Assembly (NCBI GenBank): GCA_947454055.1
Contig: CANGIS010000007.1
Coordinates: 1-64,000, forward strand
DNA length: 64,000 nucleotides
Source of the DNA: Hyphomicrobiales bacterium
GTDB taxonomy: Bacteria > Pseudomonadota > Alphaproteobacteria > Rhizobiales > Beijerinckiaceae
Reading direction: 5' to 3'
In this document: in pieces, positions 1-64,000 of the stretch
How positions within the stretch are numbered: position 1 is the first letter of the stretch
How the letters are laid out: every line of letters starts with the position of its first letter
Program-made: the position numbers and the translations under genes
The notes under the pieces: model-generated
The model's input: the letters and a program-made list of their open reading frames with translations, nothing else
What the model was told of the DNA's origin: nothing
Databases searched by the model: none

Positions 1-853
1 CCACAACGCCGTCTTCCTGCAAAAAGCGGTCCTGGTTACGCGCGCGCTGGCTCGGATCCATGCCGGCATGATAGGCCACCGCCTCAAAACCGCTGTCTTT
101 CAACCACTCGGCCATCTTCTCGGTCCGGTCGCGCGACGAGCAATAGATAATGCCGCTCTGCTCGCGATGGTTTTTGAGAAAACCGTCGATCTGCTTGCGC
201 GGTTGGTCTTTCGGCGCAAAGCGCAAATCCAGATTGGGCCGGTCAAAACTATGCACGAAAATATCCGGCGCCCGATCGAACAGGCGACCGGCAATATCGG
301 CGCGCGTGTTGCGGTCGGCGGTCGCGGTAAACGCGATCACCTGCACATTGCCCATGGCCTCGACAGCCGAACGGATCTGCCGATATTCGGGCCTAAAATC
401 ATGCCCCCATTCAGAGACGCAATGCGCTTCATCAATCGCCACGCGCTTGACGCCCGCGCGCGCCAACGCCCCGTGCAAGCCATCCATCGCTAACCGCTCG
501 GGCGACAGGAACAACAGCCGCAGCGAGCCCGCTTTCAGCGCATCCCACACCTCGTCGGTCTCATGGCTGGAGTTGGACGAATTGAGCGAACCCGCGCTGA
601 CGCCTACATGGCGCAATTGCTGAACCTGATCGCGCATCAGCGCGATCAGCGGGGAGACGACCACAGTAAATCCCTCGTCCAGCAAAGCGGGCAATTGGTA
701 GCACATGGATTTACCGCTACCCGTCGGCATAACGGCCAGAACAGGCCCCCCTTTGAGCACAGCGGCGATCACTTCCTCCTGACCGGGCCGAAACTGATCA
801 TAACCAAACACGCTCTTCAAAAGCGCATAGGCTTGGGGGGCAAGTACGGACAT
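1..853 (-). CDS. recQ: ATP-dependent DNA helicase RecQ (5' part, runs off window)
   Basis: RecQ is a 3'-5' superfamily 2 DNA helicase used in recombinational repair and restart of stalled forks. Reading leftward from ATG at 853, the first 284 codons are open to the window edge. They show a RecQ-type N-terminus (YDQFRPGQEEVI), Walker A (PTGSGKS), the RecQ form of motif II with its aromatic-rich loop (DEAHCVSEWGHDFRPEY), motif III (FTATA) and the start of the second RecA lobe (IIYCSSRDRTEKM). The zinc-binding and HRDC parts lie outside the window. The nearest upstream sequence is a repeat-bearing intergenic stretch, so the gene probably has its own promoter there. Identity is certain; only the C-terminal architecture is unseen. 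Confidence 0.95.
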   Translation of the reverse strand, partial: MSVLAPQAYALLKSVFGYDQFRPGQEEVIAAVLKGGPVLAVMPTGSGKSMCYQLPALLDEGFTVVVSPLIALMRDQVQQLRHVGVSAGSLNSSNSSHETDEVWDALKAGSLRLLFLSPERLAMDGLHGALARAGVKRVAIDEAHCVSEWGHDFRPEYRQIRSAVEAMGNVQVIAFTATADRNTRADIAGRLFDRAPDIFVHSFDRPNLDLRFAPKDQPRKQIDGFLKNHREQSGIIYCSSRDRTEKMAEWLKDSGFEAVAYHAGMDPSQRARNQDRFLQEDGVV

Positions 854-960
854 CGGCTCACAAGGTCAGAGGGAATCACACCTACGGCGCGGGAAAGTGC
901 TTCTTACGCGGCGTTGGTGGATTGTGGAAGGGTATGCAACGCGAAGCCACACCCCATCAA

Positions 961-1045
961 CCGACATTGCGAGGTGAGGAGCGGTTCGCGGAAGCGAACA
1001 AAACGATCCTGTGAATCGTTTTGAGCGACGAACGCGAAGCAACCC
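961..1045 (+). repeat. REP-like palindromic repeat, long copy
   Basis: Begins CGACATTGCGAGG and ends GCGAAGCAACCCAG, the two arms of a repeat type widespread between alphaproteobacterial genes. Between the arms lies an extra hairpin with 8-bp arms at 1000-1007 and 1015-1022. An outer 8-bp inverted repeat (954-961 with 1047-1054) encloses the whole unit. No credible gene is seen in the 854-1259 gap. Confidence 0.7.
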
Positions 1046-1102
1046 AGTTGATGGTAGAGACAAGAGCGCATTTTGGTGATCCCCCCTTTTAATAACCGCT
1101 AG

Positions 1103-1134
1103 CTGGGTTGCTTCGCTCATCGCTCGCAATGACG
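1103..1134 (-). repeat. REP-like palindromic repeat, short copy in opposite orientation
   Basis: The reverse complement begins CGTCATTGCGAGCG and ends GCGAAGCAACCCAG, matching both arms of the copy at 961-1045 but without its inner hairpin. The two copies face each other across about 60 bases, the arrangement of a bacterial interspersed mosaic element. A transcript through the region could fold the two copies together. Confidence 0.7.
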
Positions 1135-1259
1135 GAAATTAATGCGCCCAACCCGTTCAAGCGCTTCGCTGCACACAATCCGTAAGGCCAAACATTCTTA
1201 ATCCCCCATTCACCAAACCACCCTATGGTAGGCCATCCACTCCATCCGGATGTACCCCG

Positions 1260-2456
1260 TTGCGTAAACTCATCGTCGCAGTGCTTCCCGTTCTGATTGC
1301 CGTCTTTGTCATGATTGCGGGCAACGGGCTGTTGAATACCCTCATCCCCTATCGCGCCACGGTGGAGGGGTTTAGCCCGACGACGGTCGGCCTGATCGGC
1401 TCGGCCTATTTTATAGGCATGTTGGGCGGCACTTGGACGGCGCCCTCCATCGTCCGCCGTGCCGGACATATTCGCGCCTTTGCCGCCTATTCGGCGATTG
1501 TGTCGGTTGCGGTGCTGATGTTCCCGCTGATGTTTTCGCCATTTGCGTGGATGATCTTGCGCGCTATTGTCGGCTTCTGCTTCGCAGGGCTTTACGCCGT
1601 CGTCGAAGGCTGGATTTCGGCCAAAGCGGGGGCATCCCATCGCGGGCGGATGCTTGGCATTTACAATTTTGCCAATTTCAGCGGTTCCGCCTTGGGCCAG
1701 CAGGCGCTCCGACTGTTCGAGCCCAAAAGCTTTGCTCTGTTCTCTGCCGCAGCGACCTTTTTGATGCTGGCGCTGGTGCCCATGGCCATGACCAAAGCCG
1801 AGCCGCCACCGCTACCGGCAAAGGGACGACTGGTGATCCGCGAGCTGTGGTTTTTCTCCCCCGTGAGCATTGTAACGGCCATTCTGCTGGGGCTTGCGAA
1901 TGGCACCTTCTGGTCGATTGTGCCGGCCTATGTGCAAAGGCTGCATCTCGGCCCCGACACCGTAGCGAGCTTCATGACCTTTGCCATTATCGGCTCGGCG
2001 ATCAGCCCTTATCCGGTCGGTCGCCTCTCGGATAAATTTGATCGCCGCATGGTGATTGCCGGCATGTCGATTGCCGTTATGCTGCCTGAAATCGGACTTG
2101 CGTTGACGGCTAAACCTTCGCTCTTCTGGCTCTATACGCTGGGCTTCTTGGTGGGTGGATTAATTACGGTGCTCTATCCACTGATGACAGCGCTGTCGGT
2201 TGACCGGCTCGGGCCCGAGAAGGCCGTACCCGTCGCCAGCACCACTTTATTCATCTACTGCCTCGGAGCCATTGTCGGCCCTACATTGGTCGCCTGGCTG
2301 ATGACCACCTATGGCGACCGCGCGCTCTTCATCCACAATGCCGTGGTCCACATCGCCATCACCACCTTTGCCGTCTGGCGCATCTACCGCGAAGGCCCGA
2401 TCCCGCACGGCAATAAACGATCCGTCGATGCTACCGATGAGCGGCCGGTAGGCTGA
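1260..2456 (+). CDS. MFS transporter, YcaD-like
   Basis: A 398-residue inner-membrane protein with about twelve hydrophobic segments in two halves, the length and layout of a major facilitator. The N-terminal half carries GNGLLNTLIPYRA and, after TM4, a long loop with KAGASHRGRMLGIYN. These resemble the YcaD subfamily of uncharacterised MFS carriers. The start used here is TTG at 1260; no strong ribosome-binding site precedes it, so a slightly different start is possible. It converges on gor with 5 bases between the stops. The substrate cannot be deduced from sequence. Confidence 0.85.
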   Translation: MRKLIVAVLPVLIAVFVMIAGNGLLNTLIPYRATVEGFSPTTVGLIGSAYFIGMLGGTWTAPSIVRRAGHIRAFAAYSAIVSVAVLMFPLMFSPFAWMILRAIVGFCFAGLYAVVEGWISAKAGASHRGRMLGIYNFANFSGSALGQQALRLFEPKSFALFSAAATFLMLALVPMAMTKAEPPPLPAKGRLVIRELWFFSPVSIVTAILLGLANGTFWSIVPAYVQRLHLGPDTVASFMTFAIIGSAISPYPVGRLSDKFDRRMVIAGMSIAVMLPEIGLALTAKPSLFWLYTLGFLVGGLITVLYPLMTALSVDRLGPEKAVPVASTTLFIYCLGAIVGPTLVAWLMTTYGDRALFIHNAVVHIAITTFAVWRIYREGPIPHGNKRSVDATDERPVG

Positions 2457-2461
2457 GGCCT

Positions 2462-3829
2462 TCAGGCGCTCGGTGGTGTCCACGGTGTACGCATCGTCAC
2501 CAGCTCTTCTGCCGCCGTCGGATGCACCGCGAGCGTCTGGTCGAAGTCGCGCTTGGTCGCGCCCATCCTGACCGCAATCCCGACCAGCTGGATCATCTCG
2601 CCCGCGCCATCGCCCAAAATATGAACGCCCAGCACGCGATCGGACGGCTTATCGACAATGATCTTCATCATAACCCGTTCTTGACTACCCGAAAGCGTGG
2701 CTTTCATGGCTCTGAAACTGGTCTTATAGATCTCAATCTGGTGCGTCTTGCGGGCCTCTTCTTCCGTCAATCCAACAGTGCCAATTTCCGGTGTCGAGAA
2801 CACCGCGGTCGGTGCCGGCCCGAAATCAACCTCCGTCGGACGTCCCCCGAATACGCTATCGGCAAAGGCGTGCCCCTCGCGGATGGCAACTGGCGTGAGC
2901 TGCAACCGGTTGGTGACATCCCCCACCGCATAGAGGGACGGGACGTTGGTTCGGGAGAACCCGTCCACGATAATTCCACCTTCAGCATCAAGAGAAACAC
3001 CAATGTTTTCAAGCCCTAAGCCTTTTGTATTCGGCTTGCGTCCAGTGGCATACACCACCCGTTCGGCCTCGATACATTGACCTGTAAACGTGGTCACCGC
3101 CACATGGCCGGGCCTGCCGTCGAGCATCTCCACATCGGTTTGGTTGAGGATGGTGATCCCCGAAAGCTTCATCGCCTCGGTCAACCCCTTCCGCAGATCC
3201 TCGTCAAAGCGCGGCAAGACATGATCGCGCCGCAAAATGAGCGTGACATACGAACCTAACCTATTCAAAAGGCACGCGAATTCGACACCGATATATCCGG
3301 CGCCGACAATCACGACCGACTTTGGAAGGGTCGGCCACTCGAACAGATCATTCGAATTTTCCGCCAGATGAATACCTGGGGTTGCCTCGGGGCGAACAGG
3401 ATGACCTCCCGTTGCAACAAGGATGGTTTTAGCCGAAATCGTCCGACCATCCGCCAAAGTGACCTCATTCGGGCCCGAAACGACAGCACGCTGGGCTACA
3501 ATTTCAACGCCGGCTTTTGCCAGATTTTGGGCATAAACGGCTTCTAATCGATCAATTTCCTTATCTTTGGCAGCCTTTAGAACCGAAAAATCAAATTTTG
3601 GCTCGGAAAGCGACCAGCCGAAACCGGCGGCATCGTCAAACGCATCGGCAAACCGACTGGCCAAGACATATAGCTTTTTAGGCACACACCCCCGAATAAC
3701 GCAGGTTCCACCCATCCGATATTCTTCGGCCACCATGACTCTTGCGCCATAGCCCGCCGAAATCCGGGCCGCCCGGACGCCGCCTGAACCGCCTCCGATC
3801 ACAAACAGGTCTACATCGAAAGCGGTCAT
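2462..3829 (-). CDS. gor: Glutathione-disulfide reductase
   Basis: NADPH-dependent flavoenzyme that reduces glutathione disulfide in the cytoplasm. The 455-residue protein has the N-terminal FAD dinucleotide fold (GGGSGGVRAAR), the redox-active disulfide (GGTCVIRGCVPKKL, Cys43 and Cys48), a second GxGxxG NADPH site (VVIVGAGYIGVEFA), the ATGRKPN motif and the C-terminal interface with the catalytic histidine (AVHPTAAEELV). These distinguish it from lipoamide dehydrogenase and mercuric reductase. It lies directly downstream of rpiA on the same strand with a 16-base gap. The pairing is sensible because the pentose phosphate pathway supplies NADPH for Gor. Confidence 0.95.
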   Translation of the reverse strand: MTAFDVDLFVIGGGSGGVRAARISAGYGARVMVAEEYRMGGTCVIRGCVPKKLYVLASRFADAFDDAAGFGWSLSEPKFDFSVLKAAKDKEIDRLEAVYAQNLAKAGVEIVAQRAVVSGPNEVTLADGRTISAKTILVATGGHPVRPEATPGIHLAENSNDLFEWPTLPKSVVIVGAGYIGVEFACLLNRLGSYVTLILRRDHVLPRFDEDLRKGLTEAMKLSGITILNQTDVEMLDGRPGHVAVTTFTGQCIEAERVVYATGRKPNTKGLGLENIGVSLDAEGGIIVDGFSRTNVPSLYAVGDVTNRLQLTPVAIREGHAFADSVFGGRPTEVDFGPAPTAVFSTPEIGTVGLTEEEARKTHQIEIYKTSFRAMKATLSGSQERVMMKIIVDKPSDRVLGVHILGDGAGEMIQLVGIAVRMGATKRDFDQTLAVHPTAAEELVTMRTPWTPPSA

Positions 3830-3845
3830 GATAAAGCCTTTTAAT

Positions 3846-4544
3846 TCAGAGGGTTACTGTACGAATTCCGGATGAGGTGGCCAAAATGGCCCGCTCGGCC
3901 ATCCCGATAAAGAGTCCATGTTCGACCAGTCCCGTCACCCCGTCCAGCAAAGTTGCCAGTTTAGCCGGATCGGTGATCCGACCAAGCTTGGCATCCAAAA
4001 TCACATTACCGCCATCGGTTCGCACAATTTCACCGTCAGCCCGTTTGCGCAGCACCAGTTCACCCGAGCAATCGGCGGCTGCAATCGCCTTGGCGAGTTG
4101 TCGTTTCGTCGCTTCAAGACCAAAGGGCGCGCATTCGAGCGGCAAAGGGAATTTACCCAAATGGGATACCCATTTTGTCTCATCGGCTATCACAATGAAG
4201 CGTTTGGCTGCCATTTCAACGATTTTTTCCCGCAAATGGGCGGCCCCTCCCCCCTTGATCAGGTTTAAGTGCGGGTCGATTTCGTCGGCCCCATCAATGG
4301 CAAGGTCGAGTTCAGGCGTCTCGTCAAGCGTGGTCAACGGAATACCAAGGCTCAAAGCCTGCTGATAGGTCGCCTCGGAGGTGGGAACGCAGATCAATGT
4401 CAGCGCTTCCGCTTTCATCCGTTCGGCCAAAAGGTCGACAAAAATTTTGGCCGTCGAGCCGGTGCCCAGCCCCAATCGCATGCCGGATTGCACAAAAGTA
4501 AGAGCCACCGCAGCAGCTTCACGCTTCAACTGATCGAGCGACAT
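3846..4544 (-). CDS. rpiA: Ribose-5-phosphate isomerase A
   Basis: Interconverts ribose 5-phosphate and ribulose 5-phosphate in the non-oxidative pentose phosphate pathway. At 232 residues it has the usual family length. It shows the phosphate loop ([13 protein letters not shown]), the active-site DGADEID and the [11 protein letters not shown] loop that holds the catalytic acid and lysine. It is upstream of gor in an apparent rpiA-gor unit, and a small exported protein gene lies 24 bases upstream, so the three may be co-transcribed. Confidence 0.96.
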
Positions 4545-4568
4545 CAGAAATTCCTAAAAATGGCCACC

Positions 4569-4934
4569 TCAGGGCTGCTTACCAGCCTTTTCAGACGGTG
4601 TGCATACCACATGATCTTCGAAGACATAGCAAATGCTCATGGCACCGGTACGGTAATCCACGCGAAAAACACCCGCTTCATGTTCGTGTCGGGACGCCAC
4701 AAGGCCGTAATCCGACGGCTCCGAAGGTCCGGCCCCCTCCCCGGCCGAATAGCACAGTGTTACGCCATAACTTCCGTCTTTTTGGCCGTATTGGCAGGCG
4801 CCGACTTCGCCCGTCACGCGGTCAACGCGATAGACTCTGTTAAGATCGTTTTGAGGCGCCGGCACAAATTCGAATGACGCAGCCCAAACAGGGGTCGCCA
4901 TCAAAACACTGATAATTCCGATTAAGCGCTTCAT
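4569..4934 (-). CDS. Small exported protein of unknown function
   Basis: A 121-residue protein starting at ATG 4934, preceded by GAGGG at good spacing; longer in-frame starts lack such a site. The first ~20 residues (MKRLIGIISVLMATPVWAA) form a clear Sec signal peptide. The mature part is rich in Tyr, Gly and acidic residues and holds four cysteines. It repeats the pattern V-YRVDRVTGEVGACQYG / VFRVDYRTGAMSICYV, which looks like two copies of a small beta hairpin. I do not recognise a named family. It is divergent from the phosphatase gene and upstream of rpiA. Confidence 0.75.
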   Translation of the reverse strand: MKRLIGIISVLMATPVWAASFEFVPAPQNDLNRVYRVDRVTGEVGACQYGQKDGSYGVTLCYSAGEGAGPSEPSDYGLVASRHEHEAGVFRVDYRTGAMSICYVFEDHVVCTPSEKAGKQP

Positions 4935-5056
4935 TCGAGCCCTCGCCAGCGTCACATTTAAAAAAGCTAACCGGATTCGTATCGCCTGTCGCCCACCCTG
5001 AACAATTTGCCCGTTCGACTCTTGACGACAGGGTGCCACTCGGCCAGAGCACGTCT

Positions 5057-5749
5057 ATGTCAAAAAAGCGCCCAACTGTTGTATTCGACCTCGACGGCAC
5101 ACTCGCCCACACGGCTCCCGATATTATGGCTACGCTCAACGCCATATTGGCGTCGTTGGGCCATCATCCGTTACCGGTTGATCGGGCTGTTAGCTTGGTC
5201 GGTGCGGGGGCAAGAGCTCTTCTGGCCGAGGGGCTAAAATCCGCTAATGTCGCCGTTTCTACCCGCGAACTCGACCATTTATTTGAGCGGTTTCTGTCGC
5301 ATTACGAGACCCATATTGCCGATGAAACCCGCCTTTATCCCGGCGCCTTGATGGCCCTCGATCGACTATCCGAAGAGGGGTTTCCATTGGCCGTCTGTAC
5401 CAACAAGATGGTGCGCCATTCCAAGCTTTTGCTTGAAAAACTGGGCATCGAGCATCGATTTAATGCAATTTGTGGACGCGACAGTTTCCCCTATTTCAAG
5501 CCTGACGCCCGCCATTTGACCATGACGATCGCACAATCGGGCGGCGACGAGGGACACGCGATCATGGTTGGCGATTCACGGACCGACATCGATACGGCGC
5601 GCAATGCCAAACTGCCGGTCATCGGAGTCACATTCGGCTATTCGGACACGCCCATCCATACACTTAATCCGAACATTCTGATCGACCATTACGACCACCT
5701 CTACGAGGCGGTCGTAAAATTATCAGTCGACCCGCTCCATTTTCAATGA
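5057..5749 (+). CDS. gph: Phosphoglycolate phosphatase (HAD family)
   Basis: HAD-superfamily hydrolase that removes 2-phosphoglycolate formed during DNA end repair or oxygenase chemistry. Motif I is VVFDLDGTLAHT, motif II is CTNK, and motifs III/IV lie around FKPDARH and VGDSRTDIDTARN. A helical C1 cap follows motif I. ATG 5057 gives 230 residues and places motif I near the N-terminus as usual. GTG 5033 has a better Shine-Dalgarno-like GACAGG and would add 8 residues. Other C1-capped HAD phosphatases are hard to tell apart by sequence, so the substrate is a family-level call. Confidence 0.85.
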   Translation: MSKKRPTVVFDLDGTLAHTAPDIMATLNAILASLGHHPLPVDRAVSLVGAGARALLAEGLKSANVAVSTRELDHLFERFLSHYETHIADETRLYPGALMALDRLSEEGFPLAVCTNKMVRHSKLLLEKLGIEHRFNAICGRDSFPYFKPDARHLTMTIAQSGGDEGHAIMVGDSRTDIDTARNAKLPVIGVTFGYSDTPIHTLNPNILIDHYDHLYEAVVKLSVDPLHFQ

Positions 5750-5756
5750 AAATGGA
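5736..5756. terminator. Stem-loop at convergent gene ends
   Basis: A perfect 9-bp inverted repeat (5736-5744 with 5748-5756) with a 3-base loop straddles the stop codon of the phosphatase gene and ends just before the stop of the convergent PCuAC gene. No long T-run follows on either strand, so it is a possible bidirectional terminator or mRNA-end hairpin rather than a textbook intrinsic one. Confidence 0.5.
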
Positions 5757-5757
5757 C

Positions 5758-6261
5758 TCAATTCGTAGCTGGCTTCGAGTGATCATGCGTGGCTGAGGGA
5801 TTGGCTCCCATTTCATCCACCTTGAAATCTACCTCGATTGTGCCGGCTTTTTCGAAGGTCAAGCGGGCATGAACCAACTCACCGACGCTGAACGGATTCG
5901 AAAGCCCCATCATCATCACATGGAAGGTACCAGGCTTCAGCGTTACGGTTTCACCAGGGTCAACCACCAACCCGTTAGGCAGCGGACGCATCGTCATCAC
6001 ACCGTCTGTCATCGCCATTTCGTGGATCATGGCCATGTGAACACCGACGACCTCGACCGACACCAATCGATCCGGCGTTTGGCCGTTATTGGTTATATCG
6101 AGATAGCCCCCCGCCACATCCGCACCGGCGGGCGTGGCCCTCGTCCACGGATGATGGATATCGAGATCTCCAAGCTTATAGCCGTGGGCAAAGGCTGATT
6201 GCAGGCAAAAGGCAGTCAATAGAAGCGTGACAAGGCACGCAAACAAGGGCTGGCGCATCAA
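5758..6261 (-). CDS. Periplasmic copper chaperone PCu(A)C
   Basis: A 167-residue exported protein with a signal peptide (about residues 1-25, ending AFAHG) and a cupredoxin-like domain. It carries the copper motif H-M...M...H-x-M, seen as GVHMAMIHEMAM followed by TFHVMMMGL. Members bind Cu(I) in the periplasm and pass it to the CuA site of cytochrome oxidase, often with ScoI. The C-terminus has further Met/His residues. Two adjacent ATGs begin the gene. It follows the DUF2946-like gene on the same strand with a 44-base gap, which suggests a small copper-handling operon. Confidence 0.9.
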   Translation of the reverse strand: MMRQPLFACLVTLLLTAFCLQSAFAHGYKLGDLDIHHPWTRATPAGADVAGGYLDITNNGQTPDRLVSVEVVGVHMAMIHEMAMTDGVMTMRPLPNGLVVDPGETVTLKPGTFHVMMMGLSNPFSVGELVHARLTFEKAGTIEVDFKVDEMGANPSATHDHSKPATN

Positions 6262-6305
6262 AAATTTCCTTAAAGGTCAACGATTCAGATCAGAAAAGGG
6301 CTGGA

Positions 6306-6716
6306 TCATCCCAAGGACGGCGGCGCGCGAGACCGGGCAAAAGCTGATGGTGGAAATCCCGTTGGCTGCCCCATTTCAAAATTTGGGTGCAGAGCGCGAG
6401 GGGCAGCTTCGATCTCCAATATTTCCGGATCAACGTCTAACAGCACAAGCACAGGAGCTACTTCGCTAGAGAGACAGCACATCACATCGTGCTGATGCCC
6501 CGAATCTTGCCCGCGATCCGGAACAGATGGCAGATGATCTGCCACACACAAGGCTTGAAATTCAGGAGATGTGAGATGCTGGGAAGCCCTATCGCCTCCC
6601 GTAACAGCATTGATAACCAACAAATAAGCGAAAAAAATCGTAAAAATAAGACGGATAGGCGACGCAAAGCGGCCATTTGATCTCAAACATGCATTCATTT
6701 GGACGGACTGGACCAT
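6306..6716 (-). CDS. DUF2946-like small membrane/exported protein
   Basis: A 136-residue protein with one N-terminal hydrophobic segment (IRLIFTIFFAYLLVINAV), then a His/Cys-bearing motif (HQHDVMCCL) and a variable low-complexity tail ending in Arg/Pro/Ser. The single membrane anchor followed by a His-x-His and paired Cys motif is typical of DUF2946/YtkA-neighbourhood proteins found beside copper genes. An internal ATG six codons in (6698) could also be the start. Its position upstream of the PCuAC gene supports a metal-related role, but function is not established. Confidence 0.7.
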   Translation of the reverse strand: MVQSVQMNACLRSNGRFASPIRLIFTIFFAYLLVINAVTGGDRASQHLTSPEFQALCVADHLPSVPDRGQDSGHQHDVMCCLSSEVAPVLVLLDVDPEILEIEAAPRALHPNFEMGQPTGFPPSAFARSRAPPSLG

Positions 6717-7181
6717 TTTCCTACGAACACCGTTCGACCCTAAAGATGGGACCCCTCAATTTTCTCTTGCCGTCCACTCTTTTAGCTTCGACCATTCATC
6801 ACTGCAACAACTAGACGCTAACCCACCACCCTTATGTTAGTCGCCTGATACCTGCCCATAAGCGGAAAGAGCTTAAAAGGATCACTAGATTGTATACAAT
6901 AACATTTACTTAGCTTATTTCTTTAGTCAAAGAGCTACATCAAAATTCAATTTTTTTATATATTCATTGTTAATAACAACGCATAGCGAACCGTCACAAA
7001 TATTTGTCAATTTCAAAGGGCTTCAAAACAAATCATCATCCTCCGAATACAAAATATAAACGGATAAATTTATTATATTGGCTAAAAAATTATAATGATT
7101 TAAAAAATTTCATAAAATAATATATAAAAAATATATATTAATATCACATATTTTAGCCAACTATATATGTTTTTCAGACTA
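6717..7181. other. AT-rich intergenic stretch without a recognisable gene
   Basis: The 465 bases between the DUF2946-like start and the PP-loop gene end turn increasingly A/T-rich, with long runs of A/T and TATATA tracts at 7080-7180. I see no open frame with a ribosome-binding site, no clear stem-loop terminator and no insertion-sequence ends. The change in base composition begins here and lasts to the tRNA gene at 9295. Confidence 0.6.
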
Positions 7182-8396
7182 TTATTTAAAAAATACGAAT
7201 TTTCTTGCTGCTAAATTAGCACCTTTTTTTATTTTTTTCATTACATTATTTAGATAGTACTTCATAGTAACGTGCCACTGCGAGCTTAGGCCAACTCCTT
7301 GTTCGCAAATAAATTGTATAACGTCGCGATCAGCAGGCCGCCCCTTGAGTGCACCCCTTACAATTTGTCGATAAGCTCGCCCTTTGAACTGCTTGAATTT
7401 TTCGCCGTCCAGAACTGCTTTAAAATTATCCAACTTATGCAAGGCATCCAACGTAATAATCAGACGAGAACATTTCCAACATCGAGAACAGTTCGGAAAT
7501 TTTCCAGTAGCCCTCGCCAACGGGTCCGAGACACACACATCGAGCCATTCAAAGGCAGGTTCAAATCCCGAAATAAGCTTCGTCTTTTGAAGTCTTGATA
7601 GGCCCGCTCCGGCCGATTCAAAATTCATTGATCGCGTCGAAACTAGGGATAATAAAATCGGCTCAATAAAAGACATATCGAAATTATTTTTATTTAAATC
7701 AGCAAACGGGTAACTCGACGAATATAAATAATTTGAAACTTCAGCCTCCATTAAGTATGCTGCTGCGACATTTCTTAAGACATGAGTTTTTTGAAAACCT
7801 GAATTTTTAAATTTAAAAAAATCATCTAAATTTGAGTCAATAGAAGTCCAAGACAAAGAATATTTTTTCGAAAAATCAATTGTTCTCGAGCAATATTTTT
7901 CAAAAAGGCCAGCAGACTCTGTAACTCCTCCCATCGCTCCAACGTTAAACGTCGTAATTGTATTAACAACTTTGGAGGCCGGCGCTGATCCTGCAGAAAA
8001 TATTTTTAGGGTCGTGAAACTATCCACTCCAGCTGAAAATCCGGTAGCAACACGTCTATTCGATCTTTCTATATTAGAAGTTACTTTAATGGCTGATACT
8101 AATATACGCTTTAATTTTGGCTCATAATCTAATAAAAGGGATTGAAGATCGTTGTTTGCAACAAACAAAAGCTCATCTGTTACCTCACCTTCAATAAACA
8201 AATCTTCACCAAGTTCCATTGCTGGCCAAAGCAATGATAAAAGAATTCCGTTCCCCGATTTTATTTTTTCTGCATATGAAAAACTGCCCTGACATCGAAA
8301 AAATAATTTCTCAGGTAACTCAGGATGGCTAACATCGGCTACAATTTCATTAGCGTTATTGACCCATTCTGAGCTAAATTTGCTTACGACGATCAT
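7182..8396 (-). CDS. PP-loop ATPase-like protein (QueC-like), accessory
   Basis: A 404-residue soluble protein rich in Lys, Asn, Ser and Phe, encoded by AT-rich DNA unlike its neighbours. At about residue 120 it has GFSAGVDSF, a variant of the SGGxDS pyrophosphatase loop of PP-loop ATPases. Near the C-terminus, NCSRCWKCSR is a tight three-cysteine cluster like the zinc site of QueC and related amidotransferases. The general architecture (adenylating N-type domain plus Cys cluster) suggests activation of a carboxylate or similar group using ATP. Relatives occur in surface-polysaccharide and defence loci, but none of those partners is present here. Likely horizontally acquired. Confidence 0.7.
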   Translation of the reverse strand: MIVVSKFSSEWVNNANEIVADVSHPELPEKLFFRCQGSFSYAEKIKSGNGILLSLLWPAMELGEDLFIEGEVTDELLFVANNDLQSLLLDYEPKLKRILVSAIKVTSNIERSNRRVATGFSAGVDSFTTLKIFSAGSAPASKVVNTITTFNVGAMGGVTESAGLFEKYCSRTIDFSKKYSLSWTSIDSNLDDFFKFKNSGFQKTHVLRNVAAAYLMEAEVSNYLYSSSYPFADLNKNNFDMSFIEPILLSLVSTRSMNFESAGAGLSRLQKTKLISGFEPAFEWLDVCVSDPLARATGKFPNCSRCWKCSRLIITLDALHKLDNFKAVLDGEKFKQFKGRAYRQIVRGALKGRPADRDVIQFICEQGVGLSSQWHVTMKYYLNNVMKKIKKGANLAARKFVFFK

Positions 8397-8570
8397 TACA
8401 GGTCCCCATTATAACGGCTTGGACAAATATGGCGGTTTCTAATGTAATATCACCCAACTGCGACGCCCTCAATGCCCTCACATTAGCTTCAGTATAACGT
8501 TTCTTGCGTTTTAATTCCGAATGTCTCGATGATAATTGTAAATTTTTTGGATTAGCCGCACCATTTAAAT

Positions 8571-8870
8571 TTAGGGTCGTCTATTTATGTTAATGTCATT
8601 TTTGTAATCGACGTTTTTTTCATTTTTATTATTCGCGATCCATTCGCTAATTTGGCTCAAAATCGCGCTGTGTTTGGCTTCCAAATTAGCTAAGGATTTG
8701 ATTAAAGCAGTTGAACGAAGGCGCAGTATCGCGAACCAACATAATATTGGCAAAACAGATATTTGAAGAGCCAAAGTGCTGGACTCCGATGCGAATACCT
8801 TATTCATAAATTCTTCCAGGTCGTAAATGCGCCGCAGTTTACTAGCGGGACGTGGCGCGATGTAGGGCAT
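8571..8870 (-). CDS. Hypothetical small protein in the AT-rich block
   Basis: A possible 99-residue protein with a basic N-terminus, one hydrophobic segment around residues 32-52 (TLALQISVLPILCWFAILRL) and a very Asn/Lys/Asp-rich tail. No convincing Shine-Dalgarno sequence precedes ATG 8870, and I know no family for it. It is upstream of the PP-loop gene on the same strand, separated by about 175 bases. It could be a real membrane-anchored accessory gene or a chance frame in AT-rich DNA. Confidence 0.35.
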   Translation of the reverse strand: MPYIAPRPASKLRRIYDLEEFMNKVFASESSTLALQISVLPILCWFAILRLRSTALIKSLANLEAKHSAILSQISEWIANNKNEKNVDYKNDININRRP

Positions 8871-8979
8871 AATTTTCGATCATTATAAAAAATTTATCAT
8901 TGTTTGGCGCTGGCTTTGTCGCAGATATTTTAATTTACCCAGAATGTTAGTGCAAATCGCCAACATCCTTTAAGCCTAA

Positions 8980-9156
8980 ATAGTTGGCGTTCGACCGTAT
9001 CAACACTTTTGGGGTAATAGTTGGCCATCGCGTTTTTTGTTGGGGTACGCAATTAATGAGGATGGCCAACGATATTTGATTTTTAATGTGCTTGATCGTT
9101 CGTTAGACGCAGCCGATGATTTTCCCAAAAATTGGCTACGAATCCGTGTTGCGTAA
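8980..9156 (+). pseudogene. Possible C-terminal fragment of a lost gene
   Basis: A frame open from 8980 to a TAA at 9154-9156 reads protein-like (WPSRFLLGYAINEDGQRY, then FNVLDRSLDAADDFPKNW) but has no ATG or GTG start and no ribosome-binding site. A 10-bp inverted repeat (9020-9029 with 9061-9070) lies inside it. It may be the remnant of a gene deleted when the block beside the tRNA was rearranged. The rest of 8871-9294 holds nothing else I can support. Confidence 0.25.
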
Positions 9157-9294
9157 TGTCTTTATTCTACTGGCGATGATGCGTGTCTCCCCGCGCAAAG
9201 CCTAAAGTCAGTTGATGTATAGGTAAATTTCCCGATATATCATGTTGCTTTTTAAGTAAAATAATAAAAAAAACCATATTATACAATGATTTAA

Positions 9295-9369
9295 TGGTGG
9301 GCGCGACAGGGATTGAACCTGTGACCTCTCCCGTGTGAAGGGAACGCACTACCGCTGTGCTACGCGCCC
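9295..9369 (-). tRNA. tRNA-Val (anticodon CAC)
   Basis: Read leftward, a 7-bp acceptor stem GGGCGCG/CGCGCCC pairs perfectly. The D arm (GCAC...GTGC) follows, then an anticodon stem-loop with loop TTCACAC giving anticodon CAC for GTG valine codons. The T arm is ACAGG-TTCAATC-CCTGT, the discriminator is A, and CCA is encoded in the gene. Its 3' end points into the AT-rich block, the usual side for integration of islands. A T-rich run follows the 3' end. Confidence 0.95.
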
Positions 9370-9587
9370 GGCCGACTGCGTTTTAGGCATACGGGCTTGC
9401 CTAGTCAACCAAATATGACAATCGGATATCGTTTTGCCTCTTACGAGCGTCCTGAGTTGGTATCGTTCATTAAACACCACAACCGGCAGGTTACCCATTT
9501 CGAATCGGCGTTGTTTTGTGCTCAGTCCTGTGACAAAACGCCAATAAGCATGCGGTTTAATCGAATAATCTTGCCAGTGACAGGTGA

Positions 9588-10169
9588 ATGATAATGACGT
9601 TACGATACGCTTTTCTGGTCAGCGTTATGATGGGGGGACTTTGCGTCGTTGGGAACGCCTCCGCAACCGGTAAACAGGATATCAAAGCCTTTGATGAACT
9701 TGTAGCCTCGATGCCAGAGGCAGCTTCCCCCATTCACCGATATGAAACATGGTTCCCGAGCGACGAGGCGCCAGGCACGGTGATTGTTAAGGCGTCTGAG
9801 AAGCGTCTTTACCTCGTTCTAGGTGATTCACGGGCGTTAAAATATGGGATCGGTGTCGCGCGCGAAGGCTTCGAATGGTCGGCGCAGCTCAAGGTTTCGA
9901 TGAAACGCCAGTGGCCGGATTGGACCCCGCCCGATGAAATGATCAAGCGTCAGCCGGACCTTCCGCGGCATATGGCAGGCGGACCGGATAATCCGCTCGG
10001 CGCTCGAGCTCTCTATCTCGGAGCAACGCTTTATCGTATTCATGGATCGAATGAGCCCGAAACCATTGGAACGGCGGTTTCATCGGGATGTATCCGCATG
10101 GCAAATGACGATATCATCGATCTTTATGATAGAGTCCCCGTCGGGGCCAAAGTCCTGATCGAGCCGTAA
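9588..10169 (+). CDS. L,D-transpeptidase (YkuD family)
   Basis: Periplasmic enzyme that forms 3-3 peptidoglycan cross-links or attaches proteins to peptidoglycan through a cysteine thioesterlike intermediate. The 193-residue protein has a signal peptide (residues 1-27, ending NASATG) and a single YkuD domain. The catalytic motif is RIHGSNEP followed by SSGCIRM, with the catalytic His and Cys. ATG 9588 and ATG 9594 are both possible; the CAGGTG just upstream fits 9594 better. It ends 6 bases before the convergent DUF971 gene. Many short single-domain paralogues of this type occur in alphaproteobacteria. Confidence 0.92.
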   Translation: MIMTLRYAFLVSVMMGGLCVVGNASATGKQDIKAFDELVASMPEAASPIHRYETWFPSDEAPGTVIVKASEKRLYLVLGDSRALKYGIGVAREGFEWSAQLKVSMKRQWPDWTPPDEMIKRQPDLPRHMAGGPDNPLGARALYLGATLYRIHGSNEPETIGTAVSSGCIRMANDDIIDLYDRVPVGAKVLIEP

Positions 10170-10175
10170 AATGGC

Positions 10176-10538
10176 TTACGGCTCGCGGTTCTGGGCTGAG
10201 AGCCTCAGCCGGGCTAGATAGTCGCTCCATTTAGCCTCGTACTGATCCCCAAGCTCAAACAAATAGGGCCACGTAAAAATCCCGGTATCGTGGCCATCGT
10301 CGAATTTGGGACGGATCGCGTAATTACCAACGGCTTCAAGCGCTAAGATCCGCACATGGCGTTTGCCACCAACAGTCTTCTTCTCTGCCGGACTATGTCC
10401 TTGAACCTCGGCACTGGGGCTTTCAATTCTGAGATATTCAGCCGGCAAATCGAAGTGGACGCCATGGTCAAAGCGTATGCTCAGGACGGACTTGTCGGGG
10501 GAGAGACGAAGCTCTTCGGGCCAGTAAGAATTTGTCAT
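10176..10538 (-). CDS. DUF971 (gamma-butyrobetaine hydroxylase-like N-terminal) protein
   Basis: A 120-residue protein made of one DUF971 domain: WPEELRLSPDKSVLSIRFD at the start, then EYLRIESPSAEVQGH, GNYAIRPKFDDGHDTGIF and the terminal YLFELG. This domain forms the N-terminal part of gamma-butyrobetaine hydroxylase. Free-standing versions are common in bacteria and are often linked genetically to iron-sulfur biogenesis; the biochemical role is not settled. It is divergent from moaA, itself an iron-sulfur enzyme, with 139 bases between the two starts. Confidence 0.9.
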   Translation of the reverse strand: MTNSYWPEELRLSPDKSVLSIRFDHGVHFDLPAEYLRIESPSAEVQGHSPAEKKTVGGKRHVRILALEAVGNYAIRPKFDDGHDTGIFTWPYLFELGDQYEAKWSDYLARLRLSAQNREP

Positions 10539-10677
10539 CGAGAGTGAAGCTTCCTTTTGCGACGCTTAGCGGGCGGTTAATGGACAGACAAGTTCGAAAA
10601 CGTCTGATATTGTTTGTCACCATAACAGCTGTTGGCAGGTCAATAATAGCTGACTATTCCGGAGAGGTTCACATCCC

Positions 10678-11706
10678 TTGTCAACGATAAATGCCAATAA
10701 TGACACAATAAATGGCACTATGATCGACCCTTTTGGTCGAATGGTGTCCTATTTGCGGGTATCGGTTACCGACCGGTGCGATTTCCGCTGCGTCTATTGC
10801 ATGTCCGAAGACATGAATTTTTTGCCCAAGCAGGATCTTTTGACGCTCGAAGAATTGGACCGGTTGTGTGGCGTTTTTATCGATAAAGGCGTCAAAAAGC
10901 TCCGGATTACGGGCGGAGAACCCCTTGTTCGTCGCGATATTATGAAACTGTTCCGTTCGCTCTCGAAACGGCTGGGCGGTTCGCTGGAAGAGCTAACTTT
11001 GACGACCAATGGCTCGCAATTGGCTCGGTATGCGGGAGAGTTGGCGGATTGTGGTGTTAAACGCATCAATGTTTCGCTCGATACGCTTGATCCGGTCAAA
11101 TTCAAAGCGATTACGCGGTGGGGAGATCTGGATAAGGTGCTCGCAGGCATTGTTGAAGCACGTAAGGCAGGCATTGAGGTAAAGATAAACGCCGTTGCAC
11201 TAAAAGGCGTCAATGATGGTGAAGTGGAGGATATGATCCGCTGGGCGCATCAGGACGGCATGGATATGACCTTCATCGAAGTCATGCCGATGGGCGATAT
11301 CGAGCCCGACCGGTTCGACCAGTATTGGCCACTCTCGCAACTCAGGGGTCAACTTCTATCGAGTTTCACGCTGGACGACATCGACTACCGTACCGGTGGG
11401 CCGGCCCGCTATGTCCGGGCGCGCGAAACGGGTGGGCGGATCGGGTTTATCACCCCCATGACCCATAATTTCTGCGAAAGCTGCAACCGGGTACGCGTGA
11501 CCTGCACGGGCACGCTCTATATGTGCTTGGGCCAAGACGACGCCGCTGACCTGCGCGCGCCGCTTCGGGCATCGGCCGATAATGCGGGCCTGTCCGAGGC
11601 GATTGACCGCGCGATTTTGCGCAAACCCAAAGGTCATGATTTTATCATTGAACGGAATGGCTTCAGACCCGCCGTTGCTCGCCACATGAGCGTCACTGGC
11701 GGCTAA
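10678..11706 (+). CDS. moaA: GTP 3',8-cyclase MoaA
   Basis: Radical SAM enzyme for the first step of molybdenum cofactor synthesis, converting GTP to 3',8-cyclo-7,8-dihydro-GTP. It has the radical SAM cluster motif CDFRCVYC near the N-terminus, the GGEP motif (RITGGEPLV) and the C-terminal substrate-binding cluster CESC followed 13 residues later by Cys (TLYMC). It ends in HMSVTGG, and the terminal Gly-Gly is conserved in MoaA. The TTG start at 10678 has GGAGAG about 10 bases upstream; ATG at 10720 would match the usual MoaA N-terminus. Molybdopterin is needed by the xanthine dehydrogenase encoded further right. Confidence 0.96.
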
Positions 11707-11726
11707 GCGGATAGGTAAGAGAGATC

Positions 11727-12869
11727 ATGAGCACGGTATATGACGTCATCGTGGTGGGCGTCGGTGGTATGGGATCGGCGACCTGCTACGAATTGGCCAA
11801 GCGTGGACAACGGGTGTTGGGTCTCGAGCGGTATGATATCGGTCATTCCATGGGATCCTCGCATGGCGAAACGCGGATGCTGCGGCTCGCTTATTTTGAA
11901 GGTCAGACCTATGTGCCGATGGTGTTACGCGCCCACCAATTGTGGCGAGACATGGGAGCGAAACTGGGCGAGGAATTGCTGACGGTAACGGGAACGCTCG
12001 ATATCAACGCCCCGGCGCTTGATATCGTCGATAAGGCTGAGGCGGCGTGCAAAACCTATGACCTGCCCTATACCCTCATGGACGCGAAAGCGATCATGGA
12101 ACGGTATCCGGCGTTTAAGCTCCCCAGCGATTACCGCGGACTGTTCCAGCCCGACGGCGGCTTTGTGCGAAGTGAAAAAGCCATTCTCGGCTATACCGCG
12201 CTCGCCATTGATGCGGGAGCCGATATCCATCCGCGCGAACAGGTGGTGTCGTTCGAGCCAACCGCTACGGGAGGCGTGCGGGTTACGACCAATGCGCGAA
12301 CCTATGAAGCAGGGCGCTTGATCTTATCCCCCGGGGCATGGATCCGTCATTTTATACCATCGCTAGAACCTGTGACGACAATCTACCGGCAGATTTTCGG
12401 CTGGTTTCGCCCTTTAAGGCCCGATCTTTTTGCGCGGGGAAATTTTCCGTGCTTCACGCTTAAAGGCGACGTCGGCAATTATTACGGTTTCCCGATCGAC
12501 GGCCATCCGGGCTTTAAACTCGGCGGGCCGCAACATGGCCGCGAGGTATGCGATCCCGAACGCTTGGTCCGCGAAAGCCGTCCATCGGATGAAAAAGGGT
12601 TGCGGGATTGTCTGGCAGCCTATCTGCCCGACGCCATGGGACCAGCAATGGGCGTGAAAGTATGCCTTTTCACCTCAACGCCGGATGATGATTTCATCAT
12701 TGACCATATGCCGGGCGCTCCGCAGATCGTTGTCGCCTCGCCCTGCTCGGGGCATGGCTTCAAATTTGCCAGCGTCATGGGTGAGATTTTGTCGGATTTA
12801 GCGATGGACCGAGCATCGCCTTTCGATCTATCCCCCTTCCGAATGTCCCGTTTTGCAGGCCTCGCCTGA
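11727..12869 (+). CDS. SolA-type FAD amine oxidase (sarcosine / N-methyltryptophan oxidase family)
   Basis: A 380-residue flavoprotein of the monomeric sarcosine oxidase family, which oxidises N-methyl amino acids and releases hydrogen peroxide. It shows the FAD fold (VVGVGGMGSATCYELAKRG), the family loop GSSHGETRMLRLAYFEG, the cysteine that carries FAD covalently (GVKVCLFTSTPDDDFIID) and the terminal CSGHGFKFASVMGEILSDLA-like segment. The gene follows moaA by 20 bases and precedes an EamA transporter by 21 bases, so the three may share a transcript. The substrate (sarcosine, N-methyltryptophan, pipecolate) cannot be chosen from sequence. Confidence 0.85.
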   Translation: MSTVYDVIVVGVGGMGSATCYELAKRGQRVLGLERYDIGHSMGSSHGETRMLRLAYFEGQTYVPMVLRAHQLWRDMGAKLGEELLTVTGTLDINAPALDIVDKAEAACKTYDLPYTLMDAKAIMERYPAFKLPSDYRGLFQPDGGFVRSEKAILGYTALAIDAGADIHPREQVVSFEPTATGGVRVTTNARTYEAGRLILSPGAWIRHFIPSLEPVTTIYRQIFGWFRPLRPDLFARGNFPCFTLKGDVGNYYGFPIDGHPGFKLGGPQHGREVCDPERLVRESRPSDEKGLRDCLAAYLPDAMGPAMGVKVCLFTSTPDDDFIIDHMPGAPQIVVASPCSGHGFKFASVMGEILSDLAMDRASPFDLSPFRMSRFAGLA

Positions 12870-12890
12870 TCCCCTGATGCGAGGTTGACC

Positions 12891-13790
12891 ATGCGCTCCC
12901 CCGGCGAGACCAAACGCGGCGTTATCGCGATGATTGTCGGGGGCGCATTATTCGTGGTCAACGACGCCTTCGTCAAACTGGCGACCGAAACCATGCCGCT
13001 CGGTGAATTGCTTGTTGTGCGCGGAATTTTCGCTATTGCTTGCGTGCTGGCGCTGATTGTGAGCTTCGGCGACGGCAAGCGCATCGGGGCTGCGGCCAAG
13101 CCGGTTGTGTTGTTACGCGCCTCTTTGGAATTTCTGGTATCGCTTTGCTATGTGGCAGCCATCGCCCAATTGCCGATTGGTGACTTGACCACCATCATGC
13201 AGGCTACCCCGATCATCATGACCATACTGTGCGCGGCGCTTCAGATCGAACGTGTTGATTGGCAACGCTGGTTGGCGGTAATGGTGGGCTTTGGCGGCGT
13301 GTTAATGATTGCCCAACCGGGCGGTGCCAATTTTACCGTATTTTCACTTTTGGCCCTCGCATCGGCCAGCTTTGTCGCGCTGCGTGACCTTGTTACGCGC
13401 AAAATCAGTGGTGATGTACCGCCGACCGTCGTGATTTTGACCACAACGGTGTTTGCGTCCCTTGGAGGATTGGTTCTCGGCCTAAGCGAGAATTGGCACA
13501 AGCCTTCGGCCTATGAATTTGGCCTGCTCGTCGGTGCCGCGATAATTGTTTCGATTGCTAATTCCTTGATGGTTGTGGCCTACCGGAGTGCGGATATCTC
13601 TATCCTGTCGCCGCTTCGCTATCTCGTTGTGGTCTGGGCAGCGGGAATGGGCTTTCTGGTGTTTGATGAACGGCCCGGATTGGCGGGCGTTTTGGGGGCG
13701 GCTTTCATCGTGGGAAGTGGTCTTTATACGGGTTATCGTGAGCGCGCGCGGCATAGGCGTGCCCGTGACGGCATTGCGGTGTCGGGATAG
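12891..13790 (+). CDS. EamA/DMT-family transporter
   Basis: A 299-residue inner-membrane protein with ten predicted hydrophobic segments in two EamA repeats, typical of drug/metabolite exporters (RhaT/YdcZ type). ATG 12891 is chosen because GAGG lies 6 bases upstream; TTG 12885 in the same frame is less likely. It ends in a short basic tail (RERARHRRARDG). Its place behind the SolA-like oxidase suggests that it moves a related amine or amino acid, but this is only context. Confidence 0.88.
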   Translation: MRSPGETKRGVIAMIVGGALFVVNDAFVKLATETMPLGELLVVRGIFAIACVLALIVSFGDGKRIGAAAKPVVLLRASLEFLVSLCYVAAIAQLPIGDLTTIMQATPIIMTILCAALQIERVDWQRWLAVMVGFGGVLMIAQPGGANFTVFSLLALASASFVALRDLVTRKISGDVPPTVVILTTTVFASLGGLVLGLSENWHKPSAYEFGLLVGAAIIVSIANSLMVVAYRSADISILSPLRYLVVVWAAGMGFLVFDERPGLAGVLGAAFIVGSGLYTGYRERARHRRARDGIAVSG

Positions 13791-13870
13791 CGCGTCACTA
13801 GGGATTCAATATCCAATTTCAGCTGGACAGCCTTGGAAAAAAATGGACCTTTAGTTCGGAAGGTTCATTT

Positions 13871-13915
13871 CGCTCTGCAGGAGCGTTTTCTATTCCGTAC
13901 CGCGCAGGAAACGCT
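13871..13915 (+). promoter_or_regulatory. Two mutually exclusive hairpins before the TRAP operon
   Basis: The 5-bp stem 13871-13875/13881-13885 (CGCTC/GAGCG, loop TGCAG) and the 7-bp stem 13882-13888/13909-13915 (AGCGTTT/AAACGCT) share bases 13882-13885, so only one can form at a time. The second stem abuts the AGGAG ribosome-binding site at 13916-13920 of the next gene. This looks like a possible leader switch, although chance pairing cannot be excluded. Confidence 0.35.
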
Positions 13916-13926
13916 AGGAGGCAATA

Positions 13927-14511
13927 ATGGCAACTTTATTAGCAATCAGCGCGACCATTGATCGCTTTTCAACGAAACTCGGACGATCCATGGCTTGGCT
14001 GATTTTTATCGCCATTTTGGTTTCGACGGTGAATGCGCTGATCCGCAAACTGTTCAATGAATCATCCAATTCATGGCTCGAATTGCAATGGATCTTATTC
14101 GGCGTTGTCTTTTTACTATGCTCGCCTTGGACCCTGTTATCGAATGAACATATCCGCATCGATATTGTTAATTCCAGACTGCCCGCAAGCTGGCAAAACT
14201 GGATCGAGCTGATCGGCCATGTTTTCTTTCTGCTGCCCTTCACGCTTGTGATGGTCATTACCAGCACGCCTTTCGCCTTTCGATCCATCATCGGCAATGA
14301 GCAATCCAACAATGCGGGCGGACTGCCGCAATGGCCGGCCAAGACCTTGCTCTTGATTGGATTTCTCGCGCTTCTCATTCAGGCCGTTTCGGAAATCATC
14401 AAACGCATTGCCATCATCCGAGGTGATATTGCCGATGATCGGCTGGATGGCATCCAAACGGCTACAGAGGCTGAAGCCGAGCGGTTGCTCGCCGCAAGCA
14501 ACCCTCTTTAG
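13927..14511 (+). CDS. TRAP transporter small permease (DctQ type)
   Basis: A 194-residue protein with four hydrophobic segments and the conserved SSNSWLELQWILFG and EHIRIDIV motifs of the DctQ component. It partners the large DctM subunit in sodium-driven, binding-protein-dependent uptake of organic acids. ATG 13927 has AGGAG 6 bases upstream. The large subunit gene follows after 38 bases. No periplasmic DctP-type binding protein is encoded next to the pair, which is unusual. The downstream neighbours otnK/otnC suggest four-carbon acid sugars as a possible substrate. Confidence 0.9.
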   Translation: MATLLAISATIDRFSTKLGRSMAWLIFIAILVSTVNALIRKLFNESSNSWLELQWILFGVVFLLCSPWTLLSNEHIRIDIVNSRLPASWQNWIELIGHVFFLLPFTLVMVITSTPFAFRSIIGNEQSNNAGGLPQWPAKTLLLIGFLALLIQAVSEIIKRIAIIRGDIADDRLDGIQTATEAEAERLLAASNPL

Positions 14512-14549
14512 GCTCTATTTCAACGCCAATTGATCTACCAAAGGCCAGC

Positions 14550-16217
14550 ATGATGATCGCATTTCTCATCCACAATATGGCGCCGATCATGTTTGCATCG
14601 CTGGTGGTGCTGCTCTTGCTCGGTTATCCGGTTGCCTTCTCATTGGCTGCCACCGGCTTGGGCTTTGGCTTTTTAGGTATCGAATTAGGCTTATTCCATC
14701 CGAGCTTCCTGCAAGCCCTGCCCGAGCGCATTTACGGCGTGATGAACAATGACACGCTGTTGGCCATTCCGTTCTTCACCTTTATGGGGCTGGTACTGGA
14801 ACGATCGGGCATGGCGGAAGATCTGCTTGATACGATCGGCCAATTGTTCGGGCCGATCCGCGGCGGGCTTGCCTATGCGGTTATTTTTGTGGGTGCGCTG
14901 CTGGCAGCTACTACCGGTGTGGTCGCGGCTTCCGTCATCTCGATGGGGCTGATTTCGCTGCCAATCATGTTACGGTATGGCTATGATCGCCGCCTCGCCT
15001 CGGGCGTAATTGCGGCTTCCGGCACGCTGGCGCAAATCATTCCACCCTCGCTGGTGCTGATCGTGATGGCCGATCAGCTTGGCCGCTCGGTGGGTGACAT
15101 GTATACGGGCGCGTTTATTCCGGGCCTTGTTCTGGCATGTCTTTATGCCGCCTACGTCTTTCTCGTCACCCTCATCTGGCCAAAGGCCGCACCTGGTCTA
15201 CCGCCTGAAGCGCAGACCTTGAATGATCCGGATGGCCGATCCCGCCGCCTGTCGCTGCTGGTCGTTACCCTTATTTCAACCGCCATCGGCTATCTCGTTA
15301 TCCATCAAACCCATGTCAAAAGTGGCCCTGACTTTGTTGTGTTGACCATGACAGTGGGCGTCGGCGTGGCTTTTATCATCGCTATTCTCAACAAGCTCTT
15401 CGGCTTCAAGCTGCTGTCCAAAATGGCGGAGCAGACCATTTTCGTGATGGTGCCACCCTTGGGGCTGATTTTTCTGGTGCTCGGCACCATTTTCATCGGC
15501 CTTGCTACGCCTACCGAGGGCGGAGCGATGGGGGCAGCAGGTGCCGTTATTCTCGCCATCATGAAACGTCGTCTCTCATGGGATTTGCTGCGACAGGCAA
15601 CGGAATCCACCGCCAAACTATCGGCCTTTGTGCTGTTTATTCTGATTGGCGCACGCGTCTTCTCGCTCACTTTTTATGGCGTCAGCGGCCATAAATGGGT
15701 TGAGGATCTGCTTGTTCATCTGCCCGGCGGACAGGTCGGCTTTCTGATCATCGTCAATTTGCTGATTTTCCTGCTCGCCTTCTTTCTCGATTTCTTCGAG
15801 TTGGCCTTTATCGCGGTTCCCTTGATCGGGCCGGCGGCCGAGCATTTGGGCATTGATCTGATCTGGTTCGGCGTCATCCTAGGCGTGAATATGCAAACGA
15901 GCTTTATGCATCCACCCTTCGGCTTTGCGCTATTCTTCCTGCGATCGGTTGCCCCGAAATCGGCCTATATTGACAGGCTTACCAAAAAATCCATGGAACC
16001 GGTGACGACCGAGCAAATCTATTGGGGGGCCATTCCTTTTGTCGTCATCCAGTTGATTATGGTGGCGCTTGTTATCCTGTTTCCGCAAATGGTGATGCAT
16101 TACAAAACGAACGGCACCAAGCTCGACGACAAGAAAACGATGGAGCAATTCCAGCTGACACCGCAAGGTGGCATGGATTTACCGGCTCTGGATCTCAGCG
16201 CGCCGCCCAAACTTTAG
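14550..16217 (+). CDS. TRAP transporter large permease (DctM type)
   Basis: A 555-residue protein with about thirteen or more hydrophobic segments. It has DctM hallmarks such as LLAIPFFTFMGLVLERSGMAEDLL, a central SGTLAQIIPPSLVLIVMADQ and GLATPTEGGAMGA. It is longer than the classical ~430-residue DctM because of an inserted region around residues 210-300 and an extended C-terminus, like the long subtype seen with the larger small subunits. It is the catalytic membrane subunit, working with the DctQ protein just upstream. It converges on otnK with 6 bases between the stops. Confidence 0.92.
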   Translation: MMIAFLIHNMAPIMFASLVVLLLLGYPVAFSLAATGLGFGFLGIELGLFHPSFLQALPERIYGVMNNDTLLAIPFFTFMGLVLERSGMAEDLLDTIGQLFGPIRGGLAYAVIFVGALLAATTGVVAASVISMGLISLPIMLRYGYDRRLASGVIAASGTLAQIIPPSLVLIVMADQLGRSVGDMYTGAFIPGLVLACLYAAYVFLVTLIWPKAAPGLPPEAQTLNDPDGRSRRLSLLVVTLISTAIGYLVIHQTHVKSGPDFVVLTMTVGVGVAFIIAILNKLFGFKLLSKMAEQTIFVMVPPLGLIFLVLGTIFIGLATPTEGGAMGAAGAVILAIMKRRLSWDLLRQATESTAKLSAFVLFILIGARVFSLTFYGVSGHKWVEDLLVHLPGGQVGFLIIVNLLIFLLAFFLDFFELAFIAVPLIGPAAEHLGIDLIWFGVILGVNMQTSFMHPPFGFALFFLRSVAPKSAYIDRLTKKSMEPVTTEQIYWGAIPFVVIQLIMVALVILFPQMVMHYKTNGTKLDDKKTMEQFQLTPQGGMDLPALDLSAPPKL

Positions 16218-16223
16218 AGGCGA

Positions 16224-17489
16224 TTAGCCCAGCATGGCGAGCGACTTCGTGAAGAAGTCGACCGTGCCGAAATTGCCACTCTTCAAGGCCAGCGCCATCG
16301 GATGACCATCGGCAGCTATCGTCCATGGCACGCCGGGGTCGATCTCGGGGCCGATTTCGAGCATGGTTACGCCTAGGCCCGCCACAACGGCGCCCGAGGT
16401 TTCTCCCCCCGCCACCACAAGGCGCGTCACGCCATTGGCGGCCAAACCGCGCGCGACATCGGCCAGGAGATGCTCCACCATCGCGCCCGCCTCGTCACGC
16501 CCGTAACGCTCTTGAATGGCGCGGACGGTATCTGGCTCGGCGGTCGAATAGACGAGAATCGGCTTGGCACCCAGACGCGGAAGGGCCCAATCGAGAATTT
16601 GTTGGGCTGTGAGCCGCTTTTCGGCCAGCGCTATGGGGTCAATTTCAAAGGCCTCGATCCCTTTAGCCTTGGCATCCGCCACTTGGCCGCGCGTGGCCAC
16701 CGAGCAGCTTCCGGCCAAGATTGCGGTATGGCCTTTTGGTGCCGAAAACTTCAGATCCGTTGCTTTGGTGGAAAGCATTCCCTTTTTACGGAAATTCTCC
16801 GGCAGGCCCAGCGCAATGCCCGAGCCGCCGGTTAGCAGTTTTTCGCCCGCAAAGGCCGCCCCAAGGGTGCGTAAATGCTCGTTGGTTACCGCATCGGCCA
16901 CACCAATCGCCGGGCCATCTTTTGCGAGCGTTTCAAAAGCCGCGCGGACCGCATCGGCCCCCTGCTCCACCGTTGCAAAGGGAACGAGGCCGACGGGAAG
17001 TTTGGTTTGAGGTTGAAGCACCCGCACCAGATTGGCATCACGCATCGGGGTTAGCGGATGATCTTTCATCGGACTGTCGGACAACAGCACCGAGCCAATA
17101 AACAGATGACCCTGAAACACCGAACGGCCATTGGCCGGGAAAGCAGGGCACGCGATGGTATAACGCGCGCCCAAACGGTGCATCAGCGCGTCGGTGACGG
17201 GGCCAATATTGCCTTGGTCGGTTGAGTCGAACGTCGAGCAATATTTAAACAGGATTTGCTGCGCACCGGCGCCCAAAAGCGCTTCGCAGGCGGCAAGGGA
17301 CCACGCGACCGCCTCTTCCGGCGCATTGGTGCGTGATTTAAGCGACACGACAACCGCGTCCGCATCGGGCAAGGCCTCGGCCGAGACCGGCACACCGACC
17401 GTTTGAACGACCTTCATCCCCTCGCGCGCCAGCATCAGCGCCACATCGGTGGCACCCGTGAGATCGTCCGCAATGACACCTAACAACAT
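16224..17489 (-). CDS. otnK: 3-oxo-tetronate kinase (four-carbon acid sugar kinase)
   Basis: A 421-residue protein of the former DUF1537 family. It phosphorylates 3-oxo-tetronate (from threonate or erythronate) at C4 in four-carbon acid-sugar breakdown. The N-terminal domain opens with GVIADDLTGATDVALMLARE, the family signature. The C-terminal nucleotide-binding half has VVAGGETSGAVVAGLGV. It lies 10 bases downstream of otnC on the same strand, the usual kinase-decarboxylase pair. The dehydrogenase (LtnD-like) and isomerase (OtnI-like) that normally complete the route are not in the window. Confidence 0.93.
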   Translation of the reverse strand: MLLGVIADDLTGATDVALMLAREGMKVVQTVGVPVSAEALPDADAVVVSLKSRTNAPEEAVAWSLAACEALLGAGAQQILFKYCSTFDSTDQGNIGPVTDALMHRLGARYTIACPAFPANGRSVFQGHLFIGSVLLSDSPMKDHPLTPMRDANLVRVLQPQTKLPVGLVPFATVEQGADAVRAAFETLAKDGPAIGVADAVTNEHLRTLGAAFAGEKLLTGGSGIALGLPENFRKKGMLSTKATDLKFSAPKGHTAILAGSCSVATRGQVADAKAKGIEAFEIDPIALAEKRLTAQQILDWALPRLGAKPILVYSTAEPDTVRAIQERYGRDEAGAMVEHLLADVARGLAANGVTRLVVAGGETSGAVVAGLGVTMLEIGPEIDPGVPWTIAADGHPMALALKSGNFGTVDFFTKSLAMLG

Positions 17490-17499
17490 AATTTTGATC

Positions 17500-18141
17500 C
17501 TACCACTTCACCGAGAACGTGCTTTCGAGTTCCGAAATTTCGGCCGTGCCAAGCGGCGGCAAGCGTTGGCCGTTTGTGACGTACCACAGCTTGGCGGTTT
17601 CCTCGGCTTCTTCCAGCGCATAGGCGGCATTCGAGATGCTGTCATGCCAGAAGGTCGGCCCGATGCGAGTCAGCATGACGCCGCGCACATGGGGCACATA
17701 GGGGCGCACAAGGTCGATCACCGTTGGATCACCGGGACGGCGATAAGGGATCAGCGGAATGCGTCCCACTTTCATCACATGATACGGCGTGAGAGGCGGT
17801 AGAATATTTTCCGGATCAATGCCTGCCGTCATGGAAAGTGCGACAAGATGGGTCGAATGCGTGTGAACAATGGCGCGGAGCTTTGAATCTGTCGCATAGA
17901 CGCCGCGATAAAACCGCAGCGCTTTTGACCCGCGATCACCCGAAACCTGCTCGCCATTGCCATCAAGCTTGGCGATGCGCGCGGGGTCGAGATGGCCTAA
18001 GCACGCATCAGTTGGCGTGATCAGAAACCCGTCATCAAGGCGCGCGGAGATATTGCCCGCCGATCCGACGGTATAGCCGCGGGCATAGAGGCTCGCGCCA
18101 ATGCGGCAGATTTCTTCGCGAAGCTGTGCTTCCGTACTCAT
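17500..18141 (-). CDS. otnC: 3-oxo-tetronate 4-phosphate decarboxylase (class II aldolase fold)
   Basis: A 213-residue member of the class II aldolase/adducin family. It decarboxylates 3-oxo-tetronate 4-phosphate to dihydroxyacetone phosphate, which enters glycolysis. It shows the GSAGNISAR loop, the metal-binding AIVHTHSTH and the later RIGPTFWHDS segment found in OtnC. The start overlaps the stop of uraD in an ATGA arrangement (18138-18141), so translation is probably coupled to the purine operon. The substrate follows from the paired OtnK; alone it might be called an aldolase. Confidence 0.9.
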   Translation of the reverse strand: MSTEAQLREEICRIGASLYARGYTVGSAGNISARLDDGFLITPTDACLGHLDPARIAKLDGNGEQVSGDRGSKALRFYRGVYATDSKLRAIVHTHSTHLVALSMTAGIDPENILPPLTPYHVMKVGRIPLIPYRRPGDPTVIDLVRPYVPHVRGVMLTRIGPTFWHDSISNAAYALEEAEETAKLWYVTNGQRLPPLGTAEISELESTFSVKW

Positions 18142-18644
18142 ATTGCAACCCTAGCCTCTAGTCTGAAGCGGACAATACGGAGAATTTGAGCGATCGCCGT
18201 CAACCGCTCCTCCTCCATCGTGCCGCCAACGCGGTTTTCAAACGCATCCATAATCTGATGCTTGGTTGCCCCGGTTACCGCAAAAATGAACGGAAAGCCA
18301 AAGCGCGTGCGATAGGCCGTGTTTAACGCATGAAAGCGTTCAAACTCGTCCGGCGTCAGCGTATCAAGGCCCGCGCCCCTCTGCTCGCGTTTTGATTCAT
18401 CGGCCACCTCGCCCCGAAGCGCCGCACGGCCCGCGAGATCGGGATGAGCGAGGATGAGCGCGGTTTGAAGGGGCGGTTCCGCATCCAGAATCGCGCGTTG
18501 GAAGGCATGAACCATGACGGCATTGTCGGCATAGGGCCGCGCGTGTTCCGCCGTCTCAGCCACCCAAGCGGAATGCTCGGCAATATCGCCGAAACGCTCG
18601 ATAAAATCGGCGCGAGTCAAGGCGTTGACCTCTGAAAGGGTCAT
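18138..18644 (-). CDS. uraD: 2-oxo-4-hydroxy-4-carboxy-5-ureidoimidazoline (OHCU) decarboxylase
   Basis: Third enzyme of urate oxidation, giving S-allantoin from OHCU. The protein has 168 residues from ATG 18644, which overlaps the puuD stop as ATGA; an ATG at 18659 would add five residues. It has the catalytic histidine in DIAEHSAWVAE (His24), the LILAHPDLAG motif and the FGFPFIFAV segment characteristic of UraD. It sits between puuD and otnC with 4-base overlaps on both sides, so the three are translated as a coupled unit. Confidence 0.95.
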   Translation of the reverse strand: MTLSEVNALTRADFIERFGDIAEHSAWVAETAEHARPYADNAVMVHAFQRAILDAEPPLQTALILAHPDLAGRAALRGEVADESKREQRGAGLDTLTPDEFERFHALNTAYRTRFGFPFIFAVTGATKHQIMDAFENRVGGTMEEERLTAIAQILRIVRFRLEARVAI

Positions 18645-19822
18645 TGCGCGGCGATCCATGCACCAAGCTTGGCGCGCTGGACATCGGTAATGCCAGTTTC
18701 ATTGCCAAGCGGCATGGCCTTGCCCTGCACGGCTTGGACGAGAATTTGTGCGGAATTTTTGCGGATACCCTCGATGGTGTCGAGCATCACGCCCTTTGGC
18801 GGCTCTCCGCCCTTAAATGCCTCATGCGTTGGCTTGGCTTGATGGCACGTAATGCAATGGGTTTGTGTGATCTTGAGCACCTCGGCATCCGATACTTTAG
18901 CCCCGCCCGTATTGGAAGCGGGAGCCGTCCACCACACCATCACACCGAGCGCAATGGCGGCCAGCGGCAGTGCCCAAGCGACGCTTTTCGGCGTGTCGCC
19001 CGCATCAACGCGGTTGAGGAAATGCCGGATCATGCCGCCCGCCAGCACCACAAGCGCCACCACCAGCCAGCTCTGTGGACGGGAATAGAGGAACGGATAG
19101 TGGTTCGACACCATGAACAGCAAAACCGGCAAGGTCAGGTAATTATTATGCAGCGAGCGCTGCTTGCCGATTTTTCCCAACTTCGGATCGGGTGCCTCGC
19201 CTTTCAGCAATGATGCCGTGATCTTTTTCTGGTTCGGGATAATCACCCGGAACACATTGGCCGCCATGATGGTGCCAACCATAGCCCCCGTATGTATAAA
19301 CGCCCCACGGCCCGAGAAAACGAGCGTGAAGAGATAGGCCGCCCCCACAATCAAAAGATAAACCGATACGGCGAGCCAACCGGTGTGTTCGCCAATCGGG
19401 GACCGGCACAGACGGTCATAGATCACCCAACCGCCAAACAGGAACAGAACGGAGAAGATGATCGCTTCACCGCCCGTCATTTGTAAGACGGCTGGATCGA
19501 CGAGAAACGCGCTGGCGTTCCAGTAATATTGCACCACAAGAAGCGCAAAACCGGTCAGGAAGGTAAGATACGCCTCCCATTTGAACCAGTGCAGATCATC
19601 GGGCAATGTATCCGGCGCGACGAGGTATTTTTCGACATGGTAGAACCCGCCGCCATGCACCATCCACGAGGTACCGGACACGCCCTTCGACATGGTCTCG
19701 CGAGAACGCAAAGAGAAATCGAGCCAGATGAAGTGGAAACTCGCGCCAATCCACGCAATGCCGACGATCAAATGGAACCAGCGGATCGCAAGATTGAGGT
19801 AGTCGAGGGCAAAGGCGGTCAT
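18641..19822 (-). CDS. puuD: Cytochrome-linked urate hydroxylase PuuD
   Basis: Membrane-bound urate oxidase that converts urate to 5-hydroxyisourate and passes electrons to the respiratory chain rather than to oxygen. The 393-residue protein starts at ATG 19822; the upstream in-frame extension overlaps guaD and is not protein-like. About eight transmembrane helices form the DUF989 domain (WFHLIVGIAWIGASFHFIW near the start). A C-terminal cytochrome c domain has the heme motif CITCH and a methionine ligand in the KAMPLGN region. It is encoded between guaD (7-base gap) and uraD (ATGA overlap). Confidence 0.95.
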   Translation of the reverse strand: MTAFALDYLNLAIRWFHLIVGIAWIGASFHFIWLDFSLRSRETMSKGVSGTSWMVHGGGFYHVEKYLVAPDTLPDDLHWFKWEAYLTFLTGFALLVVQYYWNASAFLVDPAVLQMTGGEAIIFSVLFLFGGWVIYDRLCRSPIGEHTGWLAVSVYLLIVGAAYLFTLVFSGRGAFIHTGAMVGTIMAANVFRVIIPNQKKITASLLKGEAPDPKLGKIGKQRSLHNNYLTLPVLLFMVSNHYPFLYSRPQSWLVVALVVLAGGMIRHFLNRVDAGDTPKSVAWALPLAAIALGVMVWWTAPASNTGGAKVSDAEVLKITQTHCITCHQAKPTHEAFKGGEPPKGVMLDTIEGIRKNSAQILVQAVQGKAMPLGNETGITDVQRAKLGAWIAAQ

Positions 19823-19829
19823 GATGGCC

Positions 19830-20303
19830 TCAATAGGTGATTTTGTCGGGCTTGGCAGCCCAAGCAGCGAAGGCGTCGGTGGCGTCTTGGCGCGGGTGAT
19901 GCTCCATCGGCAAAGCACGCTCCTGCGGAGCTTTGGGCACTTCGTCGTAAATGAAGGCGTCATCAAAACCGATGGCTGCGGCTTCGTCCCGCGTATTGGC
20001 GTATACAATCCGCGACACGCGCGCCCAATAGGCCGAGGCCAGACACATCGGGCAAGGCTCGCAACTGGTATAGAGCGTCGCACCCTTTAATTCGAAATGC
20101 CCCACCGCCTCGCAGGCCCGCCGAATGGCGGTGACCTCGGCGTGAGCGGTCGGATCGTTTGACGAGGTAACCTTGTTCCAGCCCTCCGCTAACACAACGC
20201 CGTCGCGAGCAATGACCGCCCCGAACGGTCCACCCTGATTGGCTTCCATCCGCTCACGCGAAAGGGCAATGGCTCGGGCAAGAAAGATTTCATCGTCATT
20301 CAT
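19830..20303 (-). CDS. guaD: Guanine deaminase (CDA fold)
   Basis: Zinc-dependent enzyme of the cytidine deaminase fold that converts guanine to xanthine. It is of the short Bacillus GuaD type, with 157 residues. The zinc motif is seen as PTAHAEVTAIRR and CEPCPMC. A long C-terminal tail (FDDAFIYDEV onward) and PHE-type ending separate it from tRNA adenosine deaminase TadA. The start codon shares one base with the xdhC stop, and puuD follows after 7 bases, so it supplies xanthine to the neighbouring dehydrogenase. Confidence 0.92.
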   Translation of the reverse strand: MNDDEIFLARAIALSRERMEANQGGPFGAVIARDGVVLAEGWNKVTSSNDPTAHAEVTAIRRACEAVGHFELKGATLYTSCEPCPMCLASAYWARVSRIVYANTRDEAAAIGFDDAFIYDEVPKAPQERALPMEHHPRQDATDAFAAWAAKPDKITY

Positions 20304-21238
20304 CAGGCACTATCCATGAGGTCGGCACGTTCAAACAGGTGAAGAGGGAATGAAGCCCGTTCGGAGGGTTTGTGCAAGCCCTCCCGGCGGATCAATAGAT
20401 CGGCAGCAACGGAGGCGGCAATGGTCGCGGGCTCTTTGCCATGAATTCCCGCCAGACCGATAGGGCAAACGAGCCGAGAAAGTGATTCATGGGATCCGCC
20501 CATCGCCTTGATTCTGCTCTCAAATCTCGCCCGTTTGGTAGCAGAACCAATCAACCCGACATAGGCGAGGTCGGGCCGTTGCAGCGCCTGCACAATAATG
20601 TCCAGATCAAGCGCATGGGAATGGGTCATTACCAGCACGAAGGCCCCGCGTGGTGCACCGGCTAGTTCCGTGACCGGATGATCGGTCAACACGGGCGTGG
20701 CCGTTCTGACGACCAGCCCGGGAAAAGCCTCCGGCCGGCTATCGATCCATCGAATATCGAAGGGCAAAGGAGCCAGAGCCATCACCAAAGCGCGGCCGAC
20801 ATGCCCTGCCCCGAAAAGCAAAAGCGGCGTTCGGTCGCCCTTTGGCTGGCCGGCCAAGCGGGCTATTTTGTCTTGATCCTCCGTCTGGAAAACCTCGATC
20901 AGTGTCGTGACACGGCCACCGCAGCATTGGCCGAGATCAGGACCAAGTGGCCAATCTCGTTTGTGTGGGGGCTGCTCAGGAAAGGCGATGGCGAGGCGCG
21001 CATCGGCAATCGCTGCATATTCCAGAGCGCCACCGCCAATGGTGCCGATGAGGTCGCCGGCCTTGGTAACAGCCATCTGCGCGCCCACCTCGCGCGGCGT
21101 TGAACCATCGGCGGCAATCACCGTGATGACGGCAATGAGGCCCTCCTCAACGATCTGACTTTGCACGCGGGTCCAAAAATCGTTCACTTCAGATTTCGAT
21201 TCAACAGAGTGATGTAATGATTCAAGGCGTTCATCCAA
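20303..21238 (-). CDS. xdhC: Xanthine dehydrogenase accessory protein XdhC
   Basis: XdhC proteins bind the molybdenum cofactor, promote its sulfuration and insert it into XdhB. The 311-residue protein has the N-terminal XdhC/CoxI domain (DGSTPREVGAQMAV, GTIGGGALEY) and a Rossmann-type C-terminal domain (LLLFGAGHVGRALVMALAPL, VMTHSHALDLDI, IGSATKRARFESRI). TTG 21238 is taken as the start because it gives the longest plausible N-terminus; GTG 21187 is possible and no site has a strong Shine-Dalgarno sequence. It follows xdhB by 47 bases. Confidence 0.93.
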   Translation of the reverse strand: MDERLESLHHSVESKSEVNDFWTRVQSQIVEEGLIAVITVIAADGSTPREVGAQMAVTKAGDLIGTIGGGALEYAAIADARLAIAFPEQPPHKRDWPLGPDLGQCCGGRVTTLIEVFQTEDQDKIARLAGQPKGDRTPLLLFGAGHVGRALVMALAPLPFDIRWIDSRPEAFPGLVVRTATPVLTDHPVTELAGAPRGAFVLVMTHSHALDLDIIVQALQRPDLAYVGLIGSATKRARFESRIKAMGGSHESLSRLVCPIGLAGIHGKEPATIAASVAADLLIRREGLHKPSERASFPLHLFERADLMDSA

Positions 21239-21285
21239 CAGACGAGGTCCGGCACCGTCAAAATGCGGCTGGTTAAAGTTCTGAA

Positions 21286-23616
21286 TCAGAATCCGCCACC
21301 GCCTCCAAGAGCTTGAACAGCCTTAAGAATTTCCTCTGGCGTAGCGGGTGCGTTCAAGGGAACCGGCGTTCCGGGTTGCAGCGATTGGATCGCATTCAAA
21401 ATCGCCGAATAAACCGAAATAGCGAGCATCACAGGCGGTTCGCCAACCGCTTTCGAGCGGTAAACCGTGTCCTCGCGGTTGGCCCCGTCAAACAATGCAA
21501 CACGGAAATCGACCGGAATATCGGAAGCAACCGGGATCTTGTAGGTCGATGGCGCATGCGTGCGAAGCCGCCCCTTATCGTCATAAACGAGCTCCTCGGT
21601 GGTAAGCCAACCTAAGCCCTGAACAAAGCCGCCCTCGATCTGGCCGATGTCGATGGCCGGGTTCAGCGAGCGGCCCACATCGTGGAGAATATCCACGCGC
21701 TCGACCTTCATTTCACCGGTCAGCGTGTCGATGGCCACTTCGCTGCACGCCGCGCCATAGGCAAAATAATAGAACGGTCGGCCGACCGCATTGGCGCGGT
21801 CCCACACCACTTTCGGCGTTTTATAATGACTGGCTTCCGAGAGATGGATGCGACCCGCATGGCAGGCTTTGGCCAGCTCGCCGAAGCCAAGCGTCAATTG
21901 GCCAACCGCAACCATGTCATCGCGAAATACAATCTCGGCAGGATCGACGCCATGCGTCTCTGCCGCAAAGGCCGTCATCCGCGCTTTGATCGCCTTGGCC
22001 GCCAACATCGCCGCCATGCCATTGAGATCGGTTCCCGCTGATGCTGCCGTCGGCGACGTGTTCGGCACTTTGCCCGTCGAGGTCGGCATGACCCGAATAC
22101 GGTCCATCGAAATGCCGAATTCCTCGGCCACGATTTGCGCGACTTTAAGAAACAGGCCCTGCCCCATCTCGGTGCCGCCATGATTCAGATGCACGGAACC
22201 ATCGGAGTAGACATGCACCAAGGCCGCGCCTTGGTTCATCTGGGTCAGGGTGAATGAAATTCCGAATTTAACCGGCGTCAGCGCAAGGCCGCGGCGGATC
22301 AGCGGGGACTCACGGTTAAACGCGTCAATTGCCTCACGCCGCGCGCGATAGTCGGAGCTGCGCTCCAGCTGATCAACAAGCGCGTGTAGAACATCGTGAT
22401 CCTCGACCTGCATCCCGAACGGCGTATGCTCGCCGCCGGGCCGGTAGAAATTGGCTTTGCGGATGTCCAGCGGATCGCGTCCCGTGGCGGATGCCAACGC
22501 GTCGATCATGCGCTCCATCGCCAACATGCCCTGCGGGCCGCCAAAGCCGCGAAACGCCGTATTGGAAACCGTATTGGTCTTTAACCGTCGCGATGACACC
22601 CGCACATCAGGGAGATAATACGAATTATCGGCGTGAAACATCGAGCGATCAACAACGCCCTGACTCAAATCGGCCGAATAGCCACAGCGCGCCAGAAGCG
22701 AGATATCGGCCGATTGGATGGTGCCATCGGCATGGGCGCCCAATTGCCAATCCACCCGAAAATCATGCCGTTTGCCGGTCAGCATCATATCATCATCGCG
22801 ATCAAGCCTGAGCTTGCACGGTTTGCGGGTGAAACGCGCCGCAAGGGCTGCAATCGCCGCCCATTGGGAGGCCTGACTTTCTTTGCCACCAAAACCGCCG
22901 CCCATGCGGCGCACTTCGCTGGTCACATAGGCATCCGGAATCCCGAGCACACGGGCCACCACATGCTGCACTTCGGTCGGATGCTGGCTCGAGGCGTGCA
23001 CGAGCATCTCGTCACCCTCGCCCGGCATAGCGAAGGAAACTTGCCCTTCAAGATAAAAATGCTCCTGCCCGCCGATGCGAAACTGGCCAGACAGCTTAAC
23101 CGGCGCTTCGGTCAGTGCTTTGGCGGGTTCCCCTCGACCAAAGGCATAGTCCGGCAGAACTGTCTCGTTGCGGTCCAAAGCGTCCTCAACGGTGATAGAT
23201 GGCTTATCTTCCTCGAATTGGCTTTTAACGAGGCGGACGGCGCGACGCGCGGCATCCCGCGTTTCTGCTACCACCGCAAACAGCGCCTGACCCACAAATT
23301 CGACATGGGTTTCGGCGAACATCGGATCGTCACCCATCGCCGGCGACACATCGTTTTTACCCGGAATATCCGCGGCGGTCAGCACGGCTACAACACCTGC
23401 CGCAGACCGAACCGCCTCAAGGTCGAGCGTCACGATCCTGCCGCGCGCCACCGGAGAGCCACCGATCGCGATGTGTAATGTGCCTTCGGGTTCTGGAAGA
23501 TCGTCGATATACAGCGCCGATCCCTGCACATGGCGCGTTGCGGACTCATGCGGCAAGGATTTTCCAACCTGCCGGAGCGGGTGTTCCACAGCGTCAGCTC
23601 CATCATTCGGCAGCAT
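21286..23616 (-). CDS. xdhB: Xanthine dehydrogenase molybdopterin-binding subunit
   Basis: Large catalytic subunit, 776 residues, that hydroxylates hypoxanthine and xanthine at the molybdenum centre. ATG 23616 is preferred because GGGAGG lies just upstream; it overlaps the xdhA end by 14 bases. Family motifs include RMGGGFGGKESQ, the substrate-loop region GGEHTPFG, NHGGTEMGQGL, and the catalytic glutamate in KAVGEPPVMLAIS near the C-terminus. It forms a heterodimer with XdhA. Confidence 0.96.
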   Translation of the reverse strand: MLPNDGADAVEHPLRQVGKSLPHESATRHVQGSALYIDDLPEPEGTLHIAIGGSPVARGRIVTLDLEAVRSAAGVVAVLTAADIPGKNDVSPAMGDDPMFAETHVEFVGQALFAVVAETRDAARRAVRLVKSQFEEDKPSITVEDALDRNETVLPDYAFGRGEPAKALTEAPVKLSGQFRIGGQEHFYLEGQVSFAMPGEGDEMLVHASSQHPTEVQHVVARVLGIPDAYVTSEVRRMGGGFGGKESQASQWAAIAALAARFTRKPCKLRLDRDDDMMLTGKRHDFRVDWQLGAHADGTIQSADISLLARCGYSADLSQGVVDRSMFHADNSYYLPDVRVSSRRLKTNTVSNTAFRGFGGPQGMLAMERMIDALASATGRDPLDIRKANFYRPGGEHTPFGMQVEDHDVLHALVDQLERSSDYRARREAIDAFNRESPLIRRGLALTPVKFGISFTLTQMNQGAALVHVYSDGSVHLNHGGTEMGQGLFLKVAQIVAEEFGISMDRIRVMPTSTGKVPNTSPTAASAGTDLNGMAAMLAAKAIKARMTAFAAETHGVDPAEIVFRDDMVAVGQLTLGFGELAKACHAGRIHLSEASHYKTPKVVWDRANAVGRPFYYFAYGAACSEVAIDTLTGEMKVERVDILHDVGRSLNPAIDIGQIEGGFVQGLGWLTTEELVYDDKGRLRTHAPSTYKIPVASDIPVDFRVALFDGANREDTVYRSKAVGEPPVMLAISVYSAILNAIQSLQPGTPVPLNAPATPEEILKAVQALGGGGGF

Positions 23617-25084
23617 GGGAAACCTCCCGCAAACCGCTGATCCGCGTCGATGACGACGGGACGCCGGCAATCTCGGCCAGTGCTTTGATGACCAGATTGC
23701 GGGCAACCCGCATCCGGTACTCGGCAGAGGCGCGATGATCGGAAAGGGGCGAGAAATCGGCGGTGAGGCCTTCAGCTCCCGCCCGCCAGGTTGAAATATC
23801 CTTGATCGGCAACCCAATAATCGCGGCTTCCGCCGCAGACGCCCGTTTAGGGATGCCTGCCATGCCGCCGAACGCGATCCGCGCCTGCGAGATCAAGCCA
23901 TCTTCCACCGTAATCCGGAACGCTGCCATAACCGATGAAATGTCTTCATCGCGGCGCTTTGTGACTTTAAACAAGCGGATATGGTCGTTTGGACCCGGCT
24001 TAGAGAGCGTTATGCGCCGGATATACTCCCCCGGTTCGCGGTTTTGCTGCTTGTAGGCAATGAAAAACTCTTCCAAGGGAACAGACCGGTTGGAAAAGCC
24101 GTTGCGCAATTCGACCGATGCTCCAAGGGCAATAAAGGCGGGCGGCCAATCGCCAATCGGCGAGCCATTGGCAATATTGCCAACCACCGTGCCCGATGCG
24201 CGAACCTGCCTTGACCCGAAACGACGCGCCAATTCGCCAAAATCCGTATCAAGGGCGGCCAAGCGGGGCATCGCCATCTGATGGGTCACGCCAGCGCCGA
24301 AGCTCAGCGTCAATTCGGTTTCCTCGATTGCGGCCAAACCCTTGATGCGCCCGAGCCAAATCAGGCGCTTGAGCGGCATCAATCCTTTGGTGATCCAGAG
24401 ACCTACATCGGTTGCTCCCGCAATCAAGGTCGCATCGGGATATTTCTGGATCAAATAGGCGAGCGAGGATTCAGCGGCAGGGGCAGCAAAAAAAGCCTCG
24501 TCATTGCCGACAAACACATCTTCCAACTGCCTGAATTGCTTGAAGGCCTCGAGCGTCTCCTCGGCCTTCGCATCAAACTGATCGGTTGCCGGATCGGCGA
24601 GCGCCTGCAAAGCGGCCTTCACAATCGGCGTATATCCGGTGCAACGGCACAGATTGCCCGACAAGGCCTCATTCACATCGGGCCGATCCACCGAGGCTTT
24701 CCCCTCATGGTAGAGCGCGAACAGGCTCATCACGATGCCAGGCGTACAAAACCCGCATTGAGAGCCATGATGCTCGACCATTGCGCTCTGGATTTTGTGG
24801 AGTTCGCCTTTTTCGGCCAGATCCTCAATCGTGATCACATCCGCGCCGTCCGCTTGGCCCAGCAATAGAATACAGGCATTGACCGGCTCATAGACCAGCT
24901 GACCATCGCGTTCACGCGCCAAAACTACCGTACATGCGCCGCAATCGCCCTCTGCGCAGCCCTCTTTAGTGCCGGTTGAGCGTTCTTCGAGCCGAAGCCA
25001 GTCTAACAAAGTGGCCTTGGGATCGGGGTTCGCAATATCCACCCGTTGGCCGCGCCGCAGAAAGCTGATGGTCGATCGCGTCAT
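23603..25084 (-). CDS. xdhA: Xanthine dehydrogenase small subunit (Fe-S and FAD)
   Basis: A 493-residue electron-transfer subunit. The N-terminal plant-ferredoxin domain has CAEGDCGAC (Cys43, Cys48, Cys51) plus a fourth Cys about 20 residues on. The second [2Fe-2S] domain has CGFCTPG and CRCTGY. From about residue 200 comes the FAD-binding CO-dehydrogenase-flavoprotein fold (TLIAGATDVGLW, VGNIANGSPIGD). It passes electrons from the XdhB molybdenum centre to NAD. It begins 3 bases after the uraH stop and overlaps xdhB. Confidence 0.96.
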   Translation of the reverse strand: MTRSTISFLRRGQRVDIANPDPKATLLDWLRLEERSTGTKEGCAEGDCGACTVVLARERDGQLVYEPVNACILLLGQADGADVITIEDLAEKGELHKIQSAMVEHHGSQCGFCTPGIVMSLFALYHEGKASVDRPDVNEALSGNLCRCTGYTPIVKAALQALADPATDQFDAKAEETLEAFKQFRQLEDVFVGNDEAFFAAPAAESSLAYLIQKYPDATLIAGATDVGLWITKGLMPLKRLIWLGRIKGLAAIEETELTLSFGAGVTHQMAMPRLAALDTDFGELARRFGSRQVRASGTVVGNIANGSPIGDWPPAFIALGASVELRNGFSNRSVPLEEFFIAYKQQNREPGEYIRRITLSKPGPNDHIRLFKVTKRRDEDISSVMAAFRITVEDGLISQARIAFGGMAGIPKRASAAEAAIIGLPIKDISTWRAGAEGLTADFSPLSDHRASAEYRMRVARNLVIKALAEIAGVPSSSTRISGLREVSHAAE

Positions 25085-25087
25085 GGC

Positions 25088-25429
25088 TCAGCTCCCGCGA
25101 TAGGTCGAAAAGCTGAAGGGCGAGACCAGCAAGGGGACATGGTAATGGCGGTTCTCGGAAATGCCGAAGCGGATCGGCACTTCGTCCAGAAATGCGGGGT
25201 CCGGCAAGGCGATACCAAGCTTCCGGAAATAATCACCGACCGCGAAAACCAGCTCATAGGTTCCGAATTGGAACATCTCCCCTTCCAGCAAGGGATGATC
25301 GACCCGACCATCCGCATTGGTGACGGCGCGTTTAAGCACCGCGCCGTCCGATAGGCGGGTCAGCGTGAGAGCCATGCCCGATGCAGGGTGGCCGTGGGCG
25401 GTATCAAGAACGTGTGTTGTGAGTTTCAT
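25088..25429 (-). CDS. uraH: 5-hydroxyisourate hydrolase (transthyretin-like)
   Basis: Hydrolyses 5-hydroxyisourate, the PuuD product, to OHCU. The protein has 113 residues from ATG 25429, with an alternative ATG four codons upstream at 25441. It starts with MKLTTHVLDTAHGHPA, has the RHYHVPLL-type strand (seen as NRHYHVPLLVSP) and ends in the diagnostic YRGS tetrapeptide. All of these are HIUase signatures rather than transthyretin. It is the first strictly purine gene of the leftward operon, with xdhA 3 bases downstream. Confidence 0.95.
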   Translation of the reverse strand: MKLTTHVLDTAHGHPASGMALTLTRLSDGAVLKRAVTNADGRVDHPLLEGEMFQFGTYELVFAVGDYFRKLGIALPDPAFLDEVPIRFGISENRHYHVPLLVSPFSFSTYRGS

Positions 25430-25496
25430 AATACCAATCATGCCTCAGGATGACGAAGAGCTAAAGAGGGAAGTTGCCCGCCATCCACGCCTGAAA

Positions 25497-26507
25497 TCAG
25501 CTGAACCGATAATCGGTTACCTGCCGATAGACTTGTCCGGGCCGCAACACAGGATCGGGAAAATGCGCGACATTGGGACTGTCGGGCACATTTTGTGGCT
25601 CGAGGCAGAACCCGCCATGCGCCTGCAATTTCTGCCCTCCAAGCCCCGTGACAGGAACATTGAGCCTCTTCGCGTCATAAAACTGGATGCAGGGTTCGGT
25701 CGTGAAGACCTGCATCGACAGGCCGTTTTTAGGCGATTTGGCCGTCGCAGCATGGCGAAGCGGGCCGCTGCGGGTCTCCAGCACGAAGTTCTGGTCATAA
25801 TGGAAATGTTCGCCATTCGGCTGGATGTGCCTGATCGGCCGCCCCCTACGGAAATCAAACGGGGTGTCAGCCACATGATGGAGCTCGCCTGTCGGGATGA
25901 GCTCGTGGTCAACGCTGGAGATGACATTGGCCGGAATCATCAGTTCATGGTCTAAAATGTGATCAGACCCGTCGAGGTTGTAATATGAATGCAGCGCGAG
26001 ATTGATGATGGTGGGGGCATCCGTCGTCGCCGTGAGCTCGGTCCGGAGGGTGGCAGGCTCGACGAGGCTATAGCGGCAGGTCACGGTGAGGTTCCCGGGA
26101 TAGCCGCCATCGCCATCGGGCGAGAACAAAGTGAGCGTCACGGAATGGGCGTCGTGGTGCGCCAATTGCCAGGGCCTGCGGCCAAAGCCGGATGCGCCGC
26201 CATGCAGGCTGTGTTTGCCCAGAAAATTCTGTTCGAGCTGGTAGGGCTTTCCATCGATCACGAAACGCCCATCGCGGATACGGTTGGCGAACCGTCCCGC
26301 TAAAGCGCCCAGATGCGGGGAGTGCGCCACATAATCTTCGAGACGATCAAGCCCCAGCACGACTCGTTGCGGGCCGTTCTTTGACGGAACAACAAGATCG
26401 CGGACCACGGCGCCCCAATTGAGGATTTTTGCCTCTGCGCCCGCGGATGAGCGGATGGTCATCTCATAGACGGGCTCGCCACCCACCTCGCCAAAAAGCC
26501 GCTTCAT
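25497..26507 (-). CDS. galM: Aldose 1-epimerase (galactose mutarotase family)
   Basis: A 336-residue beta-sandwich enzyme that interconverts alpha and beta anomers of aldoses. ATG 26507 is preceded by GAAGGG at proper spacing and gives an N-terminus typical of the family. It shows GRFANRIRDGRF, NFLGKHSLHGG with the catalytic histidine, NLALHSYYNLDG with the second histidine, and a late catalytic glutamate in FCLEPQNVPDSPN. It lies 11 bases after gloA and 67 bases before uraH. A link between mutarotation and purine breakdown is not obvious, so it may simply ride on the same transcript. Confidence 0.92.
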   Translation of the reverse strand: MKRLFGEVGGEPVYEMTIRSSAGAEAKILNWGAVVRDLVVPSKNGPQRVVLGLDRLEDYVAHSPHLGALAGRFANRIRDGRFVIDGKPYQLEQNFLGKHSLHGGASGFGRRPWQLAHHDAHSVTLTLFSPDGDGGYPGNLTVTCRYSLVEPATLRTELTATTDAPTIINLALHSYYNLDGSDHILDHELMIPANVISSVDHELIPTGELHHVADTPFDFRRGRPIRHIQPNGEHFHYDQNFVLETRSGPLRHAATAKSPKNGLSMQVFTTEPCIQFYDAKRLNVPVTGLGGQKLQAHGGFCLEPQNVPDSPNVAHFPDPVLRPGQVYRQVTDYRFS

Positions 26508-26518
26508 GGACACACCCT

Positions 26519-26962
26519 TCACCAGCTGCCGGTATTCGGCATCGAAATCCATGGCTCAGCCAGCGGCAAGGCGTCACCGCGCTGCAAAATCTCGAAGGAA
26601 ATACCGTCAGGCGATTTGATAAAGGCCATCCGGCCATCGCGCGGCGGCCGGTTGATGACCACGCCTTTATCCATCAAACTCTGGCAATATTCGTGGATAT
26701 TGTCGACCCGATAGGCTAAATGGCCGAAATTGCGCCCGCCCGTATAGTCGTGCTCGTCCCAATTATAGGTCAACTCCAACGCAGGGGCGCTATTGGTCTT
26801 GAAGGCTTCGACATCGCCCTCTGCAACGAGAAAAATCAGCGTAAAACGGCCCTTTTCATTCTCGTAACGGCGCACTTCGACGAGGCCCATTTTGTTGCAG
26901 TAAAAATCAAGCGATTGCTCGATATTGGCAATTCGCACCATCGTATGCAGATATTCCATCAT
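26519..26962 (-). CDS. gloA: Glyoxalase I / VOC-family lyase
   Basis: A 147-residue protein of two betaalphabetabetabeta modules. The four metal ligands expected of lactoylglutathione lyase are all visible: His in MEYLHTMVRI, Glu in ALELTYNWDEH, His in FGHLAYRV and Glu in ISFEILQ. It detoxifies methylglyoxal with glutathione. ATG 26962 has GGGGAGG 7 bases upstream. It is the first gene of the leftward cluster and is divergent from the cation exporter gene. Glutathione reductase is encoded elsewhere in the window. Confidence 0.92.
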   Translation of the reverse strand: MMEYLHTMVRIANIEQSLDFYCNKMGLVEVRRYENEKGRFTLIFLVAEGDVEAFKTNSAPALELTYNWDEHDYTGGRNFGHLAYRVDNIHEYCQSLMDKGVVINRPPRDGRMAFIKSPDGISFEILQRGDALPLAEPWISMPNTGSW

Positions 26963-27127
26963 CGTAAGGCCTCCCCAACTGTACACGCAACTTCAGGGCA
27001 CGATGGACGCGACGGACGAAGGTTGCAAGGCCTCTGTCATGATTTCGATGCCGTTTGGGTGCTACAAGCCATGGTTGACGTGCCCTGCTGCGGGGTCTAC
27101 GGCCTGATGCAACCAGAGGATTTAGCT

Positions 27128-28501
27128 ATGTCTGACGCCAAAGAAAATGCCGCGCTGTCTTCCATTGCAGCCAGCGTCGTCATCACACTTGGCAAAGGTG
27201 CTGCCGGACTGATGACCGGCTCCCTCGCCCTTTTGTCGGACGCCGCCCACAGCCTCTTGGACGTGGTGGCGACCACGATGACATGGCTTGCCATCCGAGC
27301 GGCCTCCAAGCCCGCCGATGAGGGTCACCATTATGGCCACGGAAAGGTCGAATCCATTGCGGCATTGGCTGAAACGGGCTTCCTTTTCCTGTTGTCGGGG
27401 GCGGTCGCCATCGAGGGTGTTCGTCGTTTGTGGGTAGAGCAATCGGTGGTCGTCGTGCACTGGTCAGCCATTGTTGTGCTTGTGATCTCGATCGCCATCG
27501 ATGCGTGGCGCTATGTCAATCTGACCCGCGTCGCGCGTGAGACGAACAGCGAGGCGCTGGCCGCCGATGCGCTGCATTTCTCGTCCGACCTTGTTAATTC
27601 CGTGCTGGTTTTGCTGGCTTTCGGCGCCGCCGCATGGGGCTACCCGCAGGCTGACGCTCTGGTGGCCATCGGGGTCGCGATTTTCATTGCGGTCGCCGGG
27701 TATCGCTTGGCCCGCCGGACGCTGGATACACTGCTCGACGCAGCGCCGGTGGGATACGCATCACAGATCCGCAAGATTGTGCGCGATGTTCCGGGCGTGG
27801 TCGATGTGGAGGATGTTCGTGCCCGACGGGCCGGATCCGATCTGTTCATCGATCTGGAGATCGGGGTTGCCCGCTCGATGCCGTTTGACCGGTTGGGCCT
27901 CTTGAAGGCCGCCATCGTCACCGCCATCCGCACGGCTTTTAGCGAAGCGCAGGTGACGGTTACCGCGACCCCCGTCACCCTGGATGAGGAAACCGTTTTG
28001 GAGCGCGTGATCCTGATCGCCGCCCGCCGCCGTTTACCGGTGCACCACGTCACAGTTCAGGAATTGTCGGGCACGCTTTCCGTCAGCCTTGATCTTGAAG
28101 TGGATGGGGGCTTGTCCCTTGGTGAAGCGCATACGATTGCCAGCCAGCTCGAAGCCGCGATCCGCGAAGAACTAGGGGCTGCAACCGAAGTCGAAACGCA
28201 TATCGAGCCGCTCGTTGTCTCGAGCCTTGTCGGGCGGGACGTGGCGGACGGCATGAAAACATCGGTCATCGAATCGCTGACCCGCCATGCGGAGCGAAGC
28301 AGGACGATCAGCGATGTACATAATATACGGGTGCGCGAAACTGGGCATGGACTGATCGTCAATTATCATTGCCGGGTCGATGCAACGCTTGATGTCACCA
28401 CGGTCCACGAGGTGGTTGATCGCCTTGAACATCAAGTTCGCAAGGATGTGCCGGACATTTTGAGAATCGTCAGTCACACCGAGCCACTGCGGAGCTTATA
28501 A
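27128..28501 (+). CDS. Cation diffusion facilitator with extended triple C-terminal domain
   Basis: Proton-coupled exporter of divalent metal, 457 residues, against about 300 for ordinary bacterial members. ATG 27128 has GAGG 8 bases upstream. Residues 1-205 hold six membrane helices. The transport site is of the zinc type, with His41 and Asp45 (AAHSLLD) and His150 and Asp154 (LHFSSD); a HHYGHGKVE loop lies between TM2 and TM3. Residues about 210-282, 287-362 and 373-454 look like three successive copies of the cytoplasmic dimerisation domain, each ending T-P or E-P-L. Zinc or iron is the likely cargo. Confidence 0.92.
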   Translation: MSDAKENAALSSIAASVVITLGKGAAGLMTGSLALLSDAAHSLLDVVATTMTWLAIRAASKPADEGHHYGHGKVESIAALAETGFLFLLSGAVAIEGVRRLWVEQSVVVVHWSAIVVLVISIAIDAWRYVNLTRVARETNSEALAADALHFSSDLVNSVLVLLAFGAAAWGYPQADALVAIGVAIFIAVAGYRLARRTLDTLLDAAPVGYASQIRKIVRDVPGVVDVEDVRARRAGSDLFIDLEIGVARSMPFDRLGLLKAAIVTAIRTAFSEAQVTVTATPVTLDEETVLERVILIAARRRLPVHHVTVQELSGTLSVSLDLEVDGGLSLGEAHTIASQLEAAIREELGAATEVETHIEPLVVSSLVGRDVADGMKTSVIESLTRHAERSRTISDVHNIRVRETGHGLIVNYHCRVDATLDVTTVHEVVDRLEHQVRKDVPDILRIVSHTEPLRSL

Positions 28502-28549
28502 AGGTAAACGTCCCACACTCGACGAATACGATACAAAGGCGGTATAGGC

Positions 28550-31222
28550 TTGGCTACATTTCCTGTCGCCGAAAGCACGTTTACCATGGGCACCGATTCC
28601 GACCGCGTCATCCGCCTCGCCGAATACACCGCACCCGCCTGGCTGATCGAAACCGTGCATCTCGATGCGACACTCGATGACACACGAACGCGCGTCATTG
28701 CCACCTTGCACATCAAGCCCAATTCACAATCAGCAGGCGGCCCGCTGGTATTGGATGGCGATGATTTGGTGCTTGAAAGCATCGCGCTCGATGGTGTCGT
28801 TCTCCCGACATCGGCCTGCACGATTGATCGCCGCACGCTGACCTTGACCCATACGCCCCAGCGGCCCTTCAAACTGACCATCGTGACGTTGCTCGATCCG
28901 GCTGCGAATACGCAGCTGATGGGGCTATACCGTTCCTCCGGCAATTATTGCACGCAATGCGAGGCGGAAGGCTTTCGCCGGATTACGTTCTTCCTCGATC
29001 GTCCGGATGTGATGGCGGTGTTCACGACGCGGATTGTCGCCAAAAAAGACGAGGCTCCGGTTCTGCTCGGCAACGGCAACAGGGTTGAAGCCGGCGACCT
29101 GCCCGACGGCTGGCATTATGCGGTCTGGCACGACCCCCACCCGAAGCCGGCCTATCTCTTCGCGCTGGTCGGCGGCAGGCTTGGTAAAGTCGGGGGCTCT
29201 TTTACCACGCGGTCAGGCCGGAAAGTGGAACTGGGCATCTATGTCGAAAGCGGCAAGGAAAATCGCGCCGGCTACGCGCTTGATGCGTTGATCCGCTCGA
29301 TGCGCTGGGACGAGGAAGCTTTTGGCTGCGAATATGATCTGGATGTGTTCAACATCGTTGCCGTGTCCGATTTCAATATGGGCGCGATGGAGAACAAAGG
29401 TCTCAACATCTTCAACGACAAATATGTTCTGGCCAGTCCGGAGACAGCGACGGACGCGGATTATGCCAATATCGAAGCCATTATTGCGCATGAATATTTC
29501 CACAACTGGACCGGCAACCGCATCACCTGCCGCGATTGGTTCCAGCTTTGCCTGAAGGAAGGCCTAACGGTTTTCCGCGATCAGGAATTCAGCGCCGATC
29601 AACGCTCGCGCTCGGTCAAGCGAATCGCCGATGTACGCACCCTGCGCTCGCAACAATTTTCCGAAGATGCCGGCCCTCTAGCCCATCCGGTGCGGCCTTA
29701 TGAATATCGCGAGATCAATAATTTCTACACGCCGACGGTCTATGAGAAAGGCGCCGAACTGATCCGCATGCTCAAGATTCTGCTTGGCGCCGATCTGTTC
29801 CGGCAAGGCATGGACCTTTATCTGTCGCGCTGTGACGGAACAGCGGCCACGATCGAGGAATTCATCAGCTGCTTTGCCGATGCCAGCGGTCGCGATCTCG
29901 GCCATTTTGCCCAATGGTATGGGCAAGCGGGCACCCCCCATGTTTCAATCACGGAATCCTTTGACCCCGCCGGCGGACACTACCGGATCCGGTTCACCCA
30001 AGCCACACCGGCAACGCCGGGGCAACCCGTCAAGCAGGCCATGGTGATCCCCCTTGCGTTGGCCTTTTTTGATACCGAGGGTCGGGAATTATCGTTGAGC
30101 CCGTCGACAGGCGTCATCGAGAACGGCGTTTTTGTCCTCGACGGCGAAAAAGCCGAACTGGCCTTCGATCAGGTACCGGCCAAACCGATCTTGTCAGCCC
30201 TTCGCGGCTTCTCCGCTCCGGTTGTGCTGGACGCCGAAACCACCGACGAGGAAAGGCTGGTATTGCTGGCCCATGACACCGACCCGTTCAACCGCTGGCA
30301 GGCGGCGCAGGGTTACGCGATGAAATTGTTAAAGGTAGGTGCCCTCGCCGCGCGAAACGGTCAGGCCTTGCACTTTGACCCGCGCTTTGCCGAAGGCCTC
30401 GCCCTTATTCTGCAGGGCGATGACCACGCCTTTATGGCCCAGATTCTGGCTTTGCCCAGCGAGAACGATGTTGCCCGTGAACTTGGCACCGATGTCGATC
30501 CGGATGCCGTCCACGCGGCCCGTCTGGGCTTCAGACGCGCCATCGGATTGCAGCTCGGCACGCAGCTCGAAGCCTTGTGCATGGCCTTGGCCTCCAGAGA
30601 AAGTTTTCGCCCCGATGCACAAAGCGCCGGTAGCCGCGCGCTTCGCAACGGGGCGCTTGATCTGCTGGCGATGGGTATGCCGACCATCGGCCTTGGTCTG
30701 GCGGAACAGCAATATCATTCGGCCGACAATATGACGGACCGGTTTGCGGCTCTTTCCATTCTGGCCCAGCATCGCGGTGCTGCGCGTGAAGCAGCGCTCG
30801 ATCATTTCGGACAAGCGTTTGGCCAAGATCCGCTTGTGCTCGACAAATGGTTTTCACTGCAGGCCTCGATCGCAGAAATTGAAACGCTCGATCGTATCCA
30901 AAGGCTCATGAACCATCCGGGATTTTCAATGAAAAACCCCAATCGGTTACGCGCTTTGATCGGAACATTTGCGGCGGGTAACCCGTCCCAGTTCAACCGC
31001 GCCGATGGGGCGGGATACGATCTCGTCTCAAGGATCATTATTGAAACCGATCGCTCAAACCCGCAAGTCGCTGCCCGCATCTTGGGAGCGTTCAAATCCT
31101 GGCGTACGCTTGAGATGGGGCGCAAGATGCTGGCCGAAAGGGCCCTGCGCAACATTGCGGATCAAGTGCCGCTTTCGCTCGATGTGCTGGATATCGTGAC
31201 CCGAACACTGGCGCAAAATTAA
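28550..31222 (+). CDS. pepN: Aminopeptidase N (M1 family)
   Basis: An 890-residue cytoplasmic zinc aminopeptidase that removes N-terminal residues from peptides. The exopeptidase motif GAMEN begins at residue 278. The zinc site is HEYFH at about 314 with the distal glutamate in KEGLTVFRDQEF. The N-terminal beta domain and C-terminal helical superhelix (including FNRWQAAQGYAMKLL) match the Escherichia coli PepN subfamily in length. TTG 28550 follows AAAGGCGG; ATG 28586 twelve codons later is the alternative. It stands alone between the CDF gene and the sensor kinase. Confidence 0.95.
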   Translation: MATFPVAESTFTMGTDSDRVIRLAEYTAPAWLIETVHLDATLDDTRTRVIATLHIKPNSQSAGGPLVLDGDDLVLESIALDGVVLPTSACTIDRRTLTLTHTPQRPFKLTIVTLLDPAANTQLMGLYRSSGNYCTQCEAEGFRRITFFLDRPDVMAVFTTRIVAKKDEAPVLLGNGNRVEAGDLPDGWHYAVWHDPHPKPAYLFALVGGRLGKVGGSFTTRSGRKVELGIYVESGKENRAGYALDALIRSMRWDEEAFGCEYDLDVFNIVAVSDFNMGAMENKGLNIFNDKYVLASPETATDADYANIEAIIAHEYFHNWTGNRITCRDWFQLCLKEGLTVFRDQEFSADQRSRSVKRIADVRTLRSQQFSEDAGPLAHPVRPYEYREINNFYTPTVYEKGAELIRMLKILLGADLFRQGMDLYLSRCDGTAATIEEFISCFADASGRDLGHFAQWYGQAGTPHVSITESFDPAGGHYRIRFTQATPATPGQPVKQAMVIPLALAFFDTEGRELSLSPSTGVIENGVFVLDGEKAELAFDQVPAKPILSALRGFSAPVVLDAETTDEERLVLLAHDTDPFNRWQAAQGYAMKLLKVGALAARNGQALHFDPRFAEGLALILQGDDHAFMAQILALPSENDVARELGTDVDPDAVHAARLGFRRAIGLQLGTQLEALCMALASRESFRPDAQSAGSRALRNGALDLLAMGMPTIGLGLAEQQYHSADNMTDRFAALSILAQHRGAAREAALDHFGQAFGQDPLVLDKWFSLQASIAEIETLDRIQRLMNHPGFSMKNPNRLRALIGTFAAGNPSQFNRADGAGYDLVSRIIIETDRSNPQVAARILGAFKSWRTLEMGRKMLAERALRNIADQVPLSLDVLDIVTRTLAQN

Positions 31223-31404
31223 CCTTTTGATTCAATTTTCTAGCCTCGAGGGTGCCCCCAGATTCAGGAGCTAAAAAAATATTTCGCAAGACTTTCTTAA
31301 TCTCTAGACAAATCAGTCGAACACGATTCTTATCGCATCGATTCGGGCGGCTGGGGGCAGCAAGTCCACTCTAAGTTCAGACGGATAAACCCAAGAGGTT
31401 ATTG

Positions 31405-33699
31405 ATGGCGCGCGTGCACGCGGCCAGCACGCGCTCGCGTGCGGCCACGATTCAGGGAATGGCTCGCTCGGTGGCACATCCGGCCTATGCCCGGATCATC
31501 GCAGCCGAACCTTGGCTTCGTAAACTGGTGCCTGTTCTGGTCGCTATTTTCGTTGTCGTGCTCGGCGCGTTCGCCTGGCTCGAGATTCAGGCCTCGCAAA
31601 GCGATGCGTTGGCGGCGATGGCCGAAGAGGTCGAGCTTGTTACCTCGCTATCGCGCGGCGAGATCGCCCGCCTGATCGACGAGCGCGGACCATCCAATAT
31701 CGGTAACCCGCAAGCTTTGCTGATGGCAGCCGTTCCAGCCCGTCTGTTGACCCATGGCCGCATCGTTGCGATGACCGATGCCAACGGCCTTATCAAAGCT
31801 GTTGTTCCCGCCGATTCCGAGATGCCGGACATTCCCGCCGGCATTGATCAAATGGCGCAAGGCGACCTTGCGGCACTCTCGACGATCACGCAAAAAAATG
31901 GCGGCCGTGCCATTCTGGCCATGACACGCCTACCCGCGCCTTTAGGAGAACTGGCGATTGTCGCGCCGATGGACACGGGGCTTTCACTGTGGCGTAACCG
32001 CATCGCGTCCATGCTCACGATGCTCGGCGCAGCCATGCTTGCTATTTTGGGATTGGGCCTTGCCTATTTCTGGCAGGCTTTTCGGGTGCGCCAGTCCGAC
32101 GCCATCGTCGATAAAGTTCGCGAGCGGCTTGATCTGGCGCTTAATCGGGGACGTTGCGGGTTGTGGGATTGGGATATTGCGCGCGGTGCAATTTACTGGT
32201 CCGACTCGATGTACGAAATGCTGGGCCTTGAGCGGCAAGCCGAGTTCATGTCGTTCGGCGAAGTGAATGGCCGGGTCCATCCGGAGGATCGCGATCTCTA
32301 TGCCTTAGCCGATCAACTGGCCGCCGAGCGCACCAACACGGTCGATCATGCGTTCCGGATTCTGGATGCCAAGGGCGAATGGGTTTGGGTGCGTGCCCGT
32401 GCCGAGCTTATTCACGATGAGGCGACACAATCGGCCCATCTGGTCGGCATCGTCGTGGATATTTCCGAACAAAGGCGGACAGCCGCTGAAAATGCCGTCG
32501 CCGATTTGCGGTTGCGCGATGCGATTGAGACGATCGGAGAGGCCTTTGTGCTCTGGGATGCCGATAATCGGCTCGTGATGTGCAATTCAAAATTCCAGCA
32601 TCTGCACGATTTACCGTCCGAACTGGTGCATCGCGGCACCCCGTACGAGGCGCTCAAACCCTATCTCGCCCACTTCATTGCTCAAGCCCGCCGCGAGCAG
32701 CTGAGCCATGACGAGGGAGATGCCAAATCCTACGAAATGCTCCTGCCGGAAGGGCGCTGGCTTCAGGTCAATGAACGCCGCACCAAGGATGGCGGCTATG
32801 TCTCGGTTGGCACCGACATCACCGCGCTCAAAACCGAAGAACAGCGTTTCCAGGAATCGGAACGGAAATTGACCGCAACCATTTCCGATCTCCACCGCTC
32901 GCGCTTGACCCTGGAAACCCAGGCCGAACAATTGTCGCGCCTTGCCGAGCGCTATCTCGAGCAAAAGGCCGAGGCAGAAACCGCCAACCACGCGAAAAGC
33001 GAATTTCTCGCCAAAATGAGCCATGAACTCCGCACCCCGCTCAACGCCATTCTCGGCTTCGCCGAAATCATGGACGCGCAGATTTATGGCCCGCTGGGTC
33101 ATCCGAAATATAAAGACTACAGCCATGATATTTCACGCAGCGGCCAGGCCCTGCTAACCATCATTGCGGATATTCTCGATATGGCTGAACTCGAGGCCGG
33201 TCGTATTAAAATCGAAAAGCGACCGATTATCCTGAACACCATCGCTGAGGAAACCATCGAGAAACTGCATGCGGAAGCCGCCGCAAAATCGCAACGGATC
33301 GTGGCCAATCTTTCGGCAGAAACGCCTCTTCTGGCCGATCAACGGGCCATCGAGCGCATTCTTGCCCACCTCGTCCACAATGCCGTGAAATTCACGCCAG
33401 AGGGTGGCCGGATTACGGTGACGACGCGTGAGGTTTCCGGAGCCGTCAATATCTATGTCGAAGACAATGGAATTGGCATTCCCAAGGAGGCGTTGGCGAA
33501 GCTCGGTCGGCCTTTCGAATGGGTCGATCTGGATGCCAAAAAGCCGACCGAAGGTGCCGGTCTCGGCTTGGCGATTGCGCGCTCTTTTGCCGAACTGCAT
33601 GGCGGCACGCTTACCATCCGATCAACCGAGGGATCGGGGACGACGGTGTTGGTTCGACTGCCCATCCGCGCGGGCCCGTTGCTGGAGCAGGCCGCCTAA
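31405..33699 (+). CDS. PleC/PdhS-like PAS sensor histidine kinase
   Basis: A 764-residue membrane sensor kinase starting at ATG 31405 with AAGAGG 6 bases upstream. It has TM helices near residues 42-62 and 198-222 around a ~135-residue periplasmic region. Two PAS domains follow (about 245-360, [18 protein letters not shown], and about 370-480), then a coiled coil (485-535), HisKA with phospho-acceptor His540 ([16 protein letters not shown]) and an HATPase_c domain ([21 protein letters not shown]). HisKA residues through [13 protein letters not shown] resemble the PleC/DivJ/PdhS group, which acts on DivK-type regulators of the alphaproteobacterial cell cycle. No response regulator is adjacent, which is also typical. 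Confidence 0.88.
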
Positions 33700-33727
33700 T
33701 CTGACGGATCAGCCAAGGCTCAAGCGT

Positions 33728-36670
33728 TCAACGGCCCAGCCGCCGATTAAATATGGCCCGAATCTTCGCTTGAACATCCTTGAGGTGGGAATCAAGCAGT
33801 TTGAAATCGGGCAATCCGGCGAGGCTCGCCAACCGCTTCAAAAAATTGCGATCGGCCGCCTTCGGATCGAACTCGCCGGACACCATGGTGCGCTGCCACT
33901 GCATCAGATCGCGCATCAGGTTATACCCGTCCAAAAGGCTGGCCACATCGTCCTGCTCCATCAGTCCTTCATCGCGGGCGGCTGATAGAATGGCGGCGGT
34001 ATTTTGAAGGGCCAGCGAAGGGTGACTTTGGGCCTCACTCAGCACCAAAGTCTGGGCAATAAATTCAATATCCATCAACCCGCCGCGGGCCAGTTTGAGA
34101 TCCCACGGATCAGACTCGCCCTTTTCTTTAGCGATCAGGGCGCGCATATCGGCGGCATCCTCTGCCACCTTGGCTTGAAGACGAACGCGGGAAACAATCG
34201 TCCGCAATTCGTCTGATACTTCTTGCATGAATTCGGGCTGGCCCGCGACGGGCCGTGCCCGAACCAAAGCGAGATGTTCCCATGTCTCGGCTTCACCATG
34301 GGTATGGTAATCCATAAAACTGCGATATTGGGTCGCGGCCGGCCCCTTATTGCCCGACGGGCGCAATCGCATATCGACGGCATAGAGCATGCCCCGCCGT
34401 GTCGGTACCGTCAGCGCGCTGATCAGACGCTGAGTCAGCCGCCCGTAATAGACAACAGGATCAAGCGGCCTTGCTCCATCACTCTCCCCTTTGTCGGGAT
34501 CAAAATCATAGAGCATGACGAGATCAAGATCGGAAGTGGCCGTCATCTCGCGTGACCCCAGCCGCCCCATGCCGAGCACGGCCATGCGCCCCCCTTTGAC
34601 GCGGCCGTGATCGACCACAAAGCGGCGTTCCACCTCGGCCAGCGTTATCCGGATCAAGGCTTCGGCCAGGGTCGAATAGGCCTCGCCCGCCATTGCGGGC
34701 GACAAGACATCGGAGAGCATGCGAACGCCGACCAGAAACATCTCGTGCTGGCCCGTCTCACGCAGGCGGTCGAGAAAATCCTCAATCTGATCGTGCTGGC
34801 CGATGGCCGATGAAATGCGATCCATCAATTGCGGCAGAAGGGGGAAAGGTTCAACGAAAGCCGGGTCAATAATGGCATCGAGCAGATGGGGCCGATGGGC
34901 GACAATATCGGCAAGCCGTGGCGCTGAGCCCAATATATCCGCAAACAAGGCCAGAATAGGCCGGTGTTCGCGTAAAATCGCAAAGAGCTCGACGGCGGCT
35001 GGCATCCCGCCGAGAACCCGATCAAAGGTCGCCAGCGCACCATCAGGATCGGCACTTTTACCAAAGGCTTGCAGCATGGAAGGAACAAGCTCGGTCAGCA
35101 CTTCGCGGGCGCGCGGACTGGTGACCGCACTGCGCCGGCCAAAGTGCCATCCCCTGACGGTTTCCGTCGCCTTTTCAGGCTCGGTGAAGCCCATGCGCCG
35201 CAGGGTATCAATCGTATCAGGATCGTCGACCGTACCTGTGAAAACGAGGCTTCCCTCCCCCGCTGCTAGATCTGCCCCTTCCTCGAACAGTCGGGCATAA
35301 TGCCGCTCGACGAGGCGCGCCATCCGCGTGAGTGCTTTTGAAAAAGCCCCGATCCCCGAATAGCCACAAAACCGTGAAAAGCTTTTCAACTCCTCCTCGT
35401 CGACCGGCAAGCGTTGGGTCTGTTCGTCGGCCACCATTTGCAGCCGGTGCTCGATGCCGCGCAAAAAGCGATAGGCCTCGGTCAGATCATCGCGCGCGTC
35501 CGCCGAGATCCAGCCATCGGCATGCAGGGCCACCAGCATATCCAGCGTTCGACGACCACGAAGCGCGAGCCGGCGGCCACCAAAAACAAGCTGCTGCGTT
35601 TGAACAAAAAATTCGACTTCCCGAATACCACCCCGACCCAGCTTGATGTCGTGGCCGGCCACCGCAATGGCCTCATGGCCACGAACCGCATGAATTTGCC
35701 GCTTCATCGCATGGATGTCCGCAATGGCGGCAAAGTCGAAATATTTTCGCCAGATAAAGGGAACCAGATCGACAAGAAATGCCTCGCCCACCGCCATGTC
35801 GCCGGCAACGGGGCGCGCCTTGATCAATGCCGCCCGCTCCCAATTTTGCCCGACGCTTTCGTAATAGGCAAAAGCCGAGGCCACCGATATCGCAACCGGC
35901 GTGGAGGCTGGATCGGGGCGAAGCCTGAGGTCAACGCGGAAGACATAGCCATCCGCCGTCCGCTGATCGATCAGGCGAACGATGGATTTGACCATGCGAA
36001 CAAAAAGCGGGCCGGGCTCGACCCCGTCGGCGAGCGGTGCCCGTTCCGGATCGTAAAGCACGACAATATCAATATCCGACGAATAATTCAGCTCACCCGC
36101 GCCGTGTTTGCCGAGGGCCAAAATCACCAGTCCACACGAGAACGGTTCCGCATCCGTGTTTGAAACCAACAATGTTCCGCGTGCAATTTCTTCTTGCGTG
36201 ACGAAGGCCAATGCGGCTTGAAGGGTTGAATCCGCGAACAGGCTCAAAGCCTGTGTTACCCGTTCGACTGACCAGACACCGCCCAAATCCGCCAGCGCGA
36301 TCAAGAGCGCGGCTTCCTGCTTGATGAGCCGCAGGGCCCGCATAACGGCCGCTTCGTCACCCGCATGGCTTTTCGGGATCAGGAGGCATTCAGCAATCAA
36401 GGCGTCAAAACGTTGATCGGGTGCGACCTCCAGCAACCCTATCAAACGGGCCGGACTTTGCAGCACAAGCCGCCATAGATAAGGCGACTGACTGGCAATA
36501 CCGAGGATCACATCCGCAACCGTCGGGTTGATTTCCAAGAGCCGATGCAGGTCAGCCTCTTGCCCGTCTTGGAGAGCTTTTTCGGAAAGGGCTGCCAGTT
36601 TCAGGCGGGCGGCCTTCAGCTCGCTGGGTTTGGGCGTGTTGCGGATAAGGGAAGCGAGAGGTGCCGTCAT
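33728..36670 (-). CDS. glnE: Glutamine synthetase adenylyltransferase/deadenylyltransferase
   Basis: Bifunctional 980-residue enzyme that switches glutamine synthetase off by adenylylation and on by deadenylylation in response to PII and glutamine. Two nucleotidyltransferase domains are visible: the N-terminal deadenylylase with KHGAGELNYSSDIDIVVLYD and the C-terminal adenylylase with GMGRLGSREMTATSDLDLVM. Each is followed by a helical GlnD-PII-uridylyltransferase-like domain. Its ATG overlaps the stop of the upstream histidine kinase gene by 4 bases, so regulator, kinase and glnE look like one operon. Confidence 0.97.
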   Translation of the reverse strand: MTAPLASLIRNTPKPSELKAARLKLAALSEKALQDGQEADLHRLLEINPTVADVILGIASQSPYLWRLVLQSPARLIGLLEVAPDQRFDALIAECLLIPKSHAGDEAAVMRALRLIKQEAALLIALADLGGVWSVERVTQALSLFADSTLQAALAFVTQEEIARGTLLVSNTDAEPFSCGLVILALGKHGAGELNYSSDIDIVVLYDPERAPLADGVEPGPLFVRMVKSIVRLIDQRTADGYVFRVDLRLRPDPASTPVAISVASAFAYYESVGQNWERAALIKARPVAGDMAVGEAFLVDLVPFIWRKYFDFAAIADIHAMKRQIHAVRGHEAIAVAGHDIKLGRGGIREVEFFVQTQQLVFGGRRLALRGRRTLDMLVALHADGWISADARDDLTEAYRFLRGIEHRLQMVADEQTQRLPVDEEELKSFSRFCGYSGIGAFSKALTRMARLVERHYARLFEEGADLAAGEGSLVFTGTVDDPDTIDTLRRMGFTEPEKATETVRGWHFGRRSAVTSPRAREVLTELVPSMLQAFGKSADPDGALATFDRVLGGMPAAVELFAILREHRPILALFADILGSAPRLADIVAHRPHLLDAIIDPAFVEPFPLLPQLMDRISSAIGQHDQIEDFLDRLRETGQHEMFLVGVRMLSDVLSPAMAGEAYSTLAEALIRITLAEVERRFVVDHGRVKGGRMAVLGMGRLGSREMTATSDLDLVMLYDFDPDKGESDGARPLDPVVYYGRLTQRLISALTVPTRRGMLYAVDMRLRPSGNKGPAATQYRSFMDYHTHGEAETWEHLALVRARPVAGQPEFMQEVSDELRTIVSRVRLQAKVAEDAADMRALIAKEKGESDPWDLKLARGGLMDIEFIAQTLVLSEAQSHPSLALQNTAAILSAARDEGLMEQDDVASLLDGYNLMRDLMQWQRTMVSGEFDPKAADRNFLKRLASLAGLPDFKLLDSHLKDVQAKIRAIFNRRLGR

Positions 36671-38079
36671 GGCGCAACGATAGGAAGGCTGAGCACCACA
36701 CGCAAGCCCGGGGCATTATCTTCCAGCCGGATTGTGCCACCATGCAAACGGGCCACGGCGGCCGCCAGCGACAGTCCAAGCCCCGAGCCGGGACGGGTGC
36801 GAGAGGTTTCAAGGCGCACAAACCTTTCCAGAACCCGCTCGCGATCCGATTCCGGAATGCCGGGTCCGTTGTCGGCGACAACAAGTTCGACATGATCCTT
36901 GGAAAGGCGGGCCCCGACCATCACCGCGGGTTGATGGGTCTCGTCCGCGTTCTCTGGTAAATATTTGATCGCATTATCAATGAGATTGGCCAGCGCCTGA
37001 CCGATCAATTCGCGGGAGGCCATCACCAAAAACGGACCTTCCCCTTCAAACTGTAATGCAACGCCGGCTTCTTCGGCAAAAGGCTCATAGAGTTCGACGA
37101 CATCGCGCGCAATGTCGATGACATCGGCCTTGTTCATGCCCTCTAGCTCGCCGCCGGCTTCGGCGCGCGCAATCATCAACAGCGCGTTGAAAACCTTGAT
37201 GAGACCATCCGCTTCCTCGATCGTATTTTCGAGCGCCACGCGATAATCGGTTAGCGATTCACCGATCCGCAAGGCCTCCTCCGCACTGTTTCGAAGCCGT
37301 GTCAGTGGGGTCTTAAGGTCATGCGCAATATTGTCGGACACTTCGCGCAAGCCCGCCATCAGCTCGCCGATCCGCTCGAGCATGGCGTTAAGGCTTTGGG
37401 CCAGTCGATCCATTTCATCATTGGTGCCGGTAACCGCCAGCCGCCCCGATAAATCTCCCGCCATGATGGTGCGCGTGGTCTCGGTCATCTGATCGACCCG
37501 CCCCAAGACCCGTCGGGCCACAAACACCCCGCCAATGACGGCCAGGACGAGGACGAGCAGGATCGACCACCCCGCTGCTCGGAAAATCACATTGTGCAAC
37601 CGCTCCGTCTCGGCCAGATCGCGCCCGACCAGTAACCGGAATCCCCCCGGCAAAATAACCGTTTCAACGAGAGCGCGATGCGGCCTCGGTGCGCCATCCT
37701 CAACGACACGGTAAAAAAGCTCGTAGGTTCCCGCCTCGAGCAAACCTTCGCTATCGATGCTGCTGATATTGCCCGCCAAGGTCTCGCCAGCGGCGGAGGT
37801 AACAAGATAAAGCGACGATCCGGGCTGGCGAGAACGTCGCTCGATTTGATGGACGAGCCTTATGACGCCGCCGGTATTGAATTGGGTTAAAAGCCCGTCA
37901 ATCTCCTCGGCAACCGTTACGCTGACCTGTTCGTCCAGCAAACGAAACGCATTGAACGCGACATATCCAAGGATAAGTCCCGCAAAAACCGTAAAGATGG
38001 CGAGAAAGGCCAGCGCGAGCTTGAAGGCCGTGGTGCGAAAAAGCCTACCGAGCGCTGTCACGGATCGTGTATCCGGCAC
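36667..38079 (-). CDS. Sensor histidine kinase of OmpR-type system
   Basis: A 470-residue kinase with TM1 (FKLALAFLAIFTVFAGLILGY), a ~120-residue periplasmic loop, TM2 (ILLVLVLAVIGGVFVARRV), HAMP, HisKA (DNIAHDLKTPLTRLRNSAEE) and HATPase_c (VADNGPGIP, GSGLGLSLAAAVARLHGG). The N-terminus overlaps the regulator gene by 35 bases; GTG 38061 is an alternative start. With the upstream regulator and downstream glnE it forms the degP-regulator-kinase-glnE order familiar in Rhizobiales (TcrR/TcrS-like naming, from memory). The signal it senses is unknown. Confidence 0.9.
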   Translation of the reverse strand: MPDTRSVTALGRLFRTTAFKLALAFLAIFTVFAGLILGYVAFNAFRLLDEQVSVTVAEEIDGLLTQFNTGGVIRLVHQIERRSRQPGSSLYLVTSAAGETLAGNISSIDSEGLLEAGTYELFYRVVEDGAPRPHRALVETVILPGGFRLLVGRDLAETERLHNVIFRAAGWSILLVLVLAVIGGVFVARRVLGRVDQMTETTRTIMAGDLSGRLAVTGTNDEMDRLAQSLNAMLERIGELMAGLREVSDNIAHDLKTPLTRLRNSAEEALRIGESLTDYRVALENTIEEADGLIKVFNALLMIARAEAGGELEGMNKADVIDIARDVVELYEPFAEEAGVALQFEGEGPFLVMASRELIGQALANLIDNAIKYLPENADETHQPAVMVGARLSKDHVELVVADNGPGIPESDRERVLERFVRLETSRTRPGSGLGLSLAAAVARLHGGTIRLEDNAPGLRVVLSLPIVAP

Positions 38080-38728
38080 CGCGGATCGTATGGATCAGCG
38101 GAGTGTCGAACCCTTTATCGATTTTGGCGCGCAGGCGCGAGACGTGAACATCGATCACATTGGTCTGCGGATCGAAATGGTAATCCCAAACGTTTTCAAG
38201 CAGCATGGTACGGGTCACGACCTGTCCCGCATGCCGCATCAGATATTCCAGCAACCGGAATTCGCGCGGTTGCAGATCAATTTCGGTATCAAGCCGGGCG
38301 ACCCGTCGGGTAAGACGGTTCAGTTCAAGATCGCCGACCCGATAGATCGTATCCTCGCTCGGCACCGACCGCCCGCGTCGCGAGAGAATTTCGACCCGCG
38401 CCAATAATTCGGAAAACGAATAGGGCTTGGCGAGATAGTCGTCCGCACCGGCGCGCAGCCCCTTCACGCGATCATCGACCTGACCCAGCGCCGACAAGAT
38501 CAGAATCGGCGTATCAATCTTTTGCTCGCGCAGCCCGTGGACCAACGACAATCCATCCATCCGCGGGATCATCCGATCCACCACAATGGCGTCATAGCGG
38601 CCTTCGGAAGCTAACGCATATCCGTCCAGTCCGTCGGACGCGACATCGACCATATGGCCCGACTCGCGAAACGCTTTGTCCAGATAGGCGGAAGCCGAGG
38701 CGTCGTCTTCAACAATCAAAATTTTCAT
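38045..38728 (-). CDS. OmpR-family response regulator
   Basis: A 227-residue regulator with a receiver domain (acidic pair EDD at residues 7-9, phospho-acceptor Asp51 in VVDRMIPRMDG, conserved Lys in AKPYSFSEL) and a winged-helix DNA-binding domain (LQPREFRLLEYLMRHAGQVVTR). ATG 38728 begins the canonical MKILIVEDD; longer in-frame starts would run into the terminator stem upstream. It is transcribed with the overlapping kinase gene. Because an intrinsic terminator separates it from degP, its promoter should lie in 38729-38771. Confidence 0.93.
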   Translation of the reverse strand: MKILIVEDDASASAYLDKAFRESGHMVDVASDGLDGYALASEGRYDAIVVDRMIPRMDGLSLVHGLREQKIDTPILILSALGQVDDRVKGLRAGADDYLAKPYSFSELLARVEILSRRGRSVPSEDTIYRVGDLELNRLTRRVARLDTEIDLQPREFRLLEYLMRHAGQVVTRTMLLENVWDYHFDPQTNVIDVHVSRLRAKIDKGFDTPLIHTIRGAGYTIRDSAR

Positions 38729-38766
38729 GGCTGAAATGTCGGCTTCTTTACAAGGAGCGGTCAAGG

Positions 38767-38809
38767 AAAAAGACGGCGGCGGACCAAACCATAGGTCCAA
38801 GCCGCCGTC
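38767..38809 (-). terminator. Intrinsic terminator downstream of degP
   Basis: On the minus strand a strong GC-rich stem (38801-38809 pairing with 38772-38780, and 38794-38798 with 38781-38785) with a short A/T loop is followed directly by five T residues (38771-38767). It begins about 50 bases after the degP stop and ends before the response regulator ATG, so it splits the two units. Confidence 0.88.
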
Positions 38810-38859
38810 CAAACACCCCGGACGCTCAGGGAGGGGCTCAGCGTCCAGCGCGCAAAGGA

Positions 38860-40359
38860 TTAGGCTTTGGGAAAAGCGAGGGCAACAAAACGCGTTCCCT
38901 CCTCGTTGCGCACCCGCAGGATGATGGCCTTTCGACCGTCCTTTTTAGCCTCCTCGATCGCGGAGCGAACATCAGCGGGCTTGGAGACCGGCTTGCCGCC
39001 GATTTCCAAAATCAGATCTCCCTTTTGCATACCCTTCTCGGAGCCTGCGCCGGAGGGATCGACGTCGGTCACCAGAACCCCCGAGCCGTCCTTGGAGGGC
39101 GCCAGCGTCAATCCAAAGGCAGGGGAAGCCTTCGTCGCAGCCGCCGGATCGGCAGCCGCGGTCTTCTGGTCCGGAAGCAAGGCCAAACGGACCATCGCGG
39201 TCATTTCCTTGCCAGCCCGAACATAGGTGATTTTGGCCGTATCGCCGGGCTTGACCTGGGAAATGCGTTTCGAAACCTCGCGGGGGCCGGCCATAACCTC
39301 GCCGTTCACTTCCCTGATCGTGTCGCCGGGTTTCAACCCAGCATCGGCCGCCGGTGTTCCGGCCTGCGCCTCTGCAACGAGAGCACCCTTGGTGTCCGCC
39401 AGACCCAAGCTATCCGCAATGTCTTGGGTTACAGGCTGGATTTGCACCCCAAGATAACCGCGGGCTACCGAGCCGCCATCCTTGAGCGAACCGATCACGC
39501 TTGAAACCGTCTCGGACGGGATGGCGAAGGCGATCCCGACGCTACCGCCCGAGGGCGAGTAAATCGCGGTATTCACGCCCACAACCTCGCCATTGAGATT
39601 GAACGTGGGCCCGCCGGAATTGCCGCGATTAACCGGCGCATCGATCTGGATATAGTCATCATACGGACCGGAGCCGATATCGCGACCGCGGGCGGAAACG
39701 ATACCCGCCGTCACCGTTCCACCCAATCCGAACGGATTGCCAACGGCTACCACCCAGTCACCTACACGCGGGGACACTGCTGCAAACGGCACAAAGGCGT
39801 AAGGCCCGTTATCGATGGTCTTGAGCAAGGCCAGATCGGTTTTCGGATCGCGTCCGATGATTTTGGCAGCCAGTGTCTGCCCGTCATCGGTGGTCAGCGT
39901 TACCTCGACGGCATTTTCGACAACGTGATTATTGGTCACCAGATAGCCATCGGCCGAGATAAAGAACCCCGATCCCTGCGCCATGCCATATTGCTTGGGG
40001 CCACCCTTTTTGCCATTCTTGCCTTGGTCGCGGAACTGCTTGAAGAATTTTTCAAGCGGATGGCCGGGCGGAAGATCGGGAACTGCGAAGTCCTGCCCGT
40101 CATCCTCCGACATCGAGGCGGCTTCGAGTTTGACTTTCACGGAAACCACGGCCGGCCTGACCTTGGCCACGATATCGGCAAAAGACGGCATGAATTGAGC
40201 TGCAGCAGCCGTATTGGACTGCGCAAAGACGGGGGTCGGCGCCATATTCACCAAGCCCGCCAAGCCGAGCCCGGAAACCGCCAGAACCGCTGCACCCGCA
40301 AGCAATGTCGCGCGCAAACGACGCTTCGACGTTGGGGATGTCGTCAGAAATTTCATCAT
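38860..40359 (-). CDS. degP: Do-family periplasmic serine protease DegP/DegQ
   Basis: A 499-residue envelope protease and chaperone. GGAG lies 8 bases before ATG 40359; the nearby ATG 40365 is also possible. It has a signal segment (ATLLAGAAVLAVSGLGLAG), a trypsin-like domain with catalytic His (VTNNHVV), Asp (PKTDLALL) and Ser (NRGNSGGPTF), then two PDZ domains (about 290-380 and 400-490). A Gln/Met-poor LA loop with many Lys and Gly (QFRDQGKNGKKGGPKQYG) precedes the His region. It sits between ccmH and a response regulator. Confidence 0.94.
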   Translation of the reverse strand: MMKFLTTSPTSKRRLRATLLAGAAVLAVSGLGLAGLVNMAPTPVFAQSNTAAAAQFMPSFADIVAKVRPAVVSVKVKLEAASMSEDDGQDFAVPDLPPGHPLEKFFKQFRDQGKNGKKGGPKQYGMAQGSGFFISADGYLVTNNHVVENAVEVTLTTDDGQTLAAKIIGRDPKTDLALLKTIDNGPYAFVPFAAVSPRVGDWVVAVGNPFGLGGTVTAGIVSARGRDIGSGPYDDYIQIDAPVNRGNSGGPTFNLNGEVVGVNTAIYSPSGGSVGIAFAIPSETVSSVIGSLKDGGSVARGYLGVQIQPVTQDIADSLGLADTKGALVAEAQAGTPAADAGLKPGDTIREVNGEVMAGPREVSKRISQVKPGDTAKITYVRAGKEMTAMVRLALLPDQKTAAADPAAATKASPAFGLTLAPSKDGSGVLVTDVDPSGAGSEKGMQKGDLILEIGGKPVSKPADVRSAIEEAKKDGRKAIILRVRNEEGTRFVALAFPKA

Positions 40360-40477
40360 GCTCATATCTCCATTCCATTTTTGACCAGGACTTTTCATCC
40401 CAATCCATGAAGAAGGTCTAAAGACATTCCGATTACGCCAGTTTCACGGCGACATGACAATTTGGTAAGATAGGGCG

Positions 40478-40942
40478 TTACGACGCGTCGTTATCCTTGA
40501 GCATCGCCTCAAGGCGATCGCGCTCCGTGCGATCAAGCGCTGCGGCATGCAGCGGCGTTTGACGCCGCGACCGGCTAAAAACCGCCCATCCTCCGATGGC
40601 CAACACCATGAAGGGGGAAAGCCACAAGAGAAGGGTATCGGCTGAAAAGCGTGGCTTTAACAAAATAAAGTCGCCGTAGCGGTCGACCAAATAGGCGCGG
40701 ATCGTCTCGTCGCTCTCACCGTCGACAAGCCTTTGCCGCACCAGCACGCGAAGGTCGCGCGCCAAAGGCGCATGCGAGTCATCGATCGACTGGTTTTGGC
40801 AGACAAGGCATCTCAATTCGGAGGAAATCGCCCGCGCGCGGGTTTCAAGCTGACCGTCTTTGAGGATTTCATCTGGCTCGACCGCATAGGCCGGCACAAG
40901 TCCAAGCCAAAGAACGAGGCAAAGCCCGAGCAGCCGGCTCAT
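40478..40942 (-). CDS. ccmH: Cytochrome c maturation protein CcmH
   Basis: A 154-residue membrane-anchored thiol protein that reduces apocytochrome c or works with CcmG before heme attachment. It has a signal peptide (GLCLVLWLGLVPAYAV), the redox pair in RCLVCQNQSIDDS, and a C-terminal membrane helix (LLLWLSPFMVLAIGGWAVF). The start overlaps the ccmF stop as ATGA. It is the last gene of the ccmIEFH cluster, 118 bases before degP. Confidence 0.95.
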   Translation of the reverse strand: MSRLLGLCLVLWLGLVPAYAVEPDEILKDGQLETRARAISSELRCLVCQNQSIDDSHAPLARDLRVLVRQRLVDGESDETIRAYLVDRYGDFILLKPRFSADTLLLWLSPFMVLAIGGWAVFSRSRRQTPLHAAALDRTERDRLEAMLKDNDAS

Positions 40943-42924
40943 GCTTTGGACCCACCTTGAAGATCCACGGCCTTGCGGGCTTTAGCGGAGGCTCCGATCC
41001 GAAGCCTACGGTCGGCAAGGGACAGCGCGCCGCCCAGCGCCATCACCAGCGCCCCGGCCCAGATCAACGTCACCAAAGGCTTCCAGTAAAACCGGATGCT
41101 GACCTTGCCATCGGGCAACGTGTCATTCACGCTCGCATAAAGCTGGCCTAACCCGTAAGTGACGATACCGGCTTCGGTCGTCGGCATTTCGCGTCCGGTA
41201 TGGATCCGCTTTGAACTCTCGATGGTGCCCTTGGCCTGATCGCCCTCCTTCACGGCAAAGCGAACGACATCCTCGCGAAACCCTTGGCCAGTGCGCTTGA
41301 AACTCTGCTCCAATGTGACCGTATAGGGACCAACGGCCAAAGACTCATGCGGGCTGACAATCGCAAGCGTCTCGATGCCCCAAACCGTCGCCGATATGCC
41401 AATGACGGTGATGCCCATTCCGGCATGCGCTAGAGCCGTTCCCCAAGCCGAGCGTGGCATGCCGAGCGCGCGCTCGATCATGGTGCGGAGCGGGAGCCCC
41501 CGCCGACAACAGCGGTACAGCACGTCGCTAGCCGATCCGGCAATCAGCCAGACGCCGAGGCCAAGGCCCAAAGGGGCCGCCACCGGACCACCCCGTACAA
41601 CCGAGAAGGTCGCAATCATCGCTAAAACGGCAAGCCCAAAGGCTGCCAGAAGACGCTGTCCCACCGCCAGCAAATCCCCGCGTTTCCACGCCAATGACTG
41701 GCCAAAGGGCACGAACACCAGCAGCGCGACGAAAATCGGCACCGCCGTCAGGTTGAAATAGGGCGCACCCACCGAAATCTTGTTGCCATTCAACGTTTCA
41801 AGCACGAGCGGATAAAGCGTGCCGACGAGGACGGCCACGGCCGACGTCGCCAGAAAAAGATTATTGACCACCAGCGCACCCTCGCGGGACACCGGCGCGA
41901 ACAATCCGCCCTGTTTCAAGGCCGGCGCACGCCAGGCGAACAGCACCAACCCTCCGCCGATAAACAGCGTCAAAATGCCCAGGATGAAAATGCCGCGTGC
42001 CGGATCGCTCGCAAAAGAATGAACCGACGTTATCACACCGGATCGGACGAGGAATGTGCCAAGCAGCGAGAGTGAAAAGGTCAGGATCGACAGGAGAATC
42101 GTCCAGACTTTAAGCGCCTCGCGTTTTTCCATCACAACGGTCGAGTGCAACAAGGCCGTGCCCATCAACCATGGCATCAGCGAGGCATTTTCAACCGGAT
42201 CCCAGAACCACCAACCGCCCCAGCCCAATTCATAATAGGCCCAGTACGAGCCCATCGCGATACCGAGCGTCAGAAAAATCCACGCCAACAATGTCCAGGG
42301 CCTTACAAATCTCGCCCATATGGCATCAATCCGGCCATGCACCAACGCGCCAACCGCAAAGGAAAAGGCAACCGAGAAGCCGACATAGCCAAGATACAGC
42401 AGCGGCGGATGGATCGCCAAGCCGGGATCTTCGAGAATAGGGTTGAGCCCCTGCCCTTCCGCCGGAATCTCGGCCAATCGGAGAAAGGGATTGGATGTCA
42501 AAATAACAAACAGCAAAAAGGCCGCCGCAATCGCGCCTTGCACCGACAGCACGCTGGCCAGCAACCGTGCAGGCATCGCACCGCCACGGATCGCAACCAA
42601 AGCGGCAAATACGACAAGGATCAAAACCCACAGCAGCATCGAGCCTTCGTGATTGCTCCAAACGCCGGAAATTTTATACATCAGCGGCTTCGTCGAATGG
42701 GAATTCATCACCACATTAACGACCGAAAAATCCGAGCTGATATAAGCCCATGTCAGCGCGGCGTAAGCGAGCACAACGAGGCCAAAGGTCAAGAACGCCG
42801 CATACCGCGCCATCGCTGCCAGTGCCGGGTCACGCGCCACGGCTCCCCACATCGGCAAAACGGTCTGCACCAGCGCCGTTGTAAACGCGAGAATCATGGC
42901 AAAATGGCCGAATTCGACAATCAT
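40939..42924 (-). CDS. ccmF: Heme lyase subunit CcmF
   Basis: A 661-residue multi-span membrane protein that transfers heme from CcmE to apocytochrome c. It carries the tryptophan-rich WWD motif ([20 protein letters not shown]) and the flanking histidines expected for heme binding ([20 protein letters not shown]). About fourteen or more hydrophobic helices are visible. It overlaps both ccmE and ccmH by 4 bases, so the cluster is translated as a coupled unit. Confidence 0.96.
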
Positions 42925-43370
42925 GGTACCTTGCCTCCCTGCCAGACGCCCTTTTTCTTCAGCGCATCGGCCACGTCTTTCGGCATGTAATTCTCGTCAT
43001 GCTTGGCCAGCACCGTATCGGCCAATACCGTATCGCTGCCTTCATACACGCCCTCGGCCACGACACCCTGCCCCTCGCGGAACAAATCCGGCAAAAGGCC
43101 TTTGTAATGGACGGTCAACGATTTTTCGGTGTCGGTCACCCGAAATTCGACATTCATCGCCGCATCACGCTTGACGCTGCCATTCTCAACCAGCCCGCCG
43201 ATCCGCACCCGGGTACCGGCAGCAATGCCCTGCTTGACCATGTCGCTTGGCGTATAGAAAAACACGATCTTGTCACTCAAAGCGAAAAGAATAAGCCCTG
43301 CCGCAACCGCCAAGACGCCGCCGGCGGCAGCGATGAGAGAAAGGCGCTTTTGCTTCCGCGTCATGGCCAT
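42921..43370 (-). CDS. ccmE: Heme chaperone CcmE
   Basis: A 149-residue periplasmic chaperone that binds heme covalently. An N-terminal anchor helix ([21 protein letters not shown]) is followed by an OB-fold domain and the heme-binding histidine in AKHDENYMP. The start shares a base with the ccmI stop (TGATG), and the end overlaps ccmF as ATGA. Confidence 0.96.
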
Positions 43371-44452
43371 CAGTTGCTGATCCCCAATTCGCGGGCGGCC
43401 ACGGCGATCTTGTCGAGCGCTTCAGGGTGGCCCGTTTGTGCGGCTTGCGCGCGCGCCATCGCGTCTTTGGCTTTTTCGGCATCGCCCAGAACCTGATAGG
43501 CCCGCATCAGCTTGAGCCAACCTTCAAGGTCCGACCCATCGGCGGTCAGCCGCGCATCGAGACGCTCGACCATCGCCTTGATCATGTCGGACTGGCCGGC
43601 ATCGACATCTAACGCCGGTTTTGCGGGTACGCCGGTAAGCGCGGCTATATGTTTGGAAACCAATTGGGCCGGCTCGGACGCGGGAGGTAACGAACCATAA
43701 AGCGCTTGGTATAACGCCAAGGCACGGGGTTTATCGCCATCCTGTTCGGCGGCCAGAGCGCGGTAATATTGCGCCCGTTCATTGGTCGGATCGCTGGCCA
43801 GCGCTTTGTCAAAATCAGCCAGCGCGTCGGCTGTCACAATGCCGTCGGCCACCGCCATTCGGGCTTCCCCGAGACCGGAGCGCAAGTCTGCCGTTTCGCC
43901 CAAAAGATGCAGCGCATTGGAGAAGGCTTTGACGGCATCGTCATACCGGCCAAGCGAGAGATATACCGGCGCAATCGTGCCCCATCCCATGCCGTCTTCC
44001 GGATGATCGGTCAGACGGGCCTCGACTTTGGCAATCATGACCGACAGATCAGCCGTATTGCTCGCCAAGGATGCCTGTCGAGACGCAATCGGCTGATCGG
44101 GCAGATTCGGGGAGCCTAGGGCGAGATACAGCGAAAGCGCGAGAACGGGCACGCCAAAAAGGGCAACGAGCGACGCCAGCTTCCGCCGGATCACCATTTT
44201 TGCCGGCTCCGAAACCTCGTCGCCATCGCGATGGGCGGCCAGCAAGCGGCGCGCGGCTTCGGTCTTCGCATCCTCGGCGGTTGTTTCATCGAGCAAGCCT
44301 CGGGCTTGGTCGTGCTCGATCTCGGCCAATTGCCCGCGATAAAAATCGCGATCATCCAGATCGCGTCCGTCATGGGTCGGCTGGGTCAGAGGCCATAAAA
44401 GCCCGAGCACCACACACCCTAAAAGGAAAGCAATCAAAAGCCAGATCAGCAT
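43370..44452 (-). CDS. ccmI: Cytochrome c maturation protein CcmI
   Basis: A 360-residue membrane protein that chaperones apocytochrome c to the CcmFH lyase. Two N-terminal helices are visible ([20 protein letters not shown] and [20 protein letters not shown]) with a cytoplasmic leucine-rich region between ([20 protein letters not shown]). A TPR-type periplasmic domain follows ([17 protein letters not shown] and later repeats). It opens the ccmIEFH operon; an intrinsic terminator just upstream isolates it from the lipoprotein gene. Confidence 0.94.
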
Positions 44453-44501
44453 GGAGCCGTTCTAAATCGCGTCGGGCGCAAGGTCACGCAAAAAGGGAAA
44501 C

Positions 44502-44537
44502 AAAAAGGGCGCGCAGCCGATAAAAAACCGCGCACCC
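44502..44537 (-). terminator. Intrinsic terminator after the glycine-zipper lipoprotein gene
   Basis: On the minus strand, GGGTGCGC (44537-44530) pairs with GCGCGCCC (44514-44507), one G-T pair included, around a T-rich loop. Five T residues follow (44506-44502). It lies about 35 bases after the lipoprotein stop and before the ccmI start. Confidence 0.8.
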
Positions 44538-44571
44538 TGAAAAAATGAGATCTAAAGGCCCTCAGGCCCGA

Positions 44572-45039
44572 TCAATTGACGATGTCCCAAGTGCCGTCGC
44601 CGGCCTTGCATGCCGTACCCGAACCGGTCTCCGGACGGCCATTGATGTAGATTTTGTGCGTATAGGTCCGGCAATTACGGCTGTTTTCGGCATAGACCGG
44701 ACCGGGTTCGACAAATCCGTAGGAGCCGCTCGGCGCATTCCACTTTGTCTGCTTCCCGCTATTGAGGGCCAAAGACTGGGCACCATTGGCCTGCCGCTTG
44801 GCTTCATCGTCCAGTCCGCGACCGATCGAATTGCCAACCATGCCGCCAATCATCGTGCCCGCAATGATGGCTGCCGTATTGCCCGATCCCTTGCCGAACT
44901 GGCTGCCCACAATACCGCCCGCAAGCGCGCCGAGGATGGTGCCGCCCGATTCATTGGGGCCCGTTGTCTGGGAACATCCTGCCGACGCCAAAGCTAGGCT
45001 CGCGGCGACAAGAATTCCGGGAAGGGAAGCGATTTTCAT
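44572..45039 (-). CDS. Glycine-zipper outer-membrane lipoprotein (17-kDa antigen-like)
   Basis: A 155-residue exported protein from ATG 45039. It has a lipoprotein signal (SLALASAGCS, lipid-carrying Cys around residue 21), then a glycine-zipper double helix (GALAGGIVGSQFGKGSG and GTMIGGMVGNSIGRGLDD) as in the rickettsial 17-kDa surface antigen family. The C-terminal domain contains Cys and Tyr residues (NSRNCRTYTHKIYINGRPE, TGSGTACKAGDGTW). Such proteins sit in the outer membrane; their precise role is unclear. The gene follows the FeuQ-like kinase by 128 bases. Confidence 0.88.
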   Translation of the reverse strand: MKIASLPGILVAASLALASAGCSQTTGPNESGGTILGALAGGIVGSQFGKGSGNTAAIIAGTMIGGMVGNSIGRGLDDEAKRQANGAQSLALNSGKQTKWNAPSGSYGFVEPGPVYAENSRNCRTYTHKIYINGRPETGSGTACKAGDGTWDIVN

Positions 45040-45167
45040 GATGGCTTTTGCTCCGAATGCTGGTTCTGGTTGCGCCTGTCCGCACGCGTCATGCGCATCC
45101 GTAAGGATGTTGACTGACGCAAGTAAGCGGTGAATCGGACTTTTTTCAGGCACATTTTTACCAGAAA

Positions 45168-46553
45168 TCAGACAGCAGGCAAACGAAGTATCGCCTTCAA
45201 ACCGCCTTTTTCCGCTTTTTCGAGCGCCAGATCCCCGCCATAGAGCTTGGCGAGATCGGCAACGATGGATAGGCCAAGTCCGGTGCCGGGCACCGTTTCG
45301 TCAAGCCGTTCACCCCGTTTGACAACTTCGGCCCGCTTTTCGGCGGGCAATCCGGGCCCATCATCGGAAATTTCAAAAATGATAAACGGCCGACCATCCG
45401 GATCGGTAAAAGCAAGCGCTTGAATAAACACCTCGGTTCGCGCCCATTTACAGGCATTGTCGACCAGATTGCCGAGCATCTCCTCCAGATCCTGCTTCTC
45501 GCCGCGAAATTTGAGGTCAGGTTCCAATGCACTCGCAATGGCAAGCTGCTTGTAGGAGAAAATTTTCAAAAACGTACGCTCGAGACCGGCCACCGCCGGC
45601 GCAATATCGGTCACAACGCCAATTGCTCCCGCCCGCGCCGCCGCCCGCGCCCGATCAAGATGCCAATTGACCTGATCCCGCATCAGGCTCGTCTGTTCCA
45701 GCACCTTGTCGGAAAGCGGCGTGTCGGTTTCGGAAGCCTCGTTGATCAGGACGCTCAGCGGCGTTTTGAGCGCATGGGCAAGATTGCCCACTTGCGTCCG
45801 GGCACGCGCCAGAATGTCGCGATTGACATCCAGCAGCAGATTGATCTCATCCGCCACGGGCGAAATATCATCGGGGAACGATCCGCCAATCCGATCGCTT
45901 GTTCCGCGCCGGATCGCGCCAATCTCGTTCGACAATCGGGAGAGCGGCAAGAGACCAAACCGGACCTGAAAAATGGTCGTCAGGCCGAGCGCCAGAGCAA
46001 GCAGACCAAAACTGGTCCACAGCGCATTACGGAAGCTCATAATGGCCAGCTCCACCTCGTCGGCATTGCCCGCAATCTGGACGAGATAGCGGCTGCCGTC
46101 GGGCAGTTCGAGGGCGCGTTCCACCAGCCGCAACCGGCGCTCGTCAGGCCCGATAATAAAGCCTTCGCGTGCCGAACCGTCATGCGCCGGAATGTTGAGC
46201 GAATCGAGACGCGGCAATCGCCCGCCAAACAGCGAAAGCGAGGACAAAACCTCGGGCGTCAACCGCCCCTCGGTGCGGACCTGCCAGTACCAGCCGGACA
46301 GCGGCAGCGTAAAACGCGGATCGCCAAGGCCATAAGGATCAATGGCATTGGCGGTATTTTTGGTCGCCACATTGGCTGCCACCGATTGGACATAAACCTG
46401 CAAACGCTCGTCGAATGAGCGCTCCGTCGCCCGCCGGTAAATGGTCGAGAGCACAAACCCCGCGCCGAACAGAATGATCAGGCTGCACAAGGTGGCCGAT
46501 ACAAAAAGCCGCGATCCAATCGACAGCCTTGCGATGGAAAAACGTCTGATCAT
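45168..46553 (-). CDS. Sensor histidine kinase, FeuQ/PhoQ-like
   Basis: A 461-residue membrane kinase with TM1 (LFVSATLCSLIILFGAGFVL), a ~150-residue periplasmic sensor region, TM2 (LWTSFGLLALALGLTTIFQV), HAMP, a HisKA domain (NLAHALKTPLSVLIN, where Ala replaces the usual Glu/Asp after His) and HATPase_c (ISDDGPGLP, GTGLGLSIVADLAKLYGG). Its ATG overlaps the regulator stop as ATGA. Together with the regulator and small PepSY-like protein it matches the FeuN-FeuP-FeuQ arrangement of rhizobia, where FeuN restrains the kinase. The assignment rests on organisation, not on a search. Confidence 0.88.
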   Translation of the reverse strand: MIRRFSIARLSIGSRLFVSATLCSLIILFGAGFVLSTIYRRATERSFDERLQVYVQSVAANVATKNTANAIDPYGLGDPRFTLPLSGWYWQVRTEGRLTPEVLSSLSLFGGRLPRLDSLNIPAHDGSAREGFIIGPDERRLRLVERALELPDGSRYLVQIAGNADEVELAIMSFRNALWTSFGLLALALGLTTIFQVRFGLLPLSRLSNEIGAIRRGTSDRIGGSFPDDISPVADEINLLLDVNRDILARARTQVGNLAHALKTPLSVLINEASETDTPLSDKVLEQTSLMRDQVNWHLDRARAAARAGAIGVVTDIAPAVAGLERTFLKIFSYKQLAIASALEPDLKFRGEKQDLEEMLGNLVDNACKWARTEVFIQALAFTDPDGRPFIIFEISDDGPGLPAEKRAEVVKRGERLDETVPGTGLGLSIVADLAKLYGGDLALEKAEKGGLKAILRLPAV

Positions 46554-47224
46554 GCGGCAGGGGGCGTTGGCGGCTCGAGCACATAGCCCAACCCGCGAAT
46601 GGTCTTGATCACATCAATGCCGAGCTTCTTGCGCAACCGGCCGACGAAAACCTCGATCGTGTTGGAATCACGGTCAAAATCCTGATCGTACAAATGCTCG
46701 ACCAATTCCGTCCGCGAAATGATCCGCCCGACATGATGCATCAGATACGACATCAGCCGGTATTCATGCGAGGTCAGCCGCACCGCCTCGCCGTTGACAA
46801 GCACACGGCCCGAGCGCGTATCGACCCGCACCGGCCCGCAGACCAGATCACTCGAGGCATGGCCAGAGGCACGGCGCACCAAAGCCCGCAAACGGGCCAA
46901 AATTTCCTCGATATGAAACGGCTTGGTCACATAATCGTCCGCGCCCGCATCAAAGCTTTTGACCTTGTCGCTCCAGGCGTCCCGCGCGGTGAGCACCAGC
47001 ACGGGCATGGCCCGTCCGGCCTCCCGCCAGGATTCCAGAACGCTCGCCCCATCGATCTTGGGCAGGCCGAGATCGAGGATCACGGCGTCATAAGGCTCGG
47101 TTTCACCCAAAAACTGGCCTTCTTCGCCGTCAAAAGCGGCATCCACCGCATAGCCGGCCTGGGTAAGGGCTTTGACCAGCTGGCGGTTGAGGTCACGGTC
47201 GTCTTCGACAACGAGCAGTCGCAT
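46550..47224 (-). CDS. OmpR-family response regulator, FeuP-like
   Basis: A 224-residue regulator with receiver domain (EDD at 7-9, Asp51 in VILDLGLPKIDG, Lys in TKPFHIEEI) and winged-helix domain (RLTSHEYRLMSYLMHHVGR, then RLRKKLGIDVIKTIRGLGY). The LGLPKIDG and FHIEEILARLRAL segments are of the PhoP/FeuP type. It is encoded between the PepSY-like gene (26-base gap) and the overlapping kinase gene. In Sinorhizobium FeuP controls envelope and cyclic-glucan functions; transfer of that role is inference. Confidence 0.9.
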   Translation of the reverse strand: MRLLVVEDDRDLNRQLVKALTQAGYAVDAAFDGEEGQFLGETEPYDAVILDLGLPKIDGASVLESWREAGRAMPVLVLTARDAWSDKVKSFDAGADDYVTKPFHIEEILARLRALVRRASGHASSDLVCGPVRVDTRSGRVLVNGEAVRLTSHEYRLMSYLMHHVGRIISRTELVEHLYDQDFDRDSNTIEVFVGRLRKKLGIDVIKTIRGLGYVLEPPTPPAA

Positions 47225-47250
47225 GCGGTATGATCCTGACGGATATCGGT

Positions 47251-47565
47251 CTAGTGGCTTTCCATCGGCTTGCCCGTCACCGCATCGATCTGGACGCGGC
47301 CGAGTTTGCCATCTTTCGTGAGCGTCGTGATTCTATACACGAAACCGGCATCTTTGGGGCAAAGGGATGCGTTGATCACATCACCGCCTGTTTGGGATCG
47401 GGCCGTGCGAAACGCGTAGATTTGCGGCACCACGGCGCCGGAATTGACGAGATGGCGCAGATCCTCGTCCGACAGACAGGCAGGAGCCTCGTCTTCGGCA
47501 TAGGCCGCCACCGGAGCCAGAAGGCTCAGGGCGGCGGCAAAGGTGAACGAGATCACGTTGCGCAT
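47251..47565 (-). CDS. Small PepSY-like periplasmic protein, FeuN-like position
   Basis: A 104-residue exported protein from ATG 47565 with a clear signal peptide (MRNVISFTFAAALSLLAPVAAYA). The mature domain has a pair of cysteines (PACLSDEDLRHLV, NASLCPKD) and ends with the PepSY-like strand GKLGRVQIDAVTGKPM. It is located directly before the regulator and kinase genes. In rhizobia a small periplasmic protein at that position, FeuN, inhibits the kinase, so a sensor-inhibitor role is proposed. The gene lies only 44 bases after the GTA endolysin stop. Confidence 0.8.
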   Translation of the reverse strand: MRNVISFTFAAALSLLAPVAAYAEDEAPACLSDEDLRHLVNSGAVVPQIYAFRTARSQTGGDVINASLCPKDAGFVYRITTLTKDGKLGRVQIDAVTGKPMESH

Positions 47566-47609
47566 GGTTTCTCGATAGGGGGCGTCGCGTGAACGCTTGC
47601 TGAACGACC

Positions 47610-48371
47610 TTACAGCGCCACTTTCTTGGTCGACAGAATTCGGAAAACGGTTGAGGCGATAAAACTGCCTGCCGTCACCACTTGCATGATCGAATCGGTC
47701 AGCTGGCCGGTATCGAGGCCAGCACCATGTCCGGTCAGCGAAAGAATAAGCGCGCCGAAGCCGATAAGGTTCGACCATACGGTACGGCTTTGCAAAAGCG
47801 ATTGGGTCTGATCCACGGAAGGACCTTTCTGAGGTTGAAGGAGGAGGGATGGCGCTGCTTTTCGGGTCAAGCCGAGCGCGTCACGCCGAACGCGTTCGAT
47901 GCGGCTTTCCCAGCCGCGCCCGAACCGGTTAAAAGTCGAAAGCCCGCGCAGCATGGCAAGCCGCGCATCGCAACAGGCTTGGATGACGCAAGCTGCATCG
48001 GCTGCGGCACCCGCGGCCAGAGTTTCGGGGCCGATCACGCCATCGGCCTTGACCTTCAACGCCGCTTGCAGCCAGAGCGTCGCCTGCCGCGGGCCGGAAT
48101 GCACGGCCGCGTCAAAAACCGCATAATCAATGCCTGCGGGTAAATCATCCGCGCGGATCGTGTCCCAATATTTCTGGCGATAGATGGCGGCGGCCTCGTC
48201 TTGCTGAAGTGCCGTGAGTTCCGCCTTGGTCGCTACCCTGCCCCGTACACGGGAGAGCGTTGTCAACGTGATGCCGAAATGGGTCGCACCGCCCGGATCC
48301 GCGGGATCATCGACATAGCCGCCCTCGCTGTCGAAAACGAGACCCAGAACCGTTTGAAACGTCTCTTTCAT
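47610..48371 (-). CDS. GH108 endolysin with C-terminal holin-like segment
   Basis: A 253-residue lysis protein. Residues 1-170 are a glycoside hydrolase 108 muramidase with the catalytic glutamate in DSEGGYVDDPADPGG (Glu16) and THFGIT, followed by a peptidoglycan-binding-like part (VKADGVIGPETLAA). After a linker, residues about 195-253 hold two hydrophobic helices (TVWSNLIGFGALILSLTG and SIMQVVTAGSFIASTVF) and a basic end, resembling small holin/anchor modules. This would tether or release the enzyme at the membrane. Its ATG overlaps the tail protein stop, so it is expressed with the particle genes. Confidence 0.88.
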   Translation of the reverse strand: MKETFQTVLGLVFDSEGGYVDDPADPGGATHFGITLTTLSRVRGRVATKAELTALQQDEAAAIYRQKYWDTIRADDLPAGIDYAVFDAAVHSGPRQATLWLQAALKVKADGVIGPETLAAGAAADAACVIQACCDARLAMLRGLSTFNRFGRGWESRIERVRRDALGLTRKAAPSLLLQPQKGPSVDQTQSLLQSRTVWSNLIGFGALILSLTGHGAGLDTGQLTDSIMQVVTAGSFIASTVFRILSTKKVAL

Positions 48372-49519
48372 GTCCGCGCCTCGAGCGCTTCCACTTTCAC
48401 GAGCAGCGCCTGCACTGCGGCCACCAGCAAGGGCACCAGACGCCCGACATCCACCGATTGGGGGACAAGTTCGCCCGCATCATCGACCGCGTCCTTCTCG
48501 CCGCTCACCGCTTCCGGCACGACTTCGGCCACCTCATGCGCGATAAAGCCATCGACTACGCAATCCGGCTGCGCCTTGAACGCAAAGCGGCAAGGCTTGA
48601 GCCCTGCAATTCGCGCCAGCGCATCGCCCAGCGGCACGCGATCCTGCTTCAACCGATAATCCGAAAGGGTGAGAAAACTCGTGCCCGTCGCCGCGAGCTT
48701 GATCGAGCCAATGGTGGCGCCGCCCTTTCTGAACACCAGCGCATTGGCACTGGCCACCGCCGAGACATCGGAAAGCACGATGCCGGTTGCGGTCGAGCCA
48801 TCAAAATCGCTTTCGAACGCGCCGCCATTGGCCTGCGCCGCGCGCCCCGACAGGAGAAGGTCCATCCGCACGGCGCCGCTCGCCGCATTCGCCACCAGGG
48901 CTTCGCGCCAGACCGAGCCATCGGGGGAGACTTTGAGATGCCAATTGTCATCGCCCGAAAGCCCCGTCTCCGCCCTGCCAGACCAGTTGGACTGATAGAG
49001 CTGCGACGCCGTGTTGCCGCTCGCCTGTTTATTCAGCGTAAACCGGAGATCGCCTGAGCCGCCTTCGCCGGTGCCGCGCGCGGCAAACAAGGCCGAATTC
49101 AGCTTGGCGGCCAGCGTATTATAACCATCCGACGCCGTCCCGATGCCCAGTCCGGTGAGGTTTTGCAGCTGCGCAATCGCATCCGTCAGCTTGCGCCACT
49201 TCGTGCCGTCAAAGGCATAGACGAACCCGTCCGCACCGTTAAAAACGATCCAACCCGCTTTAGGCGTCAGAAACCGCCAGGACTGGCCGTCGAAACTCGC
49301 TAATAGTCCGGCTTGGCCGGCAAAGCTGCCTGTGGGTGCCGTGCCGATCCCGTAGCGATCGCCAGCGGCAGGTGCCGTCGGTGGCGCGTTCTGGCCAAGC
49401 GCCAAAACCGCCATCTGGGTCAAGGCATCAAGGCGGAACAAGGCCTCGTTATGGGTGACGTGTTTTTGCGATTGCGCCGCCGCAAGAAGCGGCAACGCCA
49501 GATTGGCGGTATCGACCAT
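48368..49519 (-). CDS. DUF2793 tail protein with S74 intramolecular chaperone
   Basis: A 383-residue structural protein. The N-terminal ~110 residues are DUF2793 (LLAAAQSQKHVTHNEALFRL, then GWIVFNGADGFVYAFDG), found in fibre-like proteins at the end of GTA and phage tail clusters. The middle is a Ser/Gly/Ala-rich beta region. The C-terminus is a peptidase S74 chaperone (SDYRLKQDRVPLGDALARI, GFIAHEVAEVVPEAV) that trimerises fibres and may cleave itself off. It follows g15 by 33 bases and is a good candidate for a host-contact fibre. Confidence 0.88.
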   Translation of the reverse strand: MVDTANLALPLLAAAQSQKHVTHNEALFRLDALTQMAVLALGQNAPPTAPAAGDRYGIGTAPTGSFAGQAGLLASFDGQSWRFLTPKAGWIVFNGADGFVYAFDGTKWRKLTDAIAQLQNLTGLGIGTASDGYNTLAAKLNSALFAARGTGEGGSGDLRFTLNKQASGNTASQLYQSNWSGRAETGLSGDDNWHLKVSPDGSVWREALVANAASGAVRMDLLLSGRAAQANGGAFESDFDGSTATGIVLSDVSAVASANALVFRKGGATIGSIKLAATGTSFLTLSDYRLKQDRVPLGDALARIAGLKPCRFAFKAQPDCVVDGFIAHEVAEVVPEAVSGEKDAVDDAGELVPQSVDVGRLVPLLVAAVQALLVKVEALEART

Positions 49520-49552
49520 GGAAATGCCTCTCGATCAGGGAATTGAAACCGG

Positions 49553-52500
49553 TCAGCCGACCGGCAAGATCACGTCCAGCGCCGCGCCGCGGCCGACCGT
49601 GTCACTCAACTGGTAAATCCGGACGGCGAGGCCCGTTTGCGGCAAGCCGAAATCCACCAGTTCCTGCGCCGCCGGATAAAGGATCGACGACCCGCCCGAA
49701 CCCGCAAGCGTTCGGATCACCTTGCCCGCTTTGAGCACCTCCATCTCGTAGCGTTCGGTGCCTTCATCCAGCGGAATTTCCGCCGCATCCCAAGCATCGG
49801 AATTGATTCGTGCGCGCCGCATGAAGGACACCGTCACCCCCGAAATGGAGCGCTTGGCCAGAGCATTCATCGGCGAAAGGGGTTTTAGCGCATCGCCCCC
49901 CGCCAGCGTTGTCAAAGCAACCGCGGTGGGGTGCATGTAATCATAGGCGGAAGCCACCACACGCCAGTTCCAGTTTGCTCCCAGCGAGGACGAACCCGAG
50001 GCGATCGGCAGCAAAGCGCTATCCAGCACCACGACTTGGGCGCCCGCTTGCAAGGTGCGCGTTGCCCTTGCCTCGGAACCGCCTAACCCGCGGATTAACC
50101 GGCTCAACCGGTAGGTGTTGCTGGCCACCAGATCGGCTTGAGAAAAGCCGATGACTTCCCACGTCCCGTCCGGTCCTTGCAGGCCGAGCGCCGCCTCACC
50201 CGCCAAGGCCGAAAGATCTCCGGGCGAGGAGAGTTGGCCCGATCCCAGCGCCACCGTCACGGCATTGTCCAAATCCCAACGCCAGAGCGGGCCCGCCCCG
50301 AGAACGCTGGTTGTTACCCCCGTTGTTGCCGGCCGGTTGATGGTTCCAAACATCGACCAGCTCGCACCATCGGGCGAACGCCACACCGTCAGACTACCGG
50401 GCCATGGGTCGGCGGCGGCTGCCAAGGCTTGCAAAACCGGCGTATCGCCCTTGATCGTCGGCACATCGACGACGATGATTTTCGGCTGCCCTGCCACCGT
50501 CGGTGCCTTGATGCCTTGCGGCACCATGCTGCCGGCTGTCAGATCCCCCGACACGACATCAATCGAATGGGCCTCGATTTCCCGCACCCCGCGATCGGTA
50601 ATGCGGTCGATGCGAAATACCCCGGTATGCCCGATCGCATCGAGCGCTAGGCAATCGCCGGGCTCAAGCGCCATCAGCCCGGGACGAACCACCAATTTCG
50701 CGCGCTCGCGTCCGGCCCACGCATCATGCAACATGAAATCCGCCAGCCTTTGCGCATCCGCCCGCGTGGTCACGACCGACGGATCGCTGGTTGTCTCGCG
50801 TTTGCTGGTCACCGCCAAGCGGCGCGAGGCGGCGGTTGCTTGCCGATAATCATTCTCGGAATCAGAAAAGCCGATCCGCACCTCGCGCGGCAATTCGCTC
50901 TCCTGCATCCGCGTAATCGTCGCCAACGCGTTGTTTTTATCCGCGATGACATCGTCGGATTGCAACATCGTGATCACGCGCGGATCATGCCCTACAAACC
51001 GCAGCGAGCCTGTGGAAGCCAGCGCATCAAAGCGATACAAATTGGCCAGAGGTTCCAGTGCCGAACGGGCGGAAGACGGCGCGGTGATCGCATAGCCATC
51101 GAGAAACCCGTCGACGCGAATAGCGTCGGCTGCCACACCGAAATCATCGAGAATAGCGGCGATCAAGCCGTCGGTCGGCAAGCCTTCGAGCCGTCCATTC
51201 AGCCAATGGCCGGTTTGCCAATTGGTCGCGTCGGCCCACGCCCCGCTCATCGACGGAAAAGCGGAAAAAGGCCGAGCATCCCACGCCCAGAGCGCCAACC
51301 GGGATGGGTCAACCATCCGCCCGCCATAGATCGGCGAGACCGGATTATCCGCATGATCGAACTCTGGCGAGGCCGGATCAAACCGCCGCATCACGGCGTC
51401 GATAAACCGGCTTTGAACGAGATCGTCCCGGCTGCCGCGCGAGAAGGGCGGCAAGGCGTTTTCCACCGATTTGGCATCGGGAAAGGCGTTGGGCCCGTTG
51501 CCCCCGCGATCAACCGCGGGACAGCCGAATTCGGTAAACCAGATCGGCTTGGAGGCAGGCACCCATGGCGTCGATACCGCCAGCTCCTTGCCACCGACGC
51601 GTTCGACATGCGGCTTTGACCACCAATTGACGAGATCCTTCTTCCGCCACACCCAAGGCTTGTTCGCCAACCCGTCGGTAATCGGCGTGCGGATCTGCGC
51701 CAGCCGGTCGGCGTCAGACGCATAGTACCAGTCATAGGCCTCGCCGGAAGCAAAGCGCTGCCGGAGATAGTCGGGATCGGCGCTAGAGCGTGCCAGCGCC
51801 GCATCGGCATGGTCTGAACCATCGCGCCAATCGGACACCGGCCAATAGACATCGATCCCCACGGCATCAAGGGCAGGCGAGGCCCAGAGAGAATCAAGCG
51901 GAAACCGCAGATCACCCGATGGCGTCACCCGGGGGCCATATTCGGTCCAATCCGCGCCATAAACGATTTTGGTGCCCGCCCCGAGCACGGCTTTGACGTC
52001 CACAGCCAATGCGGCCAATTGACCGACCGCCGGAAACACGCCCACAGCACTTTCAATACCGGTTAATCCGACGAGTTCAGAGCCGATCAGGAACGCATCC
52101 ACACCGCCCGCCATTCGGCACAGCGTCGCATAATGCAGCACCATGCGCCGCCAGCTCCATTCTTGCGGTCCGGCATAGTGGACGGTTTCGTCCGCTGGCG
52201 AAAAATGCGCGGGCTTCGCCGAGCCGAAAAAGGCCCGCACCTGTTGCGTTGCCAAAGCGTTGCCGTAGGGCGAACCCGCCAACCCCGGGGCGGGATCGCA
52301 TGTCATCCTGCCACGCCAGGGAAAGGCCGGTTGCATCGAGCCCGCCGCATAGGGATTGGGCAAGAGATTGGCCGGCGGAATATCCATCATCGCAAACGGA
52401 TAAAAGGTCACCGCGATGCCGCGTGATTTAAGATAGGCAATCGCCCGCAGCACCGACGCATCCGAGGGCGTGCCGCCATAGGCCGAATTGCCGTCGACCT

Positions 52501-53461
52501 GCGACACCAGCCGCGCATTGCCGCGTTCAAGCCCGTTGACCCGCCACACCGTTTCGACCGTCGCCTTTGACAGGCTATCGACCCGTGGTGCTATCGTGCA
52601 CTTGCCGCAGCGCAAATCATCACCAAACCACGAGACGACAAGCTGCACCGACGTCAGTTCGGGGCATAGCGCGAGAAGCTGATCGATTGACGCGAGAAAA
52701 TCACTCGCATGGGTCAATTCATGGCGGTTTTCGCTCGTCGTTGTCCCCGACCCGTTCGACGTTGTCACCGCGATCGTGTCATAGACAAATTCGCCCGCAC
52801 CGGGAATGAGATTGACCGAGCGGATACGCGTGCGCGGACCATCCACCGGCCGCACGATTTCGAACGAGAATTGCGGCACGCGGTTACCATAATCCGCTAA
52901 CGGCAACCCTTCAAAAACGACATAAGCCAACCCGCGATAGGCGGGCGCATGATCGGCCCCCTCTTTCGCAACGATCAGCGGATCGGGCATTTGTGTTTCA
53001 TCGCCCCGATAGACACGGATCGTCAGTCCGGTCCAGTCGATCAGCTTGCCATTGGCCCAGATGCGGCGAACATAGCCGATCGGCCCTTCACACAATCCAA
53101 CCGCCAGATTGGCCGAATAGGAATAGGTCTGCGTCGTTGATCCGGCAGACCCGCCGCCGCCCTTGCCGCTGCCATTTTTCTGGTCATTGACAATCTCGGA
53201 AAAGCGCGTCGCCCAGATGATCTGACCGCCAAGCCGCACCCGCCCGTAAACGCGTGGAATCGCAGCCCCTTCGGTCGAGGATAGGCCAGCCATTTCGGTC
53301 AGGCGATGACCATCGCGCACTGCTGAGGTGCCGCCAAACAACGAGCGATCCACCGAACTGCCAAACGCTCCGCCAATCGCATTGCCGAGCATGGCGCCCA
53401 TCGGGCCGCCGAGCATTCCGCCAATCGCGCCGCCCGCTGCTTGTAAGACGAGTGTAGTCAT
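49553..53461 (-). CDS. GTA TIM-barrel host-specificity protein (RcGTA g15 type)
   Basis: A 1302-residue baseplate 'megatron'. ATG 53461 has GGAGAG 7 bases upstream and overlaps the g14 stop as ATGA. It opens with a Gly/Ala-rich helix (GGAIGGMLGGPMGAMLGNAI) and a ~200-residue tail-hub region. The GTA TIM-barrel-like domain follows at about residues 420-740, with YGADWTEYG and WFTEFGCPAVDRG recalling glycosidase strands, then Phage-tail_3 and Rcc01698-like C-terminal domains. The protein crosses the baseplate and contacts the recipient surface. The barrel may bind or cut saccharides. Confidence 0.93.
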   Translation of the reverse strand: MTTLVLQAAGGAIGGMLGGPMGAMLGNAIGGAFGSSVDRSLFGGTSAVRDGHRLTEMAGLSSTEGAAIPRVYGRVRLGGQIIWATRFSEIVNDQKNGSGKGGGGSAGSTTQTYSYSANLAVGLCEGPIGYVRRIWANGKLIDWTGLTIRVYRGDETQMPDPLIVAKEGADHAPAYRGLAYVVFEGLPLADYGNRVPQFSFEIVRPVDGPRTRIRSVNLIPGAGEFVYDTIAVTTSNGSGTTTSENRHELTHASDFLASIDQLLALCPELTSVQLVVSWFGDDLRCGKCTIAPRVDSLSKATVETVWRVNGLERGNARLVSQVDGNSAYGGTPSDASVLRAIAYLKSRGIAVTFYPFAMMDIPPANLLPNPYAAGSMQPAFPWRGRMTCDPAPGLAGSPYGNALATQQVRAFFGSAKPAHFSPADETVHYAGPQEWSWRRMVLHYATLCRMAGGVDAFLIGSELVGLTGIESAVGVFPAVGQLAALAVDVKAVLGAGTKIVYGADWTEYGPRVTPSGDLRFPLDSLWASPALDAVGIDVYWPVSDWRDGSDHADAALARSSADPDYLRQRFASGEAYDWYYASDADRLAQIRTPITDGLANKPWVWRKKDLVNWWSKPHVERVGGKELAVSTPWVPASKPIWFTEFGCPAVDRGGNGPNAFPDAKSVENALPPFSRGSRDDLVQSRFIDAVMRRFDPASPEFDHADNPVSPIYGGRMVDPSRLALWAWDARPFSAFPSMSGAWADATNWQTGHWLNGRLEGLPTDGLIAAILDDFGVAADAIRVDGFLDGYAITAPSSARSALEPLANLYRFDALASTGSLRFVGHDPRVITMLQSDDVIADKNNALATITRMQESELPREVRIGFSDSENDYRQATAASRRLAVTSKRETTSDPSVVTTRADAQRLADFMLHDAWAGRERAKLVVRPGLMALEPGDCLALDAIGHTGVFRIDRITDRGVREIEAHSIDVVSGDLTAGSMVPQGIKAPTVAGQPKIIVVDVPTIKGDTPVLQALAAAADPWPGSLTVWRSPDGASWSMFGTINRPATTGVTTSVLGAGPLWRWDLDNAVTVALGSGQLSSPGDLSALAGEAALGLQGPDGTWEVIGFSQADLVASNTYRLSRLIRGLGGSEARATRTLQAGAQVVVLDSALLPIASGSSSLGANWNWRVVASAYDYMHPTAVALTTLAGGDALKPLSPMNALAKRSISGVTVSFMRRARINSDAWDAAEIPLDEGTERYEMEVLKAGKVIRTLAGSGGSSILYPAAQELVDFGLPQTGLAVRIYQLSDTVGRGAALDVILPVG

Positions 53462-53904
53462 GGCCGATCTCTCCGGTCGGGAAAACGAAACGCATAGGCA
53501 AGACGCGCCCGCCACAGCCCCAGCGTGACCTCGGCCACAACAGCCCCTTCATGCGCATGCACCATCGTGTCAGGCCCCGTCGCTATGCCGACATGCTTGG
53601 CGGGCAGATGGTCGCGCCAGCGAAACATCAGCACGTCGCCGGCTTGGCGTTGATCGAGCGGAATGTCCTGCAAATGCCGCCGTGCCGCATCGCGCAACCG
53701 CTCCTCGCCCGGCGGCTCGACCCAGCCCCGCTGATAGGGTCCAGGGTCTTCCGGCTCCTCGCCATAAAGTGCCCGCCACACGCCGCGGATCAGCCCGAGG
53801 CAATCGCATCCCACACCCTTGAGCGAAGCCTGATGCTGATAGGGCGTGCCGATCCATGTCCGCGCCTCGGCGATAATGACGGAGGGTTCGTTGCCATTGC
53901 TCAT
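53458..53904 (-). CDS. NlpC/P60 peptidase of the tail tip (RcGTA g14 type)
   Basis: A 148-residue cysteine peptidase that cuts cell-wall peptides during particle entry. The catalytic Cys is in GCDCLGLIRGVWRALYG and the His in HVGIATGPDTMVHA. The N-terminus has ARTWIGTPYQHQ, standard for this GTA family. It overlaps g13 and g15 by ATGA at both ends, so the tail-tip genes are translationally coupled. Confidence 0.93.
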   Translation of the reverse strand: MSNGNEPSVIIAEARTWIGTPYQHQASLKGVGCDCLGLIRGVWRALYGEEPEDPGPYQRGWVEPPGEERLRDAARRHLQDIPLDQRQAGDVLMFRWRDHLPAKHVGIATGPDTMVHAHEGAVVAEVTLGLWRARLAYAFRFPDRRDRP

Positions 53905-54776
53905 CGGAAGAAACTCCCGCCATCCATACCCGGCGTGCCGTCGCTCACCGTCAGGATAACGAAATCATTGCCCGGCATATGCGGAAAACCACGAAAATTG
54001 ATCGTATTGCCAAAACGGGTCCGGCAGGTCGAAAATTGCTTGTCGCATCCCGCCCTGAGCGACACGCCATCGCCCACCTGTATCGGTAGCCCCATCGGCT
54101 GCCAAAGCGTCAAAACCACGCCACCCGAACGCACCGCTTGCGCCCGAATTTCGACTCTGACTCCCGCGTTGCCGCCGCTGGTAAACCTCACTTGTCCGCC
54201 GGCAAAAAAGCCGTCCGGGAACGAGCCTGCGACACCCACCGATAACCGCCCATCGGTGGAGATCACCGCCCCGTCATAGCGATAGGCAGCGCTATCAAGT
54301 GCTACGCCACATTGGGCATCCCCCAGATCAGCCGAACAACCCAGACGGAACAAACGCCCGCGCTCCTCGTCGAGCTGAAACGACAGGCTGCGGATTTCAG
54401 CCATAAAGGCTTGGCCCATCCGGCGAATTTCGCCGATCGCGCCACGCTCGAGCAACACCCGCTGATCAGGCGTCGTCCAATCGACGAGATAAAGATCGAT
54501 CATCGCCCCGTCATAGCGGCCATTGGCAATATCGGCCTCGGTAATACCGGGCGAGGACAAGGCGCCCGAAGCCTCGCCGCCCGTGATCGCAAAGCCCAAT
54601 TCGGCCTGCATATCGGCGGCCTCAAGCCCCGTTCCGGCGGCATAGGCAACGCCGTCAAAGGAGAGATCGCGGTCATGGTCGGTGAAGCCTAAAACGACCC
54701 CGTCACGGCGGGTCAATCGCCAGCAGCGCGCGGCCGTCATCGCGCCACCCGAAAGGGTTGCGGGTATGGTTCGCAT
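53901..54776 (-). CDS. DUF2163 hub protein (RcGTA g13 type)
   Basis: A 291-residue baseplate hub protein. It shows the DUF2163 N-terminus (TRRDGVVLGFTDHDRDLSF), a central LVDWTTPDQRVLLERG block and the C-terminal Cys-rich segment (LRAGCDKQFSTCRTRFGN then NFRGFPHMPGND). In R. capsulatus GTA the corresponding cysteines bind an iron-sulfur cluster. The gene lies 18 bases after g12, and its stop overlaps g14. Confidence 0.93.
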   Translation of the reverse strand: MRTIPATLSGGAMTAARCWRLTRRDGVVLGFTDHDRDLSFDGVAYAAGTGLEAADMQAELGFAITGGEASGALSSPGITEADIANGRYDGAMIDLYLVDWTTPDQRVLLERGAIGEIRRMGQAFMAEIRSLSFQLDEERGRLFRLGCSADLGDAQCGVALDSAAYRYDGAVISTDGRLSVGVAGSFPDGFFAGGQVRFTSGGNAGVRVEIRAQAVRSGGVVLTLWQPMGLPIQVGDGVSLRAGCDKQFSTCRTRFGNTINFRGFPHMPGNDFVILTVSDGTPGMDGGSFFR

Positions 54777-54794
54777 GATCAGGACTCCGATCGT

Positions 54795-55433
54795 TCAGGG
54801 AATAATTTCGACCAGCGGGATTTTGGGAATTTCACCCGCCACGAAAGCGGCGAAATCGATGCTGAGCTGATCCGTATCAAAGCGCACCGGTACATCGAAC
54901 TGGAAGCCTGCGGTGATGGTTGCCCCCGTCGCGGGCGGCTGGACAAATGTCAGCTTTCCCGAGGTTGCATCGACGTTCACTGCCGCGCCAAGGGCTACTT
55001 CGCTGCCCTTCACCGCCACCCGCACCGAGCCCGCCACCGGCTTCGTTATCGTTCGCACATAGGGCGCAAACGCCCCGCCATAGGTCTTGGTCAATTGAAA
55101 CTGCGTGGTCGTGCCATCGCCCGTGCCGATCACTTGATCCTGCGGCGCAGGCGTTTGCCCGAGACTGCACGATTGAAAGTCGATGCGGTCCCGCCAGCGA
55201 AAGCCATAAAGCCTGCCGCGCCTTTCCTCGAAAAAGTTGACCACACCGGCCAATTCCGTCAGCGTTTTTACGCCCGAGCCGGCATCGTAGGACCGGCGGG
55301 AATCGGCCCAGCGCGCGATGCGTTCCTCGCGGCCCGATCCGGTGATGACGATTTCGGTTTTCCGCTCCGGCCCGCCGCTGCCCGAAAGCGCAACCGAGAT
55401 CGGAAACAAAATATCGTGAAACGCAACAGGCAT
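54795..55433 (-). CDS. DUF2460 distal tail protein (RcGTA g12 type)
   Basis: A 212-residue distal tail ring protein. DUF2460 signatures include FHDILFPISVALSGSGGPER, WADSRRSYDAG, FFEERRGRLYGFRWRDR and the closing FDTDQLSIDFAAF with IPLVEI. It would attach the baseplate to the tail tube. The gene starts 3 bases after the stop of the tail chaperone frame. In R. capsulatus the tape-measure gene g11 lies at this junction; here there is none. Confidence 0.93.
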   Translation of the reverse strand: MPVAFHDILFPISVALSGSGGPERKTEIVITGSGREERIARWADSRRSYDAGSGVKTLTELAGVVNFFEERRGRLYGFRWRDRIDFQSCSLGQTPAPQDQVIGTGDGTTTQFQLTKTYGGAFAPYVRTITKPVAGSVRVAVKGSEVALGAAVNVDATSGKLTFVQPPATGATITAGFQFDVPVRFDTDQLSIDFAAFVAGEIPKIPLVEIIP

Positions 55434-55436
55434 GGT

Positions 55437-55685
55437 TCAACTCCCATCAGCATGGTCGGGAAAGGCGGCCATCAAGGCCGCAAGGGTCGAGCGGTCCGGT
55501 GGCCCCGCCACGTGGCTCAGCGGTCGCGGCAGAGCGGCGGCCAATTCGCGCGGCGTCATGGTCCAGAACGCCTGAGAAGATAGCCGCAGGACACCGAAGC
55601 CGAAGCGCATCGCTTCGTCCCAGGGAAAGGCGCGCGGGTGGGCGGACGCGCCTTTGCCCTCCCCTCCGGATCCTGCGGCGATCAG
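55437..55685 (-). CDS. Tail assembly chaperone, second frame (RcGTA g10.1 type), probably made by -1 frameshift
   Basis: The conserved part reads FPWDEAMRFGFGVLRLSSQ followed by AFWTMTPRELAAAL, a Phage_TAC-type chaperone of ~60 residues. No ATG, GTG or TTG lies in frame between the g10 stop at 55682 and an ATG at 55610 that is already inside the conserved block. The frame is open upstream across the g10 end, and entry from g10 by a -1 slip at 55685-55691 would give a 192-residue fusion with a Gly-rich linker (IAAGSGGEGKGAS). Independent starts at ATG 55610 or ATG 55754 are the alternatives. A GGAGGGGAGGG tract at 55667-55657 has no start codon at useful spacing. Confidence 0.7.
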   Translation of the reverse strand: MIAAGSGGEGKGASAHPRAFPWDEAMRFGFGVLRLSSQAFWTMTPRELAAALPRPLSHVAGPPDRSTLAALMAAFPDHADGS

Positions 55686-55691
55686 GGGTTT
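55682..55691 (-). promoter_or_regulatory. Candidate -1 ribosomal frameshift site in tail chaperone genes
   Basis: The heptamer A AAC CCC (zero-frame codons AAC CCC, minus strand 55691-55685) fits the X XXY YYZ slippery pattern and is followed at once by the UGA stop of g10. GAGG at 55705-55702 lies exactly 10 bases upstream, the spacing of the stimulatory Shine-Dalgarno sequence in dnaX frameshifting. After the slip the -1 frame codes AAA CCC CUG and continues into g10.1. Confidence 0.55.
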
Positions 55692-56014
55692 GGCGGCACG
55701 TCCTCGCTTTGTCCAAAACTGGCGTGCAGCAACCGCGCGGCAATCGCAGCCCATTGCCCGACGCCACCCTCGATCTTGAGCGCTGCCACCTCGTCATCGG
55801 AGAGCGTTTCGCCTGCCCCCCGAAGGCCGGCACCGATCAGCGCAATAAGATCGCCAGCCGATAACCGCCCTTTGGCAAAGCGGGCGCCCAACTCGGTCAG
55901 GTCCGCCGCATGGAGCCGGTGTTCGAGCTCCGCAAGGGCTCCCAAGGTCAGGCACAAAACCCGTCTTTTGCCCTCGATCTCGGCTTCAATTTCGCCCCGT
56001 CTTGCATTGGCCAT
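55682..56014 (-). CDS. GTA gp10 / tail assembly chaperone, first frame
   Basis: A 110-residue protein from ATG 56014 with GGGAGGG 4 bases upstream; a longer in-frame ATG at 56050 lacks this. It reads NARRGEIEAEIEGKRRVLCL then TLGALAELEHRL, the GTA gp10 (former DUF3356) family. It stands in the position of lambda gpG between the major tail protein and the tape measure, so it probably coats the tape-measure protein during tail assembly. It ends in PPNP at the slippery site that may join it to the next frame. Confidence 0.88.
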   Translation of the reverse strand: MANARRGEIEAEIEGKRRVLCLTLGALAELEHRLHAADLTELGARFAKGRLSAGDLIALIGAGLRGAGETLSDDEVAALKIEGGVGQWAAIAARLLHASFGQSEDVPPNP

Positions 56015-56046
56015 TCCACCCTCCCGAAAACCGGTTGCCGCTCGCC

Positions 56047-56460
56047 TCAAGAAAGGGCGGTAAACGCGATCGCGCCCGCGCTTTCCACCGTCAGATCGAA
56101 CATCACCCCTTGCGCATGGTCGGCCTTGTAGACGAGGGCCGTGATCACAAACGCGCCTTGCAAGGTGCCAAATCCGGGCACGATGAATTGGAAGCTTTTG
56201 ACAAGCCCCGCAAAGAAACTTTGCTGCATCAGCGCATCGGAAGCTGCATCTTTAAAAATACCCGTCCCGGTGATGGTCGCATGCCGCGCGCCGGCACCTG
56301 CCAGCAATTCGCGCCAACGGCCGACCGAATCCTGATCGGTCACATCGACGGCATCGGCGTTAAACGTGAGCTGCCGTGTTCGCAGTCCCGCCACCGTGAC
56401 AAAATTGCCCGTGCCGTCGTCAAGTTTCACCAACAGATCTTTGCCCGCTTGAGCCGCCAT
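56047..56460 (-). CDS. Major tail protein (RcGTA g9 type)
   Basis: A 137-residue tail tube protein of the TP901-1 family from ATG 56460, with GGAGG 5 bases upstream. It begins MAAQAGKDLLVKLDDGTGNF and contains DVTDQDSVGRWRELLAGAG and the late LVYKADHAQGVMFDLTVES, which match GTA major tail proteins. It would form the stacked rings of the noncontractile tail. It lies between g8 (25-base gap) and g10. Confidence 0.93.
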   Translation of the reverse strand: MAAQAGKDLLVKLDDGTGNFVTVAGLRTRQLTFNADAVDVTDQDSVGRWRELLAGAGARHATITGTGIFKDAASDALMQQSFFAGLVKSFQFIVPGFGTLQGAFVITALVYKADHAQGVMFDLTVESAGAIAFTALS

Positions 56461-56485
56461 TAAAACCTCCGTCAAAAGATAAAAA

Positions 56486-56896
56486 TCAGATCAGCGGTTC
56501 GCTGAACGCCTCAAGCATCACGCTCGCCCGACGCAATCCATCTTTGGTGGGGCGTCCCACCTCTTGGGAGGTAACGCGCAATGCGATCAACCGGTGCCCG
56601 TCGAGCACGGGTCGCGCCCCGTCGAGCAAACCGGCGCACCAGTGTGCAATGCCCAGCGCCTCGGAATCGCCGCCCTGCCGCGACCACACATTGAGCGAAA
56701 AACTGTGTTGATGGCCGTGGTCATACCCCGCCGACCAATCATCCGCCTTCGCCTCGCCAAAGGTCACATAGGGCGGCGTTACACCGGCGGGCGTCTCGTC
56801 ATACACGTTAGGCCCGCCCAACAGCGACAGCAACGTCGCATCGCTCGTCAGCAAACCTTGCACCGCGGCGCGCATCGCCAAAATCGGACTCGTCAT
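56486..56896 (-). CDS. DUF3168 tail completion protein (RcGTA g8 type)
   Basis: A 136-residue tail terminator-like protein from ATG 56896, which overlaps the g7 stop as ATGA. It shows MRAAVQGLLTSDATLLSLLG, PPYVTFGEAKADDWSAG and the HQHSFSLNVWSRQGGDSEAL block of DUF3168. It caps the tail tube at the connector. Longer in-frame extensions upstream overlap g7 and read as Arg-rich noise. Confidence 0.92.
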   Translation of the reverse strand: MTSPILAMRAAVQGLLTSDATLLSLLGGPNVYDETPAGVTPPYVTFGEAKADDWSAGYDHGHQHSFSLNVWSRQGGDSEALGIAHWCAGLLDGARPVLDGHRLIALRVTSQEVGRPTKDGLRRASVMLEAFSEPLI

Positions 56897-57228
56897 GGCT
56901 TGATCTCCTCGCAAGTGCAGATCAGACGGCGCCGCCGATCGTCGGGATCCTGCACGCCGCGAATGAGAAAAATCTGCGCCCCGCGGCGCAAGCGTTGTTT
57001 GGTGGTAAGCCCCGCAAGAAAGCGCAGCGTCACCCGATGCGTCACCGTCTGGCCAATCTGCTCGGCCTCCAGCCTTTGCTGCGCGTTGAGTGTCGTAACA
57101 TCGCCCCACAGCGTCGAAAGCACCGCCCAGCTGCGGATCACGCCGCCTGCGGTATCGGGTGTCTCGACGGGGCCTTCGAGCACGAGCCTTGCGCGCAGCC
57201 CGCCCACCGGCAATTTGGCCATACTCAT
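56893..57228 (-). CDS. Head-tail joining protein (RcGTA g7 type)
   Basis: A 111-residue phage head closure/adaptor protein (VGGLRARLVLEGPVETPD, then HRVTLRFLAGLTTKQRLRRG). ATG 57228 overlaps the g6 stop; the second ATG at 57222 lies at better distance from the GGAGG inside the g6 end. It would seal the connector above the portal. It is coupled by overlaps on both sides. Confidence 0.9.
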   Translation of the reverse strand: MSMAKLPVGGLRARLVLEGPVETPDTAGGVIRSWAVLSTLWGDVTTLNAQQRLEAEQIGQTVTHRVTLRFLAGLTTKQRLRRGAQIFLIRGVQDPDDRRRRLICTCEEIKP

Positions 57229-57797
57229 ACCCTCCGCATCTGATAGGGGGCGAGAAGGCGCGCAATTTCGTCGGGCCAGCGCAACGGCACGGCGGTCGGC
57301 TCATCGCCGCGGTTTTCAAACCAGAAGGCGACGAGCATTTTCAGCGCCAGTTTCAAAGGCTCCGGAACCGCCGCGCCATCATCGCCATAGCCCGCCACCA
57401 GATCGATCTCGATGCCCGCCATTGGCCGCATCGGCGCCGGTTGTCGCTTCAACAGCACCAGACGCGGCTTTTGGCTGGCCGATGCCCCGACCAGAAATTC
57501 AGCCCCGTTCAACGCGGTGGTCGAGCCATCCGCGTTATAAACCCGCGCCGCCGCCAAGGACGATACCGGCGCCAGCGGTACATCGATAAAGGGCCGATCC
57601 GGCCATTCATCCAGCACCAGACGCCAGCTCTGCGTGATCAGGGCTTTGGCGCTGATGGTTTCGACCGACAGACGGGCGGAGATGATCAGGGCAGCGATCA
57701 ACCCGTCCTCGTCGATGCCGTCGATCTTGAGCCAGTCCTTCATATCGGCGAGCGAAACCGGCTCCCGTGCGGGGCCCTTAAGGAGCGTGAGCGGCAT
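57225..57797 (-). CDS. Head-tail connector protein (RcGTA g6 type)
   Basis: A 190-residue phiE125 gp8-like connector from ATG 57797 with AAGGAAG 8 bases upstream. It has the family N-terminus (REPVSLADMKDWLKIDGIDE), the central ITQSWRLVLDEWPD and the late PEPLKLALKMLVAFWFENRG. It opens the connector-tail block after the antisense protease gene, so it may need its own promoter in the 50-base gap 57798-57847. Confidence 0.92.
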   Translation of the reverse strand: MPLTLLKGPAREPVSLADMKDWLKIDGIDEDGLIAALIISARLSVETISAKALITQSWRLVLDEWPDRPFIDVPLAPVSSLAAARVYNADGSTTALNGAEFLVGASASQKPRLVLLKRQPAPMRPMAGIEIDLVAGYGDDGAAVPEPLKLALKMLVAFWFENRGDEPTAVPLRWPDEIARLLAPYQMRRV

Positions 57798-57847
57798 GGG
57801 TTGAACTTCCTTCTGGTGATCGCGCGCAAGGCTTGATAAAAGCCTCC

Positions 57848-58579
57848 ATGCGCTCAAAATTATGGTCCTTGCTTGCAGCCTCAGGCGCTGCGTTCCTGAT
57901 CGCGACCCGCGTGGCCTTAGCCGTCGTCAACGGGCAGGATGACCCGTCGCTGGCGCGCTATGCGGTGATGGTGCTGGATGACCACGGCAATATGTGCACC
58001 GGCGCCGTCGTGACCCAGCAAGCCATCCTCACCGCCGCCCATTGCGTCACCGACGGCAAGGATTGGCGGATCTTCTGGCGCGGCCCCGACAATGCGCCGG
58101 TGCTGGTCAAGCCCCTTACCGTCCGCGTCCATCCCGGCTTTGTTCACAATACCCACGGGTCGCAAAACCGTTCGATCGATCTGGCGATCGTTACCCTCGA
58201 CGAGCCGCTGCCCACCCTCTTTGCGCCGATACCGCTATCGGACGACATAAGGCTCGCACCGGGCGATCCGGTCAGCGTGGCGGGATACGGCTTTTCCGAG
58301 GAGAAAAACCGCAAGACGCTTGGCACCATGCGCCGCGCCGATCTCGCGGTGATCGAGCCTTTCGGCCATAGCACCGTTCTGGTCTGGCTTTCCGATCCCG
58401 CCCAGTCGGGCGCAGGAGGATGCCAGGGTGATAGCGGTGGCCCGTTGCTCTATCAGGGGGCCTTGATCGCGATCACCTTCGAGACGACGGGGAACGGCAA
58501 ACGCGATTGCGGGGTTCTGACACAAGGCACGCTCATCGCCCCGCACCGCGACTGGATTTTGAAGTCGATGGCACCTTAG
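57848..58579 (+). CDS. Secreted trypsin-like serine protease, antisense inside the GTA cluster
   Basis: A 243-residue S1 protease on the strand opposite to all other cluster genes. ATG 57848 starts a signal peptide (SLLAASGAAFLIATRVALAV). The mature N-terminus VVNGQDDPSLARYAVMV resembles an activated trypsin. The catalytic triad is visible as TAAHC, RSIDLAIVTL and CQGDSGGPLL. Cysteines suit the usual disulfides. It ends 4 bases into the capsid stop (58576-58579) and starts 50 bases from divergent g6. A trypsin gene is not part of the R. capsulatus GTA. Target and function are unknown. Confidence 0.9.
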   Translation: MRSKLWSLLAASGAAFLIATRVALAVVNGQDDPSLARYAVMVLDDHGNMCTGAVVTQQAILTAAHCVTDGKDWRIFWRGPDNAPVLVKPLTVRVHPGFVHNTHGSQNRSIDLAIVTLDEPLPTLFAPIPLSDDIRLAPGDPVSVAGYGFSEEKNRKTLGTMRRADLAVIEPFGHSTVLVWLSDPAQSGAGGCQGDSGGPLLYQGALIAITFETTGNGKRDCGVLTQGTLIAPHRDWILKSMAP

Positions 58580-59841
58580 GACACGTCGAACTTCAAAAAC
58601 TTGATGGCATCGAAATCCTGCACGCCACCGCCGACACGCTTGGTGGTGTAATACAGAATATAGGGCTTGGCCGAATAGGGGTCACGCAACACGCGCACGC
58701 CGATACGGTCGACAATCAAATATCCGCGCTCGAAATTGCCAAACGCGATCGCACTCGAACCCGCCGCAATATCCGGCATGTCCTCGGCCTCCACCAGCGG
58801 GAAATTCAGCAGGCTGGCCTGCCCGCCCGCCATCATCGGCGGCTGCCACAAATATTCTCCCGTGGTGGTCTTCATCTTGCGGATAACCGACTGCGTTTTG
58901 CGGTTCATCACAAAGGTCGCATTCTGGCGATAGCCCGCTTTGAGCGCATAGATCACATCGAACAAAGCATCCGACGGTGCAGAGGGTGCAAAGGATCCTG
59001 CCGTGCCGGTTGCGACATAGCCGAGTTTGCCCCAGGCCCACGCGCTTTGTGCGACTTTGGCCGGCGTCTGAAAGCCCAAAGGACGCGTCACGCCATCGCC
59101 ATTGACAAAAGCCGCGCCCTCCTGCTCGGCAAACACCGTTTCGACTTCGCTGGCGATCCATTGCTCCACATTCACCGCCGCATCATCGAGCAAGGTCTGC
59201 GTGGCCGATGGCATCGCATAAAGCTCCATCGCGGGAAAATTCATATCGACAATTTGCTGCGAACTGGTCGTCGGCACCGCAGCCGTTTCCGCCACCCATC
59301 CGGCACCGGGGCCGGTCGTGGAATAGGCCTTGCGGAAATTCGCCGTCGAAATCTGGCGCACACTGGCAATGGCGCGGATCGGAGAAGCCTGCGACATGCG
59401 GCGTAAAATTTCATTCTCGGTGGCGGGCGTAACGAGATAGCCACCATCCGGCCCAGAACCTGCCGACAAAGCCTTGGATTCAAGCGCCTTCAACCCGCTG
59501 GTTTCGCCCGAGCGCATATAAAGCTCGAACGCCTTTTTATGCAGGCGGGAATTGCCATCCATCGGCTCATCGGAAATTTTGGCTTCCAGTTTAGGTCGCC
59601 CCTGTTTGACGAGCAGCTCATTCATTTTCGTCTGCGCGTCATCCATGAAGCTGTTGAGGCGCTCGATCTTTTCTTCGACCAGCACATCACCGCTCCGGCC
59701 TTTTTCGATCCGTTCAAGCCGCTTGTCGTTTTCCTGCTTGAACGCCTCGAAGCCGCGCATCAATTCATCAAGGGCCGCGCGATCAATCGTGTGCACGGCT
59801 TTGGTTTCGGGGCTTTGCCCCATATCGTGTGTCGCCATCAT
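58576..59841 (-). CDS. HK97-family major capsid protein (RcGTA g5 type)
   Basis: A 421-residue capsid protein. The first ~120 residues are a charged coiled-coil delta domain (FEAFKQENDKRLERIEKGRS and on) removed by the prohead protease. The HK97 fold follows with GGYLVTPATENEILRRM, WVAETAAVPTT and the late VRVLRDPYSAKPYILYYTTK. Two ATGs in a row begin the gene, 12 bases after the protease stop. The end overlaps the antisense trypsin gene by 4 bases. Confidence 0.95.
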   Translation of the reverse strand: MMATHDMGQSPETKAVHTIDRAALDELMRGFEAFKQENDKRLERIEKGRSGDVLVEEKIERLNSFMDDAQTKMNELLVKQGRPKLEAKISDEPMDGNSRLHKKAFELYMRSGETSGLKALESKALSAGSGPDGGYLVTPATENEILRRMSQASPIRAIASVRQISTANFRKAYSTTGPGAGWVAETAAVPTTSSQQIVDMNFPAMELYAMPSATQTLLDDAAVNVEQWIASEVETVFAEQEGAAFVNGDGVTRPLGFQTPAKVAQSAWAWGKLGYVATGTAGSFAPSAPSDALFDVIYALKAGYRQNATFVMNRKTQSVIRKMKTTTGEYLWQPPMMAGGQASLLNFPLVEAEDMPDIAAGSSAIAFGNFERGYLIVDRIGVRVLRDPYSAKPYILYYTTKRVGGGVQDFDAIKFLKFDVS

Positions 59842-59853
59842 GGAAGAGTGTCC

Positions 59854-60396
59854 TTATCGGGTTGGGCTTTGAAAAATCTTCCGCGCGCGTTCAATTTGCG
59901 CGTAAGAAGCAGGAGAAACTTGAGAAGCAGGAGCAGACAAAGCGGGCGATGGTGGCACCAAGGTCTTGACGCCGCTAACCCGCGCCAGAGGCAGAAGCGG
60001 AAAGGTCACGAGTGAAATTTCCCACAGATCGACGGCGAGCAATTGCCGTCCGCCTGACGAATCCTTGCGGGCTTTGACCGTCTTAAATCCGATTGAGAGA
60101 CCATTGATCGCGCCCTGTCGCATCAGGGCATAAAGCTCGCGCCCGCGTTGCACGTCGAGATTGAGCTGGCCCTGACAAAACAGCCCGCGCGAATCCTCGC
60201 CAAGCCGCGACCAGATGCCGACAGGCTGGGAGGGATCGTGCTGCCACAGCAATTTAACGCTGCCCGCCCTTTGCCCTGCAAGGCTTTGCTGGAACGCACC
60301 GGGCATCACCACATCGCGCGCCATATCGGGCACACCAAACACGCTGGCATAGCCTTCAAAGGAACCGGGCTGCTCGGGGAGAGCGAGCCCGTTCAT
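59854..60396 (-). CDS. HK97-family prohead protease (RcGTA g4 type)
   Basis: A 180-residue S78 serine protease that trims the capsid scaffold domain. The family motifs are FEGYASVFGVPDMARDVV, the catalytic histidine in LLWQHDPSQPVG and the catalytic serine in INGLSIGFKT, with a conserved acidic residue in LWEISLVTFP. The start overlaps the 56-residue gene upstream as ATGA. The C-terminal 30 residues are Ser/Pro-rich and probably disordered. Confidence 0.94.
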   Translation of the reverse strand: MNGLALPEQPGSFEGYASVFGVPDMARDVVMPGAFQQSLAGQRAGSVKLLWQHDPSQPVGIWSRLGEDSRGLFCQGQLNLDVQRGRELYALMRQGAINGLSIGFKTVKARKDSSGGRQLLAVDLWEISLVTFPLLPLARVSGVKTLVPPSPALSAPASQVSPASYAQIERARKIFQSPTR

Positions 60397-60563
60397 GCCG
60401 ACCGTCCCTTCGGCCGCGCCGAACGCGAGCGCGACGCTTTGCCAAGCTGTTCAAGATGGCGCACAAAGGTTGAAAATACCTGCCCCGCATCCGGCTGACG
60501 CGCGGGCGGCTGGTCCTTCGCCGCCGGTGCGGTACCGGGACGATTTTGTCTGGTGTTGTTCAT
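60393..60563 (-). CDS. 56-residue basic protein between portal and protease genes
   Basis: ATG 60563 has GCGAGG 7 bases upstream, and the frame ends in an ATGA overlap with the prohead protease. It encodes 56 residues: a Pro/Gln/Ala-rich first half (APAAKDQPPARQPDAG), a short amphipathic helix (VFSTFVRHLEQLGKA) and an Arg/Ser/Lys-rich tail (SRSRSARPKGRSA). The strong ribosome-binding site and tight coupling argue for a real gene. The basic tail suggests contact with DNA or with acidic scaffold, but I know no homologue. Confidence 0.75.
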   Translation of the reverse strand: MNNTRQNRPGTAPAAKDQPPARQPDAGQVFSTFVRHLEQLGKASRSRSARPKGRSA

Positions 60564-60586
60564 CGAAAAACCTCGCTGTCTTGCCC

Positions 60587-60778
60587 TCAGTCCCCGTCAA
60601 ATAAACGGGCGTTGAAATGGTGCAGCTCGCGCACAAAGGCGTCGAAGCGCCGGTTCGCCGCACCGAGTTCTTTCAAAAGCATCGCGGCGGCAACCGATGC
60701 GCCCGACGCCCACATCAACAGCGCCAGATGGGCGAGATCGCCCCGCTCGATGACGCTGTCGATCATGTGTTCGATCAT
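60587..60778 (-). CDS. Small protein in orfg3.5 position
   Basis: A 63-residue protein whose ATG overlaps the portal stop as ATGA. It is largely one amphipathic to hydrophobic helix (LAHLALLMWASGASVAAAML) followed by LKELGAANRRFDAFVRELHH and an acidic end. The position after the portal is that of orfg3.5 in the R. capsulatus cluster, which encodes a small head-related protein; sequence similarity to it cannot be claimed from here. Confidence 0.7.
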   Translation of the reverse strand: MIEHMIDSVIERGDLAHLALLMWASGASVAAAMLLKELGAANRRFDAFVRELHHFNARLFDGD

Positions 60779-62016
60779 GGGACGACACCGGTGTCACCGG
60801 CGGGCGCCATCCCGCCAGCGTCAGCACCTGCACCGGTGGCCGATGGGCCCAAAGCGCCATAGCCTACCGCCTCGCGCTTTTCATCCTGCGTCAAAAAGGT
60901 AGCGGCATTGATCCGCGCCCAGAGCGCCGTGCGCTCGTCGGACAAGGCATCGATCCGATCAAGATCAGGCCGCACCTCCACCGCGCCAAAAGCCGGCGCC
61001 AGCCATTGCGCGATGGCATCATGCACGCGGGTTGCAAGCGGCAAAACCGTCTGCCGCCAGAAGGCTTGGTTGGCTTCAGAATAATTCGCGTAACGATTGT
61101 CCCCCGGCAGGCCGAGCAGCATCGAGGGTATTCCGAAAGCCAAGGCAATCTCGCGGGCGGCGGCGGCTTTGGCTTCCATGAAATCCATATCTTTTGGCGA
61201 AAGCGACAAAGGCTTCCAGTCGAGCCCGCCTTCGAGCAGCAAAGGGCGTCCGGCATTGGCTGCCCCTTGAAAACTTTCCTCCAGCTCCGCCTTTAGCCGA
61301 TCGAACTGTTCCGCCGACAATGTCGAGCCCGCAGGCCCCGCATAGACCAGCGCGCCCGAGGGCCGCGCGCCATTGTCGAGCAAAGCTTTGTTCCAGGCCG
61401 AAGCCGCATTGTGCACATCGATCGCAAAGGCTGCCGCCGAAATCGGCGAAAGCCCGTAATGGTCAGAAAGCGGGTTAAACAAAGTGAGATGCAACACCGG
61501 CTTTACGCCCGCCTGCATCATGTCAAATGTTACGCTCTCGCCATTGATCGAGTAGGTATAGGCTTCAGGCCAGCCATCCGCTCCGGGAACCACGCGCATC
61601 CGGTCGGGTCGCAAGGCGTAGAGTTCGCGCGGGCCATTGGCATCGCTCACGCATTCGAGATAGCCATTGCCCGAGCCCAGCAGATAACCGATCAGGGCTT
61701 CGCGAAGGCTCACCCCTGAATCGCCGGGATTGGGCTGGCCCAGCAATTTTTCCATCGGATGGTCGGTTAATTCGGCTCGCCCGTCAAAATACAAAAACGG
61801 CACCGAGGCCACCGCTTCCGCGATCATGCGGACCGAACGATAGACCACCGGATTTTGCTCGAACCCCTCGCGCATCTGGGCCGAATAATCGCGCGGCGTC
61901 CATTGCGGCAATCCGGTCTCGTACAGCGCGATCAGCGGTCCGGTACGGGATGTTTTGGCTTCTGACGGACGCATGGGTTTAGCGCCCCCAAACAGGCGGG
62001 TAAAACGGTCGAGCAT
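60775..62016 (-). CDS. HK97-family portal protein (RcGTA g3 type)
   Basis: A 413-residue portal that forms the dodecameric DNA channel of the head. It shows FEQNPVVYRSVRMIAEAVAS, DHYGLSPISAAAFAID, ALLDNGARPSGALVYAG and GDNRYANYSEANQAFWRQTV, all standard for GTA portals. The C-terminal 25 residues are Gly/Ala/Asp-rich. GGAGAC lies 5 bases upstream of ATG 62016. The gene immediately upstream is the tape measure, not the expected terminase. Confidence 0.95.
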   Translation of the reverse strand: MLDRFTRLFGGAKPMRPSEAKTSRTGPLIALYETGLPQWTPRDYSAQMREGFEQNPVVYRSVRMIAEAVASVPFLYFDGRAELTDHPMEKLLGQPNPGDSGVSLREALIGYLLGSGNGYLECVSDANGPRELYALRPDRMRVVPGADGWPEAYTYSINGESVTFDMMQAGVKPVLHLTLFNPLSDHYGLSPISAAAFAIDVHNAASAWNKALLDNGARPSGALVYAGPAGSTLSAEQFDRLKAELEESFQGAANAGRPLLLEGGLDWKPLSLSPKDMDFMEAKAAAAREIALAFGIPSMLLGLPGDNRYANYSEANQAFWRQTVLPLATRVHDAIAQWLAPAFGAVEVRPDLDRIDALSDERTALWARINAATFLTQDEKREAVGYGALGPSATGAGADAGGMAPAGDTGVVP

Positions 62017-62106
62017 GGGATGTCTCCAATTAAAGGGTGCTGCCCAAAGCCCGCGAAAGACGTGTCGCGTGGCTCCGAAGGCGCGTTCAAAACACCACCC
62101 GAAGCC

Positions 62107-62613
62107 TCACATCGCCCTTCGCCCGCGTTGCACGGCTCGCGCTAGGGCTGCGGCCACTTGCGCTTCCGAGCGTTTGAAGCTTTCGGCATCTTGCGCATGG
62201 ATCGTGACATGCACGGTCGAGCCGCCCTGCCCGGCAAGGCCAAGTTTGCCATCGGCCCCGCGCGAGAGCGGCATGATCGCTTCCGGACCCGCCTCGCCGG
62301 CCAATGCGGTACCGCCGTCGGTGCGGAAATAGCTCGGCGCGGCGATAACCCCGCCATCGGCAAAGGGCGTCACGGATCCAAAAATAGATTGCGTCGCCCC
62401 CGACAGCATCGAGCCCAGATCGGGTACCGCCGATTTGGCCGCCAGATCGAGCAATTTGGCGCCCACCGATTGCAAGATCTGGTCAAAGCTTTTGCCTTGT
62501 ACCGCCCCCTTGGCAAACGCATCGGAAATCGCCGTGCCGAAACTGCCCGCCGCCTGGTTGAGGCTATCCAGCGCGCTGGCCGTTGACCCGAAACCATTCG
62601 ATCTGCTGGTCAT
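62107..62613 (-). CDS. Tail tape-measure protein (RcGTA g11 type), short and relocated
   Basis: A 168-residue protein from ATG 62613; GTG 62640 would add nine residues. The C-terminal half is diagnostic: VTPFADGGVIAAPSYFRTDG, GEAGPEAIMPLSRGADGKLG. The N-terminal half is a short helical stretch (LNQAAGSFGTAISDAFAKGA). The R. capsulatus g11 protein has about 219 residues, so this one lacks some 50 residues of ruler. It lies upstream of the portal instead of between the chaperones and DUF2460. Other tape-measure genes are absent from the window. Confidence 0.8.
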   Translation of the reverse strand: MTSRSNGFGSTASALDSLNQAAGSFGTAISDAFAKGAVQGKSFDQILQSVGAKLLDLAAKSAVPDLGSMLSGATQSIFGSVTPFADGGVIAAPSYFRTDGGTALAGEAGPEAIMPLSRGADGKLGLAGQGGSTVHVTIHAQDAESFKRSEAQVAAALARAVQRGRRAM

Positions 62614-62649
62614 TCCTTTACCCCCTTTCGCAGGCCCCACGCGGCCGCA

Positions 62650-63945
62650 TCACGCATAAATCAGCGAGCCCGAGATATCGTTGACCGCCAATCCCGCAGC
62701 GGTCGCGTCGGTCAATCCCTTGGCACCGGTGACGGCGAAGGTAAGGGCTGTTGAAAAGCCGATACCGCCCTCAAAGCCCATGAAGGCCGAGCCACCGGCA
62801 GGAAGATCGATCTCGAACAGCGCCGGCGTCGTCCCCAGCGTCACGCCCGTTGTCAGCGCATTCCAGAATTTCACCGAGCGCAACGAAGTCGCCGAGTTTT
62901 GCAGCATCACACCGAGCAACCGGCCAGCCGCCGCCTTGACTGCTATCGCGACAGGCAAAGCGGGCGACATCACGGCCGCGACGCTCGCTGCCCCCGCACT
63001 GGAGGGCCGGTATTGCATCCCGATATCGCCGACGAGATTGGCTCCGTTTGTGATCGCCACATTGGTCGCGCCAACAGGGGCCGAATAGACCCACGGCACG
63101 CCCTGCGCGGCCCGCATCGTGACGGCCACCAAGCCGCTGGTAAAAGCGAGCGTGGCGACGCGGATCTGGCTGCATCCCGCACACAAGACAAACCAGGTGC
63201 TGGGCGTGGTTGCCGAGGTTTGCGGATAGGTGTTGGGAACGCCGCCAACCACCTGCGCCTGAAGCGCAAACCAGTTGACGCCGTCCAAAGTGCCAAAAAA
63301 GCCGAGCGTCGCGGTAAAGGTGCCGCGCAGATCCACAATCGCGCCATTCGCGCCGTTGAGCGTGAGGGCCACGGCACCACCCAAAGCCGTAATCGATCCC
63401 GAGGTCGCCACCGCGGGATGACTGACCGGCACGGTTTGATCGGACGCAATGGTGACGGCGACCGAGCCGCTGGTCGGCTGCGCGCCCAAAGCGGGCAGAT
63501 TGGCAACCGTCACCTTCATGCCCGCCGCTGCCGAGCCAGGCGCTCGGTCATAGCCCGTGCCATTCCAGAGCATCGGCACATCGGCAGCAAGACCGGTCGC
63601 GACCATGCCGTCACCTGCAACCGCCCGCTTGCGGTCCAGCGTGCCGGACCCGTTCAGCAGTTGGTCGACGCCGCCGGTCATCAACCCGTAAGAGGTCGCC
63701 CCCAGCACCTGATTATCGGCATTGTGGAACGCCTGCACCAGCGAGCCATTGCCACTCACGGGGTCGACCAGAACCACGCGCGAGGCCTGCCCCGCACCGG
63801 TTGCCACCGTGGTATTGGCAGCGCCCGTTCCGCCCGTACCGGCGCTCCCGTTGGCGTTATAGACGACCTCGGCCACCGTCCCGTCGCCCATGTCCTTCAG
63901 GCGCTTGTTAACGCCGGATAAGACGTTCATCAAAATATCGGCCAT
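62650..63945 (-). CDS. 431-residue phage-like structural protein of unknown role
   Basis: ATG 63945 has AAGGAG 9 bases upstream. The protein begins ILMNVLSGVNKRLKDMGDGT, a start seen in phage tail or decoration proteins. It continues as a Gly/Ala/Thr/Val-rich beta-structured chain with almost no charged residues. A strand set around residues 205-250 (DLRGTFTATLGFFGTLDGV) resembles the beta-sandwich of carbohydrate-contact domains in tail proteins. It has no counterpart in the R. capsulatus GTA cluster that I recognise. It lies 36 bases upstream of the tape-measure ATG in the same operon. Confidence 0.6.
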   Translation of the reverse strand: MADILMNVLSGVNKRLKDMGDGTVAEVVYNANGSAGTGGTGAANTTVATGAGQASRVVLVDPVSGNGSLVQAFHNADNQVLGATSYGLMTGGVDQLLNGSGTLDRKRAVAGDGMVATGLAADVPMLWNGTGYDRAPGSAAAGMKVTVANLPALGAQPTSGSVAVTIASDQTVPVSHPAVATSGSITALGGAVALTLNGANGAIVDLRGTFTATLGFFGTLDGVNWFALQAQVVGGVPNTYPQTSATTPSTWFVLCAGCSQIRVATLAFTSGLVAVTMRAAQGVPWVYSAPVGATNVAITNGANLVGDIGMQYRPSSAGAASVAAVMSPALPVAIAVKAAAGRLLGVMLQNSATSLRSVKFWNALTTGVTLGTTPALFEIDLPAGGSAFMGFEGGIGFSTALTFAVTGAKGLTDATAAGLAVNDISGSLIYA

Positions 63946-63948
63946 GGC

Positions 63949-64000
63949 TTAGCGCTCCTTCCAGATCAATAAAAAACGCGCCCCGACATCATGCAGGATT
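63949..64000 (-). CDS. C-terminal end of an upstream gene (partial)
   Basis: The last 16 codons of a leftward gene run in from the window edge and stop at TAA 63951-63949, reading ILHDVGARFLLIWKER. The ribosome-binding site of the 431-residue gene overlaps its end, so it belongs to the same operon. Sixteen residues are too few to name the product. Confidence 0.45.
   Translation of the reverse strand, partial: ILHDVGARFLLIWKER

Follow-up and report, generated by a model that had tools for sequence, protein, structure and literature searches.

The tail assembly chaperone genes g10 and g10.1 of a gene transfer agent (GTA) locus from a Hyphomicrobiales bacterium very probably constitute a programmed -1 ribosomal frameshift unit, as judged from the sequence of the locus and of its relatives. 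The stretch of DNA analysed (the window; 64,000 nt, positions 1 to 64,000 of contig CANGIS010000007.1) carries the unit on its minus strand (Table 1). The frameshift, which was the core of the original prediction, is supported by a slip site found in register in relatives, by an anticorrelation of start codons and slip sites, and by a covarying RNA helix; by analogy, we judge the unit to be a putative GTA variant of the phage gpG/gpGT scheme.

Table 1. Features of the predicted frameshift unit in the window.
Feature	Position	Strand	Remarks
g10, tail assembly chaperone 1, 0 frame	55682..56014	-	110 codons + TGA; PF11836, E 1.5e-27
g10.1, tail assembly chaperone 2, -1 frame, C-terminal part of predicted fusion	55437..55685	-	PF09550 block from about 55628
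Slippery heptamer A AAC CCC	55685..55691	-	AAACCC[CT] in register in 129/253 loci, 0 in other registers
g10 stop TGA, immediately 3' of heptamer; first 3 nt of the 5-nt spacer	55682..55684	-	
GAGG, Shine-Dalgarno-like, 10 nt 5' of heptamer	55702..55705	-	SD-like tetramers enriched there in relatives
5' arm of predicted stimulatory RNA helix: GCCGCAGGAT, then CCGGAG in the window fold	55664..55679	-	5 nt past heptamer; covariation
3' arm of predicted helix: CTTCGG, bulged T, GTCCTGCGGC	55583..55599	-	within G-F-G-V-L-R-L codons of g10.1
Whole frameshift unit	55437..56014	-	110-aa short product and 192-aa fusion, both predicted

The gene cluster in the window comprises portal, protease, capsid, connector, tail, hub and GTA_TIM genes (PF13547, E 3.1e-130), and a terminase gene is located on the same contig just beyond the window (66154-66774); given this head-tail gene set and the nearby terminase, the cluster is, by its genes, an RcGTA-type locus. 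The tail genes are ordered PF06199 (tail tube), PF11836 and PF09550, followed at once by a PF09343 gene; g10 matches PF11836 (Phage_TAC_11), and g10.1 matches PF09550 (Phage_TAC_6; E 5.2e-17) as well as TIGR02216 ('rcc01693 family'). Hallmarks of gpG/gpGT-type systems are represented by two adjacent TAC-family ORFs 3' of the major tail protein gene, the second of which is in the -1 frame, is open past the end of the first, and has no start of its own near its conserved block. A gene for a trypsin-like serine protease (PF00089, E 1.8e-22) is found on the opposite strand (57833-58579, plus), between the GTA major capsid and head-tail connector genes.

The heptamer AAACCCC, read as A AAC CCC, and the directly following TGA were confirmed to the base, as were a first frame of 110 codons from the ATG at 56014, a spacing of exactly 10 nt (ACGTGCCGCC) between GAGG and heptamer, a -1 frame open across the heptamer (55793 to 55437), and a predicted fusion of 192 aa with the junction ...VPPNP-LIAAG.... 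Also correct was the claim that no ATG, GTG or TTG occurs between the stop and ATG 55610, which lies inside the conserved block of g10.1. Between the point where the -1 frame opens and 90 nt beyond the heptamer start, the NTG codons are ATG 55754, CTG 55685 (overlapping the g10 stop), and ATG 55610. The first of these was omitted from the original prediction; it lies inside g10, 70 nt before the stop, in the right frame, and opens a 105-aa ORF from which g10.1 might be initiated independently. However, no such codon is present in the other three g10-bearing members of the genus, and the -1 frame of one relative (L055) is open only from AAA CCC onward; the probability of such a start is taken to be next to nil. 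A +1 slippage at CCC UGA, which is a known +1 site according to passages of PMC5009743, was rejected because PF09550 lies in the -1 frame.

Relatives were collected from the family, class and genus of the window genome, with the addition of named genomes and three phage-collection records (276 loci in total); locus lists were used from the best score down, and weak or decayed copies are therefore under-sampled. After removal of one locus without g10.1, two without a usable g10 partner, and 14 duplicates, 259 pairs were retained, of which 253 show g10.1 in -1 relative to g10, three in +1 and three in frame 0. By itself, the -1 relation is little proof of a frameshift, since ATGA and GTGA overlaps also produce it. 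It does bear on the notion that transcriptional slippage, a sequencing error or a pseudogene lies behind the apparent split: such causes do split frames in general, but there is no long homopolymer at the site and the same split recurs in 253/259 pairs, which leaves this explanation a negligible probability.

The slip site is far more frequent in register than in the other registers or in the gene body. Within the overlap, as far as the -1 frame is open, an XXXYYYZ heptamer is found in register in 157/253 loci (15 and 3 in the other two registers), AAACCC[CT] is confined to this register (Table 1), and the motif nnC-CCY is found in register in 208/253 loci (43 and 13 in the others; 45 loci are without it). 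In the body of g10, nnC-CCY is seen at 13 of 18722 codons, and the ratio of CCT to CCC, which is 197:11 at the slip site, is 20:83. A conserved in-register slippery sequence, as in gpG/gpGT-type systems, is hence present, and its commoner part is C-CCY rather than AAA-CCC, which was absent from the original prediction. Where CCT is preceded by CGC, GAC or GTC, re-pairing of both tRNAs is impossible, so what the loci share appears to be a one-base slip of tRNA-Pro on C CCY; the precise slip event is uncertain, because CGC or GAC before CCT rules out re-pairing in the P site. By E. coli rules, A AAC CCC is not a strong shifter.

Slip sites and start codons tend to replace each other. The stretch from 60 nt 5' of the stop to the conserved block is without ATG, GTG or TTG in 97 loci, and nnC-CCY is present in 88 of these, i.e. 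in 62 of the 68 loci whose open stretch is free of starts throughout and in 26 of the 29 with a start only farther upstream, which is the case of the window itself. With a nearby ATG, nnC-CCY is found in 20/46 loci, versus 188/207 without one (Fisher p 1.2e-11, relatedness ignored). Most of the 26 ATG loci without a slip site show ATGA directly before the PFPW motif, and the relatives therefore appear to fall into two main states, frameshift or own start. Between these states, 19 changes were counted by parsimony on a midpoint-rooted tree, in which directions are not trustworthy. ATGA or GTGA takes the place of the slip site in many loci of other families, so the mechanism is not universal among GTAs; in many loci TTG overlaps the g10 stop, and initiation may occur there.

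These overlaps are also what would be expected from translational coupling, by which ribosomes would end at the UGA and restart nearby on g10.1 (at CTG 55685, at ATC, or at the internal ATG 55610). Overlaps of the ATGA, GTGA or TTGA type are found in many relatives, an ATG directly before PFPW is seemingly used in some lineages (e.g. Devosia, Pelagibacterium), CTG overlaps the stop in the window, and one genus member (L068) has an in-frame ATG behind a purine-rich stretch. However, among 98 start-less loci (-60 to block; the boundary is shifted by 6 nt, hence 98 and not 97), 55 are also without CTG and 31 also without ATH codons; a start at the internal ATG would lose PFPW, which is retained in loci with their own ATG; and coupling accounts neither for the anticorrelation of near ATG and slip site nor for in-register heptamers and a helix at fixed distance. 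We therefore regard coupling as improbable for the window, and the programmed frameshift as the reading to be followed.

Upstream of the slip site, SD-like tetramers are found 6-17 nt before the slip in 124/208 loci, compared with 307/2080 in shuffled upstream DNA and 1799/12480 in the gene body; the remaining 84/208 slip loci fail this test, for which the tetramer list did not include the AGGG of L068. A Shine-Dalgarno-like sequence about 10 nt upstream, as in dnaX-type signals, is thus represented, and its stimulatory effect is putative. The spacing of 10 nt between GAGG and heptamer is the one that we take to be that of the stimulatory site of dnaX, in which a 5' Shine-Dalgarno sequence, as implied in PMC5009743, acts as stimulator.

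The strongest evidence for the predicted frameshift is a covarying RNA helix downstream, which was missing from the original prediction. The helix comprises about 10-12 bp, starts 5 nt past the heptamer, and has its 3' arm in the L-R-L codons of g10.1. Its 5' arm contains GCCGCAG at +12 to +18 from the start of AAACCC, which pairs with CTGCGGC in the L-R-L codons; per base, the conservation of GCCGCAG is 84-100% among the 45 loci in which the stop adjoins the heptamer and 78-91% among the 85 loci with the stop elsewhere, and it extends to third codon positions and, in the stop-adjacent group, to bases beyond the g10 stop.

Tests of the helix were performed with the 195 of 208 slip loci in which the domain is at least 30 nt away. 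When the 3' arm was scanned over offsets, offset 42 came out best, with 6.34/7 pairs (permuted 6.13, z 9.6), against 4.09 for the runner-up. Pairs 7, 8 and 9 (numbered from 0; 195 loci) are formed in 82, 83 and 86%, against 54, 55 and 45% expected if the two sides were independent, and RNAalifold, unaided and with 124 loci less than 80% alike, predicted five pairs of the inner part of this helix and nothing else. Over the 12-bp helix, 86.6% of cells are paired (75.3% when shuffled) and 156 are double-changed (58.8 in shuffles); versions of the helix slid along the sequence reach at most 53.7% paired and 73 double-changed cells. On the tree, 31 branch events alter both sides yet keep the pair, compared with 2-9 for slid controls. 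Coincident changes of any kind number 43 versus 11.1 expected, but the slid controls also exceed expectation (16-33 versus 7-15), so only the pair-keeping count is informative.

At least 9 of the 12 pairs can be formed in 162/195 loci, and in 40 of the 43 named loci tested (Rhizobium, Shinella, Brucella/Ochrobactrum, Mesorhizobium and others); by group, this applies to 42/45 loci with AAACCC at the stop, 74/82 with AAACCC upstream of the stop, and 46/68 with another nnC-CCY. In minimum free energy (MFE) folds, at least 8/12 helix pairs are used in 93/124 loci (median z -3.4) and at least five in 97/124; these 97 folds enclose one hairpin loop in 67 loci, two in 29, and three in one. In the 27 loci with an MFE fold without the helix, the 5' arm (at least 5/7 nt) is paired downstream otherwise in 21, in several cases as hairpins from the same position. 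The RNA of the window is predicted to fold into a closed stem, i.e. the helix, with two inner hairpins (-63.1 kcal/mol, z -3.46); in a context of 171 nt the same helix is predicted with a less extreme z of -1.99, and 7 of 200 shuffles fold equally well. A search against Rfam gave no match worth noting (best E 0.43), and no consistent structure was seen downstream in the 13 slip loci in which the domain leaves no room for the helix (z +1.7 to -2.8). In two loci (L164, L196), GCGCATC...GATGCGC occurs just after AAACCCT, and in the predicted fold of L196 this stem at the slip site replaces the long-range helix.

A helix of this kind could instead serve mRNA stability or the control of termination, with an incidental overlap: in the window it adjoins the g10 stop, and RNA function here is predicted from sequence. 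However, the 5' arm lies at a constant +12 from the heptamer with the stop adjacent or farther on, and the helix can be formed in both situations (42/45 and 74/82), which ties its position to the slip site rather than the stop; furthermore, 21 of the 27 loci without the helix in their MFE fold pair the 5' arm downstream in some other way. Such another role of the helix is considered very unlikely, and a stimulator of frameshifting is the preferred reading.

Within the genus, a g10 match was found in 4/12 genomes (4/10 of the most complete), which may reflect loss of the GTA in the others. The proposed check of the heptamer and of GAGG in relatives came out in favour of the frameshift among these four: AAACCC[CT] is kept in three, the fourth (L068) having C CGC CCT, and all four have an SD-like tetramer 10 nt 5' (GAGG in three, AGGG in L068). 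In L102, the -1 frame before the block is without ATG, GTG, TTG or CTG; in L100 and L068, TTG overlaps the stop. Loss of the heptamer in a close relative together with a proper start codon for the second frame, which had been named as evidence against the frameshift, is nearly realised in L068, where A AAC is gone, but where C CCT, AGGG and 11/12 helix pairs are kept. Its in-frame ATG is located behind AGGGCAAGGG, a purine-rich stretch, 35 nt past the stop and still 5' of PFPW; this ATG is a plausible start, and L068 would represent an intermediate between frameshift and own start. The helix itself has changed within the genus, GCCGCAGGA/TCCTGCGGC of the window being GCCGCAGAA/TTCTGCGGC in L100.

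A second sample was analysed with profiles and slip rules frozen; it comprised 88 further loci, the best-scoring among the matches in 128 of 199 sampled genomes of the order, and gave 83 new pairs after two unpaired loci and three duplicates were dropped. Of these pairs, 75 are in -1, four in +1 and four in frame 0. The heptamer is in register in 47/75 (3 and 7 in the other registers) and nnC-CCY in 44/75 (31/75 without it); the latter is also seen out of register, in 20 and 7 loci, which makes it, as the looser motif, less specific in the second sample. Among loci without a near start, 45/47 have the heptamer or nnC-CCY and 34/47 have nnC-CCY alone; the anticorrelation of ATG and slip site was reproduced (p 9e-5). 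The heptamer used by lambda, G GGA AAG, is found directly before the g10 stop in eight loci from two other families of the order (L302, L308, L317, L323, L329, L336, L342, L358). This heptamer is described as highly shift-prone in passages of PMC5009743.

The 3' structure a few nt past the heptamer with covariation, as expected for a frameshift signal, was thus obtained in the first set, whereas the fixed helix was not reproduced in the second sample: in its 25 testable loci, the fixed long-range helix is unsupported (56.3% versus 54.7% expected; permutation, 169 versus a mean of 163.8, sd 6.2). At least 9/12 helix pairs are possible in five loci, and the fold uses the helix in four (L328, L335, L345, L364). 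A stem of at least 6 bp that starts 2-8 nt past the slip is present in 17/25 loci of the second sample (42/125 control positions) and in 125/195 of the first set (325/975 control positions). With 25 loci, this is suggestive of a structure whose position is kept while its pairing partner changes.

From the anatomy of the site, its conservation and its covariation we infer the slippage itself, its rate and the roles of its products, as follows. Most ribosomes would stop at the UGA and yield the 110-aa g10 protein, and some would pause at A AAC CCC UGA, held by the 3' RNA helix 5 nt past the heptamer; pairing of the upstream GAGG with 16S rRNA probably adds to the pause. The tRNA-Pro, with or without the tRNA-Asn, would then re-pair one base back (C CCC to CCC, AAC to AAA), and reading would go on as ...NP-LIAAG... 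into g10.1, giving the 192-aa fusion. If the products act like lambda gpG and gpGT, the tape measure would be coated by the short protein, and the tail tube protein would be recruited by the fusion.

Read jointly, the two samples make it likely that domesticated Hyphomicrobiales GTAs keep a complete frameshift cassette under long-term selection, with a covarying long-range helix as stimulator, one arm of which lies within the codons of the fused domain, and that across relatives the stimulator has been rewired from a long-range helix into a local hairpin, one slip site has been swapped for another (A AAC CCY, nnC CCY, G GGA AAG, TTT CCC T), and a separate start codon has in some cases taken the place of the frameshift. 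If so, nature has run many experiments on the dosage of tail chaperones. A conserved frameshift with a covarying RNA signal would also be independent evidence of selection keeping these GTAs as working machines, and the ATG-bearing lineages offer a direct test of whether tail assembly needs the fusion or just two proteins in a set ratio.

Frameshifts in tail-chaperone genes are established in phages, according to parts of PMC5009743, PMC10885494 and PMC3711429; the phage tail-gene frameshifts of Xu, Hendrix and Duda 2004 are cited in the latter two, and the roles of gpG and gpGT in lambda tails are given in PMC5009743. Like lambda gpG/gpGT, the unit in the window comprises two short ORFs 3' of the tail tube gene, the second in -1, with the slip at the end of the first, and in 142 of the 153 relatives with enough sequence the tape measure gene is next, directly 3' of g10.1. 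It differs from lambda by its slip on A AAC CCY or C CCY, by the covarying 3' helix, by its occurrence in a domesticated GTA, and by its displaced tape measure gene: a tape measure gene directly after g10.1 was found neither in the window nor in L100 and L102 of the same genus, and in the window the g11-like gene (62107-62640, minus) adjoins the portal gene and is not between g10.1 and g12. Upstream of this displaced gene lies an ORF of 431 aa (62650-63945, minus) with no Pfam match. The likeness to lambda gpG/gpT is one of Pfam TAC names and layout, and a profile search of solved structures with g10 gave one chance match (E 0.93).

Other known signals resemble single components. According to sections of PMC5009743, the IS911 signal has a three-way junction and those of other IS elements have a second component 44-104 nt 3'; the predicted fold of the window, a closed stem with two inner hairpins, is similar. 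Unlike the IS elements and dnaX, to which it is not homologous, the signal is located in GTA tail genes, and one arm of its helix is made up of codons of the second protein. The tail assembly chaperone cluster of HK97-like phages, for which parts of PMC3711429 report 6% and 7% frameshifting in reporters, is likewise a case of a tail chaperone fusion made by frameshift; the term 'gene transfer' is absent from the main text of that paper. Tail-chaperone frameshifts are also implied, in parts of PMC8601537, for most of the R. capsulatus phages of that paper.

For GTAs, g10 and g10.1/g10.5 of RcGTA are given as tail chaperone 1 and 2 genes in portions of PMC11409702, in the main text of which 'frameshift' does not occur. 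The genes in the window are of the same families, TIGR02216 being named for rcc01693. Among five distinct loci with Rhodobacteraceae or Roseicyclus titles, four (L072=L197, L198, L200, L201) have ATGA and no nnC-CCY, and the fifth (L199) has neither a near start nor nnC-CCY. In term searches, PMC7296036 contained neither 'frameshift' nor 'chaperone', the main text of PMC10783043 no 'frameshift', and PMC10127595 'frameshift' only in a reference on another gene; in PMC9765227, g10.1 was set aside as a gene of <300 nt. A +1 frameshift proposed for the putative Wolbachia GTA, according to parts of PMC10299305, concerns a hydrolase, i.e. a different gene and direction. The view that a g10/g10.1 frameshift is not on record for GTAs hence held for the literature searched, which covers few subscription papers and others in part, and an earlier mention is possible. 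Tail-chaperone slips are known from phages; what is added here is such a predicted slip in GTA tail genes, with a covarying RNA signal.

The three phage-collection records, L104 (MW091529.1), L105 (MW462191.1) and L106 (MW202777.1), carry relatives of this tail region, with AAACCCT directly before the stop in L104 and L105 and G GGA AAC in L106. In all three, g10.1 is annotated from an internal ATG that omits the PFPW-like motif, its most conserved one, and the predicted fusion protein would therefore be missed wherever annotation starts g10.1 in this way. The 18-kb record of L104 may itself represent a bacterial GTA contig.
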